Below are positions 1-41,885 of a stretch of DNA of 41,885 bases, one piece after another. Each line of letters opens with the position of its first letter. The stretch's first letter is position 1. The translations under genes and the position numbers were made by a program. The notes under the pieces were generated by a model that did not search any database, was not told the DNA's origin, and saw only the letters and a program-made list of their open reading frames with translations. The DNA lies in NCBI GenBank assembly GCA_024763335.1, contig JANTFS010000004.1, forward strand, positions 1 through 41,885, in the 5' to 3' direction. Source of the DNA: Paracoccaceae bacterium. Lineage in GTDB: Bacteria; Pseudomonadota; Alphaproteobacteria; Rhodobacterales; Rhodobacteraceae.

Positions 1-25
1 AATTCCGAGCGCGGAAAGTCGCAAG

Positions 26-58
26 CGCCCCGGTCAGGATTGGCCGGGGCGTTGTTTT
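26..58 (+). terminator. Probable terminator of the gene upstream of the window
   Basis: An 8-bp perfect GC stem (CGCCCCGG at 26-33 with CCGGGGCG at 44-51, 10-nt loop) is followed directly by TTGTTTT. This looks like an intrinsic terminator closing the transcription unit that precedes rplO, presumably upstream ribosomal genes. If it is efficient, rplO needs its own promoter between 60 and 236; I cannot pick one out with confidence. Confidence 0.6.
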
Positions 59-236
59 GTCCGTTTGCCCCGGAGGTTTGTCCCGGTTGCGGCGAACAGG
101 CCCTGCGCAGCGCTTGCATCAAACAAACCGAGGGTCTATACGCCCCCGGTGGCCCGTGCGGCCTCGACTCAGACCCAAGAAACGCCGCGTTTGCCCCACA
201 TCGCTTCGGGGGCAATTCCGGCCAAGGAGAAGCGAC

Positions 237-710
237 ATGAAACTCAATGAACTGCGTGATAACGCGGGCGCCACGAAGAAACGCATGCGTGTGGGCCGTG
301 GCCCGGGCTCGGGCAAGGGCAAGACCGCCGGCCGTGGCATCAAGGGCCAGAAATCCCGTTCGGGCGTGGCCATCGCCGGCTATGAAGGCGGCCAGATGCC
401 GCTTTACATGCGGCTGCCGAAGCGCGGCTTCAACAAGCCCAACCGCAAGAAGTTCGCCGTTGTGAATCTCGGCATCATCCAGAAATTCATCGACGCGGGG
501 AAGCTCGACGCCAAGGGTGAGATCACCGAAGACACGCTCCTCGAGGTTGGCGTCATCCGCCGCAAGCTCGATGGTGTGCGCGTGCTCGGCAAGGGCGAGA
601 TCACCGCGAAGGTGCAGCTCAACGTGACCGGCGCCTCCAAGTCGGCGATCGAGGCCGTCGAAAAGGCGGGCGGCTCTCTGGCGATCACAAACGCTTCGGT
701 GGCCGAGTAA
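237..710 (+). CDS. rplO: 50S ribosomal protein L15
   Basis: Large-subunit ribosomal protein L15, which binds 23S rRNA late in 50S assembly. The product is 157 residues. It opens [22 protein letters not shown] and has the basic glycine-rich N-terminal arm ([22 protein letters not shown]) typical of the family, then the [15 protein letters not shown] core. The reading frame stays open further upstream to about 57, but the ATG at 237 gives the family start and has AAGGAGA at 224-230, six bases upstream, so the extension is rejected. secY follows 103 bp downstream, the usual spc-operon order. Family assignment is secure. Confidence 0.97.
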
Positions 711-719
711 GCGCTTGTC

Positions 720-793
720 GGGGGGCCTTCCGCCCCTTAGATAGCCAAGAGATTTCCAGCGCCGCCGGGTCGGGGATCGACCTCGGCGGCGCT
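720..793 (+). promoter_or_regulatory. Hairpins in the rplO-secY gap
   Basis: A short GGGGC/GCCCC hairpin (722-736) ending in TTA is followed by a much stronger one: AGCGCCGCCG (758-767) pairs perfectly with CGGCGGCGCT (784-793), and GGTCG/CGACC inside the loop can extend it. There is no T-tract after the big stem; instead the secY ribosome binding region (GAGGGGG, 802-808) begins 8 bases later. I read this as a possible translational or processing element in front of secY rather than a terminator. Function is inferred. Confidence 0.45.
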
Positions 794-813
794 CGCACGA
801 TGAGGGGGCCTTC

Positions 814-2184
814 ATGGCATCTGCAGCGGAACAAATGGCGTCGAACCTGTCCTGGGGCACGCTGGGCAAGGCGACCGAGCTTCGCCAACGTATCTTCTTC
901 ACCGTCGGCTTGCTGATCATCTACCGGATCGGCACCTATATCCCGGTCCCGGGAATTGACGCCGGTGCGCTGCGTGATTTCATGCAGCAGGCGCAGGCGG
1001 GCATTGGCGGGATCCTGTCGATGTTTACCGGCGGGGCACTTGGGCGGATGGGGGTCTTCGCCCTCGGGATCATGCCCTACATCTCGGCGTCGATCATTAT
1101 CCAGCTCGTGGCGACGATGTATGAGCCGTGGAAACAGATGCGCAAGGAAGGCGAACAGGGTCGGCGCAAGATCAACCAATACACCCGCTACGGCACCGTG
1201 GTGCTGGCGACAGGCCAGGCCTTCGCGCTGGCCAACTCGCTGCAGGCGGGCGATCTGGTGCACTCGCCCGGCATCTTTTTCATCATCTCGGCGGTGATCA
1301 CGCTGGTCGGCGGCACGATGTTCCTGATGTGGCTCGGCGAGCAGATCACCTCGCGCGGGATCGGCAACGGGATTTCACTGATCATCTTCGTGGGCATCGT
1401 GGCCGAGATTCCGGCCGCCGTGGTGCAGTTCCTCAGCCAGGGCCGGTCCGGGGCAATCAGCCCGGCGGTAATCATCGCCGTGCTTGTGATGGTGGTCGTG
1501 GTGATCGGCTTCGTGGTGTTCATGGAACGGGCGTTGCGCAAGATCCATATCCAGTATCCGCGCCGTCAGGTTGGCATGAAAATCTATGACGGCGGCTCCT
1601 CGCACTTGCCGATCAAGGTCAACCCCGCGGGCGTGATCCCGGCGATCTTCGCCTCCGCGCTCCTGCTGCTGCCAACGACGATCTCGACCTTCAACACCGG
1701 CCAGCAGGGCCCGGTGATGTCGACCCTGCTTGCCTACTTCGGTCCGGGCCAGCCGCTCTACCTGGTCTTCTACGCGGGCATGATCATCTTCTTTACCTTC
1801 TTCTATGCCCGCGAAGTGAGCTTCAAGGTCGACGAGGTGGCTGACAACCTGAAGAACCAGAACGGCTTCGTGCCCGGCATCCGCCCTGGCAAGAAAACCG
1901 CCGAATACCTCGATTACGTGCTCGTGCGCATTCTGACGCTGGGCGCGATCTATCTGGCGGCGGTCTGCCTTCTGCCGGAAGTGCTGCGCTCACAGTTTGC
2001 GATCCCGTTCTACTTCGGGGGCACCTCGGTGCTGATCGTGGTCTCGGTGACGATGGACACGATCAACCAGGTCCAGTCGCACCTGCTGGCCTACCAGTAT
2101 GAGGGGCTGATCGAGAAATCACAGCTGCGCGGCAAGCGCGGCACGAAATCGAAACCCGCCAAGAAGGGACCGGCGCGGCGATGA
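814..2184 (+). CDS. secY: Protein translocase subunit SecY
   Basis: Central channel subunit of the SecYEG translocon, which moves unfolded proteins across or into the inner membrane. The 456-residue product has the family's ten hydrophobic segments, starting with [20 protein letters not shown] near residues 30-48, the [21 protein letters not shown] segment, and the cytoplasmic loop with [19 protein letters not shown] that precedes a long hydrophobic stretch. The basic C-terminus ([18 protein letters not shown]) fits an alphaproteobacterial SecY. The ATG at 814 has GAGGGGG upstream. The stop overlaps the adk start as ATGA (2181-2184), so the two genes are translationally coupled. Confidence 0.98.
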
Positions 2185-2831
2185 ACATCATTCTTCTGGG
2201 ACCGCCCGGCGCGGGCAAAGGCACTCAGGCGCGCATTCTGGTGGCGGAACGGGGCATGATCCAGCTCTCCACCGGCGACATGCTGCGCGCGGCGCGCAGC
2301 TCGGGCAGCGAGATGGGCAAGCGCGTGGCGGCGATCATGGACGCCGGCGAACTGGTGACCGACGAGATCGTGATCGGCCTGATCGAGGAACAGCTCGAGG
2401 CCCATCCCGAGGGCGGTTTCATCTTCGATGGTTTCCCGCGCACGCTCGGGCAGGCTGACGCGCTGGGCGCGCTGCTTGAGAAGCACGGCATGAAGCTCGA
2501 TGCGGTGATCGAGATGCGGGTTGACGACGATGCGCTTGTCGAAAGGATCACCGCGCGGTCGACCTGCGCGACCTGCGGTGAAGTCTACAACGACATCACC
2601 AAGCCGATCCCGGCCGATGGCAAATGCGCGGTCTGCGGCGGCACCGAATTCAAGCGGCGGGCCGATGACAATGAAGAGAGCCTGCGCACCCGGCTGATGG
2701 AATATTACAAGAAAACCTCGCCGCTGATCGGCTATTACTACGCCAAGGGCGATCTCAGAACGGTCAACGGGCTGGGCGAGATCGACGAAGTGGCGGCAGA
2801 GATTGCCAAGGTGCTTGACAGCAGCGCCTGA
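2181..2831 (+). CDS. adk: Adenylate kinase
   Basis: Cytoplasmic nucleotide kinase converting ATP + AMP to 2 ADP. The 216-residue product has the P-loop GPPGAGKGT (residues 8-16), the AMP-binding STGDMLRA (30-37), the DGFPRTLGQ motif (83-91) and a long-form LID domain. The LID carries four cysteines (C129, C132, C149, C152) in C-x2-C / C-x2-C pairs, so it should bind zinc like Gram-positive and many alphaproteobacterial enzymes and unlike the E. coli one. The start overlaps the secY stop by four bases. In most alphaproteobacteria rpsM follows directly; here a marR/MBL pair lies between. Confidence 0.97.
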
Positions 2832-2900
2832 CGGCGCCGCTTCCACTTTGGCAGGCACCGGTCTGTCGGACATTTCCTCCCGGCAAACGCGCTTGGGCGC

Positions 2901-3380
2901 CTACCCGCCGTCAAGCTCTTGCGGATCGATCTTGAGCCTTGGCGGGTTGGCCGCATCGAGCCGTTCCCGCAGATCTTCGAGAAAACGCATCGTCCTTGCG
3001 CTTTCTTCGGGATCCAGCCCCAGCTCGGCAAATCCTTGCTGGACCAGCGCATCGGCGCGAGAAAGCAGGCCGCGCCCCTTGGGGGTGATCTCGATCAACA
3101 CCCGGCGCTCGTCATCCCGAGCGCGCTGGCGGGTGACAACGCCTGCGCTGGCCATCTTCTTGAGGAGCGGTGAAAGCGTGTTGGGCTCGACCCCGGCGCG
3201 CGCCGAAAGCTCGGAGATCGCCAGCGGACCTTCATCGCGCAGCGCGCTCATCAGCACCAGCTTCAGATAGGTCAGCCCGCTATCGCCCGCGATCGCCTGG
3301 TAGAACCGAACGAAGGCGCGGTTCGTGGCATAGACGTTGAAACACAGCCGCCGGGTGAAGGGGTACGGATCCTCGCTCAT
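2901..3380 (-). CDS. MarR-family transcriptional regulator, OhrR-like
   Basis: A 159-residue winged-helix regulator. The stretch RRLCFNVYATNRAF, the LTYLKLVLM segment, the recognition region (ISELSARAGVEPNTLSPLLKKM) and the DERRVLIEIT wing match the OhrR/MgrA branch of MarR, whose members sense peroxides through an N-terminal cysteine. Cys13 lies where the sensing cysteine is expected (family knowledge). No ohr gene is adjacent; the divergent neighbour is a metallo-hydrolase. It probably represses itself and that neighbour through the palindrome at 3418-3438. It is convergent with adk, 69 bp from the adk stop. The ligand or oxidant is unknown. Confidence 0.85.
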   Translation of the reverse strand: MSEDPYPFTRRLCFNVYATNRAFVRFYQAIAGDSGLTYLKLVLMSALRDEGPLAISELSARAGVEPNTLSPLLKKMASAGVVTRQRARDDERRVLIEITPKGRGLLSRADALVQQGFAELGLDPEESARTMRFLEDLRERLDAANPPRLKIDPQELDGG

Positions 3381-3417
3381 TTGGTCCGGTCATACTTCGT
3401 GTCGGCGCAGAAAGAAA

Positions 3418-3438
3418 GGATTGACATAAATACAATCC
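3418..3438. promoter_or_regulatory. Candidate MarR/OhrR operator overlapping the MBL-gene promoter
   Basis: Within the 105-bp divergent gap, GGATTG (3418-3423) and CAATCC (3433-3438) form a perfect inverted repeat with a 9-bp A/T-rich spacer. The left arm overlaps a consensus -35 hexamer TTGACA (3421-3426) reading toward the MBL gene. The -10 is unclear: AAAGAT at 3446-3451 is one option, and TACAAT at 3431-3436 could serve with a different -35. Size and symmetry suit a MarR-family dimer, so this is the likely operator of the divergent regulator. Binding is inferred. Confidence 0.55.
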
Positions 3439-3485
3439 GTAGCGAAAAGATCGCATACGAAATAATCGTGCACGAGGAGAAAGCC

Positions 3486-4454
3486 ATGACCACCAGAATG
3501 ACACGCCGCGCCTTTGGGCTGGCCGGGCTTGGCGGCGCCGCCGCAACGCTCGGCGCCGCCGCAACCGCACCTGCTACGGCCGCCACTGAGGCGATGGCCG
3601 TCGCCCCGGCCATGTATGATGCGCCCGTCGGCAATTACCGGCTGACCGCGATCTTCGATGGCATGATCCCGCTTGGCAAAAACCTGTTCTTCGGCCCCGA
3701 TCAGGCCGACATCGATGCCGCCCTTGGGGCTGTCGGGATCGAAGGCGAAACCCTGCCGGTGCCGGCCACTGCCTATCTTCTGCGCTCCGAGGATCGGACG
3801 ATCCTGATCGATGCCGGCTTTGGCGAGTTGGAAATGTTCGGCCCCGGCTTCGGCCGCCTGAGCCCGGCGCTGGCCGCTGCCGGCGTCGCGCCGCAGGATG
3901 TCGATCTGATCATCGCCACCCATGCGCACCCTGACCACATCGGCGGCCTGCTGCGCGGTGGGCAGGCTGCCTTTCCCGAGGCCGAGCTGGTGATTTCCAA
4001 TGTCGATCACGGCTTCTGGAGCGACGCCGGCATGATGGCGCAGGCCCCGAAAGAGGCGCAGGGCATGTTTGGGCTGGCCCAGGCGGTGTTTGGCGCATAT
4101 GCAAAACGGCTGCGCCCGGTGGCCTCGGGTTCCGAGGTCGCGCCGGGGGTAAGGCTGGAGCTTTCGCCGGGCCATACGCCGGGGCACAGCGTGATCCATA
4201 TCGACGGCGGCACGCAGGAGCTCCTGCTGGCCGCCGATACGGTGCTGCACCCGGATCTGCAAACTGCCCTGCCCGAGGTGCTGACGGGCTTTGACATCGA
4301 TGCCGCGCAGGCCGCGCAGTCGCGCGCCGCGATCTTCGACCGGGCCGCCAGCGATGGCATCCTGATCGCCGCGAGCCATGTGCATTTCCCCGGCTTCGGG
4401 CGGTTTGTGCGTAATGGCTCGGGCTATCGCTTCGCGCCGGCAAGCTGGCTGTAG
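3486..4454 (+). CDS. Tat-exported metallo-beta-lactamase-fold hydrolase
   Basis: A 322-residue MBL-fold metallo-hydrolase. The zinc signature THAHPDH gives H146, H148, D150 and H151; further ligands are the GHTPGH segment (H230/H234), D251 and the late SHVHF (H298/H300). The N-terminus MTTRMTRRAFGLAGLGG followed by an Ala-rich stretch is a twin-arginine signal, implying folded export to the periplasm. The start at 3486 is chosen because GAGGAGA lies at 3474-3480 and because it places the RR motif near the N-terminus; the frame is open back to 3381. It is divergent from the OhrR-like regulator. The substrate is unknown; lactonases, sulfatases and glyoxalase II-like enzymes share the fold. Confidence 0.85.
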   Translation: MTTRMTRRAFGLAGLGGAAATLGAAATAPATAATEAMAVAPAMYDAPVGNYRLTAIFDGMIPLGKNLFFGPDQADIDAALGAVGIEGETLPVPATAYLLRSEDRTILIDAGFGELEMFGPGFGRLSPALAAAGVAPQDVDLIIATHAHPDHIGGLLRGGQAAFPEAELVISNVDHGFWSDAGMMAQAPKEAQGMFGLAQAVFGAYAKRLRPVASGSEVAPGVRLELSPGHTPGHSVIHIDGGTQELLLAADTVLHPDLQTALPEVLTGFDIDAAQAAQSRAAIFDRAASDGILIAASHVHFPGFGRFVRNGSGYRFAPASWL

Positions 4455-4510
4455 AAGAGGCGCCGCGCGGGGCCGCATGGCCCTGCGGGCGTGGCCGCGC
4501 GCATCGGCAC

Positions 4511-4695
4511 TTGACCTGCGCACGAATCCCCTCTAATTCACCGCATCCCGCAAGGGAATCGGCGCAAATCGGGGTCGCACCCCTGCCTGCGTCAGACCAG
4601 AGTTTCAGCTGCGGCCCGCGGGGGATGATCCCGGCGGGCTTACGTTGTGAAAAAAGGACCTGGAGCTACGGGTCCGCAACGAAAGGAAGACCGAC
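4511..4695 (+). promoter_or_regulatory. Promoter and structured leader of the rpsM operon
   Basis: TTGACC (4511-4516) and TAATTC (4534-4539), 17 bp apart, form a good sigma70-type promoter; CTAATT one base earlier is an alternative -10. Transcription would start near 4546, leaving a leader of about 150 nt. The leader contains a strong stem, GCCCGC (4614-4619) with GCGGGC (4634-4639), enclosing GGG/CCC, with no T-run. Ribosomal leaders often carry autoregulatory folds, so this is a candidate; the regulation itself is inferred. The AAGGAAG at 4683-4689 serves the rpsM TTG start. Confidence 0.6.
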
Positions 4696-5064
4696 TTGGC
4701 ACGTATTGCCGGCGTGAACATCCCGACGCACAAGCGCGTCCCGATCGCCCTCACCTACATCACCGGAATTGGCCCCGCGTCCGCGAAGAAGATCTGCGAG
4801 GCGGCGAAGATCGACGAAAGCCGTCGCGTCAACGAATTGTCTGACGCCGAAGTGCTCGCGATCCGCGAACAGATCGACGCGAACTACCTCGTGGAAGGTG
4901 ATCTGCGCCGTGAGGTGCAGATGAACATCAAGCGCCTGATGGACCTTGGCTGCTATCGCGGCCTGCGCCATCGCCGCAACCTGCCCGTGCGCGGCCAGCG
5001 CACCCACACCAATGCCCGTACCCGCAAGGGCCCGGCCAAGCCGATCGCCGGCAAGAAGAAATAA
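4696..5064 (+). CDS. rpsM: 30S ribosomal protein S13
   Basis: S13 sits in the head of the 30S subunit and contacts S19 and the P-site tRNA. The 122-residue product begins [20 protein letters not shown], has the helix-two-turn-helix [15 protein letters not shown], and ends with the basic [20 protein letters not shown] region and a lysine-rich tail. The start codon is TTG (4696), preceded by AAGGAAG; no upstream ATG fits. This is the first gene of a block running to rplQ, and it is separated from adk by the marR/MBL pair and served by its own promoter. Confidence 0.97.
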
Positions 5065-5079
5065 GGGAGGGTTACGGAT

Positions 5080-5469
5080 ATGGCTCGCGACAAGACACGC
5101 ACCAAGCGCAAAGAGCGCAAGAACATCGCCTCCGGCGTTGCTCACGTGAACTCTTCGTTCAACAACACCAAGATCCTGATCTCCGACGTGCAAGGCAATG
5201 CGATTGCCTGGTCGTCGGCCGGTACGATGGGCTTCAAGGGGTCGCGCAAGTCGACGCCCTACGCCGCCCAGATGGCCGCTGAAGATGCCGGTCGCAAGGC
5301 ACAGGAACATGGGGTGAAGACTCTCGAAGTCGAGGTTCAGGGCCCCGGTTCGGGCCGTGAGTCGGCGCTGCGCGCACTGGCCGCGATTGGCTTCAACATC
5401 ACGTCGATCCGCGACGTGACGCCGATCGCCCACAACGGCTGCCGCCCGCCGAAACGCCGCCGGGTGTAA
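5080..5469 (+). CDS. rpsK: 30S ribosomal protein S11
   Basis: S11 forms part of the 30S platform near the E site, close to S7 and the mRNA exit. The 129-residue product shows the family core [38 protein letters not shown] and the C-terminal [18 protein letters not shown], essentially invariant in bacteria. It lies 15 bp after rpsM with GGGAGG just behind the rpsM stop. A strong hairpin follows before rpoA. Confidence 0.98.
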
Positions 5470-5481
5470 CGATTTTCTTTG

Positions 5482-5561
5482 CTCGGGCCACGGAGTTTCC
5501 GCGGCCCGAGTCTGTCATTTTGAACCTCGGGCGTTCTGTCTTTTGGACATGGAGACAGAAC
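5482..5561 (+). promoter_or_regulatory. Two tandem hairpins between rpsK and rpoA
   Basis: Hairpin 1: CTCGGGCC (5482-5489) pairs with GGCCCGAG (5503-5510), and CGGA/TCCG inside can extend it; TCTGTCATTTT follows, a weak terminator-like tail. Hairpin 2: GTTCTGTC (5533-5540) pairs perfectly with GACAGAAC (5554-5561) and ends six bases before the rpoA ribosome binding site (TGGAGG, 5567-5572). Together they could attenuate or stabilise the transcript and set the ratio of alpha subunit to S11. Pairing is visible in the sequence; the function is inferred. Confidence 0.5.
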
Positions 5562-5577
5562 AGGAATGGAGGCACGC

Positions 5578-6594
5578 ATGATCCATAAGAACTGGGCCGA
5601 ATTGATCAAGCCAACGCAGCTCGACGTGAAGCCGGGCAACGATCCCGCACGTCAGGCGACCGTCGTTGCCGAACCGCTCGAGCGCGGCTTCGGCCTCACG
5701 CTCGGCAACGCGCTGCGCCGGGTGCTGCTGTCGAGCCTTCAGGGCGCGGCCATCACCTCGGTGCAGATCGATAACGTGCTGCACGAGTTCTCGACGGTGG
5801 CAGGTGTGCGCGAAGACGTCACCGACATCGTGCTGAACCTCAAGGGCGTGGCGATCCGCATGGAAGTGGAAGGCCCCAAGCGGCTGTCGATCTCGGCCAA
5901 GGGTCCGATGGTCGTGACCGCCGGCGACATCTCGGAGAGCGCGGGCATCGAGATCCTCAACAAGGATCACGTGATCTGCCATCTCGACGAGGGCGCCGAT
6001 CTGTTCATGGAGCTCACCGTCAACACCGGTAAGGGCTACGTGGCCGCCGACAAGAACCGCCCCGAAGACGCGCCCATCGGCCTGATGCCGATCGATGCGA
6101 TCTACTCGCCGGTCAAGAAGGTGTCGTATGACGTGCAGCCGACCCGTGAGGGCCAGGTGCTCGACTACGACAAGCTCACCATCAAGATCGAAACCGACGG
6201 GTCGGTCAGCCCCGACGATGCCGTGGCCTATGCCGCCCGGATCCTGCAGGATCAGCTGTCGATCTTCGTGAACTTCGAAGAGCCGGAATCGGCTGGCCGC
6301 GAGGCCGAAGACGAGGGGCTCGAGTTCAACCCGCTGCTGCTCAAGAAGGTCGACGAGCTCGAGCTTTCGGTGCGCTCGGCGAACTGCCTCAAGAACGACA
6401 ACATCGTCTACATCGGCGATCTGATCCAGAAGACCGAGGCCGAGATGCTGCGCACGCCGAACTTCGGCCGCAAGTCGCTTAACGAGATCAAGGAAGTGCT
6501 CTCGGGCATGGGCCTGCACCTTGGCATGGATGTCGAGGAATGGCCGCCGGAGAACATCGAGGATCTGGCCAAGAAGTTCGAAGACCAGTTCTAG
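5578..6594 (+). CDS. rpoA: DNA-directed RNA polymerase subunit alpha
   Basis: Alpha subunit of RNA polymerase; the N-terminal domain dimerises and nucleates core assembly and the C-terminal domain binds UP elements and activators. The 338-residue product has the family N-terminus [17 protein letters not shown], the dimer-interface segment [20 protein letters not shown], and the alpha-CTD ([22 protein letters not shown] and [13 protein letters not shown]). I start it at the ATG at 5578, which has TGGAGG five bases upstream; an ATG at 5566 would add MEAR but lacks a good site. rplQ follows 136 bp on, across a palindromic repeat. Confidence 0.97.
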
Positions 6595-6645
6595 GTGGGT
6601 TGGCACCCACCCTACGCCGCGTTCGTAGGGTGGGTGAAACCCACC
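6594..6645. repeat. REP-like palindromic intergenic repeat (GTAGGGTGGGT type)
   Basis: CACCCACCCTACG (6604-6616) and CGTAGGGTGGGTG (6624-6636) are a perfect 13-bp inverted repeat with a 7-nt loop. It is flanked by GGTGGGT at 6594-6600 and ACCCACC at 6639-6645, so alternative smaller stems (GGTGGGT-TGGC-ACCCACC and GGTGGGT-GAA-ACCCACC) are also possible. The first base of the element is the last base of the rpoA stop codon. From memory, GTAGGGTGGGT/ACCCACC palindromes recur between genes in many proteobacteria; this is the only copy I noticed here. Confidence 0.7.
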
Positions 6646-6730
6646 GCAACCGGGCAATCCCGCCCCAAGGAGAGCGGCTCGCACGCATGGGCCGCCAGAC
6701 AAAGCAAAACGAAGACCAAGGAGTCAGAAA

Positions 6731-7159
6731 ATGCGTCATGCGAAAGGCTATCGTCGCCTCAACCGCACCCATGAGCACCGCAAGGCCCTGTTCGCCAACA
6801 TGGCCGGGTCGCTCATCGAACATGAACAGATCAAGACCACCCTGCCGAAGGCCAAGGAGCTCAAGCGCGTGATGGACAAGCTGATCACGCTGGGCAAACG
6901 CGGTGATCTGCACGCCCGCCGGCAAGCCGCCGCGCAACTCAAGCAGGATGCCCACGTGGCGAAGCTTTTCGAGGTGCTCGGCCCGCGCTATGGCGAGCGC
7001 GAGGGCGGCTATACCCGGGTTCTGAAAGCCGGTTTCCGCTACGGCGACATGGCTCCGATGGCCATTATCGAGCTCGTCGACCGCGATGAAAGCGCGAAAG
7101 GGGCCGCCGACAAGGCCCGTGTGGCGGCCGAGGAAGACGCCGCCTTCGAAGACGACTGA
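6731..7159 (+). CDS. rplQ: 50S ribosomal protein L17
   Basis: L17 lies near the polypeptide exit tunnel of the 50S subunit. The 142-residue product opens [20 protein letters not shown], the bacterial L17 signature, followed by [23 protein letters not shown] and ends [19 protein letters not shown] plus an acidic alanine-rich tail typical of alphaproteobacteria. AAGGAG at 6718-6723 supports the ATG at 6731. It is the last gene of the ribosomal/rpoA unit and is followed by a strong terminator. Confidence 0.97.
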
Positions 7160-7182
7160 GCCCGATCGGCTTGCAAGGATAC

Positions 7183-7214
7183 AGGGCCCTGCTTGTTGCC
7201 AAGCGGGGCCTTTT
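7183..7214 (+). terminator. Terminator of the rpsM-rplQ operon
   Basis: GGGCCCTGCTT (7184-7194) pairs with AAGCGGGGCC (7201-7210) with one G-T wobble and a 6-nt loop, followed by TTTT (7211-7214). It lies 24 bp after the rplQ stop. A clear intrinsic terminator closing the ribosomal block. Confidence 0.85.
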
Positions 7215-7307
7215 CGTTGCGGACACCGTTCTTTTTCATCGGCCGATCCTTCTGGCCGCGCATGCCGGCAAGCTTTGACTTATATCTGCCAGAATTTTGC
7301 TCTTGCA

Positions 7308-7337
7308 TTGCGACTCGGCTTTCTTAAGAGATACAAT
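7308..7337 (+). promoter_or_regulatory. Candidate promoter of the luxR-type gene
   Basis: TTGCGA (7308-7313) and TACAAT (7332-7337) are 18 bp apart in a locally A/T-rich stretch 60-90 bp upstream of the luxR-type start. A small inverted repeat ACAA-N7-TTGT (7333-7347) overlaps the -10. It is weakly reminiscent of an autoregulatory site but too short to call a lux box. The rest of 7215-7396 shows nothing else I can support. Confidence 0.4.
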
Positions 7338-7396
7338 CTGTAGTTGTTGCTCGGTAATTCGGTGAAACCCGGGCCGGGCGCGTGGGCGCGGGGTGA

Positions 7397-8017
7397 ATGA
7401 ACCATATGACCGATACGATCGGATTGGATCGCGGGTTGGCCCAGCTTTCGGACCTCGCGCCAAAGGGCTATGCGCTGGGGCTGCATGTTCGCTTTGCCTC
7501 CGCCCATCTGTTGATCCAAACCTATGACCCGCGCTGGACCGAGATGTATTCCGAACGCGGCTACATGCTGGCCGACCCGACGGTGTTTTGGGGTTTTGGC
7601 AATGATGGGGCGATCCGGTGGTCGGAAATCGACCTGCCGGACCCGCATGACATCCTGGGCAAGGCGCGCAGCTTCGGGATGGCCTACGGGCTGGCCGTTG
7701 CCCTTGGCCCGACGGCCTCACGCACCATCGGGGGCTTCGCCCGCGACGACCGGGAATTCGACGATGACGAGATCAGCCGCATTCAGGAGATCGTGGGGGA
7801 ACTGCACGAGGCTTCGACCCCGCCCGAGCAACTCACGCCGGCCCAGCGCATGGCGCTCCGGCTGATCGCGCAGGGCAACCGGCACGCCGAGGCCGCGGCC
7901 TTCCTCGGCATATCCGAATCTGCCCTGAAGGCGCGGCTGAGATCGGCGCGGGAGCGATTGTTCGTGCGCACCACCGCCGAGGCGATCCAGCGGGCGCAGG
8001 AATACAAGCTGTTGTAG
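7397..8017 (+). CDS. LuxR-family autoinducer-binding regulator (no luxI beside it)
   Basis: A 206-residue quorum-sensing type transcription factor. The N-terminal domain has the acyl-homoserine-lactone pocket residues at the TraR spacing: W47, Y51, D60 (with P61) and W75 correspond to TraR W57, Y61, D70 and W85. The C-terminal HTH (LTPAQRMALRLIAQGNRHAE, then ISESALKARLRSARERL) is a GerE-type domain; the usual E in the RE pair at its start is Q here. No AHL synthase gene is nearby, so within this window it is a solo. An in-frame ATG at 7406 (MTDT) is an alternative start. The ligand and targets are unknown. Confidence 0.88.
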   Translation: MNHMTDTIGLDRGLAQLSDLAPKGYALGLHVRFASAHLLIQTYDPRWTEMYSERGYMLADPTVFWGFGNDGAIRWSEIDLPDPHDILGKARSFGMAYGLAVALGPTASRTIGGFARDDREFDDDEISRIQEIVGELHEASTPPEQLTPAQRMALRLIAQGNRHAEAAAFLGISESALKARLRSARERLFVRTTAEAIQRAQEYKLL

Positions 8018-8060
8018 GCAATTGGCTGTTTTCGACCGCGCCGTGGCGCGGCCGACCGAT

Positions 8061-8112
8061 CGGGGGGCCAGCCCCCCGAACCCCCCGGAGTATTTCAGCC
8101 AAGATGAAGGAG
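8061..8112 (+). repeat. GC-rich intergenic repeat with CCGGAGTATTT...AAGATGAAG end
   Basis: A CGGGGGG/CCCCCCG hairpin (8061-8078) is followed by CCCCCCGGAGTATTT (8081-8095) and CCAAGATGAAG (8099-8109). A second copy of the 29-bp tail lies at the right end of the window on the other strand (41857-41885), matching at 27 of 29 positions. From memory, this element is common between genes in Rhodobacteraceae genomes. It lies in the luxR-rarA gap (8018-8151). Confidence 0.75.
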
Positions 8113-8151
8113 GTTCTGGCGAAGCGGCCGCGTGGGCCGTAGTCTGGTGCC

Positions 8152-9462
8152 ATGGCGGATCTATTTGACAGCGTTTCGCGGCCAGGGCCCGACACTGCGC
8201 CGCGGCCCTTGGCCGACCGGCTGCGCCCGCGGGCGCTTTGCGAGGTGATCGGGCAGGACGAACTTCTGGGCCCCGACGGTCCGCTTGGCACGATGCTGGC
8301 GGCGGGGTCGCTTGGTTCGCTTATCCTGTGGGGGCCGCCCGGCGTGGGAAAAACCACAATTGCGCGCCTGCTCGCGAAAGAGACCGATCTGCATTTTGTC
8401 CAGATCAGCGCGATCTTCACCGGCGTGCCCGAGCTTCGCAAGGTCTTCGAAGCGGCCAAGCACCGGCGCGCAAACGGGCAGGGGACATTGCTGTTCGTCG
8501 ATGAAATTCATCGCTTCAACAAGGCCCAGCAGGACGGGTTCTTGCCGCATATGGAAGACGGCACGATCCTGCTCGTGGGGGCGACGACGGAGAATCCCTC
8601 CTTCGAGTTGAACGCCGCGCTTTTGAGCCGGGCGCAGGTCTTGGTGCTGAAGCGCCTTGGCCCGGCCGATCTGGAGCGGCTTGCGCAACGGGCGGAGAAA
8701 GAACTCGGCCGCGCGCTGCCGCTTGACGGGCCGGCGCGCGAGGCGCTGATCGAGATGGCGGATGGTGACGGGCGGGCGCTGCTCAATCTGATCGAGCAGG
8801 TGATGGCATGGAACGTCGAGGGCCGCCTCGACCGCGATGCGCTTTCGACCCGGCTGATGCGCCGCGCCGCGCGCTACGACAAGGCCGGCGACGAGCATTA
8901 CAACCTGATCAGCGCGTTGCACAAATCGGTGCGCGGATCGGACCCGGACGCCGCGCTTTACTGGTTCAACCGGATGCTGCTGGGCGGGGAAGACCCGCGG
9001 TTTTTGGCCCGCAGGCTCACAAGGATGGCGGTGGAGGATATCGGGCTCGCCGATCCGCAGGCCAATGCCGTTTGCCTGCATGCGTGGGAGACTTACGAGC
9101 GGCTTGGCAGTCCGGAAGGGGAGCTCGCGCTGGCGCAGGCGGTGATCTATCTCGCGCTCGCGCCGAAATCGAATGCAGGCTACGTGGCCTACAAGCAGGC
9201 CGCCGCGGCGGCGAAGAAGACCGGCTCGGAGCCGCCGCCCAAGCACATCCTCAACGCGCCCACGAAGCTCATGGAAGAGCAGGGGTATGGCGATGGCTAT
9301 GCCTATGACCACGACGCGCCAGATGCCTTTTCGGGGCAGAACTATTTCCCCGATGGCATGAAGCGCGGGGTTTACTACCTGCCGCCCGAACGTGGCTTCG
9401 AGCGCGAACTGAAGAAGCGCGTCGAGTGGTTTGCGAAGCTGCGCGAGAAGCGGCGAGGTTGA
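8152..9462 (+). CDS. rarA: Replication-associated recombination protein A (RarA/MgsA AAA+ ATPase)
   Basis: AAA+ ATPase related to clamp-loader subunits and to WRNIP1, acting at stalled replication forks. The 436-residue product starts MADLFDSVSRPG, has the RarA N-terminal motif LADRLRPRALCEVIGQDELLG, Walker A GPPGVGKTT near residue 64 and Walker B LLFVDEIHRFNK near residue 114, then the family C-terminal part (EHYNLISALHKSVRGSDPDAALYW, GYGDGYAYDHD, FPDGM). The length is normal. It heads a compact run with crcB, rluC, a HAD gene and ATP12, but the 31-bp gap to crcB leaves room for independent expression. Confidence 0.95.
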   Translation: MADLFDSVSRPGPDTAPRPLADRLRPRALCEVIGQDELLGPDGPLGTMLAAGSLGSLILWGPPGVGKTTIARLLAKETDLHFVQISAIFTGVPELRKVFEAAKHRRANGQGTLLFVDEIHRFNKAQQDGFLPHMEDGTILLVGATTENPSFELNAALLSRAQVLVLKRLGPADLERLAQRAEKELGRALPLDGPAREALIEMADGDGRALLNLIEQVMAWNVEGRLDRDALSTRLMRRAARYDKAGDEHYNLISALHKSVRGSDPDAALYWFNRMLLGGEDPRFLARRLTRMAVEDIGLADPQANAVCLHAWETYERLGSPEGELALAQAVIYLALAPKSNAGYVAYKQAAAAAKKTGSEPPPKHILNAPTKLMEEQGYGDGYAYDHDAPDAFSGQNYFPDGMKRGVYYLPPERGFERELKKRVEWFAKLREKRRG

Positions 9463-9493
9463 CAAGAGGCGCGCGGCAGACAAGGAAGCGGGC

Positions 9494-9871
9494 ATGTTTG
9501 CAACGCTTCTCTCCGTGGCTCTTGGCGGCGCGATCGGCGCATCGGGGCGCTATCTGGTCAATGTCGGGGTGACCCGGCTCATCGGCCATGGCTTCCCCTT
9601 TGCCACGATTGTGGCCAACGTTCTCGGCTCGTTCCTGATGGGCGTCATGGTGGTGGTGCTCGCCAAGAAGGGCGGCCACGTCTATGCGCCGTTCCTGATG
9701 ACGGGCGTGCTGGGCGGGTTCACCACCTTCTCGGCCTTCTCGCTCGACACGATCACGTTGTTTGAACGCGGCGAGGCGGGGCTTGCGGGGCTTTATGCCG
9801 GGCTGTCGGTCTTTCTGTCGCTTGCGGCGATTGCGGTGGGCGTGTTGGCGACTCGTGCGGTCCTGCAATGA
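9494..9871 (+). CDS. crcB: Fluoride efflux channel CrcB/Fluc
   Basis: Small inner-membrane protein that forms dual-topology dimeric fluoride channels. The 125-residue product has four hydrophobic segments and the family motifs GGAIGASGRYLV near the N-terminus, FPFATIVANVLGSFLMG in helix 2 and TGVLGGFTTFSAFSLD in helix 3. The ATG at 9494 has AAGGAAG at 9482-9488; the frame is open back to 9431 but without a comparable site. The stop overlaps the rluC start as ATGA (9868-9871). No fluoride riboswitch can be recognised in the 31 bp upstream. Confidence 0.93.
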   Translation: MFATLLSVALGGAIGASGRYLVNVGVTRLIGHGFPFATIVANVLGSFLMGVMVVVLAKKGGHVYAPFLMTGVLGGFTTFSAFSLDTITLFERGEAGLAGLYAGLSVFLSLAAIAVGVLATRAVLQ

Positions 9872-10923
9872 GCGGCGTGCAGAAGCTCATCGTCGCCGCG
9901 GGCGAGGGCGACCAGCGGCTTGACCGGTGGTTCCGCCGCCAGTTTCCGCATGTGCCGCAGGGGCGGATCGAGAAGATGTGCCGGAAGGGTGAAATCCGGG
10001 TCGACGGCGGCCGGGTGAAACCTGCGACCCGGCTGGAGGAAGGTCAGGAGGTTCGCATCCCGCCGCTGCCCGATGCCGCGGCACCGGCAGCCGCGCCCGC
10101 GGCGCCGCGGATCTCGGATGCCGATGCGAAGATGATTCGCGATGCGGTGATCTACCGCGACGACGACATCATCGCGATCAACAAGCCGCCGGGGTTGCCA
10201 AGTCAGGGCGGATCGAAGCAAACCCGGCATGTCGACGGGCTGGCGGAGGCGCTCAAGTTCGGGCGCGAGGAGAAACCCCGCCTTGTGCACCGGCTCGACA
10301 AGGACACCTCGGGCGTGCTCCTTCTCGCCCGCAGCCGCGCCATGGCCAAGGCGCTTACCGACGCCTTTCGCGCGCGCGACACGCGCAAGATCTACTGGGC
10401 GGTGGTGGCGGGAGTGCCCAGCCCGCGCATGGGAACGGTGAAATGGGGGCTGGTGAAAGCCTCGGGCCACGGCGCGGCGGGTGAGGGCGAGAAGATGATC
10501 TGCGTTCACCCCGATGCGGTGGATACCACGCCCGGGGCGAAGCGGGCCGTGACGGATTACGCCGTGCTGCAAAGCCTTGGCACGCGCGCGGCGTGGGTGG
10601 CGCTGGTGCCGGTGACGGGGCGCACCCACCAGCTGCGCGCCCACATGGCCGAAATGGGCCACCCGATCATCGGCGACGGCAAATACGGCGGCTCGGGGCA
10701 GGTCAACCTCGGCGATGGCTGGGGGGCGATGCTCGGCGGCGAGATCTCGAAGAAACTGCACCTGCACGCGCGCTCGATCAGTTTCACCCATCCCATGACC
10801 GGCAAGCGCCTGACGATCATCGCGCCGCTTCCGGAGCACATGAGGCGCACCTGGGAGGCGCTTGGCTTCAATGAGCTGGACGTGCCCGAAGACCCGTTCT
10901 CGGAGGACGCCGGGTGGAGCTGA
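9868..10923 (+). CDS. rluC: Ribosomal large subunit pseudouridine synthase, RluC/RluD family
   Basis: RluA-family enzyme converting uridines of 23S rRNA to pseudouridine. The 351-residue product has an S4 RNA-binding domain (about residues 12-68, including QGRIEKMCRKGEIRVDGGRVKP) and a catalytic domain with VHRLDKDTSGVLLLAR, in which D144 is the catalytic aspartate, and TGRTHQLRAHMAEMGHPIIGD. An S4 domain points to RluC or RluD; the neighbourhood with crcB and a HAD gene favours RluC. An Ala/Pro-rich linker (about 68-80) joins the two domains. Start and stop overlap both neighbours, indicating translational coupling. Confidence 0.88.
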   Translation: MSGVQKLIVAAGEGDQRLDRWFRRQFPHVPQGRIEKMCRKGEIRVDGGRVKPATRLEEGQEVRIPPLPDAAAPAAAPAAPRISDADAKMIRDAVIYRDDDIIAINKPPGLPSQGGSKQTRHVDGLAEALKFGREEKPRLVHRLDKDTSGVLLLARSRAMAKALTDAFRARDTRKIYWAVVAGVPSPRMGTVKWGLVKASGHGAAGEGEKMICVHPDAVDTTPGAKRAVTDYAVLQSLGTRAAWVALVPVTGRTHQLRAHMAEMGHPIIGDGKYGGSGQVNLGDGWGAMLGGEISKKLHLHARSISFTHPMTGKRLTIIAPLPEHMRRTWEALGFNELDVPEDPFSEDAGWS

Positions 10924-11588
10924 ACCTCGTGATCTTCGATGTCGACGGCACGTTGATCGATAGCCAGGAGTTCATCGTGGCAGCGATGGAACGGGCCTTC
11001 GGATCAACCGAGCAGCCGCTTCCGTCGCGCGCCGAAGTGCTCGGTGTCGTCGGTCTTTCGCTGCAAGAAGCGATCGCGCGGCTTGCACCGGGGCAGGATG
11101 CGGCAGCGCTTGCCGCGCGCTACAAGGAAGCCTTCATCGCCCTGCGGGCGCAAACCGGCGGCGAGGCAATGGCGCCGCTCTATCCCGGGGCGCGGGCGGT
11201 GATTGAGGCGCTCCATGCCCAGCCCGAAATTCTGCTCGGCGTAGCGACGGGCAAGGCGCGGCGAGGGCTCGACCATGCTTTCGCGGCCCATGATCTTGAC
11301 CGGTTTTTCGTCACCCGCCAGACGGCGGACCATCATCCATCGAAACCGCACCCGGCGATGATCGAGGCGGCGCTGGCCGAAACCGGCGTCGCGCCCCGGC
11401 GTGCGGCGATGGTGGGCGATACGACCTATGACATCGAAATGGCGCGGACGGCGGGGGTGCTGCCGATTGGCGTTGCTTGGGGCTATCATGCCCCCGAGGC
11501 GCTTGTCGCGGCTGGGGCGGCCCGGGTGATCGACGATTTCGCCGACCTGCCCGGGGAATTGCGAGAGCTTTGGAGGACGCAAGGTTGA
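10914..11588 (+). CDS. HAD-superfamily hydrolase, phosphoglycolate phosphatase-like
   Basis: A 224-residue HAD-IA phosphatase. Motif I is FDVDGTLIDS with the nucleophile aspartate near residue 8, motif II is the threonine in GVATGK, motif III the lysine in SKPHPAM, and motif IV GDTTYDIEMA. A helical cap lies between motifs I and II, as in phosphoglycolate phosphatase and related enzymes. The start is GTG (10914), with GGAGGA at 10902-10907, overlapping rluC by 10 bp; the stop overlaps the TTG start of the ATP12 gene. The substrate cannot be read from the sequence; phosphoglycolate, sugar phosphates and nucleotides are all possible. Confidence 0.88.
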   Translation: MELNLVIFDVDGTLIDSQEFIVAAMERAFGSTEQPLPSRAEVLGVVGLSLQEAIARLAPGQDAAALAARYKEAFIALRAQTGGEAMAPLYPGARAVIEALHAQPEILLGVATGKARRGLDHAFAAHDLDRFFVTRQTADHHPSKPHPAMIEAALAETGVAPRRAAMVGDTTYDIEMARTAGVLPIGVAWGYHAPEALVAAGAARVIDDFADLPGELRELWRTQG

Positions 11589-12301
11589 GCGAGACGTGGA
11601 AACCGAAACGCTTCTGGTCGGACACGCGGGTCGAACCTGTCGACAACGGATACACGATCGAACTCGACGGGCGCCCGGTGCGCACGCCGGCAAAGGCGCC
11701 TTTCGTGCTGCCGACACGCGATTTGGCCGATGCGATTGCGGCGGAATGGGAGGCGCAGGGCGAAGAGGTCCAGCCGGGCACCATGCCGTTCACCCGAACC
11801 GCGAACTCGGCCATCGACAAGGTATCGGTGCAATACGACGAGATCGCCAAGCTGCTTGCAGCCTATGGCGAGACCGATCTTTTGTGTTACCGGGCCGAGG
11901 GGCCCGACGCGTTGGTGCGGCGGCAGGCAGACGCGTGGGACCCGCTTCTCGACTGGGCCGCCGACACGCTGGGTGCACGCCTCAAACCGGTGACAGGGGT
12001 GATCCCGTTTCCGCAGGACAGTGCGGCGCTGGAACGCCTTTCGGGTTTGACCCGCAACTTCGATCCGTTCGCCCTCGCTGCGTTTCACGATCTCGTCACC
12101 CTGACCGGCTCCCTCGTTGCGGGTTTTGCGGTCACCCACCAAGCGCTTGCGCCCGAGGAAATCTGGGAAAGATCGCGGATCGACGAAATCTGGCAACAGG
12201 AACAATGGGGAATCGATGAGGAAGCGGCCAATCACGCGGCGCTAAAAAAGCGGGCGTTCCTCGAGGCCACGCACTTTTTTTCACTATTGGGGGGCAGATG
12301 A
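11585..12301 (+). CDS. ATP12-family chaperone for F1-ATPase assembly
   Basis: Homologue of mitochondrial Atp12, which holds the F1 alpha subunit before assembly of ATP synthase; the bacterial family occurs mainly in alphaproteobacteria. The 238-residue product has KRFWSDTRVEPVDNGYTIELDG, then LDGRPVRTPAKAPFVLPT, the ETDLLCYRAEGPDALVRRQ segment and a C-terminal WERSRIDEIWQQEQWGIDEEA, all characteristic of the family. The most likely start is TTG at 11585, overlapping the HAD stop and preceded by GGAGG (11572-11576). The frame is open further upstream but overlaps the HAD gene. Confidence 0.9.
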   Translation: MSETWKPKRFWSDTRVEPVDNGYTIELDGRPVRTPAKAPFVLPTRDLADAIAAEWEAQGEEVQPGTMPFTRTANSAIDKVSVQYDEIAKLLAAYGETDLLCYRAEGPDALVRRQADAWDPLLDWAADTLGARLKPVTGVIPFPQDSAALERLSGLTRNFDPFALAAFHDLVTLTGSLVAGFAVTHQALAPEEIWERSRIDEIWQQEQWGIDEEAANHAALKKRAFLEATHFFSLLGGR

Positions 12302-12366
12302 GCCGCCCGTTTCGCGCCGATCACTTGGCAATCCCGCTCGGGGCGCAGATCAGGCGCTCAGAAGGA

Positions 12367-12407
12367 TTGGACCGAAGGGTTGACCATTTGGACGGAATCC
12401 GCCCAAA
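12367..12407. promoter_or_regulatory. Palindrome and 21-bp-phased direct repeat upstream of aapJ
   Basis: The 211-bp gap before aapJ holds a near-perfect palindrome at 12387-12407: TTTGGACGGA, a central A, then TCCGCCCAAA (one mismatched pair in ten). Its left arm is also a direct repeat of an upstream element: TTGGACCGAA (12367-12376) and TTGGACGGAA (12388-12397) match at 9 of 10 positions and start exactly 21 bp apart, two helical turns. This looks like a multi-site operator for aapJQMP. No convincing -10/-35 pair was identified; TTGACC at 12380-12385 is a possible -35. A run of eight G (12421-12428) follows. Confidence 0.5.
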
Positions 12408-12512
12408 CTTGTCCGATGGAGGGGGGGGAAATTCCCCGCTTCGTACCGCCCCCGGCACAAAGCCGGACCACAAGGCGCCCATGACAGGGCGAAAACTCAG
12501 GAAGAGGTAAAC

Positions 12513-13529
12513 ATGAAAAAATCCGTAATTCTTGGCGCTCTGACCGTAGCCGGCCTGGCTGCCGGCGCGGCGTCGGCTGCGACGCTCGATGACGTCAAGG
12601 CCCGCGGCAAGCTGAACTGCGGCGTTTCGACCGGCCTCGTCGGCTTTGCCGCGCCGGATGCGAACGGTGAATGGGACGGCTTTGACGTTGGCGTCTGCCG
12701 CGCTGTGGCTGCTGCAACGCTTGGCGATCCGACGGCTGTTGAATTCGTGCCGACCACCGGCAAGACGCGCTTCACCGCTCTGGCCTCGGGCGAGATCGAC
12801 ATGCTGGCCCGGAACACCACCTGGACCTTCACCCGCGACGTCGACCTCAAGTTCGAATTCGTCGGTGTGAACTACTATGACGGCCAAGGCTTCATGGTTC
12901 CCAAAGAGCTGGGCGTGAGCTCGGCGAAGGAACTCGACGGCGCCACCGTCTGCATCCAGACCGGCACCACCACCGAGCTCAACCTCGCGGACTTCTTCCG
13001 CGCCAACAACATGAGCTACGAGCCGGTTCCGATCGAAACCAACGCGGAAGCCCAGCAGCAGTACCTCGCCGGTGCCTGCGACGTCTACACCACCGATGCC
13101 TCGGGCCTCGCCGCGACCCGCGCGACCTTCGAAGATCCGTCGGCTCACGTCGTGCTGCCGGAAATCGTCTCGAAAGAGCCGCTCGGCCCGCTGGTGCGCC
13201 ACGGCGACCAGGAGTGGGGCGACCTCGTTCGCTGGACGCTGAACGCGCTGATCTCGGCTGAAGAGCTGGGCATCACCTCGGCGAACATCGAAGAGCTTTC
13301 GGCTGGCACCGACAACCCGGAAATCAACCGGATTCTTGGCACCGAGGGCAACCTTGGCGAGATGCTCGGCCTCGACGCCGAATGGGCCAAGCGCGCCATC
13401 ATGGCCGGTGGCAACTACGGTGAGCTGTTTGCCAAGAACATCGGCGAAAGCACTCCGATCGGTCTTGCGCGCGGTCTGAACGCGCAGTGGAAAGATGGCG
13501 GTATCCTGTACTCGCCGCCGTTCCGGTAA
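12513..13529 (+). CDS. aapJ: Amino acid ABC transporter substrate-binding protein (AapJ/BztA)
   Basis: Periplasmic binding protein of a general L-amino-acid transporter, homologous to Rhizobium AapJ and Rhodobacter capsulatus BztA, which bind glutamate, glutamine, aspartate and asparagine. The 338-residue product has a Sec signal peptide (MKKSVILGALTVAGLAAGAASA, cleavage near residue 22), then TLDDVKARGKLNCGVSTGLVGF and the family 3 solute-binding core (WDGFDVGVCRAVAAATLGD, ARNTTWTFTRD). It ends with the GGILYSPPFR tail. AGGAAGAGG precedes the ATG. The gene is followed by a terminator-like hairpin, consistent with higher expression than the membrane subunits. Confidence 0.94.
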   Translation: MKKSVILGALTVAGLAAGAASAATLDDVKARGKLNCGVSTGLVGFAAPDANGEWDGFDVGVCRAVAAATLGDPTAVEFVPTTGKTRFTALASGEIDMLARNTTWTFTRDVDLKFEFVGVNYYDGQGFMVPKELGVSSAKELDGATVCIQTGTTTELNLADFFRANNMSYEPVPIETNAEAQQQYLAGACDVYTTDASGLAATRATFEDPSAHVVLPEIVSKEPLGPLVRHGDQEWGDLVRWTLNALISAEELGITSANIEELSAGTDNPEINRILGTEGNLGEMLGLDAEWAKRAIMAGGNYGELFAKNIGESTPIGLARGLNAQWKDGGILYSPPFR

Positions 13530-13540
13530 GAACCAACGCG

Positions 13541-13568
13541 AAGGGCGCGGGATACCCCGCGCCCTTTT
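13541..13568 (+). terminator. Attenuating hairpin between aapJ and aapQ
   Basis: GGGCGCGGG (13543-13551) and CCCGCGCCC (13556-13564) pair perfectly around a 4-nt loop, extended by AA/TT, with TTTT following. Its position directly after the binding-protein gene and before the permeases is the classic arrangement for partial termination and 3'-end protection that gives excess binding protein. Confidence 0.85.
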
Positions 13569-13652
13569 CGCATCCTGCACGACCCACCAACACAAAAGAC
13601 CCGAACCGCCACGCATTCTTGCGGGTCGTGATTCGGGCTGACGGGGATAGAT

Positions 13653-14921
13653 ATGACGACATTGACCGACGCCCCGAAGGAGTCGTTCCGACCGTCGATG
13701 CTGCTTTATGACAGCCGATACCGGGCGATCACCATCCAGATCGTCGCGCTGATCGGATTTCTGACGCTGTTCGGCTGGCTCATCAACAACACGGCGCAGA
13801 ACCTCGCAGACTTGGGCAAGGAGCCGAGCTTCGGGTTTCTTGGCGAGTCCGCCGGATATGACATCAACCAAAAGCTGATTGATTATCAGAACCAAGATAC
13901 CCACCTGCGCGCGGCCTTCGTTGGTCTTCTCAACACGCTCCTCGTGGCGCTCCTAGGCTGCATCGCGGCAACGGTCGTCGGTGTTCTCGTCGGCGTCCTG
14001 CGGCTTTCGCATAACTGGATCGTGGCGCGGCTGATGACGATCTACGTCGAGATGTTCCGAAATGTGCCGGTTCTCTTGTGGATCGTCTTCTCGATGGCGG
14101 TCCTGATCGAAACGCTTCCCGCGCCGCGGGATTTCCGAGGCGATTCGCCGGAAGCCAGCATGCTTCTGAATGACAGTGTGGCGCTGACCAACCGCGGTTT
14201 CTACATCCCCGAACCGCTGTTTTCGCGAAGCCTGGGTGATATTCACCTGTTTGGAGCCTCGTCGCTGCGGTTTGACGTGAGCTTGGATCTCATCGCCATT
14301 CTGTCCACCCTGATCGCCGGCTTCCTCGTCTCCGGGCTGTTGGTGAAACGCGCCAACCGAATCCAGGCGGCCACCGGCGACCGACCAAAGACATGGTATT
14401 GGCAGCTGGGCGTGATCGTGGTGCCCACGGCGGCAATTCTTGCCGTTCTGGGCTTTCACCTTGGCTACCCGGAGCTCAAGGGCTTCAATTTCCAGGGCGG
14501 CACCTACATGCGAAACTCGCTGATTGCGCTTTGGCTTGCCCTTTCGCTCTATACCGCGGCGTTCATCGCGGAGATCGTGCGGGCCGGTATCCTGGCGATT
14601 TCGAAGGGCCAGACGGAGGCCGCGGCCGCGCTCGGTCTGCGACAGTCGCGGATCATGCGGCTCGTGATCCTGCCGCAGGCGTTGCGGGTCATCATTCCGC
14701 CGCTGATCTCGCAATACCTCAACCTGACGAAGAACTCCTCGCTCGCCATCGCGGTGGGTTACATGGATATCACCGGGACGCTGATGGGCATCACGCTTAA
14801 CCAGACCGGCCGTGAGCTGGAGACGGTTTTGCTCACCATGCTCATCTATCTCACCATCTCGCTGACGATTTCGAGCGTTATGAATGTCTACAACAACGCC
14901 GTGAAGCTGAAGGAGCGCTGA
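13653..14921 (+). CDS. aapQ: Amino acid ABC transporter permease (AapQ/BztB)
   Basis: First membrane subunit of the amino acid importer. The 422-residue product has an N-terminal cytoplasmic segment and transmembrane helix (ITIQIVALIGFLTLFGWLI), a HisM-type entry (AFVGLLNTLLVALLG), a large periplasmic insertion around residues 150-220 as in AapQ/BztB, and the ATPase-contact EAA loop (EAAAALGLRQSRIMRLVILPQA) before the last helices. It starts 123 bp after aapJ, beyond the attenuator, and its stop is one base from the aapM start, so the two permeases should be made together. Confidence 0.94.
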   Translation: MTTLTDAPKESFRPSMLLYDSRYRAITIQIVALIGFLTLFGWLINNTAQNLADLGKEPSFGFLGESAGYDINQKLIDYQNQDTHLRAAFVGLLNTLLVALLGCIAATVVGVLVGVLRLSHNWIVARLMTIYVEMFRNVPVLLWIVFSMAVLIETLPAPRDFRGDSPEASMLLNDSVALTNRGFYIPEPLFSRSLGDIHLFGASSLRFDVSLDLIAILSTLIAGFLVSGLLVKRANRIQAATGDRPKTWYWQLGVIVVPTAAILAVLGFHLGYPELKGFNFQGGTYMRNSLIALWLALSLYTAAFIAEIVRAGILAISKGQTEAAAALGLRQSRIMRLVILPQALRVIIPPLISQYLNLTKNSSLAIAVGYMDITGTLMGITLNQTGRELETVLLTMLIYLTISLTISSVMNVYNNAVKLKER

Positions 14922-14922
14922 T

Positions 14923-16404
14923 ATGAAGGATGTGTCCTATGTCCGCACCGAAATGCTTCCCGAGCAGGATCCGCCGGCCTCGACCAGTGGCGTGATCGGC
15001 TGGATGCGGCAAAACCTGTTCGATGGAATTTCGAACTCGATCCTGACGCTCGCCTCGCTGGCGTTCATCTACTGGGTGCTGAGCCATTTCATTCCATGGT
15101 TCTGGTCCCCGACATGGAGCGGGGGCTCGCTGAACCAATGCCGCGAAATCGTGGCGGAGGCCGGCAAGGAAAGCGGCGCCTGCTGGGGGGTGATCAACGA
15201 GCGTTGGCCGCAGATCCTCTATGGCTTCTATCCACAGGAATTGCGGTGGCGCCCCAACCTCGCCTTTGCGCTGATGTTCGTGGCCTTGATCCCGATCCTG
15301 TTCAGCATGATCTCGCGCCGGATGAACTGGTTCCTCTTGGCGCTGGTGCTGTTCGTGGCCACGCTGTTCGTGGGCTCGGGCTGGCTGCTCATCGTCGCGC
15401 AGATCGCATTGGTGGCGGCAATGGTCTGGACCGGGTGGCAGATCGTCACCATCAATGGCGCCGACCGGGCCGAGCAGATCAAGGGCGGCGCAAAGCGACT
15501 TCCCAATCCGCTGTTCTTTACCGCGACCTACGTGTTCCTGATGCCTTGGTTGCTCTGGGGCGGATCGATCTGGGCCCCCATCGCCACGGCGCTGGGTTTT
15601 GCTGTCGGCTGGCTGGCCTACCGGCTGCTCTCACCGATCATCGGCGGGCTCGGGGCCCTCATCGTGGCCATCATTGCGCCGGTCATCTGGTGGCTTTTCC
15701 TCGTCGGGCCGGTGGCGGCAGGGATAAACGCCATTCTGCCGATCGAGCTTGAGCCGGTTCAGAGCCGTTACTTCGGCGGCCTTTTGCTTTCGATCACCAT
15801 CGGGGTCGTGGCAATCGCCGTGTCGTTGCCGCTCGGGATCATTCTGGCACTCGGTCGCCAATCGGACCTCCTCTTGGTGAAATGGATGTCGGTCGGCTTC
15901 ATCGAATTCATCCGCGGTGTGCCGCTGATCACGCTGCTGTTCGTCGCCTCGTTCCTTCTGAACGTGTTCATGCCGCCAGGCACGAACTTCGACATCATCC
16001 TGCGCGTCATCATCATGGCCACGCTGTTCTCGGCTGCCTACATCGCCGAAGTGGTCCGTGGCGGCCTCGCGGCACTGCCCAAGGGGCAATACGAGGCGGC
16101 CGACGCGCTTGGGCTCGATTACTGGAAGGCGCAACGGCTGATCATCATGCCGCAGGCGCTGAAGATTTCGATCCCGGGTATCGTGTCGACCTTCATTGGC
16201 TTGTTCAAAGACACCACGCTTGTGTCGATTATCGGTCTGCTTGATCCGATTGGCCTCTCGAACTCCATCCGGGCCGACGTGAACTGGAACGGTATCGTGT
16301 GGGAGCTTTACGGCTTCATCGCGCTTCTGTTCTTCATCTTCACGTTCTCGATGTCCCGCTATTCCATGTATCTCGAGCGCCGTTTGCGCACGGATCACCG
16401 TTAA
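14923..16404 (+). CDS. aapM: Amino acid ABC transporter permease (AapM/BztC), extended form
   Basis: Second membrane subunit of the importer. The C-terminal half has the HisM-like permease fold with FGGLLLSITIGVVAIAVSLPLG, EFIRGVPLITLLFV and the EAA loop (YEAADALGLDYWKAQRLIIMPQA). The product is 493 residues, clearly longer than Rhizobium AapM and longer than R. capsulatus BztC as I remember them. The excess is hydrophobic and lies between about residues 110 and 270, suggesting several additional membrane segments. The CREIVAEAGKESGACWGVI part near residues 65-85 is the usual periplasmic loop of this family. aapP follows 12 bp downstream. Confidence 0.92.
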   Translation: MKDVSYVRTEMLPEQDPPASTSGVIGWMRQNLFDGISNSILTLASLAFIYWVLSHFIPWFWSPTWSGGSLNQCREIVAEAGKESGACWGVINERWPQILYGFYPQELRWRPNLAFALMFVALIPILFSMISRRMNWFLLALVLFVATLFVGSGWLLIVAQIALVAAMVWTGWQIVTINGADRAEQIKGGAKRLPNPLFFTATYVFLMPWLLWGGSIWAPIATALGFAVGWLAYRLLSPIIGGLGALIVAIIAPVIWWLFLVGPVAAGINAILPIELEPVQSRYFGGLLLSITIGVVAIAVSLPLGIILALGRQSDLLLVKWMSVGFIEFIRGVPLITLLFVASFLLNVFMPPGTNFDIILRVIIMATLFSAAYIAEVVRGGLAALPKGQYEAADALGLDYWKAQRLIIMPQALKISIPGIVSTFIGLFKDTTLVSIIGLLDPIGLSNSIRADVNWNGIVWELYGFIALLFFIFTFSMSRYSMYLERRLRTDHR

Positions 16405-16416
16405 GGAAAACCAACT

Positions 16417-17202
16417 ATGTCCAGCCTAGAAATCGAACGCGACGTCGATCGCTCGCAGATGCAGGTCTCCGACAAGGTGGCCATTGAAATCCGCAACATG
16501 AACAAGTGGTACGGATCGTTCCACGTGCTGCGCGATATCAACCTCACCGTCTACGAGGGCGAACGGATCGTCATCTGCGGGCCCTCCGGCTCCGGCAAGT
16601 CCACGCTGATCCGCTGCATCAACCGGCTTGAAGAGCACCAGTCGGGCCAGATCATCGTTGACGGCACCGAGCTTTCCTCCGACCTCAAGAATGTCGACAA
16701 GGTGCGCTCGGAAGTCGGGATGGTGTTCCAGCACTTCAACCTCTTCCCGCATCTCACCGTGCTCGACAACCTCACCCTTGCGCCGATCTGGGTGCGCAAG
16801 GAGCCCCGCAAGGAGGCCGAGGCGACGGCGATGCATTATCTTGAGAAGGTCAAGATCCCGGAACAGGCGCACAAGTATCCCGGCCAGCTCTCGGGCGGTC
16901 AGCAGCAGCGGGTGGCCATCGCGCGCTCGCTGTGCATGAAGCCGCGGATCATGCTGTTTGACGAACCGACCTCGGCGCTCGATCCGGAGATGATCAAGGA
17001 AGTGCTCGACACGATGATCGAGCTCGCCGAAGAGGGTATGACCATGCTCGTGGTGACCCACGAGATGGGCTTTGCCGAGAAGGTCGCCAACCGGGTGATC
17101 TTCATGGACGCCGGCCAGATCGTGGAGCAGAACGCCCCCACGGAGTTCTTCAACAACCCGCAGTCGGACCGGACCAAGCTGTTCCTCAGCCAGATCCTCT
17201 GA
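16417..17202 (+). CDS. aapP: Amino acid ABC transporter ATP-binding protein (AapP/BztD)
   Basis: Cytoplasmic ATPase driving the aapJQM importer. The 261-residue product has an N-terminal extension of about 20 residues, Walker [11 protein letters not shown]-loop [16 protein letters not shown], the signature [15 protein letters not shown], Walker [15 protein letters not shown] and the switch histidine in [15 protein letters not shown], all typical of the polar amino acid transport (GlnQ/HisP) group. The N-terminal part reads [20 protein letters not shown], as in other Aap/Bzt ATPases. It is the last gene of the operon, followed by a terminator. Confidence 0.95.
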
Positions 17203-17226
17203 CCGGGGCCTTGGGCTATCGGGAAA

Positions 17227-17254
17227 GGGGCGCTCCGCCGGGGCGCCCTTTTTT
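17227..17254 (+). terminator. Terminator of the aap operon
   Basis: GGGCGC (17228-17233) pairs with GCGCCC (17243-17248), extendable with a bulge through AA/TT, and is followed by six T (17249-17254). It lies between the convergent aapP and SixA genes, two bases from the SixA stop. Confidence 0.8.
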
Positions 17255-17256
17255 CG

Positions 17257-17760
17257 TCACATCAGATCGCGGGCGAAAACATAGTCGACGATCCGGCCGC
17301 TGCGCCAGGTGACGCCGGACCAATCCTCCGCATCGAACTCGATCACGGTGGTGGCGGCTGTGGGATAGCGGGCAAAACGGGCGTCGGCGGGTGGCATGTC
17401 GGCGATGGCCTGCGCGAAATAGGCGGTGCCGGGATTGTGCGCGACCATCGCCACCACCTCGCCCGTGGCCTCGTGCAGCGCCGCCAGCATGGCTTCCGGC
17501 TCGGCATGGTAGAGGTCGGGCCGAATGCTGGCCGCGGGTGCGTCGTCGAGCGCCTCGGCCATCAGATCCCAGGTTTCGCGGGTGCGGCGGGCAGACGAAA
17601 CGAGGGCTTCATCGGGGATGAAGCCGCGCGCATTGAGCCAGGTCCCCACCGCGACCGCGGCGCGGCGCCCGCGTTTGTTGAGCGGGCGGTCGTGGTCGTC
17701 GATCATGTCGTCATCCCAGGATGACTTGGCATGACGGGTGAGGATGAGACGCAAGGTCAT
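17257..17760 (-). CDS. SixA-type histidine phosphatase family protein
   Basis: A 167-residue branch-1 histidine phosphatase. The N-terminal LILTRHAKSSWDD holds the RHG-type catalytic histidine (RHA here, as in SixA), with LNKRGRRAA following, SSARRTRETW as the second conserved block, and VAMVAHNPG with the second catalytic histidine. SixA removes phosphate from histidine-phosphotransfer domains in E. coli; whether this protein acts on HPt proteins is not shown. The start overlaps the stop of the upstream ferredoxin-like gene as ATGA, so it is the last gene of a coupled minus-strand set. Confidence 0.88.
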   Translation of the reverse strand: MTLRLILTRHAKSSWDDDMIDDHDRPLNKRGRRAAVAVGTWLNARGFIPDEALVSSARRTRETWDLMAEALDDAPAASIRPDLYHAEPEAMLAALHEATGEVVAMVAHNPGTAYFAQAIADMPPADARFARYPTAATTVIEFDAEDWSGVTWRSGRIVDYVFARDLM

Positions 17761-18371
17761 CGGGGGTGAAATGCCTTCATGTGAAACCGGGATTGCCGTT
17801 CGTTTCTACCGTACGCGGCCCCAACCGGGCAAGCGCGCCGGGTTGCGCAGCCCCGCGTGCGGCAGTCTTGGCCCGCCGGGGTGTCGAGGTGGCTGCGGCA
17901 GGCTTCCACATCATAGCCCTCGGACCCGAGCGCGTTGACCGGGCAGGCCGATACGCAGGGGCGGTCACAGCGGGGGCATGGGTTCATCCCCGGCGCGCGC
18001 GGCATCGGTTCGGCAAGGCGCACGGCGCCACGAAATGAAACCCATAGGCCCTGGCTGTCATGGACGAGAAGGCCGACAGGTGATTTCCCGACCCGTCCCG
18101 AGGCAAGCGCCCAGGCGATGAACGGCGGGTAGGGCGGACCATCGGAGGGAAAGATGGCCTCGCCGCCCCAGGCGCGGGCCAACGCACCGATCACCCGTTT
18201 CGACCAGCGATCCATCGGGTCCGCTTGGCCGTCTGCATATTCCGGCGAGGCCACGAAAGCGGGCCAGAATCCAGGCTCTCGCGGGCCCAGCAGCAGGATC
18301 GTCGCGTCACAGTCGGGCGCCGCACCCAGCAGGTCGAGGTGTTCGGCGGCGGCTTCGGCGGCGTGGGTCAC
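17757..18371 (-). CDS. Ferredoxin-like [4Fe-4S] protein of unknown function
   Basis: A 204-residue protein whose C-terminal part contains CPRCDRPCVSACPVNAL (C-x2-C-x3-C-x3-CP), a [4Fe-4S] binding motif, then further cysteines ending RTRGCATRRACPVG that could complete a second cluster. The N-terminal 110 residues have no motif I can name, but FPSDGPPYPPFIAWAL and the layout resemble the ferredoxin part of epoxyqueuosine reductase (QueG) without its cobalamin domain. It is coupled by ATGA overlaps to the hydroxylase gene before it and the SixA gene after it. An electron-transfer role for the neighbouring di-iron enzyme is a guess. Confidence 0.75.
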   Translation of the reverse strand: MTHAAEAAAEHLDLLGAAPDCDATILLLGPREPGFWPAFVASPEYADGQADPMDRWSKRVIGALARAWGGEAIFPSDGPPYPPFIAWALASGRVGKSPVGLLVHDSQGLWVSFRGAVRLAEPMPRAPGMNPCPRCDRPCVSACPVNALGSEGYDVEACRSHLDTPAGQDCRTRGCATRRACPVGAAYGRNERQSRFHMKAFHPR

Positions 18372-19165
18372 AGCTTGTCGAACGGGAACTTGAGCATCCA
18401 GCCCAGCTTGGCCGGGCGGTCGTCTTGCCAGCGCTCAAGGCCGATCGTCATGCCGTCATGCCCGCCCTTCGGCTGCGCCGTGTAGGTGCGAAACAGCCGG
18501 TCCCAGATCGACAGGGCAAAGCCGTAGTTGGAATTGTGCTCGGAACGGATCGTGGAATGGTGAACGCGGTGCATGTCGGGTGTCACCAGCACCAGCCGGA
18601 GCCAGCGGTCGAGGCCTGCGGGCAGGCGCATGTTGGCGTGGTTGAACATCGCGGTGCCGTTCAGGATGATCTCGAACAGGATCACCGCCAGCGCAGGCGC
18701 CCCGATCAGGTAGACCACGCCGATCTTGATCAGCATCGAGAGCGCGATTTCGATGGGATGGAACCTGAGCGCTGTCGTGACGTCGATATCGCGGTCGGCG
18801 TGGTGCACGCGGTGCAGGCGCCAGAACATCGGCACAATGTGAAATATCAAGTGCTGGAACCAGATCGCGAAGTCGAGGATCAGGATGGCGGCAATGACCT
18901 CGATCCAGACAGGCCAGCTTGTTGCGTTGAACAGCCCCCAGCCGTTGGCGGCGGCATCGAGCGCCGCGCCGACGGCGAGGAGCGGCAGGCCAAGCGCCAG
19001 GGCCCGGGCAACCAGCTGGTCGATCACCACGATGGCGATGTTGGTGGGCCAGCGCCGCGCCCGGCTCTGGCTGCGTGCCTTGCGTGGCCAGAGCGTCTCG
19101 GCGGCGACGAACAGAACGAAAAGGCCGAGAAAGGCCGAAAGACGGATCAGGGCCTCGTGCTCCAT
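18368..19165 (-). CDS. Sterol desaturase / fatty acid hydroxylase family membrane protein
   Basis: A 265-residue integral-membrane di-iron oxygenase. The eight-histidine pattern is present: HLIFH (H105, H109), HRVHH (H118, H121, H122) and a second HRVHH (H199, H202, H203), between hydrophobic segments near residues 8-25, 45-70, 85-103 and 140-170. Family members hydroxylate or desaturate sterols, carotenoids, fatty acids or ether lipids using O2 and an external electron donor; the substrate here is unknown. It starts 3 bp after argB and overlaps the ferredoxin-like gene by ATGA, so that protein could be its redox partner. Confidence 0.88.
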   Translation of the reverse strand: MEHEALIRLSAFLGLFVLFVAAETLWPRKARSQSRARRWPTNIAIVVIDQLVARALALGLPLLAVGAALDAAANGWGLFNATSWPVWIEVIAAILILDFAIWFQHLIFHIVPMFWRLHRVHHADRDIDVTTALRFHPIEIALSMLIKIGVVYLIGAPALAVILFEIILNGTAMFNHANMRLPAGLDRWLRLVLVTPDMHRVHHSTIRSEHNSNYGFALSIWDRLFRTYTAQPKGGHDGMTIGLERWQDDRPAKLGWMLKFPFDKL

Positions 19166-19168
19166 GTT

Positions 19169-20032
19169 TCAGTCTCCCCGGATCAACGAACCGGCACCAT
19201 GCTCGGTGAACAGCTCGAGCAGGCAGGCGTTGGGCGTGCGCCCGTCGAGGATGACCACCGCGCGCACGCCGCCTTCGAGCGCCATCAGCGCGGTTTCGGT
19301 TTTCGGGATCATCCCGCCGGCAATCACGCCGGCTTCGGTCAGATCGCGGATATTGCGGGCCTGAAGCTCGGTGATCACCTTTCCGTCGCTGTCCTTCACC
19401 CCCTCGACATCGGTCAGCAGCAGCAGGCGGTCGGCCGTCAGTGCGGCGGCGACGGCACCGGCGGCGGTGTCGCCGTTGACGTTGAAAGTCTCGCCCTCAC
19501 GGCCCATGCCGATCGGCGCGATCACCGGGATGATCTCGGCCTCGAAAAGCTTGGTGAGCACCGTCGGATCCATATCCGCGGGCGTGCCGACGAAGCCGAG
19601 GTCGGGGTCGGTCTGATCGCAGACCATGAGCTTGGCATCCTTGCCGGTGAGGCCCACCGCCCGGCCGCCTTCGTCGTTGATCGCCTGCACGATGCGCTTG
19701 TTGACCCGGCCGGCGAGCACCATTTCGACCACTTCCATCGTTGCCGCATCGGTGACCCGCTTGCCGTGGACGAAGTGGCTCTCCACGCCGAGCCGCTCCA
19801 GCATGTCGTTGATCATCGGCCCGCCGCCGTGGACAACAACCGGGTTCACGCCAACCTGGCGCATGAGAACGATGTCGCGGGCAAAGGAACCCATTGCCTC
19901 GTCATCGCCCATCGCGTTGCCGCCAAACTTGATGACAACGGTCGCCCCTTCATAGCGCTGCAGATAGGGCAGGGCCTCGTTCAGGGTGCGGGCGGTGGCG
20001 ATCCAGTCACGGTGCATGTTTTGCTTCTTCAT
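19169..20032 (-). CDS. argB: Acetylglutamate kinase
   Basis: Phosphorylates N-acetyl-L-glutamate in the second step of arginine biosynthesis. The 287-residue product has [12 protein letters not shown] near residue 33 (phosphate-binding lysine and glycines), [40 protein letters not shown] (arginine-sensitive type), [14 protein letters not shown] and [20 protein letters not shown]. The ATG at 20032 is chosen: it has a GAGGAAG site and starts [16 protein letters not shown]. The frame is open 19 codons further but with a low-complexity arginine-rich sequence. It heads the minus-strand set argB-hydroxylase-ferredoxin-SixA. Confidence 0.96.
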
Positions 20033-20143
20033 CGGGCTTCCTCGGGGTCGGAGCGCCTTTCCTCTACCGCCACGCCGCCGCGCTGCCAAGGGGCATTGCC
20101 TTGACGATCCGCTTCGCTAGGCTTGCGGCAAAGGATCGAAGCG

Positions 20144-20878
20144 ATGGGTGACCGACGAAAGACCATGCTGCTCACCGGCGCCAGCCGCGGGATTGGCCAT
20201 GCCACGGTGCGCAAGTTCAACCGTGAGGGCTGGCGCGTCATTACCTGTTCGCGCCATCCATTCCCGGCAGAATGCCCTTGGGGCGGCGGCGCGGACAACC
20301 ATGTCGAGATCGACCTCGCGGATCCGAACCAGACGATCGATGCCATCGAGGTGATCCGCGGCAAGCTCGATGGCCGGCTCGACGCGCTGGTGAACAACGC
20401 CGGGATCTCGCCGAAGGGTCCGAACGGCGAGCGGCTGAACACGATTGACACCGATCTGCGAACATGGGGGCATGTGTTTCATGTCAATTTCTTCGCCTCG
20501 GTGGTGCTCGCGCGCGGGCTGAAAGATGAGTTGGCCGCCGCCAAGGGGTCGGTCGTCAACGTCACGTCGATTGCCGGCAGCCGGGTGCATCCCTTCGCCG
20601 GCGCGGCCTATGCCACCTCGAAGGCGGCGCTGGCCGCGCTCACCCGTGAGATGGCGCATGATTTCGGCCCGCTCGGCGTTCGGGTGAATGCCATTGCGCC
20701 GGGCGAGGTGGAGACCGCCATCCTGAGCCCCGGCACCGAGGAGATCGTCGAGAAACTGCCTCTGCGCCGCCTTGGCCAGCCCGAAGAGGTGGCCGATGTG
20801 ATCCATTTCCTGTGTTCGGACGCGGCGTCGTACATTTCCGGCGCCGAAATCGAGGTGAATGGTGCACAGCATGTCTGA
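20144..20878 (+). CDS. Short-chain dehydrogenase/reductase
   Basis: A 244-residue classical SDR. The cofactor motif TGASRGIGHA spans 11-20, NNAG is at 84-87, and the catalytic set is S142 (TSIAGS), Y156 and K160 in YATSK. The C-terminal part (RVNAIAPGEVETAIL, GQPEEVADVIHFLCSDAASYISG) is typical of FabG-like enzymes. A basic residue after the glycine motif and SRHP near residue 36 hint at NADP(H), but this is uncertain. The ATG at 20144 is preferred over a TTG at 20123. It is divergent from argB and convergent with engB. The substrate is unknown. Confidence 0.88.
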   Translation: MGDRRKTMLLTGASRGIGHATVRKFNREGWRVITCSRHPFPAECPWGGGADNHVEIDLADPNQTIDAIEVIRGKLDGRLDALVNNAGISPKGPNGERLNTIDTDLRTWGHVFHVNFFASVVLARGLKDELAAAKGSVVNVTSIAGSRVHPFAGAAYATSKAALAALTREMAHDFGPLGVRVNAIAPGEVETAILSPGTEEIVEKLPLRRLGQPEEVADVIHFLCSDAASYISGAEIEVNGAQHV

Positions 20879-20925
20879 CCGCTCATCCGGGCCGGTCGCC
20901 CGTCTTCGCAGGGTCCGGGCGCGGG

Positions 20926-21582
20926 CTATTCCAGCGTGGCGATAATGGCGCGCAGGGTGTCGATCCCGTCGCCCTTTTCCGACGAGGTCACGACCAGTTC
21001 CGGGTAGGCCGCGGGGTGCTTTGCCAAGGCGCGGCGCACCTGCGAGAGCACCGCGTCGCGCTCCTTGGCCTTGACCTTGTCGGCCTTTGTCAGCACCACC
21101 TCAAAGGTGACCGCGGCCTTGTCGAGCAGGGTCATGATTTCGTCGTCCACCGGTTTCACGCCGTGACGGGCATCGATCAGGACGAAGGCGCGGCGCAGGC
21201 TGGCGCGGCCGGCGAGATAGGCCTTGAGCAGCCGTTGCCACTTTTCCACGACCTTGAGCGGGGCGTTGGCGTAGCCGTAACCGGGAAGATCGACCAGATA
21301 GGGGCCACCTGTGGTGGTGAAATAGTTGATCTCCTGCGTTCGGCCGGGCGTGTTGGACGCACGCGCGAGGCCTTTCCGGCCGGTCAAGGCATTGATCAGC
21401 GACGATTTTCCGACGTTGGACCGGCCGGCAAAGCAGACTTCGATCCGGTCTGACGGCGGCAACCCGTCCATTGCCACCACCCCTTTGAGAAAAGCGGTTT
21501 CGGCGGCAAAAAGTTTTCGCCCGGCCTCCGCCGCTGCCGGCTCGGGAGGGGCCGCGACCGGGAAGGGCAGTGGCGCGGTCAA
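20926..21582 (-). CDS. engB: Ribosome biogenesis GTP-binding protein YihA/YsxC (EngB)
   Basis: TRAFAC-class GTPase needed for late 50S subunit assembly. The 218-residue product has G1 GRSNVGKSS near residue 53, G2 region NTPGRTQEINYF, G3 DLPGYGYA, G4 TKADK and the G5 region TSSEKG. An Ala/Pro-rich N-terminal extension of about 30 residues precedes the domain. The start appears to be TTG at 21582, overlapping the MOSC stop as TTGA; an internal ATG at about residue 38 would remove conserved N-terminal residues. It is the last gene of the coupled set yidC-MOSC-engB. Confidence 0.94.
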   Translation of the reverse strand: MTAPLPFPVAAPPEPAAAEAGRKLFAAETAFLKGVVAMDGLPPSDRIEVCFAGRSNVGKSSLINALTGRKGLARASNTPGRTQEINYFTTTGGPYLVDLPGYGYANAPLKVVEKWQRLLKAYLAGRASLRRAFVLIDARHGVKPVDDEIMTLLDKAAVTFEVVLTKADKVKAKERDAVLSQVRRALAKHPAAYPELVVTSSEKGDGIDTLRAIIATLE

Positions 21583-22340
21583 CCGAGGAACTCGACCGTA
21601 TCGCCGGGGCGCACGTCTCCGGTCTTGACCACCACGGCGTAGACGCCCATTTCCGCCGCCCCCAGGATTTCCTTGAGCGCGCCCAGTGTGTCGGCATCGC
21701 GTTCGCCGGTGCGGGTGCTGGTTTGTGTCGCGGCGCAGCGGGTGATGTTTTCGCGGATTTCAAGCTCGGCCAGCCCGACCCTGAGGCGTTTGCCAATCCA
21801 CTCGCGTTCGGCGAAGCCGGGAACATTCTCGAGGATCAGGTTTCCGCGCCAGCGTTGCGGCGAGAGCTTCTGGCCGAGACGAACCGACACCTCCCGGTGC
21901 GAATTCATGTTGATGATCGAGATCGACGGGTAGCTGGTGTCGGTCATCGCCGTGCCGGGCGCGCGCACAAGCCGGGCGGGCAGGAGCCGGCCTCCATGAC
22001 TGATCGGCATGACCCATTGGATGAAGGTGAGCGCGTCATCCTCATTGTCGGGGTCGATGGTGAGATCCTGCAGTTTCGGGTGGCTGAGTGTGATGCGCTG
22101 ATAAGGCATGTCACAGCGAACGGTGATGGCCTGCAGGCTTGGCGACTGGGCCACGCGTTTGAATTCGGTGAAGGGCTGCCATGACGGGCGTTCGTGGTCA
22201 AAACACGACCGCTCGTGCGCCACGGCCCAGCGGCGGTCCCACGGCATTGCCTTGCCCTCGGTGAGCAGCACATGCATCAGGTTTTCTCGGCCGTGGGACT
22301 TGATCGGGTGGCGCCAGATTTCCGCGAGATGCGCCGTCAT
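21579..22340 (-). CDS. MOSC domain protein
   Basis: A 253-residue protein with an N-terminal MOSC_N-like beta-barrel (MTAHLAEIWRHPIKSHGREN, the usual opening of the YcbX/mARC type) and a C-terminal MOSC domain with the conserved cysteine in ENITRCAATQ, which in characterised members holds molybdenum cofactor or sulfur. Family members act in molybdenum-sulfur transfer or as mARC-like N-hydroxy reductases; I cannot say which applies. It is coupled to yidC upstream (ATGA at 22337-22340) and to engB downstream, so it travels with membrane insertion and ribosome assembly genes, a linkage I recall as common in Rhodobacteraceae. Confidence 0.88.
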   Translation of the reverse strand: MTAHLAEIWRHPIKSHGRENLMHVLLTEGKAMPWDRRWAVAHERSCFDHERPSWQPFTEFKRVAQSPSLQAITVRCDMPYQRITLSHPKLQDLTIDPDNEDDALTFIQWVMPISHGGRLLPARLVRAPGTAMTDTSYPSISIINMNSHREVSVRLGQKLSPQRWRGNLILENVPGFAEREWIGKRLRVGLAELEIRENITRCAATQTSTRTGERDADTLGALKEILGAAEMGVYAVVVKTGDVRPGDTVEFLG

Positions 22341-24169
22341 TCGTCATCGTCCTTTGGCTTGCGTTTGAAGCCGGAACGGATGTTGCCGAAGAGGTTGGGC
22401 TTGTGCCCGTGGCTGCGCATGATCGTGTATTGCTGCAGGAAGGTCAGCGTGTTGTTCGCGATCCAGTACAGCACGAGCCCCGAGGCGAAGCGGCCGAGCA
22501 TGAACATGAAGATCCACGGCAGCCAGGCCATGATCGTGGCCTGAGTCGGGTCGGTGGGTGCCGGGTTCAGCTTCTGCTGCAGCCACATCGATACGCCGAG
22601 CAGGATCGGCAGGAGACCGAGCGAGAAGAAGGCGAACCAGCTGTCGGGGCCGGGCGCCGCATAGGGCAGAAGGCCAAACAGGTTCAGGACCGAACTCGGG
22701 TCGGGGGCGGAGAGATCCTGAATCCAGCCAATCCACGGCGCGTGGCGGAGTTCGAGCGTGACGAAGATCACCTTGTAGAGCGAGAACCAGATCGGGATCT
22801 GCAAAAGGACGGGGAGACAGCCCGAGGCGGGGTTCACCTTCTCGCGCTTGTAGAGCTCCATCATCTCCTTTTGCTGCTTTTGCTTGTCGTCGCCGGCGCG
22901 CTCGCGGATTTTTTCCATCTCGGGCTGCAGCTCGCGCATCCGTGCCATCGACACGTACGAGCGGTAGGCGAGCGGGAGGAGCACCAGTTTGACCACCACC
23001 GTGAGGCCGATGATCGCCCAGCCCATGTTGCCGATATGGACATTCAGCCAATGCAGCACGGCGAACATCGGCTTGGTAATGAAAAAGAACATGCCCCAGT
23101 CGATCGAGTCGATGAAATGGTAGATCCCGTAGGTCTTTTCGTAGTTCCGGATCGTGTTCCATTCCTTGGCGCCGGCAAAAAGGTTCGTCGTCGTGCTGGC
23201 CTCACTGCCCGGCGCGACCTCGACCGTCGGCAGGCGGATTTCCGTCTGGTAGATGTCCGCCGCGGCCGCGTATTTCACAACCGAGGTGAAGGATTGACCC
23301 GGCTGCGGGGCGAGCACGGTCATCCAGTAATGGTCGGTGAAGCCGATCCAGCCATTCTCGGCAACCGGCACGACCTCGGCTGCCGCGCCCTCGCGCGGAT
23401 CGACACTCAGCCCCGAGACGTCATCATACTTGATCTCGGACAGCTCCTTGTCCGCCTGGCGCACGACGCCTTCGTGCAGGATGAAATACCCTTTGAGGTT
23501 GTCGGGTTTGCCATGGCGGGCAATGACGCCATAGGGCGCCAAGCGCTGCGTGGCATCGGAGCCGTTTTCGACCGATTGGGTGATCGTGAACATGTAGGCA
23601 TCGTCGATTTCGATGGTCCGACGAAAGATCATGCCCTTGTTGTTGGTCCAGCGCAGTGTAACCGGGGTGCTGGGCGTGAGCTTCTCACCGCTTTCGATCT
23701 GCCATTCGGTTGATGCCCCTGGCACATCATCGAGGCTCAATCCGCTGCCGGGGGCCCAACCGTAGAGCGCGTAATAGGCGTGCTCGGTTCCGGCCGGTGT
23801 CAGCAGGGTGACGACCGGCGAATCCTCGGAAATGGTTTCGCGGTAGCTTTTCAACTGCAGGTCATCGATCCGTCCGCCGACGAGCGCGATGGAGCCGGCA
23901 AGGTCCGGCGTGTCGATCTCGATGCGGGGGCTTTCGGCGAGGGCGGTCGCACGGTCTTCCACCGGCGTCGTGGCATTGCTGGCGGGTTGCGCGGCTTCGG
24001 GGCTCGCCGCGGGCGGGGTGACGGCGCCCGTCCCCTCCGTTGTCTGACCGGCAAGCGGCGCCGTTGTGTCGAGCGGGGGTTCGGCGGGCGGGAACAGGAT
24101 TGTCCAGGCCGTGATGACCAGAAAGCTCAGCACAAGCGCCAGGATCGTGTTCGAGGTCTGGTTTTTCAT
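22337..24169 (-). CDS. yidC: Membrane protein insertase YidC
   Basis: Inserts membrane proteins alone or with SecYEG. The 610-residue product begins MKNQTSNTILALVLSFLVIT (first membrane helix), has a large periplasmic beta domain (about residues 75-350) and the conserved core: VVKLVLLPLAYRSYVSMARM with the functional arginine, a coiled cytoplasmic hairpin (RERAGDDKQKQQKEMMELYKRE), NPASGCLPVLLQIPIWFSLY, and late helices ending in a basic tail. The ATG at 24169 fits the family N-terminus; a GTG at 24196 is possible but adds an atypical leader. No strong ribosome binding site is visible for either. Confidence 0.97.
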   Translation of the reverse strand: MKNQTSNTILALVLSFLVITAWTILFPPAEPPLDTTAPLAGQTTEGTGAVTPPAASPEAAQPASNATTPVEDRATALAESPRIEIDTPDLAGSIALVGGRIDDLQLKSYRETISEDSPVVTLLTPAGTEHAYYALYGWAPGSGLSLDDVPGASTEWQIESGEKLTPSTPVTLRWTNNKGMIFRRTIEIDDAYMFTITQSVENGSDATQRLAPYGVIARHGKPDNLKGYFILHEGVVRQADKELSEIKYDDVSGLSVDPREGAAAEVVPVAENGWIGFTDHYWMTVLAPQPGQSFTSVVKYAAAADIYQTEIRLPTVEVAPGSEASTTTNLFAGAKEWNTIRNYEKTYGIYHFIDSIDWGMFFFITKPMFAVLHWLNVHIGNMGWAIIGLTVVVKLVLLPLAYRSYVSMARMRELQPEMEKIRERAGDDKQKQQKEMMELYKREKVNPASGCLPVLLQIPIWFSLYKVIFVTLELRHAPWIGWIQDLSAPDPSSVLNLFGLLPYAAPGPDSWFAFFSLGLLPILLGVSMWLQQKLNPAPTDPTQATIMAWLPWIFMFMLGRFASGLVLYWIANNTLTFLQQYTIMRSHGHKPNLFGNIRSGFKRKPKDDDE

Positions 24170-24200
24170 TGCGGCACCACGTCGGATTTCGGTCACGGTG

Positions 24201-24229
24201 GTTCAACAGGGGAGGGGCAGAAAGGTCAA
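24201..24229 (-). promoter_or_regulatory. Candidate promoter of yidC-MOSC-engB
   Basis: On the minus strand TTGACC (24229-24224) and TTGAAC (24206-24201) are 17 bp apart. The -35 is good and the -10 poor. Transcription would begin about 25 nt before the ATG at 24169. The rest of the 256-bp gap 24170-24425 shows no gene I can support; it includes a 32-codon minus-strand frame of doubtful value. Confidence 0.35.
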
Positions 24230-24425
24230 GCAGTTTTCCCCCGGATCGCGATGCTGGGCACGAGGATTCCAGCCCGCGGCCCTTTGGGCGCGCGCATCGC
24301 GATCATTGTGACCGGTCCTGCCATGGAGCTGGCCGGTGCCACCGGAACAGGGCCGCGATCGCCACGTCCATGCGCTGTTCCGCCGCCCGGTTTCGCGGCG
24401 ATCGGAGCGCGGTGCGGGTCGGCGT

Positions 24426-25970
24426 CTATCCGGTCTTGCGTGGGATGCGCGGGGTTTCGGCAAGTTTGTGGCGATGGGTCGCGATCCAGGCGGCGGTGTC
24501 TTCGAAGGGCATGGGTTTGGCGATCGAATAGCCTTGCACGTGGCCGCAGCCGAGCTGGGCCAGCATGGCATGTTCGCCGTGGCTTTCCACCCCCTCGCCG
24601 AGAGTTTGAAGATTCAGCCGTTCTGCCATGGTCAGGATTGCCGCGACCATGTTCTGTTGATCGCGGTCCGTGTCGACATGGGTGATGAAGGATCGGTCAA
24701 TCTTGATCCGGGTCACGTCGAAGCGACGGATATTGGAAATCGAGGCGTGGCCGGTGCCGAAATCGTCGAGGTCGATCGGGCAGCCCAGTTTCGAAAGCGC
24801 GGCGATGTTGCGCGTGGTCATGTCGTCGTCGGATCGCGCGACCACGTCTTCTAGGACCTCGATCGTCAGGCGTGCAGGGGCGAGCCCGAAACGATCGAGT
24901 TCCCAACGGACCTTGTCATAGAGCTTCGGGTTTCGCAGCTCATCGGGCGAAAAATTCACCGCGATGGTCGGCACCTCGAGCCCGGCCCGATCCCATTCCC
25001 GCAAGGCGGACAAGGCATGAAACAACATCACTTCGCCAAGCCGCTCGAAAAGCCCCGCGCGCGCGATGGCGGGCAGGAAAGCCCCCGGTGCGATCATGCC
25101 CTTGTCGGGATGGATCCAGCGGGCAAGTGCTTCAAACCCGGTCAGCGCACCGCTGTCAGTCGAAATCTGTGGCTGGAACCAGGGCCGGATCTGGCCGGAT
25201 TCGAGCGCCGCCACAACGTCTTTTCCGAGGTTGTCGGGCACGGCGACCCGAGGTTGCATGGTGCGGGTGAAGGCCCGCACCGATCCCGGGCCCGATGCCT
25301 GAGCCTCGACGAGCGCGCTTTCGGCTGCGGCGAGATAGGCCTCGCCGCTGTGCTCCTGCACGCGGCCGGGCAGGGCAAACCCGACACAGGCCGTGGTCAG
25401 AACCCGCACGCCACCGAGCGAGATGGGCGCCTCCAGCGCCGTTTGCATCCGGCTCGAGAGCTGGATCATGGTTTCGAGATCGACGCGCGGGGTCTTTTCC
25501 AGGGCAAGACCGAAGCGGCCGGCGCCGAGACTGGCAACGAGGTCGCTGCCACGCAGCGTGGCGCGCAGGCGTTCGCCCGTTTCGCGCAGGATCGTCTCGG
25601 CTCCGCTTGGCCCGTATTGCGACGACAGGCGGGCGAAATTGTCAATCTCGATGACGATGGGAATGCGGGCATAGCTGCCCTCGCCGGGCGGGTCACCTGC
25701 CTCGGGTTCGAGCTGGTGCACAAGGCGGTCACGCCCCGGCAGGCCAGTGACGGAATCGCGGCCGCCAGGACGATCAGGCCGGGCAACAAGGCCGAAGAAG
25801 GCCATCAGGGCCGGAACGATGACGGCGGTGGTGAGCAAAACGCCTTCGCCGCCAAACCAGTAGGCCCCCAGCATGAGGGCGGGCAGGAAGGCGGCGAGCT
25901 GCGGGCCGAGAAACGCCGCGCGCACCGTGCCAAGTGCCGATCTCGCTTGACTGCGTGGGAAGAACGCCAT
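24426..25970 (-). CDS. Membrane-anchored EAL-domain cyclic-di-GMP phosphodiesterase with degenerate GGDEF
   Basis: A 514-residue protein with two membrane segments at about residues 19-38 and 44-62, a GGDEF-like domain (about 75-235) and an EAL domain (about 245-505). The GGDEF signature is replaced by GAGRF (149-153), so cyclase activity is unlikely. The EAL domain has its catalytic set: E280 (FEALARW), N339, E371, D402 and D403 (DDFGTG), K423 and E459 (GEGVES). It is therefore predicted to hydrolyse c-di-GMP, perhaps with the degenerate domain as a GTP sensor. The ATG at 25970 has CAGGAGA upstream; a longer frame to 26018 lacks support. A CtrA-like site lies upstream. Confidence 0.9.
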   Translation of the reverse strand: MAFFPRSQARSALGTVRAAFLGPQLAAFLPALMLGAYWFGGEGVLLTTAVIVPALMAFFGLVARPDRPGGRDSVTGLPGRDRLVHQLEPEAGDPPGEGSYARIPIVIEIDNFARLSSQYGPSGAETILRETGERLRATLRGSDLVASLGAGRFGLALEKTPRVDLETMIQLSSRMQTALEAPISLGGVRVLTTACVGFALPGRVQEHSGEAYLAAAESALVEAQASGPGSVRAFTRTMQPRVAVPDNLGKDVVAALESGQIRPWFQPQISTDSGALTGFEALARWIHPDKGMIAPGAFLPAIARAGLFERLGEVMLFHALSALREWDRAGLEVPTIAVNFSPDELRNPKLYDKVRWELDRFGLAPARLTIEVLEDVVARSDDDMTTRNIAALSKLGCPIDLDDFGTGHASISNIRRFDVTRIKIDRSFITHVDTDRDQQNMVAAILTMAERLNLQTLGEGVESHGEHAMLAQLGCGHVQGYSIAKPMPFEDTAAWIATHRHKLAETPRIPRKTG

Positions 25971-26031
25971 GCACCGTGTCTCCTGCCCCGGGCCACCATC
26001 ACCCGTTTGCAGATACACTATGCCCTGGAAA

Positions 26032-26046
26032 TCAACCGTGGGTTAA
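26032..26046 (-). promoter_or_regulatory. CtrA-like site upstream of the EAL gene
   Basis: On the minus strand TTAA-CCCACGG-TTGA matches the CtrA consensus TTAA-N7-TTAA at 7 of 8 positions, 62-76 bp upstream of the EAL-gene ATG. CtrA controls motility and c-di-GMP genes in several Rhodobacterales, so the site is plausible, but one short match in an A/T-rich spot can arise by chance. Confidence 0.3.
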
Positions 26047-26059
26047 TAGATGCAATTTT

Positions 26060-26905
26060 TCAGATATCGCGTTGCCCCGGGGCCGCCCGTGACAACGTGT
26101 CGAAATCGAACAGCGCCGGGTCGAGCAGGTGCGACGGGCGGGCGTTGGACAGCGCCTTGAACATCTTCTGGCGCCGCCCCGGGCTGCGGCTTTCCCATTC
26201 GTCGAGCATCGCCTTGATCTGCTGACGTTGGAGCCCGTCCTGCGAACCGCAGAGGTTGCACGGCACGATCGGATACGCCATTGCCGCGGCGAAGCGGGCA
26301 CAATCCGCCTCGGCCACGTTGGCCAGCGGGCGGAGCACATAGAGATCGCCTTCCTCGTTCACCAGCTTGGGCGGCATGGTGGCGAGCCGGGAACCATGGA
26401 AGAGGTTGAGAAAGAAAGTCTCGAGGATGTCGTCGCGGTGATGGCCGAGAACCACCGCCGAACACCCCTCTTCGCGCGCAATACGGTAAAGGTGTCCGCG
26501 CCTGAGCCGCGAGCAGAGCGCACAATAGGTTCGCCCCTCGGGGACCTTGTCGGTCACGATGGAATAGGTGTCTTGATACTCGATCCGGTGCGGCACCTGC
26601 ATGCGTTCGAGAAACTCCGGCAGCACGGTAGCCGGGAAGCCGGGCTGGCCCTGATCGAGGTTGACCGCCAGCAATTCGACCGGCAGGAGCCCGCGCCACT
26701 TCAGCTCGTAGAGGGCTGCGAGAAGCGTGTAGCTGTCCTTGCCGCCGGACAGGGCGACGAGCCATTTCGCGCCGCGTTCGACCATGCCGTATTGGTCGAG
26801 CGCTTCGCGGACCCCGCGGATGATGCGCTTGCGCAGTTTCTTGACTTCGGTGCTCGAGGGCGCGCCGGCAAGCAAAGGGTGGATATCGTCGGTGTTGTCG
26901 AACAT
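26060..26905 (-). CDS. ttcA: tRNA 2-thiocytidine biosynthesis protein TtcA
   Basis: Iron-sulfur ATP-pyrophosphatase family enzyme that thiolates C32 of certain tRNAs. The 281-residue product has the PP-loop SGGKDS (residues 53-58), the cluster cysteines C128 and C131 in TYCALC, a further CNLC (C216, C219) and [16 protein letters not shown]. The closing DFDTL motif near the C-terminus is also usual. I use the ATG at 26905 ([11 protein letters not shown]); a GTG two codons earlier is possible. No clear ribosome binding site is seen. The gene lies downstream of a DUF1127 gene on the same strand. Confidence 0.95.
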
Positions 26906-26995
26906 GGGCACGGGTCATACGCGCCACGCCGCGCGCGGGCAAGCGGGCGATGACGGGACTGGGCTTGCCCGATGCCATCCTCGCCCGCCCGACGA

Positions 26996-27223
26996 TCACA
27001 TCCAAAGATCGCGAAGGCGCGGCGGCGGTTCGCCGCGTTCGGGCAGGCCGATGTCTCGACGCAGGTGATCGGGCAGGGCGTGAATGTTGGCCCGGTGCCG
27101 GCGGCGCCAGATCAGCGCGCGGGCGAGGGCCCGCAAGGTGGCGCGTGCGCCGTGGCGGTCAATCAGGGCGTTGAGGATGTGCTCGGGTGGTGTTCGCCCG
27201 ATGGCAATGGTCTGATCTTGCAT
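26996..27223 (-). CDS. DUF1127 small arginine-rich protein
   Basis: A 75-residue basic protein. The C-terminal half (RRRHRANIHALPDHLRRDIGLPERG) matches the DUF1127/YjiS motif, in which an arginine-rich helix leads to a conserved L-x-D-I-G-L. Related small proteins in Rhodobacter and Agrobacterium bind RNA or influence phosphate, stress and sRNA turnover (family knowledge); the role here is unknown. It is unusual in having about 30 residues before the motif. It lies 90 bp upstream of ttcA and 303 bp downstream of yidD on the same strand. Confidence 0.75.
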   Translation of the reverse strand: MQDQTIAIGRTPPEHILNALIDRHGARATLRALARALIWRRRHRANIHALPDHLRRDIGLPERGEPPPRLRDLWM

Positions 27224-27526
27224 GGAATTTCCGGCGCACGGGCACCGGCCTCTGTTTGGAAAATCATGATGACCCTGCCGCGCGATGCGGCGAACGGGTC
27301 AGATCAAGGCTTGGTTGGAATGGGCCCGAGTTTCGGGCGGGGGACTAGCGGCGGCTGGTGGTCAGGCCACAGGTCGAGGCGCCGACATGAAGGTGCGCGG
27401 TCGATACGTGATACATCATGTGACGCCCCCTCTCTCGTGTGTCGGACGGGTGGCTTGTAACACAAGGCCCTCACCGGCCGAGCAGGTTTTTCCCGCCGGC
27501 GCGTGGCTGTTGTGCTGGTGCAACGG
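27224..27526. other. 303-bp gap between yidD and the DUF1127 gene
   Basis: No gene is convincing here. The minus strand has a 24-codon frame (27419-27345, start ATGATG, GAGAGGGGG upstream) with no recognisable family. TGTGTTACAAG (minus) near 27465-27455 is an A/T-rich spot in an otherwise GC-rich gap and might be part of a promoter for the DUF1127 gene, but no -35/-10 pair is clear. Confidence 0.3.
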
Positions 27527-27790
27527 TCAGTCTGCGCCGTCGTTCGTCTCGGTGCTGTCGCCGGTCTTCGGCTCCGGCACCGGATCGTAACCCGAGCCGC
27601 CGAACGGGTGGCACGACAGGATGCGTTTGGTGGCCAGCATGCTGCCGCGGATTGCGCCGTGTTTCTCCAGCGCCTCAAGGGTGTAGGCCGAGCATGTCGG
27701 CTGGTATCGGCAGGAATGGCCGACCCAGGGGCTCAACACCACGCGATAGGCGCGCACGGGCAGCGACAGGATGAAGGCAAGCGGGCTCAT
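27527..27790 (-). CDS. yidD: Membrane protein insertion efficiency factor YidD
   Basis: A small membrane-associated protein that assists YidC-dependent insertion. The 87-residue product has the family block [25 protein letters not shown] followed by [29 protein letters not shown], with three invariant cysteines. The C-terminal acidic tail is variable. I start at the ATG at 27790 ([16 protein letters not shown]); the frame is open to 27883 but the extra 31 residues do not belong to the family. In many bacteria yidD sits between rnpA and yidC; here two other genes separate it from rnpA and four from yidC. Confidence 0.92.
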
Positions 27791-27911
27791 GGGGGCGATA
27801 TAGGGGCTGCAGCGGGTGCAAGCCAGAGGCCGGTGATGCGGCGTATGATCCCGACCCCACACGCTTTGGTTGAGGTGGATCAAGGAAAGCCGGGTGTGCG
27901 AGTGATAAAGT

Positions 27912-27917
27912 TATAAT
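27912..27917 (+). promoter_or_regulatory. Consensus -10 upstream of the small unknown gene
   Basis: A perfect TATAAT lies 28 bp upstream of the start at 27946, in an A/T-rich island (27902-27930) unusual for this window. No matching -35 is seen 16-18 bp upstream (GCCGGG there), so use of the site may need an activator. AAGGGGG (27933-27939) provides the ribosome binding site. Confidence 0.4.
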
Positions 27918-27945
27918 TTGTAAGCGTTCAGCAAGGGGGTTTGAC

Positions 27946-28320
27946 ATGCCAAGGGATGACGTCGGCAAATCGGTTTACCGGATTCGTCTGGAAGCGGGCG
28001 GTGCGCAGGCCAACCTCAGGATCGAGATATCGGACCTGCCCGGCAAAGAGAAGTGGATGTGCAATCCAAGTTCCTTTCTGGGCGAGGCAGACGGTGTCGT
28101 GGCGTGGAAGGGCACCAGGATTGGGCTCTTTTCGCATGACACGATGCAGATGGACAATGACATTGGCTACAAGGTGGTCAAGCCCGGCGCGCAGGCCTTG
28201 GCAATACTCGACATCCCGCGCGAGGGGCTTGATTCTGTCGCCGAAGGAGAGGGCGGCACTGCCTATGTCTCTGGCCGCGAGGGCGGCAGTTGGACACGCC
28301 GGGGCAACCAGCTCTTCTAG
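27946..28320 (+). CDS. Unrecognised 124-residue protein
   Basis: I do not recognise a family. The product MPRDDVGKSVYRIRLEAGG... has no signal peptide or membrane segment, one cysteine (WMCNPSS), and alternating hydrophobic residues suggesting beta strands (QANLRIEISDL, DGVVAWKGTRIGLF, QALAILDIP), with a glycine-rich end (EGEGGTAYVSGREGGSW). A beta-sandwich or barrel is plausible. It is supported as a gene by AAGGGGG seven bases before the ATG, a TATAAT box, and a strong terminator after it. Codon use is slightly less GC-rich than its neighbours. It points against the surrounding minus-strand genes between yidD and the DsrC-like gene. Confidence 0.65.
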   Translation: MPRDDVGKSVYRIRLEAGGAQANLRIEISDLPGKEKWMCNPSSFLGEADGVVAWKGTRIGLFSHDTMQMDNDIGYKVVKPGAQALAILDIPREGLDSVAEGEGGTAYVSGREGGSWTRRGNQLF

Positions 28321-28371
28321 CGGCGACCGTTTGGGTCCGTCTGACCGACGGCGTCCGGAGGCGCGCTACAA

Positions 28372-28402
28372 AAAAGGCCCGCGCTACGGTCGCGGGCCTT
28401 TT
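28372..28402. terminator. Bidirectional terminator between the unknown gene and the DsrC-like gene
   Basis: AAAAGGCCCGCG (28372-28383) and CGCGGGCCTTTT (28391-28402) pair perfectly over 12 bp with a 7-nt loop, giving T-tracts on both strands. It lies 51 bp after the stop at 28320 and 30 bp beyond the minus-strand stop at 28433, so it can serve both convergent genes. Confidence 0.92.
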
Positions 28403-28432
28403 GATTGTTAGGCATGTTGAGCCCGACCGGGC

Positions 28433-28774
28433 TCAGTAACCGCCCTTGCGGCGGCTTTCCGGCAGCCCGGCGATCCGGCCGCCTTGCTTCGACGGATCAA
28501 GCGGGAACAGCGCGTAGAGATCGCCCTGCTTGATCTTCTCCCCCCATTTGTCGCTCATCGCCTTGATGATGGCGCGTGTGTTTGGCTGGTTCTCGCGGTT
28601 TTCGAAGTACTCCGAGCGCAGGTAGTTGATCACGTCCCAGTGCCGCTCGGTGAGCTCGCCGATGTCCTCGGCCGCCGCCATGGCGCGAGCAAGATCTTCG
28701 CTCCAGTCTTCTTGGTTCACGAGATAGCCGCTGTCGGTTGTCTCGATCGTTTGGCCGTTGAGTTCGAAAGCCAT
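28433..28774 (-). CDS. TusE/DsrC/DsvC superfamily protein without cysteine
   Basis: The 113-residue product has the family fold signature: EDWSEDLARAMAAAEDIGELTERHWDVINYLRSEYFE, the helix with NTRAIIKAM, LYALFPLDPSKQGGRIAGLP. TusE and DsrC carry sulfur on a C-terminal cysteine just after AGLP; here the C-terminus reads AGLPESRRKGGY and the protein has no cysteine at all. It therefore cannot act as a persulfide carrier. From memory, cysteine-free members have been termed RspA and thought regulatory. A GGAGGGAGG site precedes the ATG. It lies 79 bp downstream of rnpA on the same strand. Confidence 0.85.
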   Translation of the reverse strand: MAFELNGQTIETTDSGYLVNQEDWSEDLARAMAAAEDIGELTERHWDVINYLRSEYFENRENQPNTRAIIKAMSDKWGEKIKQGDLYALFPLDPSKQGGRIAGLPESRRKGGY

Positions 28775-28853
28775 CCTATCCTCCCTCCAGTCCGCCTATC
28801 CGGACATTCAAACATTGTGATAAGCGATTTTTACGGTGCCGTACGGGCTTGGG

Positions 28854-29252
28854 TCAAGGGGCAGAGCCGCGTTGATGGACCTTCGCGAGCGCGCGCAACA
28901 GGTCTTTTTTCATCGCGTCAAACGGGTGCGACACGGTTGCGCCCGCTCTTGCAACAAGCACATAGTCCCATCCCGGCACGCCGGCGTTCGGCAATATGTC
29001 ACGTGCCAGCGCCCGCAATCGGCGCTTGGCGCGGTTGCGGGAGACGGCGTTGCCCACCTTCTTCGACGCGGTGTAGCCGATGCGGATCACGTCGTCTGCT
29101 TCGCGCTGGCGGGCCTGGAGCACGAAGGCCGGCATGGCGGCCTTGCGGGCCCGGGCGCAGGCGAGGAAATCGGCGCGCTTTTTCAGGGTTTCCAGGCAAA
29201 CGGAAACCGCCGGGGGCGTGTCCGTCGTCACGGGAGCCTCCGGCGGTTTCAT
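28854..29252 (-). CDS. rnpA: Ribonuclease P protein component
   Basis: Protein subunit of RNase P, which matures the 5' ends of tRNAs. The 132-residue product has LKKRADFLACARARK near the N-terminus and the RNR signature IGYTASKKVGNAVSRNRAKRRLRALAR, followed by YVLVARAGATVSHPFDAMKKDL. The start is uncertain: the ATG at 29252 (MKPPEAP) lies 26 bp after rpmH but has no clear ribosome binding site, whereas GTG at 29231 has GGAGG five bases upstream and would give 125 residues. It is cotranscribed with rpmH. Confidence 0.94.
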   Translation of the reverse strand: MKPPEAPVTTDTPPAVSVCLETLKKRADFLACARARKAAMPAFVLQARQREADDVIRIGYTASKKVGNAVSRNRAKRRLRALARDILPNAGVPGWDYVLVARAGATVSHPFDAMKKDLLRALAKVHQRGSAP

Positions 29253-29278
29253 GCGTTTCAGGTCTGACGAGCCGCGGC

Positions 29279-29413
29279 TCAGGCGCTGAGCGACTTGCGG
29301 CCCCGCGCGCGGCGCGCGTTGAGGATCTTGCGGCCGGCTTTCGTTGCCATGCGCGCACGGAAGCCGTGGCGGCGCTTGCGAACGAGGTTCGAGGGTTGAT
29401 AGGTGCGTTTCAT
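29279..29413 (-). CDS. rpmH: 50S ribosomal protein L34
   Basis: The smallest large-subunit protein: 44 residues beginning [21 protein letters not shown], with the invariant [20 protein letters not shown] end. GGAGA lies upstream of the ATG at 29413. The longer reading frame continuing to 29698 is an artefact of the missing stop upstream. It is the first gene of the rpmH-rnpA unit and is served by the promoter at 29483-29511. Confidence 0.98.
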
Positions 29414-29482
29414 CGCCCGTCTCCGTTTCAGACAGCCTGCCAAATCCCGGTGGATTCGGGGGCCGATACATTCGAAGCCCGG

Positions 29483-29511
29483 TCTATAGGGGGGGTTTGC
29501 GCCCAAGTCAA
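29483..29511 (-). promoter_or_regulatory. Promoter of rpmH-rnpA
   Basis: On the minus strand TTGACT (29511-29506) and TATAGA (29488-29483) are exactly 17 bp apart, the best sigma70-type match in the window. Transcription would start near 29476, leaving a leader of about 60 nt before rpmH. The spacer contains a run of seven C. Confidence 0.8.
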
Positions 29512-29642
29512 ACGTTGGGGCCGGAAAATGGTTGGGAATTGTAACAATCCGGCTTGCGGGATCAATCGGGCGTGAGACCCGGCCTGCGGGGGTAGGCAGC
29601 GGCCCCGCAAGTCCGCATCTTCGGTCAAACCCGGGAGACGCA

Positions 29643-30362
29643 ATGCACCAGATCGGCGCCAAAATTCTGCGGCAGGTGCCGCTGATCGTGATCGTCACGG
29701 TCGCGGTGGTGGGCGTGGTATTCCTGCGGCCCTTCCTCGGCTTCGATGCGCTCGCGGCGCATCATCAGGCCTTGCAGGCCCTCGTGGCGCAGAATGCGGT
29801 TCTCGCCGCGGTCGCGTTCCTTGCCGCCTACGTGGTGATCGTGGCCTTCTCGCTGCCGGGGGCAACCATCGCCACGCTCGCGGGCGGGATGCTGTTTGGC
29901 CTGTTTCCGGGCGTGCTTTACAACATCATCGGGGCGACGATCGGCGCCATCGCGATCTTTCTGGCCACGCGCCTTGGGCTGGGTGAACGGCTGGCGGCCC
30001 GGGTCGATGCCTCGCAAGGCGCGGTGCACCGGCTCAAGCAGGGGATCGACGAGAACCAGTGGTCGGTTCTGTTCCTGATGCGTCTCGTGCCGGTGGTGCC
30101 GTTCTTCGTGGCAAACGTGCTGCCGGCCCTGCTCAACGTGCCCCTGAACCGATTCGCGATTACCACGCTTCTCGGAATCGTGCCGGGCGCGGTTGTCTAT
30201 ACCTCGGTCGGGGCCGGGCTTGGCGAGGTTATCGCGACGGGGGACCAACCCGATCTGGGGGTGATCTTCGAGCCACATGTTCTGCTGCCGCTGCTTGGGC
30301 TTAGTGCTCTGGCCGCGCTGCCGATCCTGCTGCGGGCGTTTCGCCGGGAGAGCCGCGCATGA
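29643..30362 (+). CDS. TVP38/TMEM64 (VTT domain) family membrane protein
   Basis: A 239-residue integral-membrane protein of the DedA/TVP38 superfamily. It has an N-terminal helix ([16 protein letters not shown]), the VTT core with [33 protein letters not shown], a cytoplasmic stretch ([30 protein letters not shown]) and [28 protein letters not shown], the most conserved family segment. Superfamily members are linked to lipid scrambling or transport and membrane homeostasis; the cargo here is unknown. The ATG at 29643 has GGAGA upstream. The stop overlaps the reductase start as ATGA (30359-30362), a pairing I recall in other proteobacteria. Confidence 0.9.
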
Positions 30363-31726
30363 CCCGGCTGACCACCGATATCTGCGTGATCGGCGCGGGC
30401 TCCGGTGGGCTGTCGGTCGCCGCCGGGGCGGTGCAGATGGGGGCCCGGGTGGTGCTGATCGAGGCCGGTGAGATGGGCGGCGATTGCCTCAACACCGGCT
30501 GTGTGCCCTCGAAAGCGCTGCTTCATGCCGGTGCCGCAGGGATGGGCTGGGAGGCGGCGCATGAGCATATGCGCGCGGCGATGGAAACCATCGCGCCGCA
30601 TGATTCGGTGGAGCGTTTCGAGGGCCTTGGCGTGACGGTGATCCGGGGCTTTGCGCGGTTCACCGGCCCGCGCGAGGTGGAGGTTGAGGGCGCCCAGGTG
30701 CGCGCACGCCGCTTCGTGATCGCCACCGGTTCGCGGCCTCGGCTGCCGGACATCCCGGGGCTGGCCGAGGCGCCCTGCCTGACCAACGAGACGATTTTTG
30801 ATCTGGCCGAGAAGCCGGATCATCTGCTCATCCTCGGCGGCGGTCCGATCGGCGTGGAAATGGCGCAGGCACATCGCCAGCTTGGCTGTGACGTGACGGT
30901 GGTCGAACCGGCGCGGGTGTTGGGGCGGGAGGATCCGGAGGCGTCGGCGCGGGTGGTCGCCGCGCTGAAAACGGCAGGCGTGCGGATTGCCGAGGGCGTG
31001 GAGCCCACCCGGGTGCGCAGGCAAAACGGCATGATCGAGATTGTCACAACCGGCGGGGAGACCTTCTCTGGTTCACACCTTCTGGTGGCAACCGGGCGCG
31101 TCGCGAGCGTTGCGGGGCTTGGGCTTGAGGCGGCCGGGGTCGAGGTGACACCTGCGGGCGTGAAGGTCGACGCCCGGATGCGGACGTCGAACCGGCGGGT
31201 CTATGCGATTGGCGATGTGGCCGGGGGCATGCAGTTTACCCATCTTGCCGGATACCACGCGGGCGTGATCCTGCGCGCGATGCTGTTCGGCCTGCCCGCG
31301 AAGGCGGCGACGGCGCATGTTCCGCGCGTGACCTATACGACGCCGGAGCTGGCGCAGGTGGGCCTGACCGAGGCGGAGGCGCGCGCCGCCTTCGGGGACA
31401 GGCTCGAGGTGTTGCGCGCCGAGTTCGCGGACAATGACCGGGCCATTGTCTCGGGCCAGACCGCGGGGTTTCTGAAGGTCATGGTGCATCGGGGGCGCCC
31501 GGTCGGGGCCACGCTCGTCGGGCCCGATGCGGGGGACCAGATCGCGCTGTGGGCGCTTGCCCTCGCCGCGCGGCTCAAGATCGGCGCCATCGCCGGCATG
31601 GTCCTGCCCTATCCGACCCGTTCGGAAATATCGAAACGCGCCGCTGGCGCCTATTTCTCGCCGCGCCTATTTGATAATCCAAATGTGAAGCGTCTCGTGC
31701 GGGTGGTTCAGAAACTCGTGCCCTGA
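30359..31726 (+). CDS. MerA-like pyridine nucleotide-disulfide oxidoreductase
   Basis: A 455-residue FAD enzyme of the dihydrolipoyl dehydrogenase/mercuric reductase group. It has the FAD motif GAGSGG (12-17), the redox disulfide GGDCLNTGCVPSK with C43 and C48, a second nucleotide motif ILGGGPIGVEMA near residue 160, and YAIGDVAGG. At the C-terminus the lipoyl dehydrogenase histidine is replaced by tyrosine (Y418 in LPYPTRSE), as in MerA, so it is probably not a true lipoyl dehydrogenase. There is no mer operon or N-terminal metal-binding domain. It is coupled to the TVP38 gene; the substrate is unknown. Confidence 0.88.
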   Translation: MTRLTTDICVIGAGSGGLSVAAGAVQMGARVVLIEAGEMGGDCLNTGCVPSKALLHAGAAGMGWEAAHEHMRAAMETIAPHDSVERFEGLGVTVIRGFARFTGPREVEVEGAQVRARRFVIATGSRPRLPDIPGLAEAPCLTNETIFDLAEKPDHLLILGGGPIGVEMAQAHRQLGCDVTVVEPARVLGREDPEASARVVAALKTAGVRIAEGVEPTRVRRQNGMIEIVTTGGETFSGSHLLVATGRVASVAGLGLEAAGVEVTPAGVKVDARMRTSNRRVYAIGDVAGGMQFTHLAGYHAGVILRAMLFGLPAKAATAHVPRVTYTTPELAQVGLTEAEARAAFGDRLEVLRAEFADNDRAIVSGQTAGFLKVMVHRGRPVGATLVGPDAGDQIALWALALAARLKIGAIAGMVLPYPTRSEISKRAAGAYFSPRLFDNPNVKRLVRVVQKLVP

Positions 31727-31746
31727 GGCGCATTGCGGGGAGGCCA

Positions 31747-33141
31747 ATGTTCAATTCGCTGTCGGGCCGTTTCCTGATTCTCTCGGTTGCCTTCGTGATG
31801 CTCGCGGAGGTGATGATCTTCGTCCCTTCGGTGGCACGGTTTCGCGAAGATTATCTGCGGGCGCGGCTGGAGCGGGCCCAGATCGCGTCTTTGGCGCTCC
31901 TGGCCGACGACATGATCGATCAGGGGCTGGAAAAGGAGCTGTTGCAGACCGCCGAGGTGTTCAACGTGGTGCTGCTGCGCGACGAGGCGCGCCAGCTGAT
32001 GCTGTCATCGCCGGTGCCGAGCCCGGCGGTGGCAACCTATGATCTGCGAAACGCCGGCCCGTGGGTGCTCATGCGCGATGCGATCAACCGGCTCGTCTCG
32101 CCCGGGGACGATGTGATCCGGGTGATCGGGGAACCGGTGCGCATGGGCGGGCTGGTGATCGAGGTCACCATGGCCGCCCAGCCGCTGCGCGCGGCGATGC
32201 TCGACTACGGCTTGCGGATTTTCCAGCTTTCGCTGGTGATCTCGGTGATCACGGCGGGGCTTTTGTTTCTGGCCGTGCGGGCGCTGTTCGTGCGGCCGAT
32301 CAAGAAGGTGGCGAGCGCGATGGCCTCCTTCGCCCAGGCGCCGGAAGATGCCCGGCGCGTGTTGGAACCATCCTCAAGGCTGCGCGAATTGCGCGAGGCA
32401 GAAGAGGCGTTGCACGATCTTGAAACGCAGCTTTCGATGGCGCTCAAGCAAAAGGATCGCCTCGCCCAGCTTGGCGGCGCGGTGGCCCGGATCAGCCACG
32501 ATCTTCGCAACATCCTGACAACGGCGCAGCTGTTTGCCGACCGGGTCGAGATGAGCACCGATCCCGGGGTTCAGCGCACGGTGCCGAAGCTGATCGACTC
32601 GATCAACCGGGCGGTCAATCTTACCGAGTCGACGCTGGCCTTCGGGCGGGCGGAGGAACCGGCGCCGCGGTTAGCGCTGTTGCCGCTTGCCGACATCGTC
32701 ACCGATGTTGTCGAGAGCGAGCGGCTGGCAACCGGTGAGCACGACATCTCCTACGGCGAGGATGTGCCGCTTGGCCTGACCGTGCGGGCCGATCCCGAGC
32801 AGCTCTACCGCATCCTGCGCAACCTCGTGCGCAATGCTCGTCAGGCGATTGAAGCCAGCGGGGAACCGGGCGAAATCCTGGTTGCTGCCAAAGACGGGGC
32901 GGAGGAATGGACGATCACCGTCACCGACACCGGTCCGGGTCTGCCGAAAAGGGCGCGCGACTTCCTGTTTCAGCCCTTCGCTGCAGGCAGCCGCAAGGGC
33001 GGCACCGGCCTTGGCCTGGCGATTGCCGCCGAACTTGCCCGCGGCCATGGCGGAACGCTCGAGCTTGTCCGCACCGGCGAGACGGGCACCGCGTTTGCGG
33101 TCCACCTGCCGAAAGGCTTCCAGCAATCCGGGACATCCTGA
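31747..33141 (+). CDS. Orphan sensor histidine kinase
   Basis: A 464-residue membrane kinase. An N-terminal helix (about 8-28), a periplasmic domain (about 30-155) and a second helix (about 158-180) are followed by a HAMP-like linker (FVRPIKKVASAMASFAQAPED), a HisKA domain with H251 in ISHDLRNIL, and an ATPase domain with N-box LRNLVRNARQAIE, G1 DTGPGLP and G2 GGTGLGLAIAAELARGHGG. No response regulator gene is adjacent, so its partner must lie elsewhere. It starts 20 bp after the reductase gene with GGGGAGG upstream, so it probably belongs to the TVP38-reductase transcript. The signal is unknown. Confidence 0.9.
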   Translation: MFNSLSGRFLILSVAFVMLAEVMIFVPSVARFREDYLRARLERAQIASLALLADDMIDQGLEKELLQTAEVFNVVLLRDEARQLMLSSPVPSPAVATYDLRNAGPWVLMRDAINRLVSPGDDVIRVIGEPVRMGGLVIEVTMAAQPLRAAMLDYGLRIFQLSLVISVITAGLLFLAVRALFVRPIKKVASAMASFAQAPEDARRVLEPSSRLRELREAEEALHDLETQLSMALKQKDRLAQLGGAVARISHDLRNILTTAQLFADRVEMSTDPGVQRTVPKLIDSINRAVNLTESTLAFGRAEEPAPRLALLPLADIVTDVVESERLATGEHDISYGEDVPLGLTVRADPEQLYRILRNLVRNARQAIEASGEPGEILVAAKDGAEEWTITVTDTGPGLPKRARDFLFQPFAAGSRKGGTGLGLAIAAELARGHGGTLELVRTGETGTAFAVHLPKGFQQSGTS

Positions 33142-33196
33142 GCGCCGATTGGCCCTTGCAATGCCCGGCGGGGGCCGTTAAATCCCGCCTGTCCGC

Positions 33197-33273
33197 GCGC
33201 TGGTAGCTCAGCTGGATAGAGTACTTGACTACGAATCAAGGGGTCGGGGGTTCGAATCCTCCCCAGCGCGCCA
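33197..33273 (+). tRNA. tRNA-Arg (anticodon ACG)
   Basis: A full cloverleaf can be folded: acceptor GCGCTGG (33197-33203) with CCAGCGC (33263-33269), D arm from 33206, anticodon stem CTTGA/TCAAG around loop CTACGAA with anticodon ACG (33231-33233), T arm GGGGG-TTCGAAT-CCTCC, discriminator G at 33270 and encoded CCA (33271-33273). ACG is the anticodon converted to ICG by TadA to read CGU, CGC and CGA. Confidence 0.97.
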
Positions 33274-33491
33274 CAACTCCTTCCGCCACATTGATATGTT
33301 GAACAAGATCGCGGTTCGATCCGAGCCTGCGGGTCGGGGTTTTCACAGGTTTGGCGCGAAATCTCCCGGCTGGAGTTCATGTTCGGTTCAATTTCGCAGC
33401 AGGGCGCCCATTCCTTGGCGGGGAAGTGGGCAATTGCGGAGACTCTCAGCCGTCGTTTCGGTGCTGGCAATGGGTTGATCGGCAATATTTG

Positions 33492-33520
33492 TTGCTCAAC
33501 TTTTTACCTTGCGGTAAAAT
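33492..33520 (+). promoter_or_regulatory. preTA promoter with overlapping palindromic operator
   Basis: TTGCTC (33492-33497) and TAAAAT (33515-33520) are 17 bp apart upstream of preT. The palindrome TTTTACC-TTGC-GGTAAAA (33502-33519), with perfect 7-bp arms, covers the spacer and most of the -10, an ideal position for repression. It is not the RutR-type TTGACCA box. The regulator is not in the window. The remainder of 33274-33491 shows nothing I can support. Confidence 0.6.
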
Positions 33521-33548
33521 ATCGGTGGGCGCCAAAGAGAAGAGAGAC

Positions 33549-34868
33549 ATGCACAACGATCAGCTCACACCAGGAATCGAGGCCGGGCGGTTGTCGGCCG
33601 ACCAGATCGCCGAGAATTTCGCCGACCTTCACCCGCCGTTGAACGATCACGAGGCGCTGGTCGCCGCTGATCGCTGCTATTTCTGCTACGACGCGCCCTG
33701 CACACTGGCTTGTCCCACGTCGATCGACGTGCCGCTTTTCGTCCGGCAGATCGCGACGGGAACGCCGGAGGCGGCGGCGCGCACGATCTTCGACCAGAAC
33801 ATCCTCGGTGGCATGTGTGCCCGCGTATGCCCGACGGAGACACTCTGCGAAGAGGCTTGCGTGCGCGAGACCGCGGAAGGTGAACCGGTTCAGATCGCCC
33901 GTCTGCAACGCTACGCAACTGATCGGCTGATGGACGCCCAGCCCTACACCCGCGCGGCCGAGACCGGGCGAAAGGTGGCCGTGGTCGGGGCTGGCCCGGC
34001 GGGGCTCGCCTGTGCGCACAGGCTGGCCATGAAGGGGCACGACGTGGTGGTCTATGATGCCAAGCCCAAGGGCGGCGGGCTCAACGAATACGGCATCGCC
34101 GCCTACAAGGCGCCTGACGATTTTGCCCAGGCCGAGCTGGACTGGCTGCTGAAGATCGGCGGGATCCGCGTTGAATACGGTCGAAAGCTTGGCGATGATC
34201 TGACGCTTGCCAGCCTTCAGAAGGGTTTCGACGTGGTGTTCCTCGGGATGGGCCTCGCCGGGGTCAACAAGTTGGCGCTCGACGGCGCGCATCCCGGCGT
34301 CGAAAATGCCGTCGACTGGATTGCCCGGATGCGCCAGTCGCCGGACAAGACCGACGTGCCGGTGGGCCGCAACGTGGTGGTGATCGGCGGCGGGATGACG
34401 GCGGTCGATGCCGCGGTGCAGTCGAAACTGCTCGGGGCCGAGACCGTGACGATGGCCTACCGCCGCGATCGCGCTGCGATGGCCGCCTCCGAATACGAAC
34501 AGGATCTCGCCGCATCGAAAGGCGTGCACATCCTTTACAACGCCGCGCCGAAAGCGCTGGGCGCGGGGGCGATCACGCTCGCGCGCACAAAAACCAGCAA
34601 CGGCGCGCTGGTGGAAACCGGCGAAGAGATCGAGCTGGCGGCCGACCAGGTTTTGCTTGCCGTCGGCCAGACGCTGGCTGGCGCCCCGGAGATTCTGGCG
34701 CTTGATGGCGGAAAGATCGCGGTGACCGGTCCCGGCCGCACCTCGGTGGCCGGGATCTGGGCCGGCGGCGACTGCGCCTCGGGCGGTGAGGATCTTACCG
34801 TCACCGCCGTGGCCGAGGGCCGCGACGCCGCCGAAGACATCCACGCACATCTGATGGGAGAGGCGTGA
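33549..34868 (+). CDS. preT: NAD-dependent dihydropyrimidine dehydrogenase subunit PreT
   Basis: Electron-input subunit of bacterial dihydropyrimidine dehydrogenase, which reduces uracil and thymine with NADH. The 439-residue product has two N-terminal [4Fe-4S] motifs (C43, C46, C51, C55 and C90, C94, C100, C104), an FAD motif VAVVGAGPAGLACA (147-152 glycines), GGGLNEYGIAAYK and a second nucleotide motif VVVIGGGMTAVDAAV. It ends with the WAGGDCASGGEDLTVTAVAEGRDAA segment. The ATG at 33549 follows a purine-rich AAGAGAAGAGAGA stretch. The frame is open to 33351 but the extra part is not family sequence. preA starts one base after its stop. Confidence 0.94.
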   Translation: MHNDQLTPGIEAGRLSADQIAENFADLHPPLNDHEALVAADRCYFCYDAPCTLACPTSIDVPLFVRQIATGTPEAAARTIFDQNILGGMCARVCPTETLCEEACVRETAEGEPVQIARLQRYATDRLMDAQPYTRAAETGRKVAVVGAGPAGLACAHRLAMKGHDVVVYDAKPKGGGLNEYGIAAYKAPDDFAQAELDWLLKIGGIRVEYGRKLGDDLTLASLQKGFDVVFLGMGLAGVNKLALDGAHPGVENAVDWIARMRQSPDKTDVPVGRNVVVIGGGMTAVDAAVQSKLLGAETVTMAYRRDRAAMAASEYEQDLAASKGVHILYNAAPKALGAGAITLARTKTSNGALVETGEEIELAADQVLLAVGQTLAGAPEILALDGGKIAVTGPGRTSVAGIWAGGDCASGGEDLTVTAVAEGRDAAEDIHAHLMGEA

Positions 34869-34869
34869 C

Positions 34870-36198
34870 ATGGCCGACCTTCGCAGCAATTTCCTCGGGA
34901 TCAAGTCTCCCAACCCGTTCTGGCTGGCTTCCGCGCCGCCGACCGACAAGGAATACAACGTCCGCCGGGCCTACGAGGCCGGTTGGGGCGGTGTTGTCTG
35001 GAAGACCTTGGGTGAAGACGGGCCGCCTGTCGTCAACGTCTCCGGGCCGCGCTATGGCGCCATCCACGGGCCCGACCGGCGGCTTCTCGGTCTCAACAAC
35101 ATCGAGCTGATCACCGATCGCCCGCTTGAGGTGAACCTGCGCGAGATCACGTCGGTCAAGCGCGACTACCCCGACCGCGCGCTCGTCGTTTCGCTCATGG
35201 TGCCTTGCGAGCAGGAGCCGTGGGAGAAGATCATTCGCCGGGTTGAGGAGACCGGCGCCGACGGGGTCGAGCTCAATTTCGGCTGCCCCCACGGCATGGC
35301 CGAACGGGGCATGGGCTCGGCTGTGGGCCAGGTTCCGGAATATATCGAGATGGTCACGCGGTGGGTGCGTAACGCCACCCGGATGCCGGTGATCGTGAAG
35401 CTCACGCCGAATGTCACCAACATCCTCGCGCCTGCCGAGGCGGCGATGCGCGGCGGTGCCGATGCGGTGAGCCTGATCAACACGATCAACTCGATCACCT
35501 CGGTGGATATCGACACATTCGCCCCCGAGCCGACAATCGACGGTTGGGGCGCGCATGGCGGCTATTGCGGCCCGGCGGTGAAGCCGATCGCGCTCAACAT
35601 GGTGGCCGAGATCGCCCGTCACGCGGCGACGGCGAAGCTGCCGATCTCGGGCATCGGCGGCGTCACCACGTGGCGCGATGCGGTGGAATTCATGATGCTC
35701 GGGGCCTCCAACGTGCAGGTCTGCACCGCGGCGATGACCTATGGTTTCAAGATCGTGCAGGAGATGATCTCGGGGCTCGAGCAATACATGGACGAGAAGG
35801 GCTTTTCCTCGCTCGACGAGATTGTCGGCCGCGCCGTGCCGAACGTGAAGGACTGGAACGAGCTGAACCTGAACTACGTCACCAAGGCGGTGATCGACCA
35901 GGACAAGTGCATCCAGTGCGGCCGCTGCTACGCGGCCTGCGAAGACACCTCGCACCAGGCGATCGCGATGAGCGAAGACCGGGTGTTCACGGTGAAAGAC
36001 GACGAATGCGTGGCCTGCAACCTCTGCGTCAACGTCTGCCCGGTCGAGGAGTGCATCACCATGAAGGAGCTGCCGCTCGGCGCCGTCGATGAACGCACGG
36101 GCCGCAAGGTCGAGCCCTATCTGAACTGGCCGCAGCATCCCAACAACACGCCCGACAATTGCGGCTGGGATCCCGATCCGGCCGAGCCGGTGCAATAG
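34870..36198 (+). CDS. preA: NAD-dependent dihydropyrimidine dehydrogenase subunit PreA
   Basis: Catalytic subunit of dihydropyrimidine dehydrogenase. The 442-residue product has a dihydroorotate dehydrogenase-like FMN barrel with ELNFGCPHGMAERGMG, where N136 and C139 match N668 and the catalytic C671 of mammalian DPD, and NTINS (N204, T205) matching the pyrimidine-binding N736/T737. Two C-terminal [4Fe-4S] motifs follow: C347, C350, C353, C357 and C380, C383, C386, C390. Together with preT it makes a complete enzyme. A strong terminator lies about 50 bp after the stop. Confidence 0.95.
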   Translation: MADLRSNFLGIKSPNPFWLASAPPTDKEYNVRRAYEAGWGGVVWKTLGEDGPPVVNVSGPRYGAIHGPDRRLLGLNNIELITDRPLEVNLREITSVKRDYPDRALVVSLMVPCEQEPWEKIIRRVEETGADGVELNFGCPHGMAERGMGSAVGQVPEYIEMVTRWVRNATRMPVIVKLTPNVTNILAPAEAAMRGGADAVSLINTINSITSVDIDTFAPEPTIDGWGAHGGYCGPAVKPIALNMVAEIARHAATAKLPISGIGGVTTWRDAVEFMMLGASNVQVCTAAMTYGFKIVQEMISGLEQYMDEKGFSSLDEIVGRAVPNVKDWNELNLNYVTKAVIDQDKCIQCGRCYAACEDTSHQAIAMSEDRVFTVKDDECVACNLCVNVCPVEECITMKELPLGAVDERTGRKVEPYLNWPQHPNNTPDNCGWDPDPAEPVQ

Positions 36199-36248
36199 CC
36201 TCAGGTCTGGCGGTCCCGGGTCCTCCCCTTTGCCCGGGCCGTGAAGTC

Positions 36249-36283
36249 GCCCCGCCCATGCGCGAGCATGTGGCGGGGCTTTT
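36249..36283 (+). terminator. Terminator of preTA
   Basis: GCCCCGCC (36249-36256) pairs with GGCGGGGC (36272-36279), with CATGC/GCATG continuing the stem inside, followed by TTTT (36280-36283). It is well placed 50 bp after preA. Confidence 0.85.
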
Positions 36284-36321
36284 CTTGCGGGCACCACCCG
36301 CGGCTGCACCGGGCGATGAAC

Positions 36322-36351
36322 AAAAAAAGCCCCGCCGGAGGGCGGGGCTTT
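36322..36351 (-). terminator. Terminator of the hydA-ABC operon
   Basis: AAAGCCCCGCC (36326-36336) and GGCGGGGCTTT (36341-36351) form an 11-bp perfect stem with a 4-nt loop. Read on the minus strand it is followed by an uninterrupted T7 tract, so it ends the leftward operon whose last stop is at 36371. Its GC core is identical to that of the preTA terminator 70 bp away. Confidence 0.9.
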
Positions 36352-36370
36352 GGATTTTTTGGAGGCGTTG

Positions 36371-37357
36371 CTATTGCAGCGCTTCGTCGGTGATCGCCAG
36401 CGTGTAGGCGCCCACCGGTTCCTTGGTGATCACCGGGTCCGAACCGCCGGCCATCAGCGTGGCCACGGTCCGCTCGTAATCGGCCGGGTCAAGTGCGCCG
36501 TTGGAACCTGCGGTGAGCTTGGCGACCTCGCCCATCATCCGCACCTGGTGCTCCTCGGTCTGGGCGCCGGTCTCATCGTAGTCGAGCACGATCATCGCCG
36601 CCGCCTCGGGGTTCTCCTCGGCCCATTTCCAGCCTTTCATCGAGGCGCGCACGAAGCGCACCATCTGATCGACGAAGGCCGGGTCGTCGAGCCGCTCCTC
36701 GATGACGTAAAGGCCGTCTTCGAGCGTGGCGACGCCCTGATCTTCATACTTGAAGGTGATGAGATCGTCCGGCGAGAGGCCCGCGTCGATGATCTGCCAG
36801 TACTCGTTGTAGGTCATCGTCGAGACGCAGTCGGCCTGACCTTGCAGGATCGGGTCGACGTTGAAGCCCTGCTTGAGCACCGTCACGCCATCATCGCCGC
36901 CGTCGGTGGAAATGCCGAGCGTGCTCATCCAGCTCAGGAACGGGTATTCGTTGCCGAAGAACCAGACGCCGAGCGTGTGGCCCGGGAAATCGGCCGGGCT
37001 GGTGATGCCCGAATCCTTGCGGCAGGTGAGCATCATGCCCGAGTGCTTGAAGGGCTGGGCGATGTTGACCACCGGTGCCCCCTGTTCCCGCGCCGCCAAC
37101 GCCGACGGCATCCAGTCGATCATCACGTCGGCTCCGCCGCCCATGAGCACCTGCACCGGTGCCACGTCGGGCCCGCCGGGCTTGATGGTCACGTTGAGGT
37201 CTTCGTCGGCGTAGAACCCCTTGTCGAGCGCGACGTAGTAGCCAGCGAACTGCGCCTGCGTCACCCATTTGAGTTGCAGCGTGACGTCATCGGCGGCCAG
37301 CGCGCCGCCCGCCATGAAGCCCAGGGCCGCAATGGCCCCCGTCAGGTTTTTGAACAT
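36371..37357 (-). CDS. ABC transporter substrate-binding protein, NMT1/THI5-like
   Basis: A 328-residue periplasmic binding protein. It has a Sec signal peptide (MFKNLTGAIAALGFMAGGALA, cleavage near residue 21), then VTLQLKWVTQAQFAGYYVALDKGFY, the THI5-like opening shared with ThiY and related proteins, and GGADVMIDWMPSALAAREQG. Family members bind pyrimidine-like or sulfonate ligands. Because the operon also encodes dihydropyrimidinase and faces preTA, the ligand is probably a pyrimidine, dihydropyrimidine or hydantoin; this is inferred from context. It is the last gene of the operon, 30 bp after the permease gene and followed by a terminator. Confidence 0.88.
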   Translation of the reverse strand: MFKNLTGAIAALGFMAGGALAADDVTLQLKWVTQAQFAGYYVALDKGFYADEDLNVTIKPGGPDVAPVQVLMGGGADVMIDWMPSALAAREQGAPVVNIAQPFKHSGMMLTCRKDSGITSPADFPGHTLGVWFFGNEYPFLSWMSTLGISTDGGDDGVTVLKQGFNVDPILQGQADCVSTMTYNEYWQIIDAGLSPDDLITFKYEDQGVATLEDGLYVIEERLDDPAFVDQMVRFVRASMKGWKWAEENPEAAAMIVLDYDETGAQTEEHQVRMMGEVAKLTAGSNGALDPADYERTVATLMAGGSDPVITKEPVGAYTLAITDEALQ

Positions 37358-37387
37358 GTGTTTTCTCCCAGTTGGTTAATCCGGTTT

Positions 37388-38233
37388 CTAGTTTTGTTGC
37401 GACGGATGCCAGAAGGTCACCGCCCTTTCGACCATCGCGACCGCGCCATAGAACGCAGATCCGGCCAAAGCCGCGACGGTGATTTCTGCCCAGACCATAT
37501 CAAGCCCGAGCTTGCCGACCTCGGTCGAAATCCGAAATCCCATTCCCTTGATCGGACTACCGAAGAATTCGGCCACAATCGCGCCGATCAAGGCAAGGGT
37601 TGTTGCAATTTTCAGCCCGTTGAAAACGGCGGGCATCGCCGCGGGCAGGCGCAGTTTGAACAATGATTGCCAGTAGCCCGCGGAATAGGTTGCCATCAGG
37701 TCGCGTTGCATCTTTTCGGTTGCCGCAAGGCCCTGCACGGTGTTCACCAGCATCGGGAAGAACACCATCGCCACGACAACGGCCGCCTTGGATTGCCAGT
37801 CAAACCCGAACCACATCACCAGGATCGGCGCGGTGCCGACGATCGGCAGCGCGGCCACGAAATTGCCCACCGGCAGCAGGCCGCGCTGGAGGAAGGGCGA
37901 ACGGTCGATCAGGATCGCGACGAGGAAGGCCGAACCGGTGCCGATGAAGTAGCCCGACAGCGCGCCCTTGACGAATGTCTGCACGAAGTCGGTCCAGAGC
38001 ACGTCTGTCGAACTGGCAAAGCGGGCGATGATGGCCGAGGGCGGCGGCAGGATGACGGACGGCACGTCGAGCCCGCGCACCAGCCCCTCCCAAACGCCAA
38101 TCACGGTGATGCCGAAGATCGCCGGCACCATGATGCGCACCCAGCGGCTGGCATTCCAGCGCGAGTTCGCGAGCCAGTTGTTGAGCAGATAGGCGACGAG
38201 CCAGAAGCCGAGCGAAAGGATCACGAGCGTCAT
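37388..38233 (-). CDS. ABC transporter permease (SsuC/TauC type), second subunit
   Basis: A 281-residue BPD-type permease with about six membrane segments. The core includes FVKGALSGYFIGTGSAFLVAILID and the ATPase-contact loop reading ATEKMQRDLMATYSAGYWQSLFKLRLPAAMPAVFNGLK, as in nitrate/taurine/pyrimidine family permeases. It has an N-terminal helix (LVILSLGFWLVAYLLNNWL). The start overlaps the stop of the other permease as ATGA (38230-38233), so the two probably form a heterodimer. Substrate specificity is inferred from the neighbouring pyrimidine genes. Confidence 0.9.
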   Translation of the reverse strand: MTLVILSLGFWLVAYLLNNWLANSRWNASRWVRIMVPAIFGITVIGVWEGLVRGLDVPSVILPPPSAIIARFASSTDVLWTDFVQTFVKGALSGYFIGTGSAFLVAILIDRSPFLQRGLLPVGNFVAALPIVGTAPILVMWFGFDWQSKAAVVVAMVFFPMLVNTVQGLAATEKMQRDLMATYSAGYWQSLFKLRLPAAMPAVFNGLKIATTLALIGAIVAEFFGSPIKGMGFRISTEVGKLGLDMVWAEITVAALAGSAFYGAVAMVERAVTFWHPSQQN

Positions 38234-39105
38234 GGCTCCATCCCCATCCGCTTGAGCGTTCCGCGTTCGATCAGCCCGATGATCGCGACAAGCGCTGCGG
38301 CGAGGATCGCGGCGGCGAACAGCGCCGACCAGATCTGGATGGTCTGGCCGTAATAGCTGCCCGACAGCATGCGCGCGCCGAGGCCGCGGATCGCACCTGT
38401 GGGAAGCTCCCCGACGATGGTGCCGACGAGCGCCGCGGCGATGGAGATCTTCAGCGCCGTGAAGAAATAGGGCATCGAGGCGGGCAGGCGGAGCTTCCAG
38501 AAAGTGCTGGCGCCGGTCGCCGAGTAGGTCGACAGCAGGTCGAGCTGGTCACGCCCGGGTGCGCGCAGGCCCTTGACCATGCCCACCACGACCGGAAAGA
38601 AGCTCAGATAGGCCGAGATGATCGCCTTGGGAATGATCCCGCTGATGCCGATCGAGTTGAGCACGACGATGATCATCGGGGCAATCGCGAGGATGGGGAT
38701 GGTCTGGCTGGCAATCGCCCATGGCATCACCGCCATGTCCATCGCCCGGTTGTAGACGATACCGACGGCGAGCAGCACACCGGCCGTCGTGCCGATCACG
38801 AAGCCGAGCAAGGTGGCCGAGAGCGTGTACCAGGCATGGGTGATCAGCGATCGCTTCGAGAACGCCCGGCCCTTGAGGGCCATCTCGCCGGTTGATTTCC
38901 ACAGTTCTGCCACCACCTGATGCGGCGCGGGCAGACGTGGCCGGTCCTGGCTCCAGGTATCGGCAACAAGCTCGGTCAGGCTCAGCGTCACATCATTGCG
39001 CGCCGCCTGCTCGCGGGCCCATTTGGCGTTCATCGGGATCGCCGCGGCATACCACAAGAGCACGATGGCGGTGACGACGGTGAGGATGGGAAGGACGGCT
39101 CTCAT
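38230..39105 (-). CDS. ABC transporter permease (SsuC/TauC type), first subunit
   Basis: A 291-residue permease related to the preceding one. It has an N-terminal helix (VLPILTVVTAIVLLWYAAAI), a periplasmic stretch to about residue 90, then the BPD core (LSATLLGFVIGTTAGVLLAVGI, IPILAIAPMIIVVL) and the EAA-like loop ending FWKLRLPASMPYFFTALKISIAAALVG. It lies 30 bp after the ATPase gene and is coupled to the second permease. Two different permeases with a THI5-like binding protein is a usual arrangement for pyrimidine and thiamine-precursor importers. Confidence 0.9.
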   Translation of the reverse strand: MRAVLPILTVVTAIVLLWYAAAIPMNAKWAREQAARNDVTLSLTELVADTWSQDRPRLPAPHQVVAELWKSTGEMALKGRAFSKRSLITHAWYTLSATLLGFVIGTTAGVLLAVGIVYNRAMDMAVMPWAIASQTIPILAIAPMIIVVLNSIGISGIIPKAIISAYLSFFPVVVGMVKGLRAPGRDQLDLLSTYSATGASTFWKLRLPASMPYFFTALKISIAAALVGTIVGELPTGAIRGLGARMLSGSYYGQTIQIWSALFAAAILAAALVAIIGLIERGTLKRMGMEP

Positions 39106-39135
39106 CCTGCCCTCCGGCGGTGTTTGTGGCTCGGG

Positions 39136-39918
39136 CTATTCGTCATAGGCATGCCCCGCTCTCAGCCCCTCGCGCACCCGGTGCGCAATGGCGAGGAATT
39201 CCGGCGTGTCGCGGATTTCCAACGGGCGCTCTTTCGGCAGCGTTGACTCGATCACATCCGTGATCCGCCCCGGGCGCGGGCTCATCACCACGATCTTGGT
39301 CGACAGATACACCGCTTCGGGGATCGAATGGGTGACGAATCCGATGGTCTTCTCCGTGCGCGCCCAAAGCGCCAGAAGCTGCTCGTTGAGATGGTCGCGC
39401 ACGATCTCGTCGAGCGCGCCGAAGGGCTCATCCATCAGCAGGATGTCGGCGTCAAACGCCAGCGCCCGGGCAATCGAGGCGCGCTGCTGCATTCCGCCCG
39501 ACAATTGCCAGGGGAATTTCTGGCCAAAGCCCTCGAGATCGACCAGTTTCATGACTTCTTGCACCCGCTTGTCATGCTCGGGGCGCGGATACCCCATGAT
39601 TTCCAGCGGAAGCCGGATATTGCCGGCGATGGTGCGCCACGGGTAGAGCCCGGCGTGCTGGAACACGTAACCATAGGCCCGGCTGCGCCGCGCCTCGTCG
39701 GGGCTCATCCCGTTGACCGAAATGGTTCCGCCAGTCGGGTGCTCGAGCGCGGCCACGACCCGCAGGAAGGTGGTCTTCCCACAGCCCGACGGGCCGATGA
39801 AACTCACGAATTCGCCCTTGCAAACCTCGAGGTCCACCCCCTTGAGGGCGTGAACCGGTCCGTCACGGGTCTCGAAAGTCAGGTCCAGTCCGCGGGCCGC
39901 GATGACGGGTTTCTTCAC
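39136..39918 (-). CDS. ABC transporter ATP-binding protein (nitrate/taurine/pyrimidine type)
   Basis: A 260-residue ATPase energising the importer encoded downstream. Walker A is GPSGCGKTT, the signature is LSGGMQQRASIARAL, Walker B ILLMDEPFGALDEI and the switch histidine is in FVTHSIPEAVYLS, which identifies the TauB/SsuB/ThiZ branch. The start is GTG at 39918, overlapping the VOC stop as GTGA, so it is coupled to that gene. Confidence 0.92.
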   Translation of the reverse strand: MKKPVIAARGLDLTFETRDGPVHALKGVDLEVCKGEFVSFIGPSGCGKTTFLRVVAALEHPTGGTISVNGMSPDEARRSRAYGYVFQHAGLYPWRTIAGNIRLPLEIMGYPRPEHDKRVQEVMKLVDLEGFGQKFPWQLSGGMQQRASIARALAFDADILLMDEPFGALDEIVRDHLNEQLLALWARTEKTIGFVTHSIPEAVYLSTKIVVMSPRPGRITDVIESTLPKERPLEIRDTPEFLAIAHRVREGLRAGHAYDE

Positions 39919-40361
39919 GCTTCAAATCCCCAGAGTTTCGGTTCGGCAAACTCCACGCTGTTGCGGCCCGGATCGCGGACGTAGATCGAGCGCGCGCCGT
40001 TCGGCCATGCGAAATCGGCCTCGATCTCCACGTCCTGCGCGGTGAGGTGCGCGGCCCAGCCGTCGAGCGCCGGGCCGGGCACCCGAAAGCAGATGTGCCC
40101 CGGCCCATGCGCACCGTGCGTAGGCACCGGCAGATCGTCCGGGGCGGGCGGCTTTGCCGTTTCGCTCGGGTTGAACACCAGCACCACGGCGTTACCGGCG
40201 CGGAAAAAGAGGTTCCGCGGTTTGCTGCGCACCATCACCTCCAGACCAAGAACGCCGGCATAGAAGGTCTCTGCCGCATCGAGATCGTCGATATAGACAG
40301 CAGCTTCGAGAATGCCGCCAGGCGCCTCGGGACGGGGGACGGATGGGGACAGGGCCGCCAT
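39915..40361 (-). CDS. VOC (glyoxalase/dioxygenase superfamily) protein
   Basis: A 148-residue vicinal-oxygen-chelate protein with paired beta-alpha-beta modules: ILEAAVYIDDLDAAETFYAGVLGLEV in the first, GPGHICFRVPGPALDGW and SIYVRDPGRNSVEFAEP in the second. A metal-binding set of H (GHICF) and E (VEFAEP) is visible. Related proteins are glyoxalases, isomerases and fosfomycin-type transferases; the reaction here is unknown. The ATG at 40361 overlaps the hydA stop as TAATG, and its stop overlaps the ATPase start, so it is built into the pyrimidine operon and may act on a pathway intermediate. Confidence 0.88.
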   Translation of the reverse strand: MAALSPSVPRPEAPGGILEAAVYIDDLDAAETFYAGVLGLEVMVRSKPRNLFFRAGNAVVLVFNPSETAKPPAPDDLPVPTHGAHGPGHICFRVPGPALDGWAAHLTAQDVEIEADFAWPNGARSIYVRDPGRNSVEFAEPKLWGFEA

Positions 40362-41818
40362 TACACCCCCGTTGCCGGAATGCCGGTCCGTTCCACCGGC
40401 CGTGGCGCGGTCAACTCTTTCCACTTCGAAAGCGCCTTGTTCACCGTCGCATTCGGTTCGCGGGCCACAAATTCGCCATGGCCCTCGCGGGTGCGCACCT
40501 CGCCGTCATGGATCGCCACATAGCCGCGCGTGAGCGTGAAGCGCGGCAGGCCCTTGACCTTGTGGCCTTCGAAGACGTTGTAGTCGATGCTCGATTGCTG
40601 GGTGTCGGCGGTGATGGTCTTTTCCTTCTCCGGGTCCCAGACGACGATATCGGCGTCCGCGCCCACGAGGATCGCGCCCTTCTTGGGATAGGTGTTGAGG
40701 ATCTTGGCGATGTTGGTCGAGGTCGCGGCGACGAATTCGTTCATCGTCAGACGACCGGTGGCAACGCCATGCGTCCAGAGCATCGGCATCCGGTCTTCCA
40801 AGCCGCCGGTGCCGTTCGGGATCTTGGTGAAATCGCCCACGCCATAGCGCTTTTGCTCGGTGGTGAAAGCGCAGTGATCCGTCGCCACCACGCTGAGACT
40901 GCCCGATTGCAGGCCCGCCCAGAGGCTGTCCTGATGCGTCTTGTTGCGGAACGGCGGGCTCATCACCCGGCGCGCGGCATGGTCCCAGTCGGGGTTGAAA
41001 TACTCGCTCTCGTCCAGTGTCAGGTGCTGGATGAGCGGCTCACCCCAGACCCGCTTGCCCTGCATCCGGGCGCGCCGGATCGCCTCATGGGCCTCTTCGC
41101 AGGAAACATGCACCACGTAGAGCGGCGCGCCGGCCATGTCGGCGATCATGATCGCGCGGTTGGTGGCCTCACCCTCGACCTGGCTTGGGCGGCTGTAGGC
41201 ATGCGCCTCCGGCCCGGTGTTGCCCTCGGCCATCAGCTTGGCCTGAAGTTCGGCCACGACGTCGCCGTTCTCGGCATGCACCAGCGGTGTGGCCCCCAGT
41301 TCGGCCAGACGCGAGAACGAGGCAAACAGCTCGTCGTCATTGACCATCAGCGCGCCCTTGTAGGCGAGGAAATGCTTGAAGGTGTTGATGCCGCGCTCTT
41401 TCACGACGACTTCCATGTCGTCGAACACCTGCTCGCCCCACCACGTGACGGCCATGTGGAAGGAATAGTCGGTGTTGGCGCGGGTGGCCTTGTTGTCCCA
41501 GCGCTTGAGCGCATCGAGCAGGCTCTCGCCTTGGTTCGGAAGCGCGAAATCCACCACCATCGTGGTGCCGCCGGCGAGCGCCGCCCGCGTGCCGCTCTCG
41601 AAATCGTCGGAGGAATAGGTGCCCATGAAGGGCATCTCCAGATGCGTGTGGGGGTCGATCCCGCCGGGCATCACGTAGCATCCGCTGGCGTCAAGCTCCT
41701 CGTCGCCGCGCAGATCCGGGCCGATCTCGATGATCTTGCCGCCCTCGATCAGCACATCCGCCTTGTAGGTGAGGTCGGCGGTCACAACCGTGCCGCCCTT
41801 GATAACCGTTGTGCTCAT
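40361..41818 (-). CDS. hydA: Dihydropyrimidinase (D-hydantoinase)
   Basis: Hydrolyses the ring of 5,6-dihydrouracil, dihydrothymine and hydantoins, the second step of reductive pyrimidine catabolism. The 485-residue amidohydrolase has the metal ligands H57 and H59 (DPHTH), the FKHFLAYK segment (147-154) with the lysine that is carbamylated, H181 (LVHAENG), H237 (VVHVS) and D314 (ATDHCAF). The length is normal for the family. GGGAGA lies upstream of the ATG at 41818. It is the first gene of the operon in this window; the next pathway enzyme, beta-ureidopropionase, is not seen here. Confidence 0.95.
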   Translation of the reverse strand: MSTTVIKGGTVVTADLTYKADVLIEGGKIIEIGPDLRGDEELDASGCYVMPGGIDPHTHLEMPFMGTYSSDDFESGTRAALAGGTTMVVDFALPNQGESLLDALKRWDNKATRANTDYSFHMAVTWWGEQVFDDMEVVVKERGINTFKHFLAYKGALMVNDDELFASFSRLAELGATPLVHAENGDVVAELQAKLMAEGNTGPEAHAYSRPSQVEGEATNRAIMIADMAGAPLYVVHVSCEEAHEAIRRARMQGKRVWGEPLIQHLTLDESEYFNPDWDHAARRVMSPPFRNKTHQDSLWAGLQSGSLSVVATDHCAFTTEQKRYGVGDFTKIPNGTGGLEDRMPMLWTHGVATGRLTMNEFVAATSTNIAKILNTYPKKGAILVGADADIVVWDPEKEKTITADTQQSSIDYNVFEGHKVKGLPRFTLTRGYVAIHDGEVRTREGHGEFVAREPNATVNKALSKWKELTAPRPVERTGIPATGV

Positions 41819-41856
41819 TTTCCGTCTCCCTGCTGTTTCCTGACGAAACGCGTGTT

Positions 41857-41885
41857 CTTCATCTTGGCGAAAATACTCCGGGGGG
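41857..41885 (-). repeat. Second copy of the CCGGAGTATTT...AAGATGAAG repeat
   Basis: Read on the minus strand this 29-bp stretch matches 8081-8109 at 27 positions, including the C6 run, GGAGTATTT and CCAAGATGAAG. It lies 39 bp upstream of hydA and continues beyond the window edge, so the hairpin part cannot be examined. Confidence 0.75.

Follow-up and report, generated by a model that had tools for sequence, protein, structure and literature searches.

The window, a stretch of 41,885 nucleotides of contig C4 in a Paracoccaceae bacterium genome (G000), carries at 28433..28774 on the minus strand an open reading frame with an ATG start, which profile matches and a structure model identify as a cysteine-free DsrC paralog of 113 aa, belonging to what we call the RKGGY subfamily. 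Its translation is devoid of cysteine and its C-terminal end reads AGLPESRRKGGY. The KGGY codons of this end occupy 28436..28447 (-), their penultimate Gly standing at the position of the carrier cysteine of DsrC; the same end recurs in 84 RKGGY-type loci (83 of them distinct) and in five GKGGY relatives. The codon of Gly99 (28478..28480, minus strand) corresponds to the first conserved cysteine of DsrC, a position held by Gly at a frequency of 0.91 in the RKGGY group vs. Cys at 1.00 in canonical DsrC. Directly 3´ of the gene lies a terminator-like hairpin with a U run (28368..28404, minus strand; -27 kcal/mol for 28355-28420, z -3.25); a terminator consensus scan listed no terminator. Upstream on the same strand are rnpA (28854..29252, recognized by profile and tblastn, 83 bp from the tblastn match) and rpmH (approximately 29279..29413, from the ORF list and tblastn), the first gene of a presumed rpmH-rnpA-dsrC-like transcript; both neighbours had been named correctly in the initial annotation. 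A promoter-like site near rpmH, at 29565-29538 (-), was recognized by consensus match only. From the shared strand, this promoter-like site and the hairpin 3´ of the gene, we infer that the dsrC-like gene is probably co-transcribed with rpmH and rnpA. An ORF convergent with it (27946-28320, plus strand, 124 aa) has no Pfam or NCBIfam match.

The Pfam DsrC profile (PF04358) matched the protein with 112.7 bits (E 1.5e-32, cutoff 24.9), which places it in the DsrC superfamily, and TIGR03342 matched with 97.4 bits against a cutoff of 53.5. An AlphaFold2 model, computed from a 60-row alignment of orthologs, reached pLDDT 90.8 and pTM 0.83. All eight PDB matches of this predicted fold at E<=0.001 were DsrC/TusE-family chains, the best of them (TM 0.85, 40% identity in the structural alignment) being A. 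vinosum DsrC, PDB 1yx3, which is also the best relative of known structure by sequence (E 1.6e-20); the next structural match was LexA at E 0.56. The DsrC/TusE relationship claimed from the sequence alone is thus borne out. In the model, residues 110-113 alone fall below pLDDT 50, for which reason the C-terminal arm may be read as free.

Alignment with 40 canonical DsrC rows, a check already proposed in the initial annotation, located the differences. DsrC has two carrier cysteines, whereas the window protein has Gly99 at the first of these positions and Gly112 at the penultimate one, and its arm is two residues longer, ending in KGGY instead of TGCV or TGCI. Neither the penultimate cysteine of DsrC proper (Gly here and in all 84 RKGGY-type loci) nor the one about 11 residues upstream of it is therefore present. 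Both kinds of protein have Arg53, Pro64, Arg67, Lys71, Lys96, Gln97 and Gly103 in common; in trees, the KGGY group stands apart from canonical DsrC. Oxidative-type DsrC and the KGGY proteins occur in the same organisms, in part as neighbouring genes. Having no cysteine, the protein is unable to carry a cysteine persulfide, as had been claimed, and one can fairly expect it to act as something other than a carrier, for instance as a regulator or scaffold. The earlier wording that it "has lost" its cysteine is right as to the absence but undersells the change, because a fixed KGGY tail is found in its place. A cysteine-free protein of DsrC fold with a fixed KGGY end is thus confirmed, and the KGGY group is an exception inside the shared DsrC family models.

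TusE, whose role is tRNA thiolation, has the same Pfam/TIGR family and fold (E. coli b0969). TusE retains the penultimate cysteine, whereas the window protein has none anywhere and scores 81.3 bits with the TusE equivalog model, below its cutoff of 191. The statement that no tusBCD genes lie nearby holds as well: the DsrE/TusD family (PF02635) has no match on contig C4, and its three matches in the window's genome are located on contigs C96 (two) and C89 (one). Those on C96 correspond to dsrE and dsrF, which stand next to dsrH, dsrC, dsrM and dsrK.

Contig C96 contains dsrE, F, H, C, M, K and L together with a dsrN-like match, and its dsrC possesses both carrier cysteines. On contig C59 we found dsrA (572 bits) with dsrB adjoining, the dsr cluster of this genome being split over C59 and C96 (L158, L099). 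A cysG match follows a TauD/79-aa/DUF6967 block on C59, which keeps the siroheme gene close to dsr in spite of the KGGY gene being located elsewhere. The genome has four DsrC-family genes, of which one only has both carrier cysteines and three are cysteine-free. Besides the window gene, the latter are a paralog at 9527-9895 (-) of contig C19 (L100), ending in RAWSTG, and another at 2144-2533 (-) of contig C147 (L101), ending in REEAAG; relatives of the RAWSTG type (L104, L107, L110) retain Cys at the first cysteine position. As a single gene of the four has both carrier cysteines, we warn that counts of "dsrC" genes overestimate sulfur carriers.

Next, we examined how far the tail is conserved. 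Public genomes were searched with the window protein by patterns that did not include the tail, which yielded 105 relatives; the best 80 loci of these 105 were analysed. The KGGY end is encoded at all 80. A sequencing error or frameshift hiding a cysteine-containing C-terminus, which the initial annotation had named as one thing that would refute it, is therefore very unlikely, and we reject it. Adding the window and three further loci (L103, L106, L109) gave a set of 84, of which 83 are distinct, the DNA of L106 being that of L008. In the last 24 columns, the residues invariant in all 84 loci are F and P (-24, -23), P (-20), K and Q (-18, -17), G (-11), E (-8), R (-5) and KGGY itself; the strictest conservation in the family falls on the C-terminal arm. 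Cysteine is absent from 78 of the 84 proteins and occurs once in each of the other six (L018, L019, L054, L070, L075, L077), never in the C-terminal arm. Different loci encode KGGY by 28 different codon strings, and seven pairs with the window gene gave omega values of 0.036-0.18 (dS was saturated in one pair). Evidently, the tail has been kept by purifying selection. The 80 loci come from records titled as alpha- and gammaproteobacteria. Isolates are represented in the scan too, namely Rhodobium orientis, Maritimibacter fusiformis and Rhodoblastus acidophilus.

We then asked in which genomes the gene occurs. Among the 80 locus genomes, dsrA is found above cutoff in 68 (42 of 50 plus 26 of 30) and, according to the match tables, as pieces in eight more (G569, G572, G579, G592, G596, G614, G622, G643); two show nothing but a dsrB-like piece (G603, G631), and the remaining two (G586, G620), whose loci are both titled MAG, have no convincing dsrAB piece. 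In a phylum sample of 398 genomes, dsrA is above cutoff in 52. The RKGGY DNA pattern was detected in five genomes of the 398, all within these 52, and in none of the 346 with no dsrA match or one below cutoff. By hand calculation, ignoring kinship, the chance of all five falling in the 52 is about 3e-5; three of the five (G379, G426, G295) are, by identical dsrA coordinates, also among the 80. The KGGY gene often accompanies reverse-Dsr (rDsr) sulfur oxidation in alpha- and gammaproteobacterial records.

A profile search of the 47 dsrA-bearing genomes lacking the RKGGY pattern revealed five further full-length relatives (G472, G537, G428, G452, G405), all ending in GKGGY, a type searched for in dsrA-bearing genomes only. 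One of them (G452) retains Cys at the first cysteine position and another (G428) has a Cys at residue 77, so that the constant feature is the KGGY end rather than the complete absence of cysteine. Trees were built with the tail columns removed, the second of them without five long-branch rows. In these two trees, the RKGGY rows (n=58) form one group with support 99 and 94, and the GKGGY rows (n=5) a separate group with support 98 and 99. Both types together form one group in either tree, with SH-aLRT 93 in the second tree and 0 in the first, which includes the long-branch rows. A single origin of the KGGY tail thus appears likely from the sequences, at a confidence lowered by this dependence on row choice; another fixed tail has taken the place of the cysteine tail, perhaps in a single event. 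The nearest named relatives of the window protein in the second tree are from Maritimibacter.

The KGGY gene is not universal in rDsr. No KGGY gene is seen in 42 of the 52 dsrA-bearing phylum genomes: three have no profile match at all, and the other 39 contain 46 matches, of which 44 could be read to the end, none of them KGGY, and two, both in G271, are cut by contig ends. We considered that these 42 genomes might belong to sulfate reducers and found this unsupported; a DsrE relative is present in 49 of the 52 dsrA-bearing genomes, and DsrD was detected in none of the 52 and in none of the control genomes either. In six of the 42 that were examined more closely (L162-L167), a dsrL-like gene of a more distant kind comes after dsrAB, with no adjoining dsrEFH, and in G244, also lacking KGGY, dsrE directly adjoins dsrB. 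Five DsrC-family matches from dsrA-bearing genomes without KGGY gene (L202, L205, L206, L207, L208) show yet another tail, PMPC.C(D/N), with two closely spaced near-terminal cysteines. Within Rhodobacterales (196 genomes sampled), a DsrC-family gene was found in six, the KGGY type occurring in G000, G011, G122 and G184. The other two, G103 and G128, possess full dsr clusters with TauD-like, 79-aa, DUF6967 and mrp matches and canonical DsrC only, which means that the KGGY protein is not essential to rDsr.

Gene contexts were established by tblastn with reference proteins; since many loci are cut by contig ends, all counts of neighbours are lower bounds. At least 20 of the 84 loci have a Cas6-like gene directly upstream, at least 15 have cysG, mrp or dsrN no more than 400 bp away, and at least 23 (the repeat L106 included) are situated in an rpmH-rnpA-yidD-ttcA block; 26 show neither kind of setting. 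A Cas6-like or a siroheme/iron-sulfur gene (cysG, dsrN, mrp) is thus a neighbour at 35 loci in total, and the reference search found none of these beside the gene at the other 49, including the window. Linkage to dsr is partial, two or more dsr genes being seen at 25 of the 84 loci. For the 26 loci with neither setting, none of the ten largest groups of common neighbours listed exceeds four loci, always L015, L017, L030 and L047.

The order at Cas6-like loci is TauD-like dioxygenase, small protein, Cas6-like gene and KGGY gene; on contigs that extend far enough, this row is divergent from dsrABEFHCMKL. At L031, L042 and L043, cysG precedes the KGGY gene as the last member of a TauD-small protein-DUF6967-cysG block, which diverges from dsrAB (no TauD match is listed for L043). 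In nine loci (L034, L036, L040, L046, L049, L053, L060, L068, L074), it comes after dsrN-cysG(-mrp) or dsrN, where the dsr cluster ends. The GKGGY genes of G537, G428, G452 and G405 are divergent and near dsrA, with DUF6967 and Cas6-like matches in between. Two recurrent companions deserve mention in their own right. The Cas6/Cmx6-like gene at 9214-9912 (+) of L083, upstream of the KGGY gene (PF09559 169 bits; TIGR02807 101.3 against a cutoff of 98.85), and its counterparts at 19 other loci have dsr next to them, which is unusual company for a gene related to a CRISPR RNA endonuclease. In seven of seven clusters (L158, at 2483-3738 (+) on contig C59 of the window's genome; L111, L112, L152-L155), DUF6967 and a TauD-like dioxygenase are found divergent near dsrA, with the 79-aa protein also at L158, L111 and L112.

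The rpmH-rnpA-yidD-ttcA block exists without the KGGY gene in five relatives examined (L175, L177-L180). It follows that rnpA and rpmH are uninformative on function and that the gene moved in: they are a housekeeping block entered by the KGGY gene in Rhodobacterales, where it is frequently seen in this position. We reject a functional unit with ttcA or rnpA, this block being older.

DsrC acts by inserting its arm into partner proteins, including the channel of DsrAB that leads to siroheme; in D. vulgaris DsrAB, of which PDB 2v4j is the complex with DsrC, the DsrC arm enters this channel. We propose, tentatively and with a confidence that stops a little short of even, that the KGGY protein is a dedicated accessory of rDsr sulfur oxidation that docks preferably on DsrAB and whose arm takes part in maturation or gating. 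This DsrC paralog has kept the predicted fold and swapped the cysteine arm for a fixed arm ending in KGGY, and it cannot carry sulfur as cysteine persulfide. Most likely, it would dock on one of the partners of DsrC, preferably DsrAB with its channel to siroheme, and its arm would hold or gate the DsrAB site during cofactor loading or assembly (siroheme, amidation, Fe-S) or, alternatively, when substrate is short. Our preference for maturation comes from the 15 loci, out of 84, in which the gene is linked to cysG, dsrN and mrp. In a sharper form, the KGGY group might be a new component of oxidative Dsr, a pseudo-carrier whose arm lies in the DsrAB channel and orders the siroheme site while amidated siroheme and Fe-S clusters are loaded. 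We consider this form rather unlikely as it stands; the assembly role it assumes would explain the place of the gene after cysG, dsrN and mrp.

Related proteins have been described in part. Five phage DsrC-like proteins have neither cysteine motif, according to PMC8190135, and resemble the window protein in being DsrC-family members without cysteine motifs, from phages of sulfur oxidisers. A viral DsrC without the second C-terminal cysteine is described in PMC4164917. PMC11267869 states that A. vinosum has four TusE/DsrC/DsvC-family genes besides dsrC and that one of the four, Alvin_1508, is down-regulated like most dsr genes, and PMC7787665 mentions several DsrC-family proteins in the Riftia symbiont. 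The main text of PMC10504309, which presents a DsrC phylogeny, does not contain the word "cysteine". Our search of open-licence literature returned no paper that we recognised as describing a KGGY DsrC. An RKGGY gene with 66% identity is located at 4971-5312 (+) of an IMG/VR contig (L151), which also carries two genes of phage families, a Mom-like one for DNA modification and one for an endonuclease; the RKGGY gene is possibly a phage auxiliary gene.

Two other explanations retain some weight. The protein could be a regulator of dsr genes, acting by DNA binding or at the protein level, with the DsrC fold serving as transcription factor or co-regulator. DsrC homologues lacking cysteines were reportedly named Rsp/RspA, "regulatory sulfur-related", by Venceslau et al. 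in 2014; by this definition, a DsrC homologue free of carrier cysteines, the window protein fits, and Rsp/RspA is probably the nearest named category for the KGGY group. The divergent placement near dsrA in some loci is a common position for a regulator. Moreover, PMC7787665 refers to that 2014 review when it mentions that DsrC may have a function in the regulation of transcription. However, the protein is acidic (net charge -6 in the window, -5.6 as family mean), Foldseek matches to HTH regulators have E 0.56 or worse, and the strictest conservation sits in the arm. A transcription regulator is therefore possible, not favoured, and we consider the whole idea unlikely. From the suggestion of the initial annotation that the protein "regulates or scaffolds", the non-carrier role survives, but DNA-binding regulation is unsupported for the same reasons.

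Alternatively, the protein might act as a competitive decoy or brake, occupying DsrEFH, DsrAB or DsrK instead of DsrC and throttling sulfur flow, with no part in maturation. The fold and the residues held in common with canonical DsrC would suit such competition, and the copy beside phage-family genes on the IMG/VR contig would be expected if it tuned host sulfur flow. Linkage to cysG, dsrN or mrp, on the other hand, points to cofactor supply over throttling, and we judge a decoy to be no better than an outside candidate, roughly on a par with regulation.

Each of the 84 loci, like all five GKGGY proteins, has a Gly-Gly followed by a single last residue. This raises the idea of a cysteine-free sulfur carrier, whose Tyr would be trimmed to yield a thiocarboxylate, as in carriers of the ThiS/MoaD/QbsE type, in some of which residues after GG are trimmed. 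Against it, no gene of E1-like or JAMM type happened to catch the eye in the neighbourhoods scanned; E1-type activating enzymes recognise the ubiquitin-like fold, not that of DsrC; and the second Gly is explicable by a Cys to Gly change in an ancestral GC end. We regard such a carrier as very improbable. Hardly better placed, indeed slightly worse, is a substitute for TusE in tRNA thiolation, perhaps together with ttcA, which lies near the gene in the window and in several other loci of the rnpA type. Common family membership would allow it, but the missing carrier cysteine, the equivalog score, the absence of RKGGY from all 346 phylum genomes with dsrA below cutoff or absent, and the rpmH-rnpA-yidD-ttcA block without the gene in five relatives speak against it. 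We reject the TusE reading on these grounds, and the tRNA 2-thiouridine frame of the initial annotation gives way, by genome content and by the 35 of 84 neighbourhoods, to rDsr. Finally, a functionless remnant of a dsrC duplication, suggested by the disappearance of both carrier cysteines, is scarcely credible and contradicted by the selection data, given an intact KGGY at 84 of 84 loci, the low omega values and the presence in alpha- and gammaproteobacterial records.

Returning to the accessory of rDsr that we prefer, the conservation of the replacement tail in related bacteria suggests that the KGGY protein has a separate job in the sulfur-oxidation machinery. Its arm allows a clear question to be put, namely whether a cysteine-free DsrC fold binds DsrAB and whether DsrAB depends on it for siroheme. 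If the pseudo-carrier form of the proposal were true, sulfur oxidisers would have made an assembly factor from a sulfur carrier by replacing its arm.
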